Shown here: positions 1 through 64,000 of the stretch, piece by piece | Layout of the letters: every line of letters starts with the position of its first letter | Position numbering within the stretch: the stretch's first letter is position 1 | From: Strigamia acuminata | Taxonomy: Eukaryota > Arthropoda > Chilopoda > Geophilomorpha > Linotaeniidae | DNA: 64,000 nt | NCBI GenBank assembly: GCA_949358305.1 | Contig: OX442321.1 | Coordinates: 8,085,605 to 8,149,604, forward strand | Reading direction: 5' to 3' | The notes under the pieces: generated by a model | Databases searched by the model: none | Told to the model about the DNA's origin: nothing | The model's input: only the letters and a program-made list of their open reading frames with translations | Program-made: the position numbers and the translations under genes

Positions 1-1
1 A

Positions 2-151
2 GATAGAGACAAACGTCAAGAAAATACTGCCTTAGCTCGCAGTAAGAAGAGCGCACAGGCTGCGGTTCTAAAGTCTAAAGTGGAAATTGAAAAAATTTCA
101 TTGAAAAAGAAGAAGAACCAAGAAGTCAATGACCAATTGTTAGGAAATTGA
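2..151 (+). CDS. C-terminal end of a bZIP-like transcription factor (partial)
   Basis: An open frame enters from the left edge and runs 49 codons to TGA at 149-151. Its start reads RDKRQENTALARSKK, which fits a bZIP basic region (conserved Asn, Ala and Ser-Lys positions, as in the C/EBP group). A short Lys-rich helical stretch with irregular hydrophobic spacing follows and could be a short or weak zipper. The family binds DNA as dimers in the nucleus. An AATAAA-type signal lies about 35 bases after the stop. The N-terminus is outside the window. It could instead be another Lys-rich coiled-coil protein; the bZIP reading rests on the basic-region pattern alone. Confidence 0.45.
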   Translation, partial: DRDKRQENTALARSKKSAQAAVLKSKVEIEKISLKKKKNQEVNDQLLGN

Positions 152-446
152 CTAATTAGTCAGAGAATCGGATTTAAATCGATGTTATCAATAAAACTAG
201 CTGTTGCTCTTTATTTCTTTCTCCCAATTTGAAAACCAAGGTGCGTGACCTAGTTCTTAAAATTTTCAAAAAAATTTACAATGAAATTTTGAAATTCGAG
301 TCAAAGCAAGGTTAAATAAAACTTTTTTTCTTTTGCATTCTGGTTTTTCCACTCATAAATATGGTCACCTTAATTTAAGTCATTAGATTTTAGTTGCCAA
401 TTTGACGTTCTTCCATTTAAGTTTAGTGTTCCACTATACTTATAGG

Positions 447-2140
447 TTTAACGGGAGCTTTTATAAGGAAAAAATACCTGCCGCAAACTCTTTATTAACT
501 TGATACCCTTATTTTTATTTTGTGTAACCTATATATTTTTTTTTGTTATGCACAACCGAAGAACAGACACATCAGTACAACGCAAACGAAGATTGGAGGA
601 TTTTTGCATTTGGGAGTGGTGGGCAACGGGCAATTGCTGACTGGAACACTTTCAGTACCGACGACGTAAAAAGACTGATTATAATTTTTATAATTTTTTA
701 CAAAAATCTCTTAGTTTCGAGGCAATCCAACCGGTGCATCTTTAAGAAAGCATTATTACTTCTTGAAAACTAACGAGAGGCTGATTTGGTAGAGTTTAAG
801 TTTTCCACTATACTTATAGGTGTGAAAACCCATTCGGTTTTACACGTATATTTCATATAATTTATATAATTTAATTTAACAAAATTCAGTGTAGTTTTAT
901 TTTAGTTTTTTTATTTCATTTGACCTTATTTTAAATTGTGATTTTGTTTGGCAGAGGGTGTGTTTCTCCCATCTTGCCTCAATTAAGGTGCTGGACTCAG
1001 TGAAAGCACTCACTTTTATGACCCAAACCAAAACAGCTTTGCTCTCCTCCTTTGTAGAGCGTCATGTTTTGTTAATGTTATAGTCTGTATCATTTTTGTT
1101 TTGTCATTTTATTCTCTCCTTGAAAATAAACTTTAGTCTTGAGGAGATTGTCAGCTAGCATAGTTCAGTCTTCTTTTTTCGCACTATTTTACATTTGATT
1201 TGAATTTGATATTGTTAACTAGGGAAACTAAATTCAACTGATGAAATATCACCACTGTAATTCAAAATAGGTAAAACGAGAGCTTTTATAAGAAAAAAGT
1301 ACCTGCCGCAAACTCTTTATTAACTTGATACCCTTATTTTTATTTTGTGTAACCTATATATTTTTTTTTGTTATGCTAGCATAACCGAAGTAATACAAGA
1401 ACAGCGACATCACTACAATGCAAATGAAAATTAGAGAATTTTTGCATTTGGGATTGGTGGGCAACGGACAATTGCTGACTGGAATGTTTTCAGTACCGAC
1501 GACGTAAAAAAACTGATTATAATTTTTATAATTTTTTACAAAAATGTTAGTTTTAAGGCAATCCAACCGGTGCATCTTTAAGAAAGCATTATTACCTCTT
1601 GAAAACTAACGAGAGGCTGATTTGGTGGAGTTTAAGTTTTCCATTATACTTAGTGTGAAAACCCATTCGGTTTTACACGTATATTTCATATAATTTATAT
1701 AATTTAGTTTAAGAAAATTTAGTGTAGTTTTATTTTAGTTTTTTATTTCATTTGACCTTATTTTAAATTGTGGTTTTGTTTGGCAGAGGGTGTGTTTCTT
1801 CATTTGATTTGAATTTGATATTGTTAACTGGGGAAACTAAATTCAACTGATGAAATATCATCACTGTAATTCAAAATAAGTTTAACGGGAGCTTTTATAA
1901 GGAAAAAGTACCTACTGCAAACTATTAACTTGATACCCTTATTTTTATTTTATGTAACCTATATTTTTTTTTTGTTATGCCAGCTTACTAAGAGGAAGAC
2001 CAAAACTGCGTCACCAATATACACCGGGAATCGTTTCAGTGCCAGATATGTAAAAAAACTAATTATAATTTTTATGATTTTTGTAAAAATCTGTCTTTTA
2101 GTTTGGGGGCCAACCAAACGGAAATGCATTAAGAAATGCA
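447..2140. repeat. Triplicated AT-rich unit (three degenerate direct copies)
   Basis: A block containing 'gggagcttttataagg', then 'ttattaacttgataccc' and 'gtaacctatat', recurs in the same orientation at about 447-960, 1270-1790 and 1880-2140. Copies 1 and 2 stay alike through 'aaaacccattcggttttac' and beyond. The spacer between copies 2 and 3 repeats the end of the spacer between copies 1 and 2 ('gaatttgatattgttaac') but lacks about 230 bp of it. Short ORFs inside are not conserved between copies and start at non-ATG codons, so I see no gene. It looks like a tandemly duplicated, decaying non-coding element. Confidence 0.75.
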
Positions 2141-2679
2141 TTAAGAAGACATTATTATCGTCTGAAAGAAAAGAAGAACCTGATTTGGGCGTTTACTTTG
2201 CTTTGAAGGTTGTTAGCAGCAGCAGTTTGGTTCATAGTTATCAGGTTAATAAGAAGGAATGTGAGAAGAGAATGAGTTGTAGAGTGGTGTTATTATTTAT
2301 ATTATATATATAATTTTTTTTATATAATTTTATATTTTAATTTTATATTTCATATTTTATATATTTGTAGAATTGCAAAATTAAAAAATTGAACAATTAC
2401 AAACTGAACCATAAATCTGTGGGCCTGCCCAACCGAAAGAATCGCTAGTCAAGGACAAAGATTGAATTATTGAAAACTAGAAATTAAAATAGTTATTAAG
2501 TCACTACAAGAAGCAAAAGGAAGAAATACCCTATCCACATACTAATCAAATTTACAGTTCAAGTGTTTGACAAAACTGTACAGTAATAAGAAAATAATAA
2601 TTCACTACAAGCAGCTAAAGGAGAAAACGACTTGAAGATGAAAGAAAAAATATCCTCAATAGAGTTTGACTTTGTCTAC

Positions 2680-4815
2680 TCTCCGACTTTGACTGGGCTT
2701 TTCATTACTTTCTCTATACTGCACTACAGCAATGTGTTTTCTGAGCTTATATTTTAAACACTGACACTCTTAAAGCGTGCCATTAGAACCAGGAATAGTG
2801 GCAATGGCCAGAAAAAGGGTTAAAACTATGTTAGCAAAAAAACTACAAAAGTAGGGATCATCGTAACCATGCGGCCAGCAGGTTGACTGGATAGAAAACC
2901 ACTGTAGTACATCCTTTAAGCTAGGTTAGGCTGAGGAAATAAGCCACAAGTATATAATCTGGAAAATACAGGATGCCAGATTTTCAAGTCAAAGAAGTGA
3001 TTTCAGTTGGAATGTCAGCCCATGTGGCAATATAAAGCATGAAAGAGATCCGACTCAGGGGTGGTTCCACAGTGTAATGGGTAAAAGATAAGCATAATTA
3101 AACGAGTAGCTGTGGGAAAACACACACAGGTCTAATTAAAGGTCCACAGTTAGGCAAAACATGGGTTAAGAGGAAACCCCTGGGAGAAATCACAGGATTG
3201 TAAACTGGAAAATACAGGTAGACAAGAAGAGAAGTCACTACACCCCAATTTTTGCTTTAAGTATTTTTCATACTACTACTCAAGAAATATAAAAATAGAA
3301 ATTCGTATACAAAAATAAGAGAATCAAACACAAAAATTTGATGGAATGTCAGTACACCTGCTAAAGCCATCCGCAAATCCATTTTTTCATCTGTAAATGC
3401 ATTTTTTGGCTTGAAAATGTCATTTTTGAATTTTATAGCCATCCTCTGAACCACTTTAAAAATAAAAACCAGGTTTCAGAAATTAAATTCCAAACTAAAC
3501 ACTTGATGTCACGAAAAATGGCAAATGCCATTACCACAAGACAAATTCAATTTCAAATGAAAAATCAAAACCAGACTTTGAAAAAACCACAAAAACGACC
3601 AAAAAGCTCCTAAAGGCGCACCAAATAATATTCTTGCTAAATAAATACTCAACTGGCAGAATTGAAGAAATAAAAAGGAAAATAAAATTCGAACTAGGTC
3701 TACAGTAGGCCTAAAATGGCGCCAAACAATAGCAAAAAAACATATGGAAGAAAATAAATGGATCATTTTTCAAAGAATTCAAACCTGCTGAGAAATGTTA
3801 ATCCCGTGTTTATGAAACCAACCAACCGAAATAAACAAACACCGTGAAAAACGAACACCGTGAAAAACGAACACAGCATGTCGAACAGCAAAATCTTGCT
3901 GTTCACCTCTCCTCGTGCTGATCGAGACCAAATTACGTGACAGATTATTGTTTCGCGTATCGTATTGTTTATAGCATCGTCATAAAATGCACATACACAC
4001 ACTTTGCTGTTGAACGACCAAAACAACTTAGAAATGCACAAAAAGCACATTGGGTCGCTGCACTGGGCTTTCATTTCCTCCGTCAAAAAGAAGTATTTTG
4101 ATGCACCGTATACTCCATCTTTCTAAAAAATGTATGTTTAGTTTGTTACCGTAAATAAAAATTAAAATGTAAGGGACCAAGTTTTCAAAAATGTGTGACT
4201 TCGGCCCTACAGGCAAATTTACGGTTTGAGAAAATTATATTATATTATATTATTTATAAACAATTTTTTGTTGTAATTTCGGGAGCCCTACCTGTAAATC
4301 CCCTCTGTTGGGCATTAATTCAACAAATTTGTATACAAAAATCGGAGGCTTTACGGTGGGAGCGTGTCTGCTGCGCCTACGGTGGGCCAAAAGGACATTT
4401 AATCAACAAAACAGACATGATTCTGTGGAAACATAATCTTCTTGATACAGAATACTTTTGTGCGGACATTTCATAATTTCCAGCCCAGCAGACCTTATAC
4501 AACAAACATGAATCACAAACAAATCATCAAATCATTAAACAAATCATAGAACATAAACATTTGAAATAAAATACTAAAAATTACACGTACTCAGCACGAA
4601 TCCGCATTCCCCAATTAACTAGATAGATAAAAATAATTTAAGTAGCAAAAATTTCCGTTAAAATAAATTCCTTATCAAATCAGTACTGGAAATAGACGAG
4701 AACAAAAAAACGAAATATTTCACTCGTTGAATAATTAATACAAAAACAGCACAAATATTCCTGAGAAAGAAGTAATTCCATTAAATAAGAAAAATGATAA
4801 AATAAATGTGAGGAT
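2680..4815 (+). repeat. Segmental duplication, copy 1 (shorter, no cystatin)
   Basis: This stretch matches 13,550-17,570 in the same order and orientation. Shared anchors include 'agcgtgccattagaaccagg' (near 2776 and 13,632), 'gtagggatcatcgtaacc', the hairpin 'gaacagcaa'/'ttgctgttc' (near 3886 and 14,548), 'tttcatttcctccgtcaaa', 'aaatagacgagaa' and 'aatattcctgagaaagaagt'. Copy 1 lacks two blocks present in copy 2: about 0.95 kb at 14,780-15,730 and about 0.96 kb carrying the cystatin gene at 16,520-17,485. I see no coding sequence here; ORFs on either strand are short and not preserved in copy 2. Confidence 0.8.
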
Positions 4816-5450
4816 TGTATTCAATTAAGACTGTGCCACTAGAGGGAGATTAAGTTTGTTATTGTTTGTCACCTAGTGATGAAGGAATGCAAGGAATGTA
4901 TCGTCTGCTTGTAAAATGCAATAGAGAGAAAGCAGAATAAACCAAGTTATGTTATTTAATATTCGGAAATCAAGATCCATTCTGTTAAAAAACAATAGAC
5001 GTATAGTCAACTGTATCCAACTCAGACATTTTGTTTTGCCACATCTCTCACCACACTCCTCCTGCAGTTGTCGATTGTTACAATTCTTGCTATTGTCTCG
5101 AACATCTAGGTAAAAATGCTTCCCTAAAATCGGAGATGTGAGATAAATTAAAACTTAATAAAAGCATTTTCAATAAAAACAACTTTTCAAATGTACCCCA
5201 ATGCATTTTATTTCGAAAATTTCACCCGATAAACACAAGACCGATGGAAGAATTGAATCGATTCAGGAATACACAACGCAACGATTACATTTTTAATGCC
5301 AACGTTAATTTTATTGGTGCCGACACAATTTGAGAGAAAACAATTGGGAATAACTTTTCAATACTTCAAACCGCACCTATCCCACCGGATGACGGACACG
5401 AATATTCAGCTGCAGGATCACATCTGTTTTTCAGTCGTTTTTTGATCTCC
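4816..5450. other. Intergenic, no gene seen
   Basis: AT-rich sequence between the segmental duplication and the degenerate LRR region. No ORF with recognisable family features, no RNA gene and no clear repeat was found by eye. Confidence 0.4.
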
Positions 5451-5451
5451 C

Positions 5452-6410
5452 TTATTTCCACATATCAAAGACTCGATTTTCAACAGATCTTCCATTCCAG
5501 ACGGTTCTAATAAATTGCAGTTTCTTCTTTGCCACCCTCCTGGTCAACTCGCTGGCGACTTTGCTGTTCAACCCGTCGCACATATCCAATATGGTAAAAA
5601 AAAAAATCACTGAAAGACATCCACAAATCTTTGTTGTCACACAGAGACAAGTCTACCAAATTTTGAAAATACAAAATTGTCCAAACAAAGTCGACCAAAT
5701 TGTTGATTTTTGTTTCTTACATAGTTGTTCGACAGCAAAACCAACCTAACACTCAAGGTGCTCAACTCCTTAAATTTCGTCAGTGTGTGTAGGATTTTGA
5801 GGGTGTAAAGATTCGAAATGATTTTGATGTTTGAAACTTTAGGACACATGTCCACGGCAATCTCCATATCGTCTCAGGGGTGTTGGAACAGATGGCGAAT
5901 CTTAATTTCCTGATATTGCATTGCTGTCGCAAGTTGACTGGCGAAATCGCGTTGAAATAAGCTTAGGAACAATCCAAGTCTTTGATCAATTTCATTGTCC
6001 GCAATACCAAACAGTAACAGTCCAGTGGGACCTCCGTATTGCCCATTTTGAACACTCTCAATGTGTTCTTAGCTGTTGAGTCTTCTCCACACATATATCT
6101 CACGCCTTCTTCCGTGATGCTACTCCCGGGATCAAGTCAAACAAGTGGCAGATTGGCGATGTATATCATCGCGTCGGCTTCAATAACACACTCTGCGGTC
6201 TATAGCTTCTGTAAATTCGGCATAAGGTGGCATATTTGTTCAGACAAACTGGCTGTGATCAAACTGGGTTCGCGTAGTCGTAATTCTATCACATTCTACG
6301 CGATACAAATTAGAACAATTAAAACAAATCTTTTTATCAATGTCACACACACAGCAATGGCATCCATATTCATTTCTTTTTCTATTTTCGTAAGTTGTGC
6401 AATGTTTTAA
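5452..6410 (-). pseudogene. Degenerate leucine-rich-repeat portion of an F-box/LRR-like gene, copy A
   Basis: Minus-strand fragments here read like the LRR part of F-box/LRR proteins: a 'CPKVSNIKI...LHTLTKFKELSTLSV' pattern around 5,720-5,860 and 'FQNLVDLSL' around 5,640-5,690, in different frames with stops between them. The same arrangement recurs at 7,880-8,930, downstream of a second F-box-like exon. The intact F-box-like exons lie at 6,422-6,970. I read this as the decayed C-terminal half of that gene, or of an older full-length copy. An active gene with introns I could not resolve remains possible. Confidence 0.35.
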
Positions 6411-6421
6411 TTAACTAAGCA

Positions 6422-6970
6422 TCAAATTTCATTTTTTTTCCCACCAAATTTAATGAGTATATTCCTAAAAAAAATCACAAACTTCCCGTTAACGACCATG
6501 CAAATTTCCGAAAATTTATCCAGGACATCGGAGATAGAATATCCAAAATGCAAGTGCTGTGTGGGCTTCTCGTTATTTAAACAAACTTGTAGCTTGTGGC
6601 CGCTAACTGTAAATAAAAACTCCAAATCAAAACCTTTGTGATAAAACTCCATTTTAAGTTGTTTCAGCTCTTCGTATAAAAATGGAGCAAAGTACCGCGA
6701 CATTGGCACGCGAGTACTGTCATCCCGCCAAAAACCTGACCAGTTTAAGCTGGTCAGAATTTCATCACGAACATTGTAGGCTAAATAAGACCGTGTATAT
6801 TAAGAATTATGAAATAAAATTCACACATTCGTCCGTCACTTACGTAGTTTTTCAAAGTACGTGATTAATTCTACTGTATTTTTCATTCGATCGTCGTAGC
6901 TTTCTTCTACTGGCCATTGAAAAATACAGTCGTAAACGATTTCTAAAGCCAGGTCATTTAGTTTCTTCAT
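6422..6970 (-). CDS. F-box-like protein, 161 codons, two exons (copy A)
   Basis: Exon 1 is 6970-6844 (ATG at 6970), followed by a short intron with GTAAGT donor and TTTAG acceptor, then exon 2 at 6780-6422 ending in TGA. The junction keeps frame. Residues 4-16 (LNDLALEIVYDCI) resemble an F-box start, the motif that binds Skp1 in SCF ubiquitin ligases. The remainder (PYNVRDEILTSLNW and after) matches no domain I know, though the family often follows the F-box with LRRs, and LRR-like fragments lie downstream. The frame stays open upstream of the ATG to a TTTGCAG acceptor near 7,070, so a further 5' exon is possible. A diverged copy lies at 9,000-9,440. Confidence 0.4.
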
Positions 6971-7079
6971 ATTCAAATTTGGCTTAACAAATTTTAAACA
7001 TTTAGTAGTGAAATTTAGGTTTGATTTTGGTTTGGTTTCATTTTGTGTTTGCCTGAAACTTAATCGCTGCAAAAAAAAA

Positions 7080-7878
7080 TTTTGTTTCTGTTAGAATAAA
7101 CATTTACAGCCAAATTGTCATAATGGAATGCTCAATTTTCAATAATAGTTACGGCAGTGCATTCGAATGATATCATACCTCAGTTAATATTTAATAATCA
7201 ACAGACAATTTTTGATACAATGTAAATAAAATCTGAATGTTATCAATTATTTAGAACTTGGAAATTATGTTTGTGATTGGCATGTGGATAATTAAACGTA
7301 ACAAACAATGCATATTGAAAATGTAGTTTTTTTGGAATTTGGAATTCACTATGGTCTTACATCTTTTTTTTTTGGATGAAACCACTTGGCCGTTAGTGCT
7401 GCAGATTACCCCTTTATATAAAGCCAAATGTAAAGATTGTTCTTATTTTTGTCTAACTTCACTAAGATCAATTGTCTTATTTCCCTTTTGAAAAATTCCA
7501 CGCATTAAATACGAGCGATGACGCTGCAGGAGCGGCCAAGTCAGTTCATCATTTCATCAGCTATGTTGTTTTTAATTCAACTCTACTTAATTTTTCCTTT
7601 GTAAGCAAGAATCAGCAGGTTTAAATCATTGTGCGGCACCTCATTGCAATGTTGATATTTTGTAAATTCGAAATTGATTTTTTTGGCATTGAAGGATGTG
7701 ACTTTCCTCGGACATCCGGGTTTGTGCTTCTAACATCGGATATGGCATTGAATAAACAGATGAAACAAATTTGTAATTTTAAATAAAAAATTTATTCCAA
7801 TCGGATTTCAATTATTCAAATAAATTTAAATCTGCGCAGACCATCATAGATATCAATGTATAAATTTTAACCTTTGAC
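7080..7878. other. Intergenic, no gene seen
   Basis: AT-rich spacer between the two F-box/LRR-like copies. No supported coding sequence or obvious tandem repeat was seen. Confidence 0.4.
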
Positions 7879-7879
7879 T

Positions 7880-9442
7880 TACAAGTTAGGGATTCTGTTC
7901 CCAGAACTTCCCAAAACTTCTATAAGCTCAGTCTTTGAATTGAATTGTCCATAGACCATAAAGCCATCTAAAGCACTAGCCGCCAAGAAAAAGTGCATCT
8001 GCAGATTAACACCATGTTTCTCAGCCGTTTGCTGCATCGGATGAACATCAAAATGTTGCTTTTTGTTCTCAGAAACAACCAAATCTATGGTCTAGGTTTC
8101 TTATTCGCCGTCATCTTGACCAATTCGCTGGCAATTTTGTTTCTAAAACTGTTGTATCGTGACATTCAAAGTATCTCGATTTTGTGAAACATGTTTCCCT
8201 GTCCGACTGCCTGGATGGCTGGATTTCTTCAGGTTATTAGTTCGAATAAACAGAAGAACATGGAGTCCCGTAGGGGAACTTGTCCAACAGGACATGCTTC
8301 CCAATTTCGAGAAACTTCGACTGTTACGATACAACATGTTTCTATTAAATTGTGAAAACACAAATTGCCCAAACAACTGCTCTTCTTCCTCACTACAAGT
8401 ACTATGCAAAAATAACGCCATCGTTCAAAGTGCGCAGCATTTTGGAGGTGAAAATATTCAAAGTGATTTTTCATTTTAAAAACTTTACAGCACGTCATCA
8501 CGCATATGTCCAGCTCGTCCTTAATGGCATGGATACCGAAATAGAAGCCTTATTTCCTGATATTATATTGCTGTCGTCACAAGTCGATTGGCAAAAGTGG
8601 ATTGAACCTCATTCAGTACAGACAATCTGCGTCTTCAATCAATTTCATTCCCTAATCTCGCAGCGTGTTCCAAGCTGTGGAGTCTTCTCCGCACCGTGGT
8701 TGTTGATATTTACTTCCGGATCAAACTCGACAAGCGACAGGTTGGCGATGCACATCATGGGTCGTCTTCAACAATATCTAGTTTCTACAGTTTCGTCATT
8801 GGGTGGCACATTTGTTTGGACAAACAGGCTGTGAGTAGAGTTCGTTTGAGCAGTTGTAACCGACAGATGCTGTGCGATACAATTAGAAAAATTAAACAAT
8901 TTTTTTTAAGAATGTCACCACAGCAATGACATGTTGTACTGTACATGCATGTCTTTGTATTTTCCGGAGTTGTGCAATTCCTTCATTAGCCAAACAATAA
9001 AACTTTTTTTTCCATCAAAATTCCAAAAAAAAAATCACCAACTCCCCATTAACGTTCATGCAAATTTCCGAAATGTGATCCAGGATATGTGAAATGGAAT
9101 ATCCAAAGTTCAAGTGCTGTGTGGAGTTCTCTTTATTTATACCCACTTATAACTTGTGGCCATCAATGCCCAAAAGATTCCTCTACACGTTGCGAGTCTA
9201 AGCTAAATCGGCCCGTACAATGAGTGTATTAATACTTGTGATATAAATTCACATGTTATTCGGTCGTTACTTACGCAGCTTTCTAAGCGAATGATTAATT
9301 GTACTGTGGTTTTCATTTGATCGTTGTTAATTTCTTCCACCCGCCAGTGAAAAATGCAGTCGAAAACGATTTTTGAAGCCATGAATTTCTCCATTTCTCC
9401 ATATTCCATTCTGCTTAAGAAATTTGAAACATTTGGTAGCAA
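7880..9442 (-). pseudogene. F-box/LRR-like gene, copy B, degenerate
   Basis: At 9,203-9,442 the minus strand encodes KIVFDCIFHWRVEE, closely resembling EIVYDCIFQWPVEE of copy A, so this is a second F-box-like exon. Downstream, at 8,990-9,180, the exon 2 equivalent aligns at DNA level with 6,440-6,610 (for example 'caaatttccgaaa' and 'aagtgctgtgtgg') but is broken by stops and indels. From 8,930 to 7,880 come LRR-like fragments in shifting frames, some of them similar to 5,450-6,400. Orientation and spacing suggest a tandem duplication about 2.5 kb apart. Plus-strand ORFs over the same stretch are shadows. Confidence 0.4.
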
Positions 9443-9589
9443 AATTTTGGTTTGATTTGGTCTACTCTCATTTTGTATCCTTGATACAATTTTCCCAAAT
9501 TATTATCAATTTCAATTGATTTTACAGCCTACGTAATTATTAAATGGAATGCTAAATTTTCAACAATAGTTACCCCAGCTACAAGTAAA

Positions 9590-10880
9590 CCTCGAGACGG
9601 CCCATAGCCGCCACCTGGTAAACCAATAAAATAAAATCAAAATCAAAATCAAAATCAAATTGATTTATTCGTTCGGAAATGCTCGGCACCTCACACACCT
9701 CTTGCATGACCAATTAGTGAGTCATGATCCAAGAACAGACCAATTAAGTCATTAGTGGAAAAAAGCAGCTGTGTGCATCGCAGACTCTCAGTTGGACATC
9801 TGAAATAGCATCTGTCATGACACTGCCAGAATTAGCAGGGGTGGGAACTCACATTCCCACACCTGTAAAAAAGCAGTGAAGTACTGTTGACCACACTTTC
9901 AAGCAGAGAACAACACCTTTTAGATGCAGCAGTTGGGTCCATTTTCTCAGGCTGAGAACACCACATTTTAAGGCAGTTTGTTGGCTGATGCTTAGGACGC
10001 AGGAAAAATGGCATATTCAACACATAGAAGAAATGTGGCCATCTAGCAGCATTCTAAGATCTTTATGCAAGATGAATTCAACCGGAATACAAACAACTAG
10101 ACTCCATGTTGATTGCAACAGAAACCACCAAGACTCATAGTGAACTTTGTGTGTGTGGGTGTGTGTGTGTGTGTGTTAATTCCAGTATTACCCTTAGAAA
10201 CTGTAAGTACCTTTTGTTTAGCCACAATCTGGTTTTCTCCCATTTTTACTTTGCTTAAATCATTTTGGTTAGACTATAAAATTGTTAGCTGAGTGTAATT
10301 ATTTTATTAGAGTTTAGTTAGTTTGATTATGTACTGCGTTACATAATCAATTGTGTAGTGTTAGATTTGGCATGAGCTAGCCTGAAAAAGGCAAATTAAT
10401 TAACTATTTTATTTTAATCATTTTCACTTAAATTTCTTGTTTAATAAAATTTTCATTTAATTTCTTTATTATGAGGTTTCAAGTGTATTCTCATTTATTT
10501 TACATTGAATTCCACCAAGCCACAAAAACCACTTAGCCAAAAAACCTTCGGATTTAACCTGGATCCTAAAATGAACATGCCAAATTCTAGAAAACTCAAG
10601 AGAGAAAAGAGAACAAAAGCTGACGAATTTTAGAGATGATTATTACCGAAATCAGACAGAATCTTGCTTCTTGCTTTAATTCGCGATTAAAAGCTAAATT
10701 TACAAATCAGACTTGCAAACAAAACTAAAACTCAGTGAGTTGAATTAATCAGTTTAATTTTACAGTAAAAAAAAAGATTTACCGGCATTCAAAATTTAAA
10801 AACTCTGTTGCAATACGTCACTATGTTTAAATTTTTGGAGTTTGGTCGTATCCACAATAGCGAGAGAGATTAGACATTCT
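9590..10880. repeat. Low-complexity and possible mobile-element remnant, no gene
   Basis: It begins with a short run of 'aaaatc' hexamers (about 9,632-9,660). Next is roughly 500 bp of higher-complexity, higher-GC sequence (9,680-10,130) with no ORF of recognisable family. A GT dinucleotide run follows at 10,148-10,176, then AT-rich sequence. The composition change at 9,680-10,130 could mark an old transposon fragment, but I found no terminal repeats or transposase. Confidence 0.35.
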
Positions 10881-10885
10881 GCTCA

Positions 10886-10892
10886 TATAAAA
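10886..10892 (+). promoter_or_regulatory. TATA box of the 76-codon ORF at 10,954
   Basis: TATAAAA lies 62 bases before the ATG at 10,954, in a sequence context (CATATAAAACCC) typical of animal core promoters. It is the main support for this small ORF being a gene. Confidence 0.4.
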
Positions 10893-10953
10893 CCCTAAAC
10901 ATTCTCTCTTAGAAAAGTGCACCATCTATTGACAAGATTATCGTCCTTATCGG

Positions 10954-11184
10954 ATGCATAACAGTGAAATCGTAAAAAACTTAATGTCTATATTAGCTTT
11001 TGTAAGTTTCCTTACTGATTTTTCTGATGTATGGAAAAGGAAGCAGCAGAAAGCTCTAAGACGAGAACTGACAAAACTGCACAAAACAAAAACAAACAAA
11101 CACCAACAAATTTTAGACGAACATGAGAAAATATATTCACAAAACATGAGAAAATTTCTCAAAAGATTTAAAGCTAAATATTAG
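10954..11184 (+). CDS. Small basic protein of 76 residues, unknown function
   Basis: An intronless ORF starting with ATG, 62 bases after a TATAAAA and followed by an AATAAA signal near 11,243. Residues 8-22 (KNLMSILAFVSFLTD) are hydrophobic but follow a charged N-terminus, so they could be a weak signal anchor. The rest is strongly basic and helical-looking (WKRKQQKALRRELTKLHKTK). I do not recognise it. A second short ORF with a clear signal peptide lies 385 bases downstream. Promoter, ORF and poly(A) signal in order raise this above chance, but it may still be a random ORF. Confidence 0.35.
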   Translation: MHNSEIVKNLMSILAFVSFLTDFSDVWKRKQQKALRRELTKLHKTKTNKHQQILDEHEKIYSQNMRKFLKRFKAKY

Positions 11185-11568
11185 AAATGAAAAGCATTTT
11201 TTTTAGGAGTGTGTAATTCACAATTGTTAAAATTGTTTTTAAATAAAGTTTTCACATGACGTGAACAATGTTTCTTTCTTATATTCAAATGCAACGCTCT
11301 CTCACAACTATTTTTTGAATTTCTTAAGTAAAAAGGTCAAATGTAGGGGGCCCCACATCCAAAAAATGGTTTTTACATAAAAAACCAGTAAGGTTAGGTT
11401 AGCGGGGGGGGGGGGGGTCAAGCGGGGGCTAGAAAACAAACTGCTAAAAGACTAAAAAAAAGAATCATCTTTGACTTCAGCAACCAACAAGAAAACATTA
11501 GAGAAGGAGGAGAAGTCAAGTTTTGCTGTAATTGAAAAATTATTGAAGAAGAGATTCTATAATAAAAA

Positions 11569-11742
11569 ATGAAACTATTAATCTCAATCGCGTTTTTCGT
11601 TTGCGTGTTGATGTTTTATTTCCTGTCGATGATCACCTTTGATACACCTTGCAACGCCTGTTCAGCAAAGAAACTTTCGAGGAAACTTCCAAAGTTCAGC
11701 GTGTTTAGAAGACTTGGACACAGATTAATTTGTAAAAGATAA
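11569..11742 (+). CDS. Small secreted cationic peptide, 57 residues, candidate
   Basis: Starts MKLLISIAFFVCVLMFYFLS, a strong signal peptide or signal anchor (about residues 1-24). A short Lys/Arg-rich mature part follows with three Cys and ends CKR-TAA. An AATAAA motif overlaps the stop region (about 11,749). There is no intron. The family is unknown. The layout (hydrophobic leader plus basic Cys-bearing tail) is what secreted defence or signalling peptides look like, but three cysteines is an odd number and there is no known scaffold, so no function is assigned. Confidence 0.4.
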   Translation: MKLLISIAFFVCVLMFYFLSMITFDTPCNACSAKKLSRKLPKFSVFRRLGHRLICKR

Positions 11743-12300
11743 AAAATGTAATAAAAATCGAAAATTAATGGAAACTGAAAAGTTTGTAAATTTCTGGGTT
11801 AAATTTGCGTCTTTCTGCCATACATGATCTTGCAACAGCAATCTCAGACGATTTGAAACATTTTATATTGATCACCGAAGAACTCAAGAAACCGGCGTGA
11901 CGAACTTTTGAACACTAACGTATACACATTCCATTGCTCGACCAGTTTATGACTACACTTATTATACTAGAAATCGTTTGCAAACAATTTCACATCAATA
12001 GGTTTAAAGGTTAAGAATGTGCACAGTGTTTATTTACTTGTTTACATTTGTTTATGCCTGAGGCTCTTTTTTAACAAGGTTGAAAATTGGTTCATTCTCA
12101 ACGTTGGATATGAAATCCGAAATGGGACGACATTAGTACAAGACAAGCAATAGACTGACCTAAAAGCAGACATTGTAAGCTAAAATTCACTAAAATGACA
12201 TTTTATACACTTCCACAGAAGCCTCCACACGTTTATTCTTAATAAACAAATTTTAAATGTCTAATTTTTCTATAACCTTTACTCCTTTTTAGTTCTATTT
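11743..12300. other. Intergenic, no gene seen
   Basis: AT-rich spacer between the small peptide ORF and the satellite block. Nothing supported. Confidence 0.4.
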
Positions 12301-12419
12301 GATTATGGCAACTGTTAATAAAGACAACATCAGCAAATTGCTATCATTGTGTGCACTTATCGGAAATATCTTTGATAATAGAGGACAGCAAAATAATAGA
12401 GGACATCAAACCATCAAAC

Positions 12420-12500
12420 AAAGGAAACAACGCGCCAAGGAGCAGCATGCACGCGCCCAACGCGCCAAGGAGGTGCTTCCACGCGCCCAACGCGCCAAGG
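12420..12500 (+). repeat. Short 30-bp direct repeat block
   Basis: About two and a half copies of a unit containing 'cgcgcccaacgcgccaagga' followed by 'ggtgcttcca'. It sits at the 5' edge of the 29-bp array and inside a short ORF (ATG at 12,305), whose repeated ARAQRAKEVLP peptide is just the repeat translated. Confidence 0.7.
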
Positions 12501-12509
12501 AGGTGCTTC

Positions 12510-13075
12510 CACTTTTATGTGCAGTAGAAGAGATAAGTCACTTTTATATGCAGTAGAAGAGATAAGTCACTTTTATATGCAGTAGAAGAGATACCGGTAA
12601 GTCACTTTTATATGCAGTAGAAGAGATAAGTCACTTTTATATGCAGTAGAAGAGATAAGTCACTTTTATATGCAGTAGAAGAGATAAGTCACTTTTATAT
12701 GCAGTAGAAGAGATAAGTCACTTTTATATGCAGTAGAAGAGATAAGTCACTTTTATATGCAGTAGAAGAGATAAGTCACTTTTATATGCAGTAGAAGAGA
12801 TAAGTCACTTTTATATGCAGTAGAAGAGATAAGTCACTTTTATATGCAGTAGAAGAGATAAGTCACTTTTATATGCAGTAGAAGAGATAAGTCACTTTTA
12901 TATGCAGTAGAAGAGATAAGTCACTTTTATATGCAGTAGAAGAGATAAGTCACTTTTATATGCAGTAGAAGAGATAAGTCACTTTTATATGCAGTAGAAG
13001 AGATAAGTCACTTTTATATGCAGTAGAAGAGATAAGTCACTTTTATATGCAGTAGAAGAGATAAGTCACTTTTCA
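12510..13075 (+). repeat. 29-bp tandem satellite, about 19 near-identical copies
   Basis: Unit begins 'agtcacttttatatgcag' and ends 'tagaagagata' (29 bp). Copies are contiguous with no spacers. One copy near 12,590 carries a 4-bp insertion (ccgg within 'gataccggtaag') and the first copy has a 'gtgcag' variant; the others look identical by eye. Such homogeneity suggests recent expansion or ongoing gene conversion. It is not a CRISPR array, because no unique spacers occur. Confidence 0.95.
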
Positions 13076-13957
13076 AAATGGAAACATCAAAATTGTGGGT
13101 GAAAACAGATCTAATTGTGGATGTAATTGTGGCAAGTTACCTCCCAATATTTTGTCTCATAATAATTTATCTCATTCTCAAATTCTAAATTTGAAATTTT
13201 TTTTAAAGCTTAACGTTCATAACAGACTTGAATAAAGTTTTTCAGCGTACTTGGAAGTATTACTTGTACTTTCCAGCAGTGGATGACAATAGACATTATA
13301 CCACTAGCAAAAAGTCAAAAATGAAAGAAATAGTCAAGAAGAATGCGTTGTGTTGTCTTCCGTCGTCGTGTCGTTGCTAAAATTATCTGGGAGTTTAAAC
13401 CCATAGTTTATTTTGTTTAATTTTTTTTTGTATTTTTATGGGCTTGTTATTCATAGTCTACAGCTCAGTAAAAGCTTAGTAGAAGTCCATTCATTGCAAT
13501 TTAACAAATAATAGAGGTGACTTTAACTTTGATAAAAAGCTAGGTCATTGGCTGGGCTTTTTATTACTTTCTCTATACCTGCAATATGTTTTCTAAGCTT
13601 ATATTTCAGACAGTCTTGACACTCTTAAAGCGTGCCATTAGAACCAGGAATAGTGGCAATGGTCAGAAGAGCGATTAAAACTACGCCAACAAAAAAAATT
13701 ACAAAAGTAGGGATCATCGTAACCATGCGGCCACCAGGTTGACTGGATAGAAAACCACGAAAGATAAAGTGCAACCTTTAAGCTAGGTTAGGATGAGAAA
13801 ATAAACTACAAGTGCATAAACTGGAAATTACAGGACGCCAGGTTGAAGAAATGTAGACGCAGAATAAGAGCTAAGAAATTTGTGTACAGAAATAAGAATA
13901 TTCTCACAGAACTACTCAAGAAATAGAAAAATAAAAAATAGAAAAATAGAAAAATAT

Positions 13958-14065
13958 GCATTTTTCCCATCTGCAAATGCATTTTTTCCATCTGCAAATG
14001 CATTTTTTCCATCTGCAAATACATTTTTTCCATCTGCAAATACATTTTTTCCATCTGCAAATGCA
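13958..14065 (+). repeat. 21-bp minisatellite, five copies
   Basis: Unit 'tgcattttttccatctgcaa' plus one base, repeated five times. A diverged trace of the same sequence is at 3,370-3,425 in copy 1 of the duplication. Because 21 is divisible by three, it makes open frames on both strands that are not genes. Confidence 0.9.
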
Positions 14066-15299
14066 TTTTTTTTGCTTAACCTCTTAACCACTGATCACTT
14101 TGAAAATAAAAACCAGGTTTCAGAAATCAAATCCCAAACTAAACACTTGATGTCACAAAAAAATGGAAAATGCCATTACCAACCACAAGACAAATTCAAT
14201 TTCAAATAAAAAATTCGAACCAAACTTTGAAAAACCACCAAAAAGCACTAAAAAGCTCCAAAAGGCGCATCAAATAATATTCTTGCCAAATAAATACTCA
14301 ACCGCCACATACCTGAAGAAATACAGAAGAAAATACAATTCGAACTATGCCTATAGTAGGCCTAAAACGGCGCCAAACAATAGCAAAAAAACATACAAAA
14401 GACAATAAATGGATCACTTTTCAAAGAAATACGAATTCAAACTTGCTGAGAAATTTGCGAAAATGGTGTTTATGAAACCAACCAACCTTTTGGAAATCAA
14501 ACCCGAATAAAACAACGTGAAAAACCATGAAAAACGAACACAGCATGTCGAACAGCAAAATCTTGCTGTTCACCTCGTCTCATGCTGATCGAGACGAAAT
14601 TACGTGACAGGTTATTTGTTTAGCGTCTCGTATTGTTTATAGCATCGTCATAAAATGCCCATACGATTATTGTTTAGCGTATCGTATTGTTTACAGCCTC
14701 GTCATAAAATGTCCATACACACACATGATTGAACGATCAAAACATCATGAATATGCACTAAACGCACATTGGGTGGACTCTATTTCTCTGCTGGGTGGAA
14801 AATTTGACTAAGTCTCGAAAAATGCAATGCAAAATACAATTGACAAAACTCCAAGGCAGATGATGCGCTCACGTGCAATGCAGCCCACTGGACCGCCTTC
14901 GACATCATCAATCTTTCAATCAATTGCCAGGAAAACCCGCAGTCGTGAGTCGTTCATCTCCAACCACTTCGTAGAGGATGTCAAGTTCATCGATTATTAC
15001 AAGTGAGTGATTACTTTGATTAGTTAGGTCGTTGAGCAAAATGAAATGAAATGTTGAAATGTACGTACGAGACGAACAGGAAGCAGTACCAAATCGACAT
15101 CAGAGACGAAGAACAGCCCATGTTGGTTCATCGGGAGTAACCGGCGCGCGAAATCACCGAGAGCCGCGAATTGTTGCTGGTGCCCAGAGCTGTCATGCTT
15201 GACGGGGATGTCGGCCAAAAAAAATTATCTAAATTTAAAAATTGATTTAATAAAAATTAATCAACATTAATGAATTTGTTTTGGTTTCCTTCACAACTT

Positions 15300-15625
15300 A
15301 CCCGCCAAAACAATAGGAGCTTTGGGGCAATAATGCTACTCCGAGACACCATTTGCTCAAATATTATCATTGGAATTGTGATTACATGCGGATAAGAACG
15401 AGGACGCAATCGTCCTTCCTGACCAGCTGTATACCATAGTGTCATATTCACTTTTAATCCATCGCACATTAACGAACCAGCAAAATTATCAAATCTGAAA
15501 GAAATAATTGTTTTAAAAAATTCAGTTATATTATATAAATATAAATATAAAAATGTACTTACACATATTCGACCGGAAAGCTGTCACTCGTGTACGCAAT
15601 TAAAAGACAAGTTTTCCCGATCTGA
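15300..15625 (-). pseudogene. Rho/Rac-family small GTPase fragment, decayed, intron retained
   Basis: On the minus strand, 15,625-15,560 encodes IGKTCLLIAYTSDSFPVEYV, the P-loop end and switch I lead-in of Rho GTPases. A 60-70 bp intron with GTAAGT donor and TTTCAG acceptor follows. Then 15,490-15,300 encodes FDNFAGSLMCDGLKVNM and LWYTAGQEGRLRPRSYP, matching the switch II region (Rho consensus LWDTAGQE..RLRPLSYP). The Asp of DTAGQE is Tyr, two residues are missing after GQE, the P-loop start is out of frame and the sequence after the SYP motif is badly eroded. The retained intron means the copy arose from DNA rather than from a processed mRNA. It lies wholly inside the block absent from duplication copy 1. 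Confidence 0.65.
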
Positions 15626-16560
15626 ATCTGCCGCCATGTTTGTTGATTTTCTCTATACTGTGAGTGGCCATCAAAAGATGGCGCTCAAGGTCGAACGAGA
15701 AGTATTTACAACTCATCGTTCGACCTTGATGGCGCTGGCTTTCATTTCCTCCGTCAAAAAAAATTATTTTGATGTGTACTCCCATCTTTCTAAAAAAATT
15801 ATGTTTAGTTTGTTAAATAAAAAACAAAACGTAAGGGGCCAAGTTGTCAAAAATCTGCAGTGGAGCGGTAGGCGCAGATTGGCTGTGGCTCTACAGACGG
15901 ATTTTTATGAAATTTTATTGATACAAGTTTTTTTTTGTTGGAATTTCGGGGACCCTGCCTATGAACCCCTTCTTTGGCGCGCGCCTACGGCAGGCCAAAA
16001 CGGGCTCTTGGACATTTAAACAACAAAACATGAATTCCAAGGTTAACGACGTTCAACCTTGATATGAATTCGATAGTTTGATACATGAATTGTTTGATCG
16101 TAACAATAAAACGAGTTTTTAATGCGCGATTTCCGGATACCGTATTCCCACACATCCGGTTCTAGATCATCAAAATTACATAACAATTAACACAAATAAC
16201 CCTAGTTTGCAAAATTTGCTAAATTTTATTCCTGACTTTGGAGTGTCAGCACACGAGACATGATTCTGTGGGAACATAATCTTCCTAATACAGAATATTT
16301 TTATGCGCACATTTCCTAATGTCCAGCCCAGCAGACCTTAGAACAAACATGAATCATTAAACTAGATAAACACTTGCGATAAAATACTAAAAATACACGT
16401 ATTCAGCACGAATCCGCATTCTCCAATTAACTAGATCGATAAAAATAATTTAATCAGCAAAAATTTCCATCAAAATAAATTCTTTATAAAATCATTAGTG
16501 GAAATAGACGAGACTAAAATCGACTAAAAAATAATAAACCTGCTTATCTTGATTGTTCAG

Positions 16561-16567
16561 TATAAAA
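16561..16567 (+). promoter_or_regulatory. TATA box of the cystatin gene
   Basis: TATAAAA at 16,561, preceded by CAG and 79 bases before the cystatin ATG. It decides against extending the protein upstream, since the in-frame upstream codons would read through the TATA box. Confidence 0.6.
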
Positions 16568-16645
16568 AGGAAGTGGAAGGACGTACATAACTACTCGAAA
16601 ACGAAGCAAACGGTCACAATCGCAATCCACTTAACCTCAACAAGA

Positions 16646-17221
16646 ATGGAGAAATACATCATCATCTTGTTTTTAGTTTCTCTCGTGGCAAACACCGTCC
16701 AAAGTACCGGTTGTACTGGCTGTCCAGGGAGTCTAACGGACGAAGACCTCCGTTCGGAGAAACTCATCAATTTTGCCAAGGCAGGATTGGAAAAAATCTA
16801 CCAGAAAAAATTAGCGGAGAATTCCTTGCCTAGTTGCGTCGATCTTAAAGGAGAGCTTCGCTCGGGTACCAAACAGGTGCGAGAGACGAATGAAGCAACA
16901 TATTTATTTGTTGATATTTCATTACATTGCGATTATCACAGGTGGTGGCCGGTTTCAAATACGTTTTACAAGTAGAAGTTAAACCAATTAAAAGCACAAA
17001 AGCAGACTGCGCCGCTTCTAATGTCGACCCAAATTCCGTACCAGTAAGACAAAAAAAAATTGTAAATTTTTAATTAGATTTTCAACTTTTTTTTGATTTT
17101 GTTTCAGATCGAAACTTGTGAAATTACAGTTTGGCAAAAACCGTATACAAACATTCCCGAAAACGAGCGAACGGAAATTACATTCGTCTGTCCAGCACCT
17201 GTAAAACCCGCTTTAGAGTAA
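16646..17221 (+). CDS. Secreted cystatin (cysteine protease inhibitor), 148 residues, three exons
   Basis: Exons are 16646-16876, 16942-17043 and 17108-17221, all phase 0 with GT-AG introns of 64-65 bp. Residues 1-20 (MEKYIIILFLVSLVANTVQS) form a signal peptide. The mature N-terminus reads GCTGCPG and supplies the Gly that contacts the protease. The family motif QxVxG reads QVVAG and spans the first intron (Q77 ends exon 1). The second binding hairpin reads VWQKPY. Four or more Cys in the C-terminal half fit a type-2 cystatin with disulfides, and the length is normal for one domain. It would inhibit papain-like cathepsins outside the cell or in lysosomes. The gene sits in a block missing from the other duplication copy. 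Confidence 0.88.
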
Positions 17222-17668
17222 AAGTAAAGCAACAAAAAAATTATTTTATGTCAAATAAAAATTTAAACTTAAAATTCACCATTTAATTGCACCTAGGACG
17301 ATTAAACAGTAAAAATGGCGGAAGTCTCGTGTTCAATTGTCCTAAATTACACAACACCATTATTCTATTTTTAAAAATTCAAGTTTATTACTTTAGATGA
17401 AAATAAAAACAGCAAAAGGCAAAAAATGAAATTTACCGAGTCAATAATTTCACGCATAAATGCATAAAATTGTAGCAACACAAAACAAATATTTCACTCG
17501 CTGAATAGTTAATACAAAAACAGCACAAATATTCCTGAGAAAGAAGTAATTCCATTAAACAAGACAAATCATAAAATAAACAATACAAAAATAGCTACTA
17601 AATTAATTATTACTTCAAAAAATTAATAAAAAAAAAAACAAACAATTAACATCGACCACAAATCAAAT
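17222..17668. other. Intergenic between cystatin and the ZAD-IRF gene
   Basis: AT-rich. It contains the right flank of the duplicated segment (to about 17,570, 'aatattcctgagaaagaagt'). The adjoining genes are convergent. No gene seen. Confidence 0.5.
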
Positions 17669-20015
17669 TCATTTACTCATAATCTTTACAGAATGAATAA
17701 CTTTGTGTTTGTTTAGATCGGACACGGTATAAAAACTATCCATGCACAGATTACACGTGTAGGGCCGAATTCCGAAATGAGTATTGAAATGATTCTTCAA
17801 ACCTTCGTCGGACAAGAACTTTCGACTACAAATTTCGCACTTGTAATGTCCCTGCCGTTTGTTTGTTTTCGACGTCATTTTGGCGATTTTTTTCGCAACT
17901 TCGCACCGTTGTCGATGTTTAACCAACGCCGAAATGCACTCGAATCGAACGCCACAGTCTCTGCAATATTTACCCTTACAATTGCGCTCTAGTTTCCGTC
18001 TCGTGGGACTCGTCTGATCGGCAGATGAAGTGGGATTGGCCACTTCCACGCGCTTTTCCTAATTTAATAACAAAAACCGATTAGTTTATTTGTTGTTTTA
18101 AAAATAAAAATGAATATATCTGGATTAAAAATCAACTATTCCAAGCACCAAATGCAATAAATAAATATCTCTCTTTTTTATTAATTTACATTTAAAAAGA
18201 AAATAATTTTTTTTTTTTAATTTATCTATTTTTTTAAAAAAGAAAATAATTCAAATTTACAAATGTGATAAATGCATTAAAATGAGACTCTAACAAAGAC
18301 ACTTTAACCTCTCGTAAATTCTTCATTCACCTTTTCAGCTATTAAAGTTTGACTTTGCGTAAACTTTATTTTAAAATCCTGGATCCATTTGGCAACTGTC
18401 TCTTCGTTCGGTAACTCGTTCATTGTATCTGAGTTGTTTGGCGACCAATCATCATCATCCGCAACAGTCTAAAAAATACAAAAATAAATTAAATGTTTTA
18501 AAAATTCGTAAAGATTAAAATAAATTGCTTACCTCTTCCCTCTCGACACACCAGTCGTTATTGTCTAATGGAATTTGAGTGATGGCAGTTTTTGGTTTAT
18601 TAGGACGTTTGAAGTCTCCATTTTGTTCGAATGGTTCAGAATCATTCAAGTCCATCGTGTGATCAGAATCGTTTTCGTTTTGTTCCCGTTTCATGGCCAA
18701 AGCGTAACTATCTAGCGTGTAATTATGGTCTGCGCTAACTTGTCGATTCAATATATTGTAACGTTCTGTAAATAAAAGTTTTAAAAAAATATATTAATAT
18801 TTTGATACAAAATGAAAATCCAACTCAACAAACCTTCGAAATCTGTGATGCAATACACTTTAAACGGAGGATTCGCCATAAAATTATGGAACTCCCGCAC
18901 TTCTCGTATATTTGGCAATTTATGAAGTGACGTACGAATGCAGGTCTTCCATAACACAAAGTCCTCTTTGTCGCTGTACCGGCCTTTCAACACAGCCCAC
19001 TCCTAATTTAATATTTAAAAAAGAATAAAGATAAATAAATTGCAAACAATTTTTTAAACAAATAAATACTTTAAATAATTGCGAATCTTCAGGACGCCAT
19101 CTATTGGTGCCTTGACGAGGCCAAGGTAATCTAAATAAACCACGAGCCCGATTTTCCCATTCTAAACCTCGAAATCTTCCCGATTCTAACCCTCGAATAA
19201 GAAATGGAACTAATTTCGCTTCCCGCCGTCTCGGTCTTGGAACGGTTATCTAAAAATTAAATTTATTTTTTTTAAATTAGAAAATTCCAAATAAAATATT
19301 TAAAATGACATTACTTTTTCCTTATTTGCTAATTCCGACGTAATTTCCGACCAAACAACTTGCGCAGTTCGAATTTTCTCGTAAAAATCATGGAAAGATT
19401 TCAAAACGGAAACACACTCTCGACACAAGCGAATACACTTCGCCATCTTTGCAATATCCTAAAAAAAAAAAAAATTAAAGCAAAAAAAAATTAGAAGTAA
19501 AAAATAAAAACCGTTAGAAATCGTTAGGAAATATTAGAAAAACGAATAGAATATTTAAAAAATGCGAAATTAGTCTCGTTAAATTACGTAATGATGATCA
19601 GGGAGTAGCGAAACATTCACTGGCTATCGCGTGGCGTCTCGGATTCGATTTCACATTCAGTATTAAAACCACCTCAAAACTTTAACTTTTAAACAGTAAT
19701 CCCATGTCCGCTACATTTACACTCGCAGAAGGGAGGTTTCGGCGAATAAAACGAGTTAGGAACTCGATTGAAAGCGAAACAGTTCGCTAAATTGAAACAA
19801 AGTGCATGTCTTGCACTAGGCTACATATAAACACAAAATAGGCTTAAAATTGAAATATTAGCGTTACTCACTTCAAGTTCCAGATATGTTTGCATTCGTG
19901 TTGGAAGAATTTTCGTAACATTGTCTTCGCCTTCCACGCACATTGCATGCTCGTCCAATTTGGCGCACAAGCGACATGTTTTACCCGACATCGTAAATGC
20001 TTCTTCCGCCAGCAT
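17669..20015 (-). CDS. ZAD-IRF-C2H2 fusion transcription factor, 465 residues, seven exons
   Basis: Exons: 20015-19872, 19458-19315, 19249-19070, 19002-18834, 18765-18533, 18468-18331, 18058-17669; every junction keeps frame. Exons 1-2 (residues 1-96) encode a ZAD: CRLC near residue 14 and a distal LCREC followed by VLKSFHDFYEKI. Exons 3-4 (97-213) encode an IRF DNA-binding domain: LVPFLIRGLESGRFRGLEW, FRLPWP, NRWRPEDSQLF, EWAVLKGRY, LWKTCIRTSLHKLPNIREV and FKVYCI, with four of the five signature Trp (127, 139, 147, 158; the first is Phe112). A Glu/Asp-rich linker follows. Exon 7 has three zinc fingers (CRDC, CEIC, CNLC), the first ending HRQRC (C2HC). There is no IAD domain. It is likely a nuclear DNA-binding protein that dimerises through the ZAD. 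Two neighbouring genes read as one is the main alternative, but there is no internal stop, start or poly(A) signal. Confidence 0.85.
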
Positions 20016-20411
20016 TACACTTCAGAAGAAAGACCAAAACTTTGGGGCTTGTGATTGGTTAGTTTCAAATCACGTGGATCAAGTATCGGTTACGATTTCA
20101 TTTTCGCCATTTGAGTGTTCCGGATTGGTCGGTTAGAAACCTACGTCATAAGATTTGAATTTGAGTAGAATTTTTCCCAAGTTTTCCCAATGAGATCATA
20201 TTTGTTTTAAAAAGAAGAAAAAAATGTATATTTTAATGTCCGAATAATACTTTAACAAAAAAAAAATTATTTTAGAAAATATTTCTCATTATTTTATTTC
20301 CTACTACACCGATAAAAAGTTATATCCAAAAAAATTAAATAAAAATGAAAACAAGAAAGTTATAAAATTATGTTTGTTAAAAAAGGCTTATTTTTGGCAA
20401 TTACAAAAAAA

Positions 20412-23400
20412 TCACGATTCTGTGCTGAAACTGACATCCGCCTCATACGGCAGAGTCCAATTTGCCGAGCTACCTCGCTTGCAGTATCTAGGACAAGCCT
20501 TGTTAAATATATCTTCCAATTCGGGCGGATCAATAGTCGAGAAAAACGATTCAAAGTTGACATCTTTCATTTGGCGCATAACAGCAATTTTAACTCTCTG
20601 GTCTAAAATTTAAAAATAAAAATCAACAAAAAATTACAACTAAAATCAACAAAATCAAACCCACGTTGAGCCCATTTCGGTATGTGTTTTCGTGGATTGC
20701 ACTCATCGTCAGTGGAATCTTCAGAATTCAGATCGTCAATATCATAATTGTCCGGATCTTTCAGCTCGATTGGTTGTTTGACCACTTCCGGAGTCATATC
20801 GTAACTGAATTTAAAAAAAAAATAATTACAACAATTAAAACAAATACTTCAATTTTCTGTATTTATTTACCTATCGGGGTTGGGAGGTTTCAGTTGAGTG
20901 AAAGTCGAGTTCAGCACAGATTTGACCAAAACATTTTCTTTTTTAGCCTGAAAATGAGAAAAATGAATTAATTTCGCTCATTTCGATGCGACAAAATTCC
21001 TCAAACCTCTGCAGCTTGTTGGACTTTTTCGCGAGCCAGCTTTTCCCGTTCCCTCAAACGTTCCATTTCTGCTTTCTCCCGCGCGAGTCTCTCTCGTTCG
21101 CGTTGTTTTTCACTGCAGAAAAACTAATTAAATAAAAACAAACAACAAACGAGCAATTATTTTACATTTCTGCCGCTTGACGCTGCAATTCCTTCAGTCT
21201 CTGAAGCTCGAGTTCCTTTCTCTTCCTTTCCTCCTCCTCCTCCAATCGCTGTTTTTCTAACTCGACGCGACGATTCTCCTCCAACTCCTTCATTTCTTGT
21301 TTCGCCAATTGGATTTTTCTCTGCTCCGCTAATCGCTCCTGCTGCTTCAACAATTCCATTTCCTTTTTCTTCTTAGATTGTTCCAGATACCGAATCTGTT
21401 CCTCCTCCTAAAAAAAAAAAAATATATATATATTTTTAAATAAAAAACAAAATTTTTTATAAAAAAAACCTTCTCCTGAAGCTTGATTTTTCGTATTTCT
21501 TCTTCTTTCGAACGCCTTTCCTCAGCTTTAAACGCTTTTTCCTGCAACCTAGTGCAAGCTTTACTCGGCGTCAAGCGACTCCTCTCTCTCGGCTTATCTT
21601 TCGCCGCAATTTTAACCAAATGCTCCAATTTTCGCTCCTCCTCTTGTCTATTGCGTTTGTCCAACACTTCTTGCATTTTTAAGGCCCGCATTCTAAAAAC
21701 AACAACACCAACGATAAAATAAAGCATTCAATTAAATCCACACAAATCCATCCCACCGTTTAATTTCTTCGGCTTTTCGTTTCTGTCGTTCGAATCGCGA
21801 CTTCAACGTCAGCCGACATTTCTCTTCCTTTTTCTCCAACGCTTCTTGCTTCTGACGAATCATTTTCTAAAATCAAAACAAAAATAAAACAAACTCAAAT
21901 CCGACAATTAACCAAACAAATACCGCTTCGAGAACTTTCGGCGACACATAACGCCCAGACGCATTCATCTTGGGCCGCGAAACACTCACGGGAGTCCCAA
22001 CAAATCGCTTGCTCGCGGACGACGGAACAACCTACACAAAAAACCCGAATTAACACAATTAAACGCACAAATAAACACAAATTACTTGTCTAGAGCCTGA
22101 ATATTCGCTAGTTTGACTCCCCGAACGAACTTTCTGCGTCGAACGAGCGTTGGACGTGCATTTCAAGTTCCTCTGTACAACAAATTGGAATAAAATCTAT
22201 CAACGCCACAATCAATAACCAAAGCAAACCTTCTTTCTCGGAGGAGTAGGCGTTTTAGGTATAACATCATCCTCATCCTCGCTTCCAGTATCTTGATAAC
22301 TCGATTCGTCCTTGTCCGTTTGCATCTCCTCCATCGGTGCTGCCACTTCATCCCTGTCACTCTCTGGCCCCACTTCGCAATTATCCTCTTCCTTCTCAAC
22401 TAAACGAGCAGCCTCGCTGTGTAATTTGGCCACACGGACAGAAGAGCGGTGTGACGACGGTCGTCCGTGTCCATTTTTCAAGTGTGCATTCAACACGCTC
22501 TTTCTCATCCCACTGACCCGACGTTTCCCCAAGCTAGGACTGCGTCGGATCGTCTTCGTGGGTCCTGAAAACTCGGGTTTATGTTCGATGGGTGTACAAA
22601 GCACGTACGGACTCGCGGTCAATTTTCTATCGACCAATTTGATCGGCGACAGAGTGGAAACGAACATTTTATCCATCGATGCGCGTTGTTCGCGCTCGGG
22701 AGTCGCGTTTTTCAAGGGCGAAATGATTTTTTCTTCATATTCTTTCACTTTTTTCAGGACTTCGAATTTTGGTTGAACGGTGGTGCTTTGTTTGGTGGAT
22801 TTCTTGAGCTTGGTTACCGTTTGCGGTGCAAATACTTCATCGGGAGACGCATCAGCTTGATGAGCGGCTTGTATTCGTGTGTAGCGACGTGTTCGTCGCA
22901 CAGGTGCATCGGGTTCCTCCATTTCGGGTATAGGAGCCTCATTTTTGATGGTTTTAACAGTAGTCAATCGTTTCTTGCTTTCTTCTTCATCGTCTTCGCT
23001 AAAAAATGAACAAAATCGAAGTGATTTCCAATTAAAATCGTTAATTTACGGTGAAATTACGTATTCGGTTTATTCTTCTTGTTCTCTTTGTTTCCCTGCA
23101 ATAATCCCGTTCGTCTTTTCGACGTGCGGACAGTTGACGGTGTTTTCGGGTAAGTAATCGGTTTTCCACTGCAGGGATTTAAAATAGAAATGAGATAAAT
23201 TAGAATGGAAAATAGAATATTTCTTAAGACCTTGTAAAAAGCTTCACTGCGTTAATATACGCGGTGTCAATGAAGTCGTATGTTTGTTCGAACTCGTGGT
23301 TTAATGCCTCAAGGTGTTTCGCTTCTTCCGCGCGAAGTTTTTTGAATAAATCTATCTAAAAATGCAAACAAAACGTCAGGTACGTTTGATAAATTACAAA

Positions 23401-23432
23401 CGATCACTTACTATTGGATTAAATGCCGCCAT
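20412..23432 (-). CDS. INCENP: INCENP, inner centromere protein of the chromosomal passenger complex, 768 residues
   Basis: Thirteen exons: 23432-23412, 23355-23231, 23168-23061, 22998-22230, 22172-22086, 22031-21924, 21866-21757, 21692-21470, 21407-21166, 21112-21007, 20947-20871, 20804-20665, 20602-20412. The N-terminal segment ([16 protein letters not shown]) suits the CEN box that binds survivin/borealin. Residues about 50-400 are disordered with many S/T-P sites. Residues about 410-640 are a highly charged single alpha helix/coiled coil ([14 protein letters not shown]). The C-terminal IN box ([18 protein letters not shown], then [21 protein letters not shown]) binds and activates Aurora B. 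The Aurora-phosphorylated TSS motif reads GSS here. It is somewhat shorter than the vertebrate protein, mainly in the middle. Its 3' end lies 397 bp from the ZAD-IRF start, on the same strand. Confidence 0.93.
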
Positions 23433-23859
23433 TTTTCGTGCCGAGGTGGGATTTCACTCGTAAGCGAGCAAAAATGTTTGAAAACGTTGCTAAAACTCAC
23501 ACGCAGACCAAAATCTGACGTTTCTTCGGGTTTGAAGCGACTAATCTCTCATATCTGCACTTTTAACGAGGTTGGAGGAAGGTGGAAAGGTAGAAGACGT
23601 TTAAAATAACACAAATTGTAACCGCCAAAAACAGAATGACGTCGATATCCAGAATGACATAAGTGATCAACTTATCGATTACCAGTTAAGTTTTGAAATA
23701 TATTTTGCTTAGTCGCTTCAGGTTATTGCACACAACGGCTTACGAAACTATCATAGAATTAATAAAATAAAATTTGTAATCAGGAGTTTATAAGAAAGAA
23801 GGTTTATAACAAGGTTTGTACACAGATTATAATCTGTGGTTTGTAACCCCAAATTCACG

Positions 23860-23940
23860 CCAACTTTGGAATATAGATGGCGCCACTGTTTACCCATAGA
23901 CTTACATGTTTTTCCAGTCTGCAGCGCTTAAAAATGTTTT
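23860..23940 (+). repeat. Dispersed repeat R1, copy 1
   Basis: Contains 'gccaactttggaatatagat', 'ggcgccactgttt' and 'cagtctgcagcgcttaaaaa'. Two further copies form inverted arms at 26,440-26,595 and 26,860-27,000. Here it lies between INCENP and the NDUFA1-like gene, followed by a long T run (23,939-23,956). The stretch 23,433-24,282 otherwise shows no gene, although 23,640-23,770 recurs near 29,140-29,260. Confidence 0.75.
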
Positions 23941-24282
23941 TTTTTTTTTTTTTTTTCAAATTTATTTTCGAAAAATATACGGGGGTGGACAAAGTGTCAA
24001 TAATTTAGCGAATTCTGATGATAATTTTATTCGTTCCTGTTTGATGAATTGTTCTGATGATTTTGTAATTAATTTACAATTTGTTTGTTTGTTAGTTGTC
24101 GACCATCAGCCGTCGACTATCAGCCGTTGGCCGATTTTCTACGAATGAAATATTTGTAAATTAAAATAAAAATGAACAAAAAAACGAAGTGTCGAAAAAC
24201 ATTTGGACATTAGCCACACACACACGCGGTGTACGGCAGCGAAGTTTTAAGGGGGCCGTTAACGCCATATTTTATTTTTCTG

Positions 24283-24711
24283 TTAGCGTGTAACGTCAAC
24301 GGAACGGTGGGTCGTCGACGTGCAAAAATAAACTAAATAAACGTTTCCTGACAGTGGTTTAAAAATATAATAGTGTTTAGGTTCTTCTGGTATTTCCTCC
24401 AAATCAGCCACGGCTTCCAATCCCTAAAAATTAAAAAAAAAAAAATTGATTTAATTCAAATCTAAAAAAATAAAGAAAATCATCTCACATTAACAGTAAA
24501 AGCCCATCCGGTGAGTCTCTCATCTCTCTTAAACATGTCCACATTAAAATCACTTTCTACCAGCCATTAATTTAACGAAAGCAAACCCAAATTCGTAAAC
24601 AAAACATCTAACCTTGCCCAAAAATATCCAATTTAGTCCTTTAAATGCAAACGGGGGAATAAGAAGACATGTCGTAATGATAGCGGAACCTGGCAAAATT
24701 TCCCACCACAT
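24283..24711 (-). CDS. NDUFA1-like subunit of mitochondrial complex I, three exons
   Basis: Exon 1 (24711 down to about 24,613-24,620) starts MWWEILPG, close to the MWFEILPG start of NDUFA1 (MWFE subunit). A transmembrane stretch follows (AIITTCLLIPPFAF). Exon 2 (24556-24489) reads DMFKRDERLTGW, matching the MERDRRISG segment of NDUFA1. Exon 3 (24423-24283) starts GLEAVADLEEIP, with an acidic tail longer than the usual SKGLENID end. The protein would sit in the inner membrane and help assemble complex I. The exon 1-2 junction keeps frame only with a GC-AG intron (GCAAGG donor); the nearby GT donor (AAG|GTTAGA) would break frame. So either a non-canonical splice or damage is present. The start lies 118 bp from the UPF3 stop, same strand. 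Confidence 0.6.
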
Positions 24712-24828
24712 TATTCTAAAACATCCAAAATGGCGTCAACCACAACAAACAAAACATACGCGCTTTTATTTATTGATTTAAATAAACACAAACGTTATTT
24801 TACTCCTAAAATTCTCATTTTTATTTCT

Positions 24829-26415
24829 TTATTTCACACGAAACCAAGCAAAAAATCCCCCGTCATTATTTCCGCCCTTTCGAACGAAACTCTCAGTCGG
24901 GGTCGGACTTGGACTAGACGAAGAACTCTCACTACCAACTTGCGCATCGGTCTGCGGGCTATTTCTTTGCAACCACCACATCCTGGGTCTGTACAACCGA
25001 TGCTTGTTTTTAATCCTCCGTTCGGTTCTCGGATCTTTGTCGTCCAAAACCAATTCTTCGTTTCCCTCGACCACTTCCGCATTTTCCAAATTTTCCAAAT
25101 TGCCATCGTCGACTTCTTCCTTGTCAACTTCCTCTCTTTTTTCGTTTTTCCACTCTTGGCTTTTCCTATTGAAGTCCCCATGGCGCTCGAACGGTTTGGC
25201 CGCGTTGTTTCCCCGTCGATTGAATCTCTCTTCGTCCCATCGTCTATTTTTGTTCCACTGGTGGTCGTAACTCGAACATTTCCCTCTGCCGTCCATTTTC
25301 TTGCCGCGATCCTTCTCGTCCGCTCCATCGTTGGCGCCATCCTTGAATTCTTCGTCTTTTTTCCAGTCTTGGTATTTTGACCCGCCCGATTGTCGGTTGT
25401 CGTTTCTTCTCCCCATTCGCTCTTTCTCCCTTCGTTCCCGCCAATCTCGTTCGCGGTCCCGCCGTTTCACGCGCTGTCTTTGACGTCGTTCGCGTTCCCA
25501 ATCTGTTAGTGGACGACTCGGTTTGTCTCTGATTGAGCAGGAGCATACACATTTTTCTTTTTCGTCTTCTTTGTCCCGTTCGGGTTTCCTCAAAAACTAA
25601 AAAAAAATTTTAAAAAATAAAAATTAAATTTTGTAATTATTTAAATTAATTTTTTTGTGCTTTAAATTACTTTTAGCAAGGACCATGCTTTTACGACTGG
25701 TTCGCTTTTAGTTTTCTCAGATTCAGATTCTTTGCCGTCGTCTTTATCACTTTCTCTGCTTTTATCGCTTGTTTTGTCTTTCTCCTTTTCGGCTTTGCGC
25801 CGTTTCCGCTCTTCGTCTCGAACGCGTTTTCGTTCCATTTCACGGCGTCGACGTTCTTCTCTTTTTTTCTCGCGGAACATCTGAAGTAACAAATTAAAAA
25901 ATTGAAATTTTTTTAAAAAAAAATTAAAACATTAAAAAATTTACCATTTTTTTTGCCTTTTTCTGTTTTATGTACTCAACCAAGGGCGTCATGGTACGCA
26001 AAATACCATTACTTACTGTAAAAACACGTTATTAATTAACTTTTAATAATAATAATGGCAAATTATACCTTTTAATAAACGTTCTCGCGCCATAATTTCT
26101 TTTAGGTAGTTTTCAGCTGTTGGTAAAACGACTTTTTCAGGGTTTTGTAACGATTTCATAAACTTCGAATAATCAGGATCGGTGTCAATAAAGCCGCGAT
26201 TCATCCTTAAAACGTACAAATGTCTTCCTGATTAACAAAATTGACATAAATCCTCGAAAAAGCATTTAAGTCTTTACAATATCTAGTTTACATTACCTGC
26301 AATAGCAATAAACTAAATAAATTAATAGGCATACAATGCAACATATACCCAGAACCAGCCCAATTGCAACAGGATCTGTCAATTTGTACGAAGTGTAACT
26401 GTTATTTACTTCCAT
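24829..26415 (-). CDS. UPF3-like nonsense-mediated decay factor, lacking the RRM-like domain, with a membrane-segment leader exon
   Basis: Core exons: 26205-26069, 26015-25945, 25880-25671, 25596-24829. They match UPF3 from the linker onward: GFIDTDPDYSKFMKS, TPLVEYIKQKK, REKKREERRRREMERKR, a long Arg/Glu/Lys-rich stretch, and RRIKNKHRLYRPR near the C-terminus, resembling the exon-junction-complex-binding motif RRIRNKDRP. The RRM-like domain that binds UPF2 and normally precedes this was not found up to 30 kb. An upstream exon, 26415-26297, starts with ATG and encodes 39 residues with a membrane segment (VAIGLVLGICCIVCLLIYLV). Its AG|GTAATG donor joins in frame to the acceptor at 26,206, giving a 434-residue model. 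Alternatively translation starts at ATG 26204. This could be a truncated paralogue. Confidence 0.75.
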
Positions 26416-26439
26416 TTTAAGAGGATTTGTATTTGTAAC

Positions 26440-27000
26440 AATTAGTTCGCGCCAACTTTGAAATGTAGATCGCGCCACTGTTTTTTCATAATTACATGTT
26501 AATCCGCTTTTCAAGTCAACAGCGCTTAACAATGAGTCGCTTTTTTTGTTTAATATGTGTGGAATGACCTGTTCTAAAACGCCACAGTGCCTAAATTTTA
26601 ATTTTTTGGTATGCAAGCCAGAAAAAAACAAAAATTAAAAAAAAATCTTGAATTTTTTTCTTCCTTTCATCCTCCTTGGAAAAAAAGGGATGGCCCTACT
26701 TACAAGTTAGTCCCTACTTAGCTAATGGTTCGCAGGCGTAATGACCCCTTTCGCCGAATCCCGTTTCACCGAATTCCGTTTTCTATTTTCGGCGAAATGG
26801 GAATTCCCGTTTCGCCGAAAATGACAAAAGGGAGTAATCGATCGATTTTCAAATTTTCGTTTCTGTGGCGTTTTAGAACAGGTCATTCCACAAATATTAA
26901 AAAAAACAAAAAAACTCATTTTTAAGCGCTGCAGACTGGAAAACAAATTAACATATATGTCTATGGAAAAACAGTGGCGCCATCTATATTCCAAAGTTGG
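26440..27000. repeat. Fold-back repeat: inverted R1 arms around a near-perfect palindrome
   Basis: Arms at 26,440-26,595 (same sense as the 23,860 copy) and 26,860-27,000 (reversed) share 'acctgttctaaaacgccaca', the 'agcgctta' region and the 'ggcgccactg' region, with roughly 10-15% differences by eye. The spacer holds a 36-bp palindrome at 26,786-26,821 with one mismatched pair. Its centre is GGGAATTCCC and its outer arms are TTTTCGGCGAAA. The left arm ends about 25 bp before the ATG of the membrane-segment exon of the UPF3-like gene, so it may supply its promoter. Confidence 0.8.
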
Positions 27001-27229
27001 CATGAACTACAATAGGTGTTACAAACCCAAAAACATATTTATTCACTTAAAAAACACAGCCTTAGAAGAAGAAAATAATTAAAAAACAAATACAGCCATA
27101 AGAACATACATTTTTCAAATTAGCATTAGTCGTGGTTCAATTACCACATATCGATTGAAAAACCAATTTACAAAAATTTATAAATAAATTTAAGTAATAT
27201 TTAAAAAAAACAAATAGAAACATTTAAAA

Positions 27230-27370
27230 AAGGCGAAATTAGTCTCGTTAAACTACGTAATGATGATCAGGGAGTAGCGAAACAGATTTGAATTTGAGTA
27301 GAATTTTTTCCAAGTATTTCCAATGAGATCACATTTCTTTTAAAAAGAAGAAAAAACGTACATTTATACC
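27230..27370 (+). repeat. Copy of ZAD-IRF intron 1 plus 5' flank with a 516-bp deletion
   Basis: 27,230-27,284 matches 19,555-19,631 ('ctacgtaatgatgatcaggg', 'agtagcgaaaca'). From 27,285 the sequence continues as at 20,148-20,235 ('gatttgaatttgagtagaat', 'aaaaagaagaaaaaa'). The copy therefore skips 19,632-20,147, which holds exon 1 and the start codon of the ZAD-IRF gene. Flanking pieces at 27,035-27,160 are shared with 29,318-29,430. Confidence 0.75.
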
Positions 27371-28425
27371 TATCCGTAAATTGAAACAAACATGCAAATG
27401 AGCAACGTTTTTTTTCTTTTTTGGTGTCCTTGGACGTTTTGATGGGCACCAAGGTCTGCTCTTTTAATTGCATCGTTTGCCATTGAAATTTTATTTCTTT
27501 TTAACGTAATGATATGACTCCAGTCAGATAAATGTGTATTAAAAGTCGTGTAGTCATTTTAGATTAATTTATAATTTGTTTGCGGAAACGTTATGTAAAT
27601 GCTCTTGGGAAACTAAAACATGAAACAACTTTCAAAAGTATGCAAAAAAGGCGAAAAAATCAACAAACAACAACAACATTCTTATTAAAACTCAACTCGT
27701 GTTCGTTCGTTGCAGATACATTTTTAAAAAATGTATATGTTTATATAAAAACAATGTGTATAAATTAAGTTAAAATTAGTTTTGTTTTTACGATTTATTT
27801 ATCTTCCTACAAAGCTACAATAAGGTGGCACTAAAACTGTAAAAAAAAAATCTATTTTTTTAAATCCTTCCGCTTTGTCGACTAATTTTCCAATATTTTA
27901 TTCGGCCTTCGAGACGTCAAATTAATATTTAACTCCATTTAAGATGTCCTATCCATTTCTCGTTAAATTACATTAAAATTTATGTGTTTATCTTATCTCC
28001 GCGTCCAATCTGTGTTCCTGTTCCCAGTTCGAATACATATTGCAACCATGTTTTTTTTTCCTTTTAAAAATTCAGCAAATATTTTCGCTTTCAAATCGTC
28101 GATCGAACAAGTAGATTTTATTCAGTCGCATTGCATTCATACTCCTTTTTAAGAAAATAATTGCAATTTCTCTCACTTAATTTCTCGCAATTATTGAACA
28201 CCGGCACCCATTTAATTTGCACGCAATTAGAACTTCAGTAAATAAAAAACACCAAAAAAAAGCAAAACATCGATGAAAATAGAATAGGAGGGTTTAGTGA
28301 CAAAGCATGACATGTGCGCACAATAATCTGAGTTGTTTTCAACTTCCAGCCCATTGCAAATTTCTGGTTTAACCACTTATTATGCCCTTCAGTTCCCGCC
28401 TCACATTGACTTTTCAAGGCCCCGT
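27371..28425. other. Intergenic, no gene seen
   Basis: AT-rich. Short ORFs on both strands show no family signal and no repeat beyond those noted at the left edge. Confidence 0.4.
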
Positions 28426-28431
28426 TTAAGA

Positions 28432-28438
28432 TATAAAA
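28432..28438 (+). promoter_or_regulatory. TATA box of the Tyr/Gly-rich peptide gene
   Basis: TATAAAA 84 bases before the ATG at 28,516, with 'acatccaactttctaacgtt' typical 5' leader between. Confidence 0.65.
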
Positions 28439-28515
28439 GGAGTAGAAATTTTAGCAACAAACATCCAACTTTCTAACGTTGCAATCGTTAGCACATCAAC
28501 ACTCATCCAATCAAA

Positions 28516-28754
28516 ATGATTAAGGCTTTGGTAAGTGTGCAATTTTATTTCTCCATGTTTCATCTTTATTTAAACCTTACACTTGAATTTTTGCGCAGTT
28601 TTTCCTTTTTGCCCTTTTGGTCCTCTTGGTTGTGGCTTCGGCCCAATACCTATATGGAGCTGGTTACCGTGGTGTAGGCTATGGCTACCCAGCCTATGGT
28701 GGTTATGCCGGCCATGCCGGCTATGGTGGCTACCGTGGCGTTTATTACGGATAA
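28516..28754 (+). CDS. Secreted Tyr/Gly-rich small peptide, 56 residues, two exons
   Basis: Exon 1 (28516-28530) encodes MIKAL. A 68-bp GT-AG intron follows, then exon 2 (28599-28754), in frame. Residues 1-19 (MIKALFFLFALLVLLVVASA) form a signal peptide with a likely cut after ASA. The mature part is almost only Gly, Tyr, Ala, Arg and Val, in GYGG / GYRGV repeats, ending VYYG. Poly(A) signal AATAAA at 28,981. This is the layout of arthropod cuticular glycine-rich peptides and of glycine-rich antimicrobial peptides; the sequence cannot tell which. A one-nucleotide frame slip would turn the tail into a Trp/Cys-rich shadow, which I rejected. Confidence 0.8.
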
Positions 28755-29139
28755 TAACGAGTCCAAATGACTACAGTGTTCGGCTCTGTCGAGGCAAGTC
28801 AACTTTCTTTACATTTCCATATTGATTTTAAAATCTTTTATGTATCTATATATTTTTCTTCATGGTTTATATTGGTCTATTTTTAGGTGTTCTTTCATTC
28901 GGTCTCGTTTTCCCCCAGCTTGTAGATCCGCAAAACAAAATAATGTAAAAAAAAGAAATTTATTTTTGCTTTCCGTGGCTTAATAAAATTTTTTGAAAAA
29001 CGTAAAACTTGTCTCGTACTTTATTCTATTCCTACAGCGATGAAACCATGATTGCATTTTCGCGTAAAAATTGTAATACGATTTTAAAATTTATCATTCG
29101 GCGATTGCCAAGAAGCCGACCAATCGTGCGGAGTTTAAA

Positions 29140-29440
29140 CAAAATGACGTCGCTATCCAGCATAAGTGATCAATTTAACGTTTACCAGTGGAGTTTTGCA
29201 ATATATTTTGCTTAGTCGCTCCAAGACATTGCATAAAACCTCTTACAAAACTATCGTAGAATTTGTAGCCGATCGTAATCAAACTATTTCCGGCAAGAGT
29301 TCGTTAAGATTAATTAAAAACATATTTATTGACTTAAAAAATACAGCCATAAGAAAAAAAAAAAAAATACAGCTATAAAACAAACATTTTTCAAATTAGC
29401 ATTAGTCGTGGTTCAATTACATCGATTGAAAAAACAATAA
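29140..29440 (+). repeat. Mosaic duplicate of sequences near INCENP and 27.1 kb
   Basis: 29,145-29,260 matches 23,640-23,770 (upstream of INCENP; 'ttttgcttagtcgct', 'cataagtgatcaa'). 29,318-29,430 matches 27,035-27,160 ('cattagtcgtggttcaatta'). This suggests a composite dispersed element, or repeated local duplication, in this interval. Confidence 0.7.
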
Positions 29441-29449
29441 AATCAAAAT

Positions 29450-31006
29450 TAAAAAAATAAATGTCAATTTCCATAATGACCTTAATTTCTGATTGTCTAG
29501 GTAAAAACATCCAGCAATCCTTCACAATTTTGATTAACGAACAATTTTATTTATTTTAAAAAAATAAAAAAATCAACAAAAAGGAAAAACAAATTCCTAC
29601 AAATTCTACAAGTAAAATGACCGTAACATATCAGTACAGCACTACATTGATGCATTCCATCGCCAACTGCAATTTACTGCATTAGATAAAACATTCCACA
29701 TAAAATAGAAAACTCAAGCTGCAAGATAATTTATTACTTTAACACGACTAGCAGTGCCATTGATTTAAAACAATTACTTATCTTTCAGCTTCTTTCTCTA
29801 ATAAACAGATCAGTTGTGACGTTCAGCATCAATTTTACAATTTGTTTTATGAAGAAACAAGTAAACCAAACCAAAATCTAATCCCAAAAAAATTACTCCC
29901 CATTCCAAACCATACTTTTGACTTGTTTAAACATAATGTCCTAACAATAATACAAATATAAAAGAGAAAAATCTAAACCTAGCGTTTTTTATCATTACAC
30001 AATTTCGTCAATTTCAATTACAATTCATTTGCATGACGCAAAGAAAACTATGCACAATTTAATCTTTTCTTTTCTTTTTTTACTTCAAAATATTATCTTC
30101 CGTCATGATTATATAGACAATTAACATTCAAATACCAAACGAACAAGCCCTACAATATTTCAAAAAAAGAAAACGTCGCAGTCGAATCATTTGCTTGCAG
30201 GTTTTTATGTACAATTTTATGCGTTTATAAATATTGAAATATTTTCATTGGATTGAAAATTTAGTCACAAAAAAACAAAAACAAAAAAAATGATGTTAAA
30301 AAAAACAATTTGTTGTTGTGAAGACTAAGTTCATATCTACAATAAATACTAAAGAAAAGTGCACAGGATGAAAGAAATGATATTTTAGGAAAACAGAAAT
30401 TCATTTAAATATTGATTAATGCAGAAAACAACGTTAAAAATTCATATATTTCATTTTGTAAATAAAAAATTTTAAATATTGCAACATGCACCTTGATTGT
30501 ATTTAAAATTAAATTCTAAAAACCAAAAAAATAAAATGTAAAATTAAAAAAAAAAAAAAATGAACCAAAAAATGAAATAAATAAATGTACACTGCAATTA
30601 ATCCAAGTTAAAGCTGACTTAATATAAGATTGGCAGTCAATATTGTCAACGTACAAACGTGAAATTACATGGACAAATAATCCTTTGAACACATAGTGGT
30701 CTAAATACGATTTGGCAGTGAATTCCTCCCAATTTAAAACAAAAAAATATAACTATTTCCCTCCCGAATCAATTTCGAATTTCAATTTAAAAATGGCAGT
30801 GGCATCAAATCGTAAAACTAAATAGCACAAAAAGCTGTAAAAGGGCTAAAACATTTAAAATTTCTTTAAAACTTTTACATATGGCAGTATTTTCAGGTAC
30901 ATTTTTTTACAATTAACTCGTTAAATCTGATAACTGTACCATTTCCCATAATTCACCACCATTGATTATTTCCTGCATCGATTCGTTGCCCAATTCGCTT
31001 CCCCTT
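29450..31006. other. Extremely AT-rich flank 3' of DNMT3
   Basis: No ORF of note on either strand. The whole stretch is poly-A/T rich and may be the DNMT3 3' UTR plus spacer. Several AATAAA/TTTATT motifs occur, so the poly(A) site cannot be fixed. Confidence 0.4.
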
Positions 31007-34000
31007 TCAGGACGAACTCGGGCTATTGACGGATTTAAAAAAATTACGCAAAGTACTAAAAATGTGTTTTACTACAGGAACACTCCACGCTTTTCCCAGC
31101 AACTGTTGCCGACGTCCCAACGGGATATTCCCCACATCGGTGTAATGTTTTGGAAACCCAAAAACCCTTTAAAAAAAAATTAAAAATTATTTTTTTATAT
31201 ATAAAAAAAAATATAAAATTATATATATATTTACAGTTCTAACTCAGTGACCCACAGGACATCGCCTTCACCATTCATAACGACTGGAAGAATACATTTC
31301 TTGCCTTGTTTGAGAGAATTACTGCGAGTCGTTACAGTTCGAATTTTTTCCACCTAAAATCGAAAATATTGACAAATTCCCTCAAATTTCGAACTTGAGT
31401 AACACTTACGACAGCTTTACGATTCAAATTAGGTGTTAACACGTTATCCAGAGTGATGTTTTTTTGCAACATATGCGGTTGCAAAGGTCTAAAAAAAATG
31501 TAAAAACTCACAACTTGTAATAAAAAAAATAAAATAAAATAAAATAACAACTTACGTATACATTCCCGGTATATTTCCCCAAAAATACCTCGCACGATTT
31601 TGAGGTGAGAAATATTTCGAATCCAGTAATGCCGGGTCACACTAAACCACAAAGAAAAACAAAACAAAAACTAAGACGATGTTTTAATGCGAGTAGTCGC
31701 ATCTTGTCTTGAAAATTCCACCACAAGCTTCCATTATCCACTAAGATATACCAAAATGGATTAGGAGAGCAATGAAATGAAACTTTTATTTATTTATTTA
31801 TTTATTTATTTATATATAATTAGTTTCATCACTCAGTTAGTGAACCATTTTGCCATGTCTTCAAGCTCGCCCACAAGCATTTTCAGACTGAAGACAAGTG
31901 GTCATTACCGACGAAGAACTACTGACGATGGTGGTTGGAGGTACCTGGAGGAACCTTGAGATGGTGACCTTATACTCCTGAGGCATGGATGCGACGTTCT
32001 CGTACAACCAGAACACATGCCGTCCCTTGTTAGCGAGTTGGACAACTTTCAAAATACGAAAAAAATCAAAAAACAGTTTTCCGGTTCCGGTGGGATCTGA
32101 AAAAAACACAAAAAATATAAAACCCGCACTTAAATTTACCGAATTTTAAAAAACCCACCGTATAAACCCTTTCTTGCAGGATTCACGAGTGATAAATCAT
32201 TACATGGCGAGCCACCAATGACTAAATCGATTGGACACAGTTTAGCGATCTAAAATGCAAAACAAAAGCTCAAAATTAGCACACAATCGTCAAAATAATC
32301 AATTTTCTTTCCTACCTCCGCATCTGATAGCTCTTCAACACTACCCAACTGTACAACCTTGTTGTAATGTTGCACCGTTGCTACATTAACCGCATCCAAA
32401 TCGATTTCACTGGAATAGTATATCTCAATATCAATTCCGAGCGAATCAAGTACGTAACGTCCTGTACCGATACCATCAAACAGAGAAAGAACTCTCATCG
32501 GACGTTTTTCTTTATAATCTTCAATATTTGGTATCTTCGAGACAAAGAAATAAAAAAATTAATAAAAAAAAAACATTACAAAGATTGTTTCGTTGTAAAA
32601 CGAAACGACAAATCTACCTGGACGTGTTTTTCAGGTTGGAAAAGCTGCGCGATATTCTGCTGCCAGTCATCTTTCTTAATAATCAAGCCATTGCTTTCTG
32701 GATTATACTCGGTACACAAATAGCACAGCCACGGACTCGTTTCAAGCACTTTTTTGCACGCTTCTGGACTGACCATGATTTCAATACAGCCCGTACAATA
32801 CACCCGATTGCAATCGTTATTATCACAGATAAGTAACTCCCCAGCATTTCCGCAAATGACGCAATAAGCATTCGTCCCATCCTCACCGTATGCATACATC
32901 GTCTCAATAATATCATCCTAAATAAAATAAAATTAATTCAATCAAACACAAATTTCAATTTATTACCAAAAAACCTACTTTGCACTGCTTGCATAGACCT
33001 CCAACAAACAACGGATGTTGCGATGTTATCGGTATTCGGTCGGAATCGCACGCAATGCACACTTTCTCGATTTTAGTCAAACCTTCTTTAACTTTCCTCA
33101 AAGCACTATCTGAAATTTAAAACAAAAATACTATAAATAAAAATCAATTTTTTTAAATTTACAATTATCTACCTTTGTTGTCTAGACAATCGTTCCTTGG
33201 TGTTCTTGTCGCAACCTGTTGTGTCCCCTTTGTGTCAACCGCTTGGAAGTAGAGTAAATTCAATTCCTTGATTTTGTTCAGATACTTCCGTATGTTGACC
33301 GGAATCGAATTATCTAAAACGAAACTAATCACACCACAATTCCCAACCGCCTGCGCACGAATCCGTACCTGGGTCCGGCAAGAACACCCCTTCTCTCTTA
33401 GACTCGGTTAGAAAACCTTGCTTTGCCCAATCGAATAACGCATTTGAATCACTGTCTGAAATTTCAACCTTCGCTCTAGCAGCACACTCCTTAAAAACAA
33501 AAAAAAACAAAAAAATTAAAACTAAAAATTATTTACACATTAATCCCAATTTTACCCTAATGGCTTCAACCACACCGCGCTTGAAAGCCTTGCTTCCTCC
33601 TTCCGCGTAACTCCTGTTGAAATTCTCCGTAAAATCTGCCAGTCTATCTCTCGGTACTTCCGATATCTTATGATCACCAAACCAGAAAACCCACGTATTG
33701 CCAGCATGAGCTGGCTGCTGCCCACAGTCTGAACCCCAAATCAATATAGCGGGCCACCAGCGAGTGGAACCCAGCTTGGCCCAGACCACTTCACCTACGC
33801 TTGCATCCTTCAAAACAAGAAAAAACAATTAAAAACAAACTTAAAAAAACAAAAAAACCAATCAAACACCGAAACATATCGCGGCTCCGTATCTGAATCC
33901 TGCTCGCTGCCTTCCAACTTCGGTACCTCAACGGGTTTGGGTACCACGACACCATTGGGGACCTGCTTCTGTAGAAAACAAATAAACAAACAATTTTAAA

Positions 34001-35461
34001 CATAAAATTTACATATATTAAATTAAATTAAATTAAATTTACCCTGCTATTCGATCTGTTTGCCTGCGCTCTGAGCAGCAGCTCGCTCTGCTCAGCATCT
34101 TCTTGCTGGGTGTCACCATTCATCAACAATCTCCTTGTCTTTCTCCTTCCCTTTAGTACTCGCTTCTCTCTGAGATCCCCAAGTTCCAACACCGAACTTT
34201 CACTCGTCCCATCAACCATTCCTTCGTCAATATCGTCGCGCGCTGTTTCCTCGTCGCAAATCTTTTTCGTCATCGGAAGAGGCTGCAGTTTCTCTAAAAT
34301 TTCTTCGTCCGGCTTCTGCTTCCGCATCATCAATATGCTCTATAGAAAAATTACATCCTGGCTACAAATCAATATTCACATCCATTATAGTTACCTGGTA
34401 ATGCTGAGCTTGCGCTGGGCGGGGTCTCAAACTATCCTCCCACCCGTTTTGACCTCGCTTCGGGGAAACACAAGACAACTGGTGTTTCTTCCTCGGTTTT
34501 AGGATTTTACTCTTTTCAGATTTACCAGCCACACGCAACGATTTCGTAACCGTCCTGCCACGCCTTCTCTGTTACTCACAATAAAAATAAATATTTTTTG
34601 TTTCATATACTACATTTCAGTTAAATACAAGCGTGTTTGTTTGCTTACTCGTCTGACACGTCTCACCAGTGGGGTTTTTCCTCGCTTTTTAGGCGCCACT
34701 GCATCTCCGTCGGTCCCGTTAACCTTTGTGTTATTTCGACTTCTAAATCCCAGGAAATTGCAATCTTCTTCATCAGTGTTCATCGAAGGCTCACCTTCCC
34801 ATACATCATCAACCTCGATTTTTTTCTCTAAAGCAGCTTCTGTTTAAAAAAGAAAATTAAAAAAAAATTAAAATAAATTTTTTTTAAAATGGCCGACTGG
34901 TCGGGTATATGGAAAACCCGGTATGCGAGCTAACTGAAAATTCAAATAAAAATTATAAAACCACGCGCCATTTTACCTATTTCAACGCTTTTCAAGCACC
35001 GATTATCCATTAATCAACACAAACAAATTCTTATTTCCAATTCGACAGAAATATTTCAAAAATTTCAAAACCTCAAGCGAAAACATCACCAAACGTATTT
35101 CAACTTCCGCCATTAGGCTTAAAAAAAGCACTTTTTTCCCGCCCGACTGTTTTCAGACAATAAAGTTTTTCAAAAATAATATCAAGCAGCACGAGGAAAA
35201 ACAAAATTCCAAACAACAATTTTATTTTCTATATACCTGGAACGGATGCATCAAATTCATACTCTTCACTATCATCTTCCTCATCCGCTTGATTATTGTC
35301 ATCCTCCATACTATCGCTACCTACATTTTTAATACCAAACAAAAAAAGAAGAAAAAAAAAACACAACCAATATATACCAACAACTTTACATCATTTTTAT
35401 TTCTCTGTCTATTTAAATCGACAGAATATGCACTACCTTGAACCCTTTCAGTCAATGGCAT
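31007..35461 (-). CDS. DNMT3: DNMT3, de novo DNA (cytosine-5) methyltransferase, 906 residues, 18 exons
   Basis: Exons: 35461-35437, 35320-35237, 34839-34649, 34568-34395, 34339-34043, 33968-33870, 33807-33556, 33489-33369, 33313-33173, 33109-32979, 32917-32618, 32534-32316, 32249-32159, 32096-31945, 31641-31556, 31488-31410, 31353-31235, 31166-31007, all in frame. Residues 1-290 are disordered and charged. The PWWP domain is 291-374 ([16 protein letters not shown]). The ADD zinc domain is about 450-605 ([41 protein letters not shown]). The catalytic domain has motif I FDGIGTG, motif IV GGSPCND (nucleophile Cys about 694), motif VI YENV (Glu about 741), [22 protein letters not shown] and the C-terminal [10 protein letters not shown]. 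All catalytic motifs are intact and the length matches vertebrate DNMT3A. It sets new CpG methylation in the nucleus. A second first exon (35010-34977) is also possible. Confidence 0.95.
34977..35010 (-). other. Alternative first coding exon of DNMT3
   Basis: An ATG at 35,010 opens 11 codons ([11 protein letters not shown]) ending phase 1 at a G|GTAAAA donor. The two upstream exons also leave phase 1, so this exon can replace both and splice to 34,839 in frame, giving a shorter N-terminus without the acidic stretch. The sequence just upstream (35,011-35,235) has no coding exon and would hold the internal promoter. Confidence 0.45.
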
Positions 35462-35599
35462 TCTGGGAAGGATTAGCCTTTCTTTTTTACACGGTCATTT
35501 CAAACGGTGTATCCTAACAAAGACCTGTAAATAAAATATACAAGAAATTAGTGAAATTACAAACACCAAAACAAGATAAAGAGAGGGAAAAAAATAAGC

Positions 35600-35770
35600 A
35601 AAATTACATTATCTCGGTTTAACACTCGCAGTAAGGTCAGGATATGATACAAACCAAGGGCATCCTTTTCGTACTTTAAGGTCACAAGAGGGTCGAATGT
35701 GAACTTGGTTAACAGAAAGAACCAAACCCCAATTGACCTTCACTGCAAAAACTTATAAGCCCCCTTTTCT
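35600..35770. promoter_or_regulatory. Cluster of AGGTCA half-sites 5' of DNMT3
   Basis: AAGGTCA occurs near 35,632 and 35,679, and the reverse (TGACCTT) near 35,736, inside a locally less AT-rich patch. AGGTCA with a 5' A/T extension is the monomer site of nuclear receptors such as FTZ-F1/ERR types. Three sites in about 110 bp is suggestive only. Confidence 0.3.
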
Positions 35771-38087
35771 GCCCTATTGTTCAACGTGTAAATTTGACCT
35801 GTATAATCTAAATCAGGTGCTAAAACTCGTGTTTTTTAATTGCAACTTGCTCTTTCTTGAGAATTTTTAGTTTATAAATTAAATATGGCGGTTATTCAAT
35901 TTAATTGTGTTTAATTTTTTATTTTTGTTATTAATATTTTTCATTTTTTCATTTTTTTGGTTGTATTTTGTATCAACAACAAAAAAAATCATTAATTACT
36001 GTACAAGTTGCTATCAGGATATATTTAAAAATGAAATACGGTCAAATCCATCACGCAGTAGGGGTATTTGTTCACACAAGGCCAAGATGGGGCACTCACA
36101 GTGGAACATATTCATTTGAATCGAATTCAAAGGAGGGGGAATGTTAAATTCGTTTTCCATATTTGAAATCTAAAGATGTAAATGAAAAAGAAAAAAATGT
36201 GTCACAGTTTCAAAAGAAATTTTGATGTTTTTTATTTTTTTTTTATTTCTTTAATGTATTTTTTTTTTATCTTTTCGTCAATAAATGTGTTATAGTTTTC
36301 CCTTGCCAGGCGGCCATTATTGTTGTTATTTTTTCGTTGTTATGGCAACGCTTTAGCTATTGGGAATTAATCGGTTCGAACGGATTAGAAAAGAAAACGT
36401 TTTTCAAAATATATTTTTCAACGGATAAATAAATATTTCTATTATTAATTGTTGTTTACTCGGTTTTCATTGAAAGGAAATTCAAAACCAGTGGGTTTAA
36501 ACTTTGAACTTTTCAACAGTTGGGGTTTTATCGCTCAACTGATTACACGTTTTCGAGTCCCTGTATACTTTCCATTTTCCTCATTTTCTAATCCAAAAAA
36601 AAAAAAAAAAAAAGAGTTTTAAAAATAAAAAAAACGACTTAATTAAAAAATTTATTACTTTATCCAGCTTTTTTCACGTCTATTTAGTAAATATTTACTC
36701 AATAATAAACACATCAACGAAAGATAAACAAATTAGCAGCGCCGTAACCGAGGAAATAGCTAAAAATTAAAAAATAACGGAAAATAAAAAAGAAAACATT
36801 TTTGTTGGGTTAAAAAATGCATTTGTTGAATATATAAATGGAGGATTACGTAAGTGAATGCCATATCTTCAAGCCATTGACCTCGCCAATATAAACATCG
36901 TTAATTTTATAGACGAGGAAATAAATTATCTTTTTCCTTTTCTGTTTTTCTCGCCATTTCGCAATTCCGACTATTTTTGCTCGCTAATTAAACGTGCGAT
37001 ATTAAATGCAGCGAATTCCATTCCTAGCGGATTTATACCAAACCACGACCCAAACACTCACTCGCTTTCACCGCCCACGTTTTGCTAAAACACCAACATC
37101 GGGCGACACATGCTTTGATTTACTCAATGCCACGCTTCATTTTAGCACGTTTCGTGTAGTTCGATTTTTTAAAGAGTTGCACGAGAAATTTAATCAAATA
37201 TGTGTTTATTTACCTGCCATCGTGCTTCGGTTGGTCCGTGGCGGTCCAGCTGACCGCGTGTGGTGCTCCGCCGCGCCTTTGTATTGCACATGCGCTCGTG
37301 TTGTATGTTTTGCGATCGGTTCATTCTTAGATGTGGGTAGAGCTTTTTCGCGCTTTAAACGTGTGCTAGTTAGCATTGAAAACTGAGATTTTATGATGTA
37401 ATCACAATTTTTTTTATTTTTTTGTGGTATAATACAACGGGATTCTATAAGCTTCCTTTAAAACAGGTGTTGCTTCAAAGTACACCCAACATTATGTTAT
37501 TAGGTCAGGAAGTGAAGAGTTCCTGAACAAAAAATAAAATAATAAATTGAATCGTTTGTTGTGTTTATTTTTGGTTTACGACCGTTTTGTAATAAATTCA
37601 TTTGGGATCGTGAAAATAAAAAATAAGTATTTAAAATTTTCCGCCTAATAACGAGCGTCATCAGACCAACCAGAAACAATTTTAAAGGTTATAAAATGAA
37701 TAAATATAAAGTTGTTTATAGTGCGAGCATTTTCTACCGGTGGAAATTGGAACTAGTAAATAAAGGCGTGGTTTGCCCTCAGCTAAGGCTTCCCTTACCT
37801 CGTACCCTCTTATTATCATTCTTCCATAACAGCATTAAAATTTATTATTTTATTATCATTTACACCATCAAATATAAATAATCACAAAATAAACATAAGG
37901 GATGCGTATGTCGTCATAAGTTCATACTGGCCATTAACCCGCGCATTTTTTAAAAGGCGGAACAGTATTGAAAAATCGAAAGCGAAAAGTAAATCCTTCA
38001 TTCCGCATTTTAGCACGACTCGCAGAATAAATAAAACTGCGCATGCTCGGGTCTCTCCCATCATTTCATACACGAGGTCAGTGCAGC
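35771..38087. other. Intergenic between DNMT3 and glycogenin
   Basis: The genes diverge. Most of it is AT-rich with a poly-A run at 36,595-36,613. A GC-richer patch at 37,220-37,340 may be promoter or open chromatin. A 126-codon plus-strand frame at 37,006-37,386 crosses it but shows no family resemblance and no splice-supported context, so it is not called. Confidence 0.4.
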
Positions 38088-41000
38088 ATGGAATCCACCA
38101 GTGAGTATCTCTCTCTGTTTACTATTTTCTCCTTCAATTTGCCTTTGTCATTTTAGATCCAACGGTCAAGCAAGTACAAAGTAAAACCCTTTTCTCTTCC
38201 GTACCAATTTTAACTCGTGACATTCTTCTTTTATAGTAAAAAAAAAAAATGTTTTTGCAAACTGCGACTTTTATAGCTTTTACACAGCCAATGAGAAATT
38301 TCTAAATTTTCTGTAAAATAAGTAATTTGCTTTAGACACGTATAAGGACGTGTTTAAAGAAAGCTAGAATGAAAATGTTGGCAGCCAGCCACAGCTAGAA
38401 ATAGACACACTTGGCATTCCCTAAGTTAAGGGTATAATAACTTTCTTCCTGTTTAAGAAAATCACAAATTTAAATTACACTTTTTGATTGGACCCAATTT
38501 TTCTCATGGAAATATCAAATAGAATTGGAAATAATCAAAAACACAACAAAAAAAGAAATAACGTAGAAAAACAAGTTTCCAAGGTAAAATCAGTTACATC
38601 ATTGAAGAAGAATGATAATGATTGTGTAATATAAAAATAACACATTTTATAGTTTTTTTTTCAGTTTCTTATTTCATAAATGAATTAATAAAACATTTTT
38701 TCTGACACATTTACCAGTTTATTATCTTTTTTTATACTATTTCTCTAGATTAAGACAATGCAACTTAAAAGATAAAATGTTAATCAGATGAAATGACTCA
38801 TTTTTCTCTTATGTTGTTAATGAATTTAATTTTTTAATTTTCTTTTTCAGTTCACAGTGAAGCTTGGGTCACTTTGGCCACAAATGACTCCTACGCTTTA
38901 GGTGCTTTGGTACTTGCCCATTCACTCAGAAGAGTTCACACAAATAGACATTTGACAGTTCTCATCACCCCAGATGTCTCACAAGGAATGAGGTATTTGG
39001 TTAAAATTATCTAGTTAATTTTACTGCAAGTAAAAATAGTAACAGAGGTGTTAAAAAGGCAATTAGATGAGTATGTCTTCAAGAGTTTGCATTTTGAACG
39101 GTGAATCAACAGAAAAAGCATATTGTTTACATCTACAGATGTAATCGGATGTTCATGACCCATATTTCCACAATGAAATTGAGGAAATCAATTATCCATT
39201 ACAAATTCTTTCCAAAATTAAACACACATATGACCTCATCTGTTGTTTTCTAACCCTGGGGTGGGCCACATGCTACTTTTCAAAACGACCGAAAAGCTTT
39301 TAATAGAGTTTGCGGAAGGGTCCTTGTGTCAAGTTATAACCGTGGTATAAATTCATAAGGAAGTTTATAAATTTGTGTGTTTGCGGGGTTGGCAGATATC
39401 AATAAATTAGAAGTAGTCAGTGTGTTGACGTTGCTTAAAATAAACGAATATTTACTTCTGTTGCTTGTGACAAACAAAATGTCCGCTTCCGATACCGGTA
39501 TCTAAATTTAGCCGCGAACCGAGCAGATAGACACGCGTCTAAAACTGAACTTTAAACGTTTATTTTAGAGTTTAATATTTGTGATTTATTGAGTTCGGAA
39601 AGAAAAATAAATTATTTGTATTTTAGGGAACATTTAGCGCAGGTTTTTAACTCGATAAATGAAGTGAACGTTCTAGACAGTAATGATGAGGCTCATTTGG
39701 CATTGATGCAACGACCCGAACTCGGAGTTACTTTCACGAAATTGCACTGTTGGAGGATGACCCAGTTCACGAAATGTGTATTTCTGGATGCTGACACATT
39801 GGTGAGGATTTTGACAATTTTTTTCTCGTATATAAAATTTTTTTTTCTATAAATTAATCTGTAATTTTAGATCGTTCAAAATTGTGACGAGTTATTCGAG
39901 CGCGAAGAATTATCTGCAGCTGCAGATATCGGATGGCCGGATTGTTTTAACTCTGGAGTATTTGTTTACAAACCTTCGAAAGAAACGTTCATATCACTCG
40001 TGGAATTCGCGGCCCAAAAGGGGAGTTTTGATGGTTAGAAAATACAAAAAAAAAAATTAAACTAAAATTAAAATTAATTTTGGACTAATTTGAATTTTAG
40101 GTGGAGACCAAGGTCTTCTGAATTTATATTTCAGTGACTGGGCGACTAAGGATATAGCTAAACACTTGCCTTTTATTTACAACATGACTTCCAGTGCTGC
40201 GTATAGTTATTCGCCCGCATATCAAGCGTGAGTTGAATAAAAAACGTCGGTAATAAATCGTTGATTTGATTATTCACTTCAGGTTTGGTAAAAATGTGAA
40301 AATCGTTCATTTCCTCGGCGCAATTAAACCCTGGATGCAAGGTTACGACGCAACAACTGGCCAAGTGCACCAGCGCGAAGGTTCTTGTCATTCGCAAGAA
40401 CACTTACAGTATTGGTGGGACTTATTTATTCGAGAAGTGCAACCGAGATTACAACCAGATTACGTAAGTACACACATCTTCTAATCCCACTCTTTGACAT
40501 CAATAAAAATCTAAACATTTAAACGCTCACAAGGATAAAATTAAAATGCTGGTGAGTTTAGTTAGAAATTTACAAATTGCAATCACTTTTTATTACTACA
40601 CAATCAAATAATTTGCATCTATTAAATCCACCCCTTGTAGGCGGGTCTAGCCGGTCAACTAGCGATGATGTCTGTTGGCATCCAAGCACCATCGGCGGCT
40701 GAAGTGGCCGAAGACGAGCGCGCTCATCAGTTGGCCTGGGAGTGCGGAAAAGTAGACTACATGGGCCGAGACTCCTTCGAGAATATTCAAAAGAAATTGG
40801 AAGAATCGTTGGGCGACAACGGACAAGCCAAATCCCTAACAGAAACGGCGAAACCCGAAGAACCGGCGCAACAACAGCCAGTAGCCCAGCAAGCGGAAAC
40901 GCCAAAAGCGGAAGCTCCTTTGCCCGTGCAACCACTTGGTCCGCCACCAACAGAAATGGAACCTGCAAAAGCAGACCCTCCTTTGCCACAACAGCCAGCA

Positions 41001-41603
41001 GATCCACCAAAAGCGGAAGCTGCTTTACCGCTCCAGGAAGTCCCTCCACCGAAAGCGGAAGCTCCTTTACCGCCGCAGGAAGTCGCTCCACCAAAACCGG
41101 AAGCTCCTTTGCCGCCACAGCCAGCAGATCCACCAAAAGCAGAAGCTCCTTTACCCGCTGAGCCAGTCGCTACACCAAAAGCGGAAGCTCCTTTGCCGCC
41201 ACAGCCAGTAGATCCACCAAAAGCGGAAGCTCCCTTACCGGCGGAGCCAGTAGCCCCACCAAAAGCGCAAGCTCCTTTGCCGCCACAGCCAGCAGCTCCA
41301 CCAAAAGCGGAAGCTCCTTTACCTGCTGAACCAGTCGCTCCACCAAAAGCGGAAGCTCCTTTGCCCCCCCAGCCAGTCGCTCCACCAAAAGCGGAAGCTC
41401 CTTTGCCCCCACAGCCAGTAGCTCCACCAAAAGCGGCAGCTCCTTTGCCGCCACAGCCAGTCGAACAGGCGAAAGCGGAAGGTCCACCGCAGGCAACTCC
41501 ACCGCCACGTCCGCCACCACCGGCGAAGGGTAAAGGTGCGCAAGGGCAGCAAGCGCCACAGAAGCCGCCGCCACCTAAAGGTGGCAGGAAGAAGTCTAGC
41601 TAA
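38088..41603 (+). CDS. GYG: Glycogenin, self-glucosylating primer of glycogen synthesis, 601 residues
   Basis: Exons: 38088-38100, 38157-38180, 38851-38992, 39627-39801, 39871-40033, 40101-40227, 40283-40463, an 18-bp microexon at 40534-40551 (DKIKML), and 40641-41603. The GT8 domain covers residues about 14-280: [45 protein letters not shown] (the DxD metal site), [20 protein letters not shown] and HFLGAIKPW. Next is the arthropod-type AGLAGQLA segment and VDYMGRDSF. The tail (about 370-560) is built of [12 protein letters not shown]-type repeats and ends Lys-rich. Human glycogenin primes on a Tyr after the GT8 core; candidates here lie in DYMGRD or upstream. Exon 1 supplies only four codons plus one base. 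The enzyme acts in the cytosol with glycogen synthase. Confidence 0.93.
40920..41470 (+). repeat. Coding tandem repeat, 36-bp period, in the glycogenin tail
   Basis: About 14-15 copies of a 12-residue unit ([12 protein letters not shown] with variants PLPAEP, PLPLQE, KPEAP). The copies differ at synonymous and some non-synonymous sites, so it is older than the 29-bp satellite. The minus-strand open frames over it are shadows caused by the periodicity. Confidence 0.9.
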
Positions 41604-41892
41604 ATCATGATGTTTTTAATTGAAATTTTTAGATTTGAATGGATATGTAAAAGCACTGTTTAAGGTGGGCTCTGCTTGTAAATAAGTGCCGGGGTACTTT
41701 TTAAAAATGTTATTTATTTGTATGAATTTTTTTTTCTTGCTTTTGCTCTGCTTTATTTAGATTTATATGTTTTTTTTTTTTTGTTTCTTTTTTTAATTGA
41801 ATATTTACTGGATTGTTTTTATTTGCTTTTTTGTACATCGAGGAATCGAGTAAAACGAAATTAAATTTATTCTTTTCAACATTTCGGCCGCT

Positions 41893-43686
41893 TCATTCGT
41901 GTTTCTCCGAAGTGTAGTATTTGTTGAATAATTTAGCGAGGAAATTATCGTTCAAGTTCTCAAGTTTGCTCTTCGCAGACACCTTTTCGCTACGATATTC
42001 AATGACGTGGCCATCGGACAGAAAATTCTCCTCTTCCATAGCATTTAGGACATTTTGCAAGACCAAATAACCGGAAGCTTCGCCCTTTAAATGGCCGTCA
42101 ATCACTTTATCCAAATATCTCTCAACCACGCGCTCGTCGTACAAAACCACCGGTAAACCGAGAGCGATTTGTTCTTTGTTTAGTCCTTTTCGTGTGAGGA
42201 GACTCAACACGTGGCTCGTGTTTAATAGATCGGCCCAAATCCATTGAGGATACGACTGGAGTCTTTCCTGGACCACTATGTACGGCAAACCTAGGTAGTC
42301 GGTCACGTAGAGGATCACTTCGATGTGTTTAGTCGAACTGTAGATATATTCAACGTGGCGGAAGTTTGAATTGGCAAAATTGGTCTCGTTATCGTTCTCG
42401 AACTGTCTGATCCATTCCGTCACGTCTTGCGGATTACAACACACCAATTCCAAGAATAGCGGATGACTGCGGTATTTGTCGAAATCGTTGACAGTTTTCA
42501 AGTTCTCGAATCGTTTTCTGATGGTGCCGGCCGGCAAAAGCAGGATTTTCGAGCAGTTGACTATTTGCTCGTTGTTGACGTCGTGCTTTGAAAGAAATTC
42601 TAAAACCAGTCTGAGTTGTTGCGACGGAATATTGAGTAGTTTTGGATGTTTAGACACGAGATATTTGAATCCAACGCCAGCCAGGAGTATAAATTCGTTG
42701 ATTTTGCTCTTAATTTCCTCGACTGGTCTGCTCAGAATGTGAACGTGAGAGAAAATCTAAAATAAAATTAAAATTAAATAAATTTTAATTTTTGCATTTC
42801 AAAATTCCGACCTTAATGGCAGAGAAATCCAAATCGTCGCTGAGCACCGAGTAAGTGTTCATCAGCGATTGCAAACTTCGGTTCCTCAATGATGGATATT
42901 TGTCCAAGATATCTTTCGCTTCGTTCGTCGAAATCCTCAAAGCGCGGGCCAAATATTCAATCAAAACGACGTGTCTGATTCGACCTAAACTGTGGTGCGT
43001 CAAATCGCCGTGGTTTTTCGTTATTACGTGAAGGAAATACGCCGAGTCTTGGGTTTTCTTCGTTATTTCTTTGACGCAGTCAACATCGGGTGGCAGGACG
43101 TTCTTTTGCTTCAAACATTGCATCGAACAACGCATTAAAGTGTTAAACCTACAACAAAAATAAAATAAATTTAAAAATTCGTAAAAATTATTTTGGTTAA
43201 TTATTTTAATGCGATTGAACTCACTTGAGGATATTCGAAACGGAAACTTGTGCAAATCCCAACTCTCGTAACGAGTTGAATCTTTCGTCTAATGTCATCG
43301 GTAAATAATTGAAAACTTGAGGATATTGGAAAACTTGATCCATTTCGATTTTCATTTCTTTTAAAAGCTTGGAAATTTTTTCTAGACGAGATTCGCTCAG
43401 CTGACGCAAAACATGGTTTTGACACAACATTTTCGCTGCTTGGGTTTTCGTAATTCCTAAAAAATAAAATAATAAAAAAATAAAAAATAATCAGTAAATA
43501 TTAGAAATTGGAAAAAAATGATAATTTACCCAACAAGTTTGATAGAAAAATCACTCTGTTGTTTCCGGATTCACTGATCGTTCGGTTTGGCTGGAAATTA
43601 AGTCTTCTGAATACAGAAGAAATTGCATAATTCGGGTAATTACACCCATTTCTCAACGCACATAACGTTGAAATTAAGTATCTCAT
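41893..43686 (-). CDS. mTERF-domain mitochondrial transcription factor, 529 residues, four exons
   Basis: Exons: 43686-43530, 43456-43225, 43148-42812, 42756-41893, joined in frame. After an N-terminus that could be a mitochondrial leader (MRYLISTLCALRNGCNY), repeated helical mTERF motifs appear: LGITKTQAAKMLCQN, LRELGFAQVSVSNIL, AKDILDKYPSLRNRSLQS and KYLVSKHPKLLNIPSQQLR. The xPxLL-type helix ends define the family. Members bind mitochondrial DNA or RNA and govern transcription termination, initiation or ribosome assembly. The length suits the mTERF1/mTERF5-like group rather than the shorter mTERF3/4, but I cannot assign the subtype firmly. It begins 205 bp after the STAG stop on the same strand. 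Confidence 0.82.
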
Positions 43687-43891
43687 CTCTAAAAACGTTC
43701 AAATTAATAAATCCAACGATTAAATTTATATCATCACAAAGAGAAATAAAGGAAAAAACAAATTATATTCAAAATATGTAAACAATAGAGCGCATGTACA
43801 ACATTCTTACAAAAGGAAATTCAAAAAAACCGAAAAAAAAATTTTAAACAATATTACAAAAACTGTCGCAAAACATTATTGCAACAAAAAA

Positions 43892-46800
43892 TCAATAAAT
43901 TAATTCTTCATTTACGATGTCCTCGTCGAAAGAATTGTCGAACATATTAAACGATGGCGGCGAAAATTCCTAAAATAAAATATTTCCTCAAATTAAAATA
44001 AAATTAGAAAACAAATCATTTATTTTACCTTTACAACGGACACCGAAAGAGCAGGTGAGGGCGATCGAATTTGTGGCGTAACGTCGAACAAACTCACCTT
44101 CAAGCTACTTAAATCCAACCTAAAATTAAAAATTTCTTAAGATAAAACCAAACCAAATACATTTTAACACCAAAAACATACTTTGATCGTTTCTTCGGCG
44201 CGATAGGAACGTCAACTCTTTTCCGTTTCACCTTCACCTCTTTCGCAACAGCTTCTTTCGTTCCTGGACGTTTAACTCTGCCATATCTCATTTTCGCTTT
44301 ACCGGGCCTAACAGAAAAATCCATATCAATATAAAAACACAAAATTTCAAACAAAAACCAACACCAAAGCAAAGTGAAAAGCATTTTACTAATCTAAGAG
44401 CGGGATAGGGGGTCACCAAGCATAATTAGCATAAAATCTCAACTTACACCTGCCACTCTTCTTCCCCATGATCGAAATAATTATTCATTGTGCTAAACTT
44501 AAACAATTATTTCCTAAGAGTTACATTTATTAAACAAAACGTACAAACACTTTACAGCGATAAACTTCCATGATTTTTTGCACGTTACTTAACAAAATAA
44601 AATGTAAATTGTGTGTATTGATACAATGGTTGAAAAAAAACTTCATCGCAATACCCAGGATGATTTAAAATTGTATAAATCGATATAATAGTCGATATTT
44701 CATATAAATAAAAACAATATTCGAATCTCCGCGATACTCACGGCTGAAATTCTTGATCCGACGGTGCATCAGATACATCGTCCTCGTCCTCGCCTTGTTT
44801 CGACTCTTCGTCGACTGAAACAAACAATATCGACGTAAATTTCTATTCGTAAATGACGTAATTGCAAATCCAGTTAATTGGGGAAACTCAATTATAGTTA
44901 AAAGTTTATCGAAACAACAGCATGAGGCAATGTAAACGTCGGAGATATTAATTAATATTCCGGTTATCACGTTTGCCTTAATGATGTCGCTTGGATTAAT
45001 TCCTAAGTATGCATGATAACGATTTACTTTTCGGTATACCTTCGACTGGATTTCGTTTTTTGGCTTTGTACTGTCTACCGATCGGTTTAACCGGCACTTC
45101 GGTCTCGCCGTGAACCAAACTGTTTCTATACATCATGAGTGGTTGCCAATCTTCGCCGCGACTCGACGGCATTCCACCGATCTGAGTGTGGTGATCCAAA
45201 AAACTCAAACTAAAACAAAAAAAAATTTAAAACTTAAAAATTTCATTCAAATAACGACGTAAACAACTCCACGTACACAACTTTCTTATCCTGTTTCATT
45301 AACTTATTGGTAAATTCGCACAGAATTTCCAAAAAAGCCAAATTCGGTGGTGGACCAGCTGCGTCGTCTGGATTGTCCATCGGACTAACCGCAAAAATAA
45401 TTCCTTCTCTGTGCAAAGCCGCTACTGCATCTCGATTTTTAACTTGATCCAATCCAAACGAGAGAGCAAATCGTTTAGCTAACTCCTAAAGTTGAATAAA
45501 ATAAACGCAAAAATTAATTAGTTAGAAATATTGGCTAGGGAATGCGTGCGTACTTTTATAGATGCAAACTGTTCGGATTGTCGATCAACAACTCCTTGAT
45601 GCCGCGCTAGATTTGAACGGAACAAAGATTTTAAGCTGAGCGCCATCGTTCGGGCGCAATTAACTTTGTTGATTTCTCGCGCTTTTCCCAACGTTGCTTT
45701 TATAATGTCACCGTAATCGTTGTAAAACTAAACGGAAAAGAAAAATTAATTATCCATTTTTTTTTCTTTTGAAAATCAAAACAAATTACTTTAACGTAAT
45801 GTTTAAAAATGTCTGCTGCGACTTTCGTGCTCATTACATTGTACACGACCAATTTACAGAAAGAAGCCAAAAAGTTTCGACGTTTGTGTAACTCTTCTAT
45901 TTTGGAATGCTCGTCTTGTTGCTCGTCTGTAATCAAATTAAAAATTAAAAAAAATTATTGCAAAAATCAAATTTGACCACAACTGACCGTCATCATCTTC
46001 GATGAACACTTTGTCTTGGATAAACACGCTTAATTGATTTTGTAACTGCAGGTCTGGCTCGTAAACTAATTCTTTTAATATCATATTATCGTTCATTTGA
46101 TTGCAAAATATCAAAAGTAAATCGCAGACCGTCACAAAAGACTGAAAAAGATGAACCAAATTTAATATTTTAAAAGTGAAATTCATTCAATTTCATACTT
46201 CAGACTGGAAGAAAGTAATGGAGGTCAGCAAATTTCGACAAACGGCCATAAACGAGTGCAGTTTGTCCCTTAGCGCATGAATTTCTTGCGGATTTTGATT
46301 GTTTTCGTCCAGACGAGCGAGATCCCACATGATTCCGGCAGAACAACAAGACAGCGCATATTTGACCACTTCTTCTGGAATAGATTTCGGGTCGTGCTGC
46401 GCTTGTTTGACCCAGTCGAAAAAACTGTCCCAGACATTTAAATGCGCTAAATTGTGACAACTGAAAAAAAAAAAATCAAAACCAATTTTTAGACAATTTT
46501 TAAACAATTTTTCACAACGCGTACTTGTTAAAAATTCCCACTTTCTTCAAACTCGATGTCAAATCAAACACCAAATCTTCATCAGGTACTTCAGACTACG
46601 TAAAACATTTAAAATAAATTTAAAAAAAATTTCTTTAAGCGACACTTTTCCATACAGCTTCGATCGTAGCTCGATAATCTTCCAGTGCTTCTTTGTATTT
46701 ATTAACCAACTGATCGATCAATGTGCTTCGGCCTACATCACACCGACTGTGAATCGTGTAGTCCTCGCAACATAACGTTTCGAAAGTCTTTGCGCACGCC

Positions 46801-49535
46801 TCTAGAACCTGAAAATTCAATTTTAAATCGATTTTAACGATAAAAAAAATTAAAATTGATCATTTACGTCTTGTTCCGTGTGTTTCTCGACTATTTCTTG
46901 GATCAGTTTCAACAACCCTTCGAGATTCTGTTCTTGTCTACTCGTCGTGTATATTTCCAACTCAAAATATTGCGGAACTATCATCAAATTCACGATTTTT
47001 TCGGGATCCGTGATGTATTTACTCAGCAGTGCAGGTAACGTTAAAATAAAATGTTCGGTTAATTTTACTTTATCATCATTGACTTGCTTCGCTTCCTTCG
47101 CCGACAATTGCTAAAAATTAAAAATTAGAATTAAAAATCAAAATTGAAAAATCAAAATCAATTAAACAAAACTTACTTTTCGGTTCGGTCCGCGACCAAC
47201 CGGAGGTTCCCCCGTCGCCGCCTGCTTAACACAACACACCATAATCTCAATTAAACTCGTTTCTTGTCGATCATCGAGTGGCTCCTCGTTCGGTAGAGGT
47301 TCCTCCAACAAAAGATCAGTCATGCACTCCCAATCTTTCATCATCGGGTTCGATTCAATCAGACTGTCGACCAAATACGCACCGTGTTCGTGCAACTGCA
47401 AAAATTCAAAATTTAAATCAGAAAATTTTATATTTAATCAATTTAAAAAAAAATAAATAATAATTTACTTCGCTCTCGATGAAAAACTGCACCAAGTCAC
47501 GAACTAAAGGTGTGTTGGCGCTCAGTTTCTTGCCTCGTTTTGACCTCAAACCTTTCACGGCTTCTTCGTTCGGCGTAAAAAGCCGTTCGTTGAGAAATTC
47601 ACCCGCCGCTTGAGCGACGGCGCGATGCGACGAATAAACCAACTCGTAAACGTGCTCGCAATCTTTGTCACTAAGAATCTCTCGTTGATATCTAAAAGAA
47701 TAAAAAGAATGAAATAAATTGTCGTGATTAACATTTATTAATTTGATCATTTTACCCGCCACTCGATAGATCTTTGTTGTCATTTTTCGTGCTCCATTTA
47801 AGAATACTTATGACAAGCTTAACCGCTTGAACCGCCACATCAAATTCCTTGTCCAAAGTCATCGCGACAATGCGGTCCTTGAATTTGTTCGTAAAAAGCT
47901 CCAATTTCGGCGTCAGTTCTTCCGACGCGTAGAGGGGTTGCAATGCGGTCAAACATTTGAGTCGCACGTCACCAACCTTTATAAAATTCACTTTAAATTC
48001 GATTTATTCTACGTTTTGTAATCGATTCTATACTTTATCGTGCAAAGTCCAGCCGATATACTTCAAATAACTGTCATCCAAAAAATTCTGATGAAACTTT
48101 TTCATCCAAATTCCAATTTCGCTCATGCAAATTGAACGAATTTCTGGTAAAGTATCCCTGAGATTAAATATTTAAAAAAAAAATTAATAAATTTCTTTTT
48201 TTCTTAATTTATGCCAATTAAACTCGCACCTGTATCTGTGAACAAACACCGATTTGAACATGTAAGTTAACATGTTTTTAATTTCCTCCATGTTTTCTTC
48301 GAGCTATAAAATCCAAAAAAATCCAAAAATATAAATTTTAAATGAAAACTTTATTATTTTTTTTAATTAATTCGAATTTTTACTTCCTGTCTCTTCCCCA
48401 TGAGAAGTTCTAACCGTTCACTCGCTCGTTTATCCCTAGTTTTCTGTCTTTCAGCCTCGTACTGTCGTTGAGTGTTATCCAAATTGATACTTAAACTCAA
48501 TGCAACATCCACCAAAGCCGTCATCAATTTCATTGCTAAAATAATTCAAAACACAGAAAAAAAAATTAAAATTAAAATAATAAATAAATAAAAATTAAAA
48601 TTCGTCACCGGCTAAAGTCGAAGTATGACGAAACGCGCGAACTTGCGAATCAGAAAGTCCCGTAAGTAGTGAAATGACATTATCCATCAAATACTGATCG
48701 TAAATTATGCTGTATTGACACTGCTTCACCAAGATTTGAACAAATTCACAAAAATTCAGTTTAAACTTTTTCCACTGAGGTCCCGCCATTATCAGAGGAT
48801 AATCACCACTTTCCTACAAAAAAAACAAACAAAAAATCAACACAAAAACACTCAAAAACAAACGAAATACCCACCTCGTCAAATTCCTCAGTCATTTTAC
48901 GAATAATCTGCGTGTGCTCCATATTCGCCTGCATCTGCGGCGTAATTTTACCCCGACATCCAGAACTCTGAATGAAAAATTGCATCAAATCCAAAAGCGC
49001 CGAATCCCGATCCTGTTTGTACGACTCGATCCAATCGTCGACAACAGTTTGCAACGCATTTTTGCCCTGTTTAACCACTTCAAACAGACAATTGGGGTCT
49101 TCGGTGTACTGTTCGGGCGCAATACGACGTCCAGGACGTCCTCGTTTTGACGGTTCTTTAGGTTCGACTCTTTTAGCGCGTTTACTCGGTCCTCCATCCG
49201 GTCCTCCACGCGTTCGTTTCTTCCCGCGACCGCGTGCCGGGAGATCCTCAGATGCGCTGGATTGGGCATCGTCCATGACATCTTGCCTAAACGAATTGAA
49301 TTTTTAGATACCCGACGTGAAAAATGCAATTTTATTCAATCTTTTTATACCCCATGAGAACTTGGTCGCTCCACTCGTCCGCAGCGACGGCCATTGGTTC
49401 GAAATCGGGATCGGATGATGATCGAATCCGCTTTCCTGAGCGTTGGGCCAAAGGAGTGAGCATACTACCACTACTATCCCGTGGCTGGTAGGTTAGGTTT
49501 TCCTTCGCCCTTCGTGGGAGACGGGCTCCGGGCAT
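43892..49535 (-). CDS. STAG: Cohesin subunit SA/STAG (stromalin), 1266 residues, 23 exons
   Basis: Exons: 49535-49351, 49286-48875, 48813-48609, 48535-48384, 48303-48230, 48157-48034, 47976-47756, 47691-47469, 47395-47177, 47110-46868, 46808-46656, 46595-46525, 46460-46199, 46141-45988, 45926-45790, 45727-45554, 45485-45277, 45209-45040, 44814-44742, 44492-44448, 44307-44182, 44119-44029, 43969-43892. Close identity to STAG throughout: [65 protein letters not shown], the PPVGRG site, [18 protein letters not shown], and [18 protein letters not shown]. It binds RAD21 and CTCF-type partners and loads cohesin on chromatin. The N-terminal 100 residues are basic and disordered. The C-terminal tail ([12 protein letters not shown]) is shorter and diverged. 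The ATG directly follows a TTTTAG acceptor, so a 5' UTR exon is likely upstream. Confidence 0.95.
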
Positions 49536-50846
49536 CTAAAAAAGAAAGTTTTTCGGGGTTTTACAATAGCGGGATGGATGTATTGAGAATTTGGGTTTGT
49601 GGGGTTTGTTTTTGGTGTTTTAGGCGTGGAAAAGTCGTGTATACTTACTTTCTGTTGTGTTTTTGTTCGATTATTTTAAGGGAAGTTAACAACTTGAATG
49701 CATCGACGATTTTTCGGATGCGTTTCGCGCTAATAACAAGAAAGTTAGGACTCGGTTTTGTCACTAGGGCAGGCACTACAGAGCACTTCAGAATTTTTAG
49801 TTTTGAATTTTAGACGAAATAATCGGATTAGTTTTGGATTAATTAATATTTGAAATTTAATTTAAGTTTTTATTTATAATGGAACAATAATGGTAAATAA
49901 AAAATCTGTAGTTTTAGGATGTGAGTTTACATTTATTGACACCAGAGGGAAACTAGGAATTTTACTTTATGTCATATTTTTTTAAAGGAAATAAATTGGT
50001 TTCAGCTTTGTAAAATGTTCGATGACGTTAATTTTGGAATAAAATAAAGTATATTAGTGATTATATAATTGCTTACATCCATAAGTTGTATTTCTGTGTC
50101 TAGTTGCATCGTGACTGTGCTTAAGAATGAGCTCTGACATTACAGTACACTGCATTTACTACATGATGACAGCAAGGTTTACAATTTCAATCAATTCCTC
50201 ATCACTTACCGAACACAAAGGCAACACCTCATGTTCAAAAGACCGATGTTCCCTTCTACTTCATTATGGTCTGCTCTTTCTAGTCATAAATCAATAACAC
50301 CAGGAGGAACTAATAAGTCTTTTGTACATTAATTTTTTAATACGTTAATAAACATACAAATAAATTCCAAATGAAACAAACAAATGTTTTTATTTTTTGA
50401 ATAATAATTAGAAGATAAAATAAGAGAAATGACAAAAAAACCCGCATGATTTGCAGGAAAGCACCTGATTTTATAATTTATATTTTTCTGTGGGGATCAG
50501 ACTTTAGGCCAATTGGATCTATTTAACCAAGCTCGATCCCGCACGTGATGATATAGATCTTTTAATAGAGTCAAATTCTGTATCTATTTTCAAAGATAAT
50601 TTTTATTGGAATTTTTCCGATTAATTTTCTCAAGAGAATGCTATTTTTTTTTAGATAAATTTTAAAAGAGATTTTCTACATTGATTTTCAATTGCGTGTA
50701 ATATTTCTCAGTGATTTTTCTATTTTAAATTGAAATTGAAATAAAATGAGTAACGGTTCACTAAACTCCTGTTGGTAACTCAGAAATTCAACGCAGGGAG
50801 TCGTTCTGCAGCCATCCGCTAGTTGTCATGGCCGCCAATATCAAAA
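49536..50846. other. Intergenic between divergent STAG and PIG-Z
   Basis: Holds the STAG 5' leader and promoter (49,540-49,800, moderately GC) and then AT-rich sequence. No gene or tandem repeat seen. Confidence 0.4.
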
Positions 50847-52600
50847 ATGGTCCGGAGCAAAGTTCGAATACTAAAACCAATTTTACCAAACGTTTTAATC
50901 GCTCTACGTTTTCTACTCGTGCTGTGGCCCCAAACAGGATACATCCACCCGGATGAATTTTTCCAATCGTCAGAAGTCGTCGCCGGTAAAAAACAAAAAA
51001 ACAAAACCAAAAAAAAACAAAAAACAAAAACAAATTCAATAAAATTCAATTCATTACAGGCGATGTTTTTAACACCGATGTATACCGCAGCTGGGAATTC
51101 AACTCGACCTTTCCGATCCGCAGCATCGCCTTTCCCTACATCTTCTGTGGCATTCCATTCGTATTCCTAAAAGCTGCCAGCTTCGTCCTCTCTATACCAA
51201 CAATCCACCCGTACTTCCTCCTCGTCTTCCCGCGACTAGCAATCACAGCCTTTTCAATCCTAATCGACATCTACCTGAAGAAGTTATGCATCCTTTTCCG
51301 ACGAGAATACACGCCCGTGCTTCTCCTATTCTCCACATCGTACGTCTCGCTGACATACCTGACCCGAACACTCTCAAACTCAATAGAAACTGTTTTATTC
51401 TCCGCCTTGTTATTCTACGTGTCAAAATCGATAACAGACATCACTTCCGCGGCCGAAAGGACGAAAAACGTGGTCAATCCGTACGCTATTACAATATCGT
51501 GCCTTACAGCGGCCGGTGTATTCAACCGGCCGACTTTTGTCTTCTTCGCGTTCACCCCGCTCATGTTTTGGCTCCAATTCGGACCAAACCACACGGTGAT
51601 ACGCAACATCCGATTCCGATTGAACAGTTTGCTCCCGGGTGCGATTCTAACCGGATTCACGTTCGCCGTGTGCGACACCGCCTACTACAAGGGCATCCCG
51701 ATCACTTCGAATGAAATATTCGCGCCGGACATCCTCGATAATTTAGTAATAACGCCGTGGAACTTCATCAAATACAATTTGAATGCCGCCAACTTGATGC
51801 AGCACGGTTTGCATCCGTTTTGGTTGCACAGTTTGATCAATATCCCGATTTTATTCGGTTATCTGGGCGTGATCGGCTATATGAAATACTGGAAGTTGTT
51901 ATTCCAAGTGTACATAACGGGAATGTTGCGAATTAACATAATCCGTGCCTTGTTTTCGTGTTCGTTTGTATTCCCTCTCTTGATGCTTTCGATATTCGAG
52001 CACCAAGAGCCTCGTTTTCTGATCCCGGTCATTTTCCCGCTGGTTTACATGCACGGGAGTAAAATCTGGGGCAAAAAGTCGACGTCCATGACAAGATTTA
52101 CCTGGGTGTTGTACAATGCCGTTTGCCTGTTTCATTACGGGTTTTTCCATCAAAGTGGAGTTGTGCGATGCGCGCTCAACATCGGTTCGAAGATCCACCC
52201 CAGCACTGCGGACAGCCCGCTCGTTTTTATCTTTTTCCACACGTACATGGCGCCGAGATATCTGTTTAAAGTTCCGTTTTTCGGCGCCGATTCTGACGTC
52301 GTGGATTTGGCTTCGGCGAATTTCAGCGTTTTAAACGATCGCTTGTTGAATGTTTTCAAATCCGAGGCTGGGGCTCAAGTGTATACCGTTATGCCGGCGT
52401 CGGTGAGCAACGATATGCCAGTTAGTTTTGTTAATAATTATAATTTTAGTCTTGTTGCGCGATATTGGCCGCATTTTACTGCCGAGGATATACCGGTTGT
52501 TAATACGCCGATTAATAGTACTACTTGGTATAGTGTGTTACACGGTGTTTGTTCTCAATTGTATTTGGATGTTTGGCAGTTGAGTGTTAAACAGTTGTAA
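50847..52600 (+). CDS. PIGZ: GPI mannosyltransferase 4 (PIG-Z/Smp3), 559 residues, two exons
   Basis: Exon 1 is 50847-50985; the intron is 74 bp; exon 2 is 51060-52600. The GT22-family signature HPDEFFQS occurs at residues about 34-41 after the first membrane helix, with the catalytic Asp-Glu in the lumenal loop. [40 protein letters not shown] and the late [17 protein letters not shown] (the HEERF-like motif of this family) follow. Multiple membrane helices span to about residue 420. It adds the fourth mannose to GPI anchors in the ER membrane. The upstream in-frame codons lack an ATG before 50,847, and an out-of-frame ATG at 50,828 could modulate translation. The length is close to the human enzyme. 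Confidence 0.92.
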
Positions 52601-52614
52601 ATATTGTTAAATTA

Positions 52615-52835
52615 AAATTATTTTATCGTAAATTTTGTGTTTTTAAATTATTTTAATCATAAATTTTGTGTTTTAAATTATTTTAATCATAAATTTTGTG
52701 TTTTTGAGTGATTTTAGTCATAAATTTTTTGTTTTTGAGTGATTTTAATCATAAATTTTTTGTTTTGAGTGAATTTAATCATAATTTTTTTGTTTTTAAA
52801 TGATTTTAATCATAAATTTTGTGCCTTTAATTTTT
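52615..52835 (+). repeat. About 30-bp tandem repeat between convergent PIG-Z and IFT81
   Basis: Roughly seven copies of a unit with core 'ttttaatcataaattttgtg' and a variable T/A/G tail. The units vary in length by 1-3 bases. It lies entirely in the 3' intergenic space of two converging genes. Confidence 0.85.
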
Positions 52836-52926
52836 TTTTGTAAATTACAATACATAAAATGAATTTAATTCTATTTTTTTTGTAATTACAATAAATAAAC
52901 TGAATTTAATTCGATATTTTAATCCT

Positions 52927-55429
52927 CTAAAACACCATCGTTTCGGCGCCGGTCGATTCCCTTCTCATTGTGGTCGGTTTCGTTGTTTTCACCTGCTCGA
53001 TGCATTTCTTCTTGCATTCGAATAACTTTTCCAAATCCGCCCACATCTTCCTCTGATTCATCTTGTTATTGAACTCCTCCCGGACCGATTTCTGCCGCTC
53101 ACGCAAAGCTTTTCCTTCTTTATCCTGCTCTTGAATCTTGTGTGTATATTCCTCTCTCAGTGATTTTCGGCGCTCGGCGGCGTCCGAGCTGGTGTAAAGC
53201 TTCGTTTCGTCAAGCGCACGCTGCAACTGGATTTGGGCGATGTCGTGCTGACAGTTGACCAAGTGCAATTTCGATTCGTGCATCGCTAGCTCTTCGCGGA
53301 GCGATTTTACCTCCTGTTCTAGCTTCGCCACGCTGCTTTCGAGTCCGACTGCGATCGAATCATACGCGCTTTTCTTCTCTTCGTACTCCACCGTGAGATT
53401 CTGATTTCTTTCTCTCAACGGTCGCAGGTCCTTTATCAGCGGAGCTAATGCCGCTTTTTTCTGGTTCACTTTGACATTCAATTGACCGACAACTGACGAT
53501 ATTTCTTCGAGGGTGCGGCCTTTTTGCTCGTCGTAAGTGCTTTTCATAGTCGAAACCTTCTCCAATTCGTCCTGCGCAGCGCTAAAACCTTCAACGCCGT
53601 GTTTTGATTCCAATGTATGCTAAATACAGAATTATATAAATTAAAAACGAAATTTATTTATTGATTTTATGTAGTCCAACCAACCAAACTCTTCTGAACT
53701 TGATCCAAACGTTGCTTCAAAATTTCTTCAGTTCGTGACAAAACTCCATTTTCGGCTTTAATTTCCGATAATTCCTGCCTTTTCTTCTTGTACGAAATAC
53801 TTTTCCCCCGTAATTGGTTAACGTAATACTTCAACTATAGGAAAAAATCAAAAAATCAATATTTTGTAAAATATCTCCGAATTCTAGTACAGTTGTGAAC
53901 ACCATTCACGTTTATAATGTATCACAACCCCTTCACTACTATACTGGAAGTGGTGCATTATTCATAAAAATACCTCTTCTCCTCTTAAAACTTCTCCTCC
54001 TTCGGAAACAGCATTCAACTGCGTTCGTTTTTCCTCCAACTCTTCTTCAATCTGCGCCAATTCCGTGCGCACTTCGTTGAACGTTTCGGCGCTAGCTTCC
54101 TTCTTCCGCGTTACAATTGCAACTTGTTGGCGAAACAGCGCCACTTTATCATCCATCGGATCGTTACTCCTCATTCGGTTTTCCACCATTTGATTAATTT
54201 CCGTGTTCAATTGATGATGTCTGTCGTTCAGAGCCGTCAACTGGCTCTGGGACATCGGTTCGAGCGCCACTTTCTGCAAGTCGTTCAGATGTCTCTTCTT
54301 ATTTAGAATTTCTCTGGGGAGTTTCTGCTTCACGAGGTAAGTGGTAACTTGAACTTCCTCTTCGGTTCTTTGCATCAAACCTTCCGGTGTCGCACCGAGT
54401 CCGGCGTGCTTCAAGTCTTTGAGTTGTTGAGTTAAATTGTCAAGTTTTTTCTCGCAGTTTACGATCTGAATTTAAAATTAATTAATCCGGTAAATATCTC
54501 GAAATTAAAATCAATTAATTACGATATTATGCTGTTCTTGGTTTTGCGCCATTAATTTCTGCTCTTTCTCCTGTTCCAGACGCAAATTCCGAACCAATTG
54601 AAACATCCGCGTGTCTTTTTTAGGCAACGAATCGACTTTACGTTTAAGTCGTTCGATCCGCTTCGTTATTTGACCTTTTTCCTCCTCCATGTTTTCTATA
54701 TCTTTTCGGATTTCGCCGGTTGAAAACCCACTGTTTTGCAATTGTGTCCACTCTCTGTGAATCTCTTTAAAGTTTTCAATCAATTCGTCGTACTAATAAA
54801 AAATAAATTAAAAAAAAATCTTTATAAACATTCATTTTAACTCGTTAAATTCTCATCCCACCTGGAGATGAAAATCCGAAACTTCAGGATCGCTTAAAAA
54901 CTCAGCGGGAACATCAATTTTCATCAGATATTTAGCCAAATAAGCTCTTTTTTTCAAGTCTGGTATTCGTTCGAGCAGCCAATATAGCAGCGGATACATA
55001 ACTTGCTGCGAAGCTTCGACTAATCCTTGCCGGAAATTATTCCTATTTATAAAACAATATTATTTTTAGTTGCAAAAATATATCGCAATGAAATTCGATC
55101 ATTCTTGTTTACAGATTTTCCATCGGAGGTTTGTATTTCAAAATTCTAAGAAATCCCAGCATTCTGATGGCAGTTTGATCCGGCTCTTCTTCCCGAATAT
55201 CCAAATGATGCTAAATTTTAACATTTAAAAAAAAAAAAAATTATTATTTTACATATGAAAATAAATTGATTTAATCATACAATACCTTTGCATCAATATC
55301 AGCGAAAACATCATTCAATGTCTGTAGTAATTGCTGATCACTTAACGAATCAAAACTTATTAAATTTAAATTCTTGTTGTACGGTTCTTTGTTCAATTCC
55401 TGAACGATAAAACGCAATTGTTCACTCAT
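52927..55429 (-). CDS. IFT81: IFT81, intraflagellar transport complex B subunit, 675 residues, seven exons
   Basis: Exons: 55429-55286, 55210-55113, 55042-54862, 54792-54523, 54465-53974, 53834-53685, 53619-52927, all in frame; the length is within one residue of the human protein as I recall it. The N-terminal CH-like domain (residues 1-120: [55 protein letters not shown]) binds tubulin. The rest is coiled coil that pairs with IFT74, including [12 protein letters not shown] and [14 protein letters not shown]. It works in cilia, so it implies ciliated sensory neurons or sperm in this animal. It shares a 250-bp divergent promoter region with SPCS2. Confidence 0.95.
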
Positions 55430-55677
55430 TCTTTTTTCTAAAGGAGAATTAATTCCTTTAAAACATTTGTAAACACAACGTTGTTATGGAAACAAGTTGA
55501 AAATAGTAGCTAGATGATGTATTAAAATCTCAGCCTACAAAAGTTTTAAGCATAGATGTATACGTCACGTTTAGTAGCGCTCAAATAATTGCATCGCTTA
55601 CTACTACCGCCCTCTGAAGTACCGGAAAGATTGACACGACATACATATTTTCAGCTTTTCACACATCACATTGCAAT
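55430..55677. promoter_or_regulatory. Shared divergent promoter region of IFT81 and SPCS2
   Basis: Only 248 bp separate the two start codons, which point away from each other. The centre (55,555-55,625) is GC-richer ('tacgtcacgtttagtagcgc' and the 'accgccctctgaagtaccgg' stretch) and contains a CRE-like TACGTCA. No TATA box is evident, as is usual for housekeeping pairs. Confidence 0.5.
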
Positions 55678-56962
55678 ATGTCTCAGAAAAAGGCGAGCAA
55701 AGAGACGTTTTTAAAGGTAAGTAATGTCATATTGACAAATATGAAACATTGCTATAGTTAAGGCAAAATTTAGGCGGTTTAATTGACTTTTAGTAACCTC
55801 GTGGTGATGGATTTAATACTAAAACTCAAGGGGGGAAAATTACGCAAATTTAGCTTATTTTATTGCCGCACTTAGCAAAAGCAGTCATCCAACGTCAAAA
55901 CAGGTCTCCTTTCTCCCTACCAGTGGTCAATTGACGATAAACCTGTCAAAGTGGACAAATGGGATGGAACTGCGTTGAAAAATTCACTGGACGACGCTGT
56001 TCGAAAAGTATACACACATAAATACACGAAAATTTCAGTTTAAAATTCATATGTATTTAATTTTAAATTTTTCAGATTTTCGTTGAGAAGTACCGATTAA
56101 AAGAAAGCCACATGTTGATGGATATTCGTCTAGCTATTTGTGGATTTGCCGTTTTCGTTGCAATGTTCGCCTTAGTGTGGGATTATCTTCATCCATTTCC
56201 AATGTCGAGACCAGTCTTAATCATATGCGTGCTTACATATCCTTTTTTTATTTTAACTAATTAATTTTTATACTAACCGTAAAGCTCCGAATTGTGGCCT
56301 GTGCCCATATAAGTGCCTGGAGCCACTAAGATCGCCGATTTTATTGCAAAAATCACCGATTTTGTTGCAAAAATCATCGATTTTGTTGCAAAAATCACCG
56401 ATTTTGTTGCAAAAATCACCGATTTTGTTGCAAAAATCACCGATTTTGTTGCAAAAATCACCGATTTTGTTGCAAAAATTAAACGCTTGGGTGTTTATTC
56501 CGAGCTTAATGGTATCTCAATTTGATGTACAGAAACAATAATTTTTCTTAATTCGTTCTCACCTATTTCTTTATGATGTTCGTGTTGACTTTATACACCA
56601 CATTGAAAGAAAAAGGAATTTTTTTCATGGCTTTGCAAAAGGATATTGCAGGAGTCGATCCAGATGCGGTGTGGAAAGCGAGTTCTTACATAAAAAGGTG
56701 TCGGAAATATCGCAAATCATGATGACAATAATTTTAAATGAAATTTTTATTTTAAATATTTTTTTTTTGTTTCAGATTTGATGACATTTATCAGCTAGTT
56801 ATCACGTACAGCGACGGTGTGAGCGGAAATGTTCGTGAAGCCAAACTCACGAAATCCATCGCATGTTGGTTTGATGAAAATGGCGTGTTGTTGTTTGATT
56901 TGTTCGAAGTTGAGGTTTCAAAACTTCACCAGAGTTTAACGAAGGAGAGAAAAGATAAATAA
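55678..56962 (+). CDS. SPCS2: SPCS2, signal peptidase complex subunit 2, 217 residues, five exons including an AT-AC intron
   Basis: Exons: 55678-55716, 55876-56007, 56076-56236, 56563-56697, 56776-56962. Matches SPCS2: [20 protein letters not shown], two membrane helices ([20 protein letters not shown], then [20 protein letters not shown]), [17 protein letters not shown], and [13 protein letters not shown]. It is a non-catalytic subunit of the ER signal peptidase. The third intron (56,237-56,562) begins ATATCCTTT and ends AC; only this AT-AC splice restores the conserved VLTYFFMM reading. The other introns are GT-AG. The exon 2 acceptor could be either of two nearby AGs. Confidence 0.93.
56333..56480 (+). 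repeat. 21-bp minisatellite, seven copies, inside the AT-AC intron of SPCS2
   Basis: Unit 'aaaatcaccgattttgttgc' plus one base, repeated seven times with one or two substitutions. It creates open frames on both strands (FVAKITD repeats) that are artefacts of the 21-bp period. Confidence 0.9.
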
Positions 56963-57128
56963 AATTTCCCCTTTCTCACGTTTTATTCGGATAAATAGTC
57001 GAAAAAATGTTTTTTCCAAAAAATAAATAAATAAAGAAATACAATAAAAGCTGACACCTAACCCGCATCGTCATTACAACTGGAATGCTAAATTAATCCT
57101 ATTAAATTATGCTTTAACTACCATTCAA

Positions 57129-60100
57129 TCATTCTAATTCGACAAGCACTTGTTCTTCTTCAACTGTCTCCCCAATTTTGATGAATACACTTTTAACTTT
57201 TCCAGTCGATGATGCTAGCAAACAATTTTGCATTTTCATAGCCTCTATCACACACATTTCTTGGCCTTCGACAGCCTGAAAACAAATGAATCATCATAAA
57301 TTAACTTTAGGTTTAATAGTTTTCAGCTGTTGCAAATTACCATATCTCCGGGTTTGCAATTAACCGACTTGACTACACCAGGCATGGGTGAAATTATGGC
57401 TTTTGATTGGTCCATCTGTATAAATATAGGCACGAATCATAAAAATATTATCGTCAGACAGGACTAGAAATGCTTTTTCTATGCAAAAATTCGGTTTCTA
57501 CACCAAAAGAGACCCATAAATTCAGTTTTTAGGCCAAAAAATGTGCACAAATTCAGAATTTAGGCCAAAAAGTGTGCACAAATTCAGATTTTAGGCCAAA
57601 AAATGTACAAAAATTCAGTTTTTAGGCCAAAAAATGTGCAAAAATTCAGTTTTCAGGCTAAAAAATGTACATAAATTCAGTTTTCAGGCTAAAAAATGTA
57701 CATTAAATTCAGCTTTCAGGCTAAAAAATGTACATAAATTCAGTTTATAAGTTAAAAACACGTTTTGTCATCGGTTATGATTACTTTAGGCTTTTCCAAC
57801 ATATGCTTAGACAGACCAGCTGCGTATTCTGTTAAAATGTCGACTTGAAACTAAAAAAAAAAAATCAAAAATTAAAAAAGATAATAATAATCATTTGTAT
57901 CCAACCTCTTACAGCAGTTCCTTGAAACTGCAATTTTAATGAAACGGGCGTTTTCTCGAGTAATTGCATACTATACTCTTCTTCATTGATTTGCACATTG
58001 AAAACAGGAGCAGACAAATAAAATTTACTGTCAATCTTATACTCAGCAGATCCATCTGAGTTAAACGACACCTAAATTAAAGTTAAAAAAAAATTAAACC
58101 TCAAAAACAAATATTAAAAAATAAAACTAAATACATTAACACAGCCTTGACCAGTCGACACAATTGCTAAAAACTTCCTATCGCCTACCCCGACCGCCAT
58201 TTTAAGTTCATCCAACTCTCTCCCCTGTTGTTTTAACCTGAAAACAAAAATCCCTAACTTAACGAACACAAATCTTTCTTAAACCATCTTTAAATTACCT
58301 ATTTTGGTTCGCGTACGAACGATACAAAAGTTGATTCCTAAAATAAATACAGCAAGCAATCGCAGCCATTCGTCGAAACTCTTCTTCAGTTAACTGTTTT
58401 CCTTTAAACCCGTCGGGATAAACTTGCGGCAAATACTTCGTGCTAATATCCCCCTCTACAAACCTCCTTTCCGTCAATATATCGCGCAATAATGGTATAT
58501 TATGCGTTACACCTCGAATGACATACGAATCAAGCGCCCTAACATGACTAGCGATAGCTTCTTTCCTATTGTTTCCATAAGTCACAAGCTGAAACAAATA
58601 AAATAAATAAATTCACACAAAATTGCAATTTGTTGTTGCTCACCTTGCATATCATCGGGTCGTAATATATGCTAATGTTACTCCCTTCCTGCACACCGCT
58701 GTCGCACCTCACTTTATCTATGTGCGTTGGCTCGATGTACTTCCGTAGGCGCCCCACGGACGGAAGACCAAAGTTTTTGTACGGATCTTCGGCGTAAACT
58801 CTGCTCTCAATCGCCCAGCCTCTGATGGGTATATCGTTTTGTTTGAGCTTTAATTTGTGTCCTTTCGCGACACGGATCATTTGGTGCACCAAATCGACGC
58901 CGGTTATGCATTCGGTGATCGGATGCTCAACCTAAAATTGTTTTTTTTATTATTTTTTAAATTTAAACTACCGTGAATGCTTTCAAAAAACAACCGCACT
59001 CTATTGAATCGACGTTTTGCACGTAAAAGTGCATTTTGCACCTTAAAAGGCATTTTTGGCGCTTAAAAAATATTTTTTGGCATGAAAAATGCATTTTTAG
59101 CGCTTAAATAATATTTTTTTGGCGTGAAAAATGCATTTTTGGACTTGAAAAATGCATTTTTGGACCTTTTTGGACTTGAAAAATGCATTTTTGGACTTGA
59201 AAAATGCATTTTTGGACTTGAAAAACGCATTTTTGGACTTGAAAAACGCATTTTTGGACTTGAAAAATGCATTTTTGGACCTTTTTGGACTTGAAAAATA
59301 CATTTTTGAACACGAAAATGCTTTTATGGACTTTTCGGCTCAATGAGAGCATTACGGTAATGGTCGGAAATGCTATTACTTGTAATCTAGTATTCATTTC
59401 TAAGAAATAGAAATTTTTTTGTGAATCGACTAAAAATTCAACTGTTCCAGCAGATGAGTAATCGATCCGCTTGGCTAACGCCACGGCTTGTTCACCCATC
59501 GCTGCCCGAGTCGTAGCGTCTAAAAACGGGCTGAAAAAAAACGCAAAATTAAATAAATAAATCGATGTTTTGCGTCCATTAAAAACCTCGGCGCTTCTTC
59601 GATCACTTTCTGGTTCCGTCTTTGGATCGAACATTCTCTTTCGTTAAGATACAACGCATTCCCGTGTTTATCGGCCAAAACCTAAAAAATAAATTAAAAC
59701 AATCGATTAAAAAAATTAAAAAAATTAAAAAAAAATCATTTCCCAACTTGGATTTCTATATGTCGTGGATTATCGATGAATTTTTCAACCAAAATCCTGT
59801 CGTCGCCAAAACTAGACGCGGCTTCTTGGGTGGAAAAACGAAAGCCATCTCTTAAGATAATCATAAGTTACATTTCTTTAAAAAAATTGCCATAATTATT
59901 CGTATTACTAAATTTAGACGTTAAAAAAATTACAAATTACTTCGCTTCGTCATCATTACAAGCTATTCTCATCCCTTTCCCACCTCCGCCAGCCGAAGCT
60001 TTAATCATGACCGGATAACCGATTTCCCTCGCAATTTTCACGCATTCCTCCGCTGTCTAGAAACAAAAATCCAATCACAAAACAAATTTTCAATAGAAAT

Positions 60101-60946
60101 AAGCATTTTACGAGAATCTACTTTAACCACGCCGTCGAATCCGGGTATCGTGTTAACCTTAGCTTCTTTTGCTAATTTTTTACTCATTAATTTGTCTCCC
60201 ATTCCCGTCAAAGCCTTCACTCCAGGCCCGATAAACGATATGTTGTTTTCCGCCAACTTCTCGGCAAATATCGCCGATTCCGACAAAAATCCATACCCAG
60301 GATGAACCTACAACAAATTCTCCACTATCGGTTTAAAATAATAAAAAAAAATTAATTAATTAATTACAGCTTGCGCTCCTGTTTGTTTACATGCGTCTAT
60401 AATCTTTTCCATCTTTAAGTAACTTTCTAACGCCGGTGCTTTCCCAATCAAAACGGCTTCGTCGGCCATTTTGACGTGAACCTTTGAAAATATAATTACA
60501 ATTAAAAATCTGCAGAATAAAAATACAATTCGTAAACGTACAGCTGTTGCGTCAACATCACTATGGACGGCTACGGTCTTCACTCCCATTAATTTGCACG
60601 TTTTAATGACCCGACATGCGATTTCACCACGATTCGCGACCAATATTTTGTCAAATTTCTGAAATATATAAAATCGTGGGCGGTAAATCGATTAAATAAT
60701 TTTGCTGGATTAAATGCTGTACTTCTTCGGTGTGGTCTATTGGATCTGTTGTGTAGATATTGGTCGAAAATCTGTCTCCTGCGTTGTAGAAAATTCGGCG
60801 GCATCTTGAAACCTGTTGGAAATAAAGCAAACATTGAAATTTTCATTTTTAAGTTTGAAAAATTAATTGAGTACCCGATTTAGAAGCGTGGATGAGAAAA
60901 AATGATGTTTAAATGCAGACGATAAAAATAACGAGTAAGGCGCCAT
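57129..60946 (-). CDS. PCCA: Propionyl-CoA carboxylase alpha subunit, 723 residues, 16 exons
   Basis: Exons: 60946-60875, 60812-60723, 60658-60542, 60481-60368, 60307-60122, 60056-59941, 59850-59748, 59681-59587, 59530-59380, 58931-58644, 58588-58299, 58237-58135, 58071-57913, 57850-57785, 57415-57341, 57275-57129. The N-terminal leader suits mitochondrial import. The biotin carboxylase domain follows: [42 protein letters not shown], the Gly-rich ATP loop [23 protein letters not shown] and EMNTRLQV. Next is the PCCA-type BT domain, then the biotin carrier domain with EAMKMQN (biotinyl Lys about 689). It fixes CO2 onto biotin for propionyl-CoA breakdown together with PCCB in the matrix. The length matches the human subunit. 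Confidence 0.96.
57495..57760 (-). repeat. About 31-bp tandem repeat in PCCA intron 14
   Basis: Eight or so copies of a unit with 'aaattcagtttttaggcc' followed by 'aaaaaatgtgcac', with substitutions. The unit length is not a multiple of three and no exon overlaps. Confidence 0.85.
59025..59335 (-). repeat. 21-bp minisatellite in PCCA intron 9
   Basis: About ten copies of 'acttgaaaaatgcatttttg' plus one base, with an internal 14-bp palindrome AAAAATGCATTTTT. Two copies are interrupted by an extra 'gaccttttt'. The flanking part (59,025-59,110) shows older, diverged units with 'gcgctta'. Confidence 0.9.
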
Positions 60947-62414
60947 CTTTGAATGCTGATAATTGACAACAGCGGGCGGTGACGTAGACGAAACCGAAAG
61001 TCGCAATTTCTCGTGTTTTCTCAGTACGGTGAGATTTATGTGAGAGTAAGGAGGATGAACCACTAGAAAAAAAAAGGAAATAGTCCAAGTTTTATTTCTT
61101 TTCGACTTGATTATTGTAAGCATTTTTGCAATTTATACAAAGCAAAAACGCAGGCAATTTAGTATAGTTCAGTAATATTAAATATTAAAGTGAAATATTA
61201 GCAGCAATACGATGCTTATTCCACGCACTACAGACTTGACGTCAGAACAGCATATTCATACGCATATCATAGTTTCTAATTATAAAGGCCCGGCATGTAT
61301 TACAGCTGAGTGCAGAAGCGCCGCCATTTTACTACACACATCGCACGATTTTTCCAGATTCCTTCATGTAACTCGTTGTATTCTACCATTCCGAGTGCAG
61401 CGATACATTTACTTATGATACCGACAGTGTAAGAAAAGAAATAACCGCAAAACGACTAAAAACCAACAAATATTCCATCAACTCCACTGCTACAGTCAGG
61501 CCTTCAATAAATGAACTTAATGTTCAGATAGGAGTGTTGTTGATGCTTGATGTATGGTCGCCGAGTGCCTATTCAACTGTTGTTGTTTTCTTGATTCTCG
61601 TATTTTAATTCATTACAAGAGAAACAGGATTGAATAAAGGAAAGGTAAGATTGGAATAATTTTTCAACCGATGCGTATGCCGCTGTATTAAGTTGCAACT
61701 ATCCCATCGTGCACGACATGAACTGTCAAGTCGGCCATTATGACCTTAGTCCCATTGAGACCCGGTGAGAATTTACCCGATGCAACGTCCTAAATGCCGA
61801 TTGCGGACCTCTATCCGCCTCGAAAATAAAGTTTAGCATATCTCAACCGAAACCGCAATGCCTAACCGACTTAAAACTGCGTCGAATTGGACGAGGTAGA
61901 GCCGATATTCGATCATACGCAAGAAATTTTGAGTGAATATTAAGCCTCGCAGGCCTATTGACGTTCCGTTTGCTGGCAAAACTGAATCAATAAGAAAAAG
62001 GATAGTTAAATCGAGTAAAATTACATAATATCGAGGAAAATGGACGTTTTGCTTGGCCGAAATATCAAATTCGAGAGATAGGGCGTAGTCGTGTTTATGA
62101 CAAAAAAAAAATTAAAAATTAAATGTCGAAAAATAAAATATTTGGGTTTTTTCTTAAAAAAAAAAATTGGAAAATGTCGTTGGTTTTTTTTCGTTTTTCC
62201 GGTGAAATTTGCAAAGTGAAATCGAAACTAATTGATTTTTTTCTTTCTCTTTATTTCTCGTTGACAGATAGGCAACTTTTCTACGTTTTACCGACGATGT
62301 AAATCAACATTGTACTTTTTTGTATTTTGTTTTTTTATATTTGAGCACGTAAAACACAAGTGATTTCCTGTGCACAGCGAATTCGTCAAAATTTGCCCCA
62401 TCAATCCAGTAGCC
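60947..62414. other. Intergenic between divergent PCCA and USP9X
   Basis: Includes 5' leaders of both genes. 61,690-62,000 is moderately GC-rich with CG dinucleotides and may be the USP9X promoter or first non-coding exon. No additional gene was supported. Confidence 0.4.
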
Positions 62415-64000
62415 ATGACCATCGCAATGAGAGGGGCGCCCAACGGTGGAGGCGATTCCCCGCAGGAAACGAGTCCTGGGCAGAATCCAACCAATAACTC
62501 ACCTCAGGTACATTGTTGTGTTTGTAAAAAAAAATTTAAAATAAAAATTTAAAGCGAGATTTGATGGGAATTTCGATTTGCAGCCACCGCAGCCGCAGCC
62601 ACAGCCAGCGCAGCCGCAGCCGCAGCCTCAGCCTCAGCCTGCACAGCAGCAGCAGCAACAACAATTGCCGCAGCCACAACCGCAGCAGCAACAAACAGTG
62701 GCATCACAGTCGCCGACTGATGAGAATTTTGATTTAACGGATCATATCGGAGAACTATCTGAAAATCAGGAACCTGATTTTCCTCACGCGGAACTTAATA
62801 AACTGGATGAAATGATTAACCGGCCACGATGGGTTGTTCCAGTCCTGCCAAAAGGTGAATTGGAAGTCCTTTTGGAAGCTTCGATTGATCTTTGTAAAAA
62901 AGGTGCGTTGGCGATTTGAATTTGTTTGGATTTGTTGTTAATTGTTTGTGTTTTTTAGGGATGGATACCCGTAGTGAAGCTTGTCAACGTTTCTTCAGAG
63001 ATGGATTGACCATTTCTTTTACTAAGATTCTCACAGATGAGGCTGTAAGCGGATGGAAATTTGAAATCCATGTAATTACGACGGACGAATTTGGTGTTTT
63101 TTGATGTTTTTTGACGTTTGTTTATTTTTGTTTTTGTTTTGCAGCGTTGTATAATGAAAAACTGTGAACGTTTGATCGAGTTGTGCGTTACAAAACTGAG
63201 TCAGGACTGGTTCCCACTGCTTGATTTGCTCGCGATGGTCCTGAACCCGAACAACAAGTTTCACACGTACAATGGCACTCGTCCGTCGGAAACGGTACCT
63301 CCGGGGTCACAGATTCCAGATGAGGAATTATACGCACGCCCGCCCGATGCGAGAACACCTCGTGTGAGTTTTGCCTATGGGTGGCGCTAGTGGAGTGATT
63401 TTAATGGATGTTTTTTTGTTTTTTTGTTTTTTTGTGTGTGCAGGGTTGGTTGGTGGATTTAATAAACCGTTTCGGACAACTTGGTGGATTTCAAATACTA
63501 TCTGAAAGATTTTCTCATAGCTCTTCTTTAAGTGTGCCCGTTATTGCTGCGCTTATAAGGTGATTTTGGTTGATTATTGGTGGATTTTGTGCTGATTTTT
63601 TTTTGGTTTTATTTTTTTTAGGCCTTTCGGGCTTTGTTTTGAGCTTCTCACTGTCCATACTATAGAAAAACATTTTATGCCAATTGTGGATATTATTCCA
63701 AATTTTTTGGAGAATTTAACGGATGACGAATTGAAGAAGGAAGCAAAGAATGAAGCTAAAAATGATGCATTGTCAGCAATTATTAAGGCGCTGAAGTGTC
63801 TTGTGTTTAGAGTTCCGAACCAAGAGGAAACGGCTAAAAATTTAGAAATTTTTCGGCTAAAGATGATTTTAAGGTGAAAAATTTGTTTTGTTTGCAACTT
63901 AAAAGCTAACTAATGATGTCTACGACTTTATTTCTCAAAGATTGCTACAAATTTCTTCGTTCAACGGCAAAATGAACGCCTTGAACGAGGTGAACAAAGT
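62415..64000 (+). CDS. USP9X: USP9X/fat facets deubiquitinase, N-terminal part (runs off the right edge)
   Basis: Exons: 62415-62507, 62584-62902, 62959-63071, 63145-63363, 63444-63559, 63622-63873, 63941 to the window end. The start MTIAMRGAP parallels the vertebrate MTATTRGSP, so ATG 62415 was preferred over an in-frame upstream codon. Exon 2 opens with a Pro-Gln repeat (about 40 residues, CAG/CCG rich), then [82 protein letters not shown] and [19 protein letters not shown], very close to USP9X. Only the N-terminal armadillo-like region is in view; the USP catalytic domain lies beyond 64,000. It removes ubiquitin from endocytic and signalling proteins. Confidence 0.95.

Follow-up and report, generated by a model that had tools for sequence, protein, structure and literature searches.

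A predicted centipede gene encoding a ZAD, an IRF-type DNA-binding domain, and zinc fingers in one frame

The ZAD, IRF, and zinc-finger modules described here normally occur in different proteins, and a locus of the centipede Strigamia acuminata at which all three appear in succession raises the question of whether they are encoded by one gene or by several and, if by one, what kind of protein is specified. The window analysed, i.e. the whole 64-kb stretch of DNA, is very probably located on chromosome 8 (contig C10, 10,363,448 bases) of an assembly reported to comprise 237.5 Mb in 158 scaffolds. Its chromosomes include three with lengths of 37.79, 19.35, and 10.36 Mb, and its mitochondrial genome has 15.07 kb (PMC10556566). 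By eye, the gene order of the mitochondrial contig (15,068 bases) looks unlike that of typical insects.

Exon structure and domain content

Seven exons on the minus strand (Table 1), predicted from the genomic DNA, join into one frame of 465 amino acids with no internal stop. The sequence-only reading of this locus had proposed such a continuous frame, encoding a ZAD, then an IRF domain, and then three fingers, and splice sites, frame, and Pfam matches bear it out. All six introns are of the GT-AG type, with phases 0, 0, 0, 1, 0, and 0. Introns 2–5 are 64–68 bases long (65, 68, and 64 bases for introns 2, 4, and 5, respectively), and intron 6 has 272 bases. The other two frames of the joined CDS contain 22 and 32 stops, and shuffled exons contained a mean of 30.7 and a minimum of 12 (2000 shuffles). 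The GC content is 38–45% in the exons, 11–19% in introns 2–6, and 33% in intron 1. Because a second protein of the same architecture, P0001 (see below), begins in the alignment at the second methionine of the window protein, translation probably starts at the second ATG, giving a protein of 457 amino acids.

Table 1. Positions of the exons, zinc fingers, and other features of the ZAD-IRF-zinc-finger gene and of further IRF loci in the genome (window coordinates unless a fetched stretch is named)
Feature	Position	Strand	Remark
Whole coding span	17669..20015	-	Likely true start codon at 19991, by alignment with P0001
Exon 1	19872..20015	-	First half of the ZAD, with Cys14 and Cys17
Exon 2	19315..19458	-	Second half of the ZAD, with Cys60 and Cys63
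Exon 3	19070..19249	-	N-terminal half of the IRF DNA-binding domain; lacks Met; immediately preceded by an in-frame TAG
Exon 4	18834..19002	-	C-terminal half of the IRF DNA-binding domain, including the recognition helix WKTCIRTSLHK
Exon 5	18533..18765	-	Acidic linker
Exon 6	18331..18468	-	Acidic linker
Exon 7	17669..18058	-	Basic stretch and three zinc fingers
Zinc finger 1, C2HC	17903-17965	-	Strict pattern
Zinc finger 2, C2H2	17777-17839	-	Strict pattern
Zinc finger 3, C2H2	17693-17755	-	Strict pattern
Possible promoter (two CCAAT boxes, CACGTG)	20020..20140	-	By eye, upstream of exon 1
GAAANNGAAA, IRF-site-like	19770..19779	+	Intron 1; post hoc, weak
GAAANNGAAA, second copy	20096-20105	-	Other side of exon 1; post hoc
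Two small tandem IRF genes, contig C3	3241-3937 and 6458-7188 of fetched stretch L007	-	Found by profile; modelled by eye
IRF1/2-branch gene, contig C4	6040-8630 of fetched stretch L006	+	Found by profile

The IRF domain (PF00605) was placed by Pfam at residues 109–208, close to the predicted extent of about 105–210, with 80 bits against a cut-off of 27 (E 1.9e-22), so that the profile search that had been named beforehand as a possible refutation returned a significant match. Against the PDB, the IRF part matched IRF4 best (E 3.6e-20), and all 20 PDB sequences with an E value of 0.001 or less bear the name of an IRF (or a synonym) or of an IRF fusion. When the whole protein was scanned, the zf-AD profile matched residues 13–84 at 22.4 bits, less than the curated cut-off (28 bits); with residues 1–96 alone it reached 27.4 bits (E 4.1e-6; profile positions 1–72 of 75), 0.6 bit under the cut-off, and the same residues in reversed order, used as a control, gave no zf-AD match. 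In the PDB, the ZAD part was matched to Grauzone (1pzw, E 0.0035), the sole ZAD of two rows at E ≤ 5, the other row being unrelated. Its four cysteines are arranged as CxxC...CxxC and are all kept in P0001. The strict finger pattern, the first finger being C2HC and the other two C2H2, occurs three times in the six frames of the whole 64 kb, in every case inside exon 7, and by eye the last two fingers are connected by a TGEKP-like linker. The single-finger Pfam models stay under their cut-offs in the window protein and exceed them in P0001. Of the check with three profiles that had been suggested, the IRF part was therefore borne out above its cut-off, whereas the zf-AD and finger models matched under their curated cut-offs.

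The IRF association domain (PF10401) was absent among the nine Pfam families that matched the protein at E ≤ 1, and its profile had no match in the genome at 0.001, nor did any control genome give one. Scans with NCBIfam (protein) and Rfam (window) each returned 0 families.

A cluster of five tryptophans is the hallmark of the IRF family. By eye, four of the five were recognized (W127, W139, W147, and W158; W147 was judged against the IRF1/IRF2 rows of the alignment), and the first position is occupied by Phe (F112), which is found in P0001 also. In the recognition helix of both proteins, the arginine equivalent to Arg98 of IRF4 is kept, Thr is present at the Cys99 position, and His is present at the Asn102 position, which matters in IRF4. 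In the window protein, these residues are Thr180 and His183. Given these exchanges (first Trp to Phe, Cys99 to Thr, and Asn102 to His), the binding of DNA may differ from the IRF norm or be weaker. The conserved Arg98 has been reported to be essential in IRF4 (PMC10630337).

A second protein with the same domain order

The protein database was searched with the full protein as the query and scored on residues 97–212, and one of the 13 candidates, P0001 (678 amino acids, E 1e-61), reached E ≤ 0.001. P0001 has one member and is encoded by a single ORF on one contig of 2,151 bases from the source 'lgn'; since the ORF fills nearly all of this contig and shows none of the six introns, the contig appears to be a transcript assembly. 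In P0001, Pfam identified an IRF domain (2.3e-23), four stretches of zf-C2H2, and a match to zf-AD that falls short of the cut-off (26.6 bits, 7.2e-6); the order, ZAD-IRF-fingers, is that of the window protein. The proposal of a single gene with three domain types is thus matched by a protein in which the same order lies within one ORF. With the ZAD of P0001 as the query, the PDB yielded three unrelated rows at E ≤ 1 and no ZAD chain, and a structure of P0001 predicted from the single sequence had a mean pLDDT of 35.8 and no usable fold.

The two proteins are identical at 88 of 100 positions of the IRF domain and at 60 of 61 positions of its core (residues 133–193, a stretch picked after seeing the alignment). 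Elsewhere, identity is far lower, namely 26/72 (36%) in the ZAD, 31/120 in the linker, and 46/125 (37%) in exon 7 (Fisher p 1e-12 or less for the IRF domain against these parts). These comparisons indicate that the fusion is conserved and that the IRF reader is its most constrained part. A second search, with the window protein and P0001 combined as a profile, gave four matches among 3836 candidates; the three beside P0001 all carry zinc fingers, and two also carry a ZAD, but none has a listed IRF domain. Because only relatives that share short exact words are found, these searches are not a census. No candidate was returned for the IRF part alone, a partial query finding only proteins of similar length, and in the viral contigs one stretch was matched and no relative was found.

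The reading as separate genes was rejected on several features of the locus. Exon 3 has no Met and is directly preceded by an in-frame TAG, so that the IRF domain requires an upstream coding exon, the closest one available being exon 2, at a distance of 65 bases; introns 2–5 have the short lengths given above; and P0001 carries the same domain order in a single ORF. The same observations make it very improbable that the gene is an artefact, whether by the misjoining in silico of adjacent, independent ZAD, IRF, and zinc-finger genes or by an assembly error. So does the course of the domains across the exons, since the ZAD spans intron 1 and the IRF domain spans intron 3, each crossing a splice junction, and these two splices are therefore required by the domains. 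Judged from the window alone, intron 6 is the weakest joint, and transcription may end early there; this intron contains two AATAAA and two ATTAAA words, although such words are common in AT-rich DNA. In addition, exons 3–6 form a symmetric block with phase 0 at both ends, and exons 1, 2, and 7, when joined, read in frame as a ZAD-zinc-finger protein. Both features would suit a gene with isoforms, in which exons 3–6 are sometimes skipped to give an ordinary ZAD-zinc-finger protein (exons 1-2-7) beside the IRF form, or in which transcription sometimes stops within intron 6, so that the fingers are missing. Such isoforms seem unlikely to us, however, as P0001 has all of the parts in one ORF.

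Other IRF and ZAD loci and a proposed origin of the fusion

With the IRF profile, four loci were found in the genome, namely that in the window, one on contig C4 (19,343,292 bases), and two in tandem on contig C3 (37,788,348 bases). The C3 genes, as modelled by eye, encode 182 and 186 amino acids, are ~60% identical to each other, and consist of the DNA-binding domain and an acidic tail. They resemble the window gene in the LPWPRQ motif, in the residues RT in the recognition helix, and in a phase-0 intron at the same site followed by a phase-1 intron, which lies some 20–25 residues further on, and they differ from it in their small size, in having their own ATG start, with first coding exons that begin AG/ATG, and in the absence of the finger pattern from the surrounding 9.5 kb. 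No finger pattern was found in 9.9 kb around the C4 gene either. The ZAD pattern that was used at the C3 and C4 loci detects single-exon ZADs only and would miss a split ZAD such as that in the window. Between the two C3 genes, the first IRF exon was noted by eye once more, on the opposite strand, as a third copy that looks broken (L007 4516-4758, + strand). The C4 gene has its phase-1 intron elsewhere in the DNA-binding domain, and a repeat-rich stretch is present inside that intron.

In a tree of ten rows, for which the program warned of long branches, the two C3 copies cluster with the window protein and P0001 (100/99), this clade is joined with IRF4 at weaker support (82/80), and the C4 copy groups with IRF1/2 (84/86, drawn open). 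The bit scores of the PDB searches agree with this grouping: the closest PDB entry was IRF4 for the one C3 gene searched of the two (E 2.1e-12) and IRF2 for the C4 gene (E 2.2e-18).

The zf-AD profile found nothing in the genome at 0.001, and at E ≤ 10 it matched exon 2 alone (E 0.245). The search scored a single candidate and had no match in any control genome, so that its result is no proof that ZADs are absent elsewhere. If true, it would mean that ZAD genes are rare in Str. acuminata, unlike in insects, of which the ZAD-zinc-finger proteins are reported to be the most abundant transcription-factor class (PMC7655104).

Introns 3 and 4 of the window gene have phases 0 and 1, as do, in animals from lizard to mammals, coding introns 1 and 2 of IRF-4 (PMC2885996). 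Exons 3 and 4 may therefore, on this comparison of phases, correspond to coding exons 1 and 2 of an IRF gene. Because IRF-like genes of other deuterostomes are reported to have almost no similarity in phase (PMC2885996), the match is weak evidence of descent. Exon 3 begins AG/ATA, where the C3 genes have AG/ATG, and this could be the trace of a lost start codon; the evidence is weak, since 9 of the 64 codons are one change away from ATG. The sequence-only reading had taken the exon pair 3-4 for the shuffled module and the phase-0 exon borders on the 5' side for a feature that would ease shuffling. Exon 3 is indeed entered in phase 0, but exon 4 is left in phase 1, so that this asymmetric pair could not simply be inserted into an intron, and the symmetric unit is the block of exons 3–6. 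The simplest history, we infer, is that a ZAD-zinc-finger gene took up, behind its ZAD exons and ahead of its finger exon, an IRF gene of the C3 type, comprising the DNA-binding domain and an acidic tail.

Relation to known classes, proposed function, and flanking sequences

Apart from Nematoda and Hexapoda, every principal animal group is reported to have IRFs (PMC4602278), and insects are described as lacking them (PMC4602278, PMC3308963). Drosophila is reported to have lost the RLR-MAVS-IRF axis (PMC6723221). The absence of IRFs from Drosophila, to which attention had been drawn, is beside the point, as the host is almost certainly a centipede, in which an IRF domain is to be expected and its partner domains are not. 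Another arthropod protein that carries an IRF DNA-binding domain is the IRF of the shrimp Litopenaeus vannamei, but it has 362 amino acids, with the domain in its amino-terminal part, and no ZAD or fingers are mentioned in the available part of its description (PMC4602278). With the IRFs of the IRF4 branch, the window protein shares the DNA-binding domain, the arginine of the recognition helix, and, with vertebrate IRF-4, coding introns of phase 0 and then 1. It departs from them in that the domain is internal, lying behind a ZAD and followed by fingers, instead of N-terminal, in the residues at the Cys99 and Asn102 positions, and in that no association domain was found at E ≤ 1, although the branch is defined with this domain at the C-terminus (PMC3308963). 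Like ZAD-zinc-finger proteins such as Drosophila Grauzone, it has an N-terminal ZAD with four cysteines, albeit slightly under the zf-AD cut-off, and a C-terminal finger array, in this case of three fingers with a C2HC finger first. In that class, however, the middle is described as a linker in which no structural motifs can be discerned (PMC7655104), whereas here it holds a complete IRF domain. The protein is thus a chimaera of two known kinds, IRF and ZAD-ZNF.

The earlier statement that no protein with a ZAD, an IRF domain, and fingers has been described holds for the matches listed from the open-access literature; InterPro or UniProt may list the combination. In that literature, no paper was found with all three domain terms, though zf-AD may occur in some together with one of the other two, and PF00605 and PF07776 occur together in no paper among the matches listed. 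The word 'interferon' is absent from the available text of two papers covering Strigamia maritima (PMC4833078, PMC4244043), as are 'interferon', 'IRF', 'zinc finger', and 'ZAD' from that of a paper on myriapod genomes (PMC9151784).

On balance, we favour the reading that this is a real and conserved centipede transcription-factor gene which arose by IRF insertion and whose product would dimerize through the ZAD in place of the association domain and read a composite site, chiefly with the IRF domain and also with the fingers. Most likely, the protein is a DNA-binding regulator in which the ZAD supplies the dimerization of the missing association domain. ZADs of insect proteins dimerize. The ZAD of the window protein would accordingly pair two protein copies and do the work of the IRF association domain, and without the latter, the phosphorylation switch of IRF3-type factors would be dispensable. 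The positively charged IRF domain, which is held nearly unchanged, would be the main DNA reader, and the last two fingers would read neighbouring bases, so that the dimer would recognize a composite site, with the acidic linker recruiting the transcription machinery. The net charges of the IRF part (+10), the acidic linker (−14), and exon 7 (+16) would suit two DNA readers flanking an acidic recruiting segment. Human IRF4 carrying the lymphoma mutation Cys99Arg is reported to lose binding to canonical sites and to gain binding to composite sites (PMC10630337). Since the helix of the window protein is changed at the very position where human Arg99 shifts binding to composite sites, an altered, composite DNA specificity is plausible, and the near identity of the helix in the window protein and P0001 suggests that the recognition helix matters to the animal.

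A further-reaching version, which we put forward tentatively, is that a myriapod factor of the IRF4 branch swapped its association domain for a ZAD, dimerizes without a phosphorylation switch, and reads a composite site of its own through the altered helix and the fingers, and so belongs to neither the IRF nor the ZAD-ZNF class. Conversely, the fusion might be real and the protein still an ordinary ZAD-zinc-finger chromatin protein, whose role is determined by the ZAD and the fingers and to which the IRF domain was added as a DNA-contact module without an immune role. The N-terminal ZAD and C-terminal fingers are placed as in ZAD-ZNF proteins, for some of which heterochromatin functions have been reported in Drosophila (PMC7655104), and no immune link was found in this analysis. 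The strongly conserved part, however, is the IRF domain rather than the ZAD or the fingers, and we consider a chromatin protein of this kind doubtful. As a ZAD-dimerized regulator, the protein would unite modules from different proteins in a conserved form, allow a direct test of whether one module for dimerization can stand in for another in a factor of the immune type, and illustrate how regulators have been rebuilt in arthropods. Binding to new composite sites would also make it relevant to the lymphoma mutation Cys99Arg of human IRF4, by which binding is changed at the same position of the helix (PMC10630337).

The stretch upstream of exon 1 contains a possible promoter (Table 1), in which two CCAAT boxes and a CACGTG motif were recognized by eye. 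The IRF-site-like pattern GAAANNGAAA occurs 19 times in the window against 12.8 expected, a number reached by 7 of 100 shuffles, and the occurrence of two copies within 662 bases, one on either side of exon 1, has a p value of 0.008–0.017 but was selected after sight. The longer pattern GAAANNGAAAC is at the chance level (3 against 2.3 expected). An IRF might control its own gene through two such GAAANNGAAA sites, but they were rejected as proof of self-regulation, the enrichment being weak and post hoc. The end of the upstream neighbour gene (window 20412-20609, minus strand) has some resemblance to the IN-box of INCENP. On the other side, a small secreted-looking protein is encoded on the plus strand (window 16644-17221) and has a weak match to cystatin (E 0.058). 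An ORF at window 40641-41603 (plus strand) contains many repeats of a 16-residue unit.
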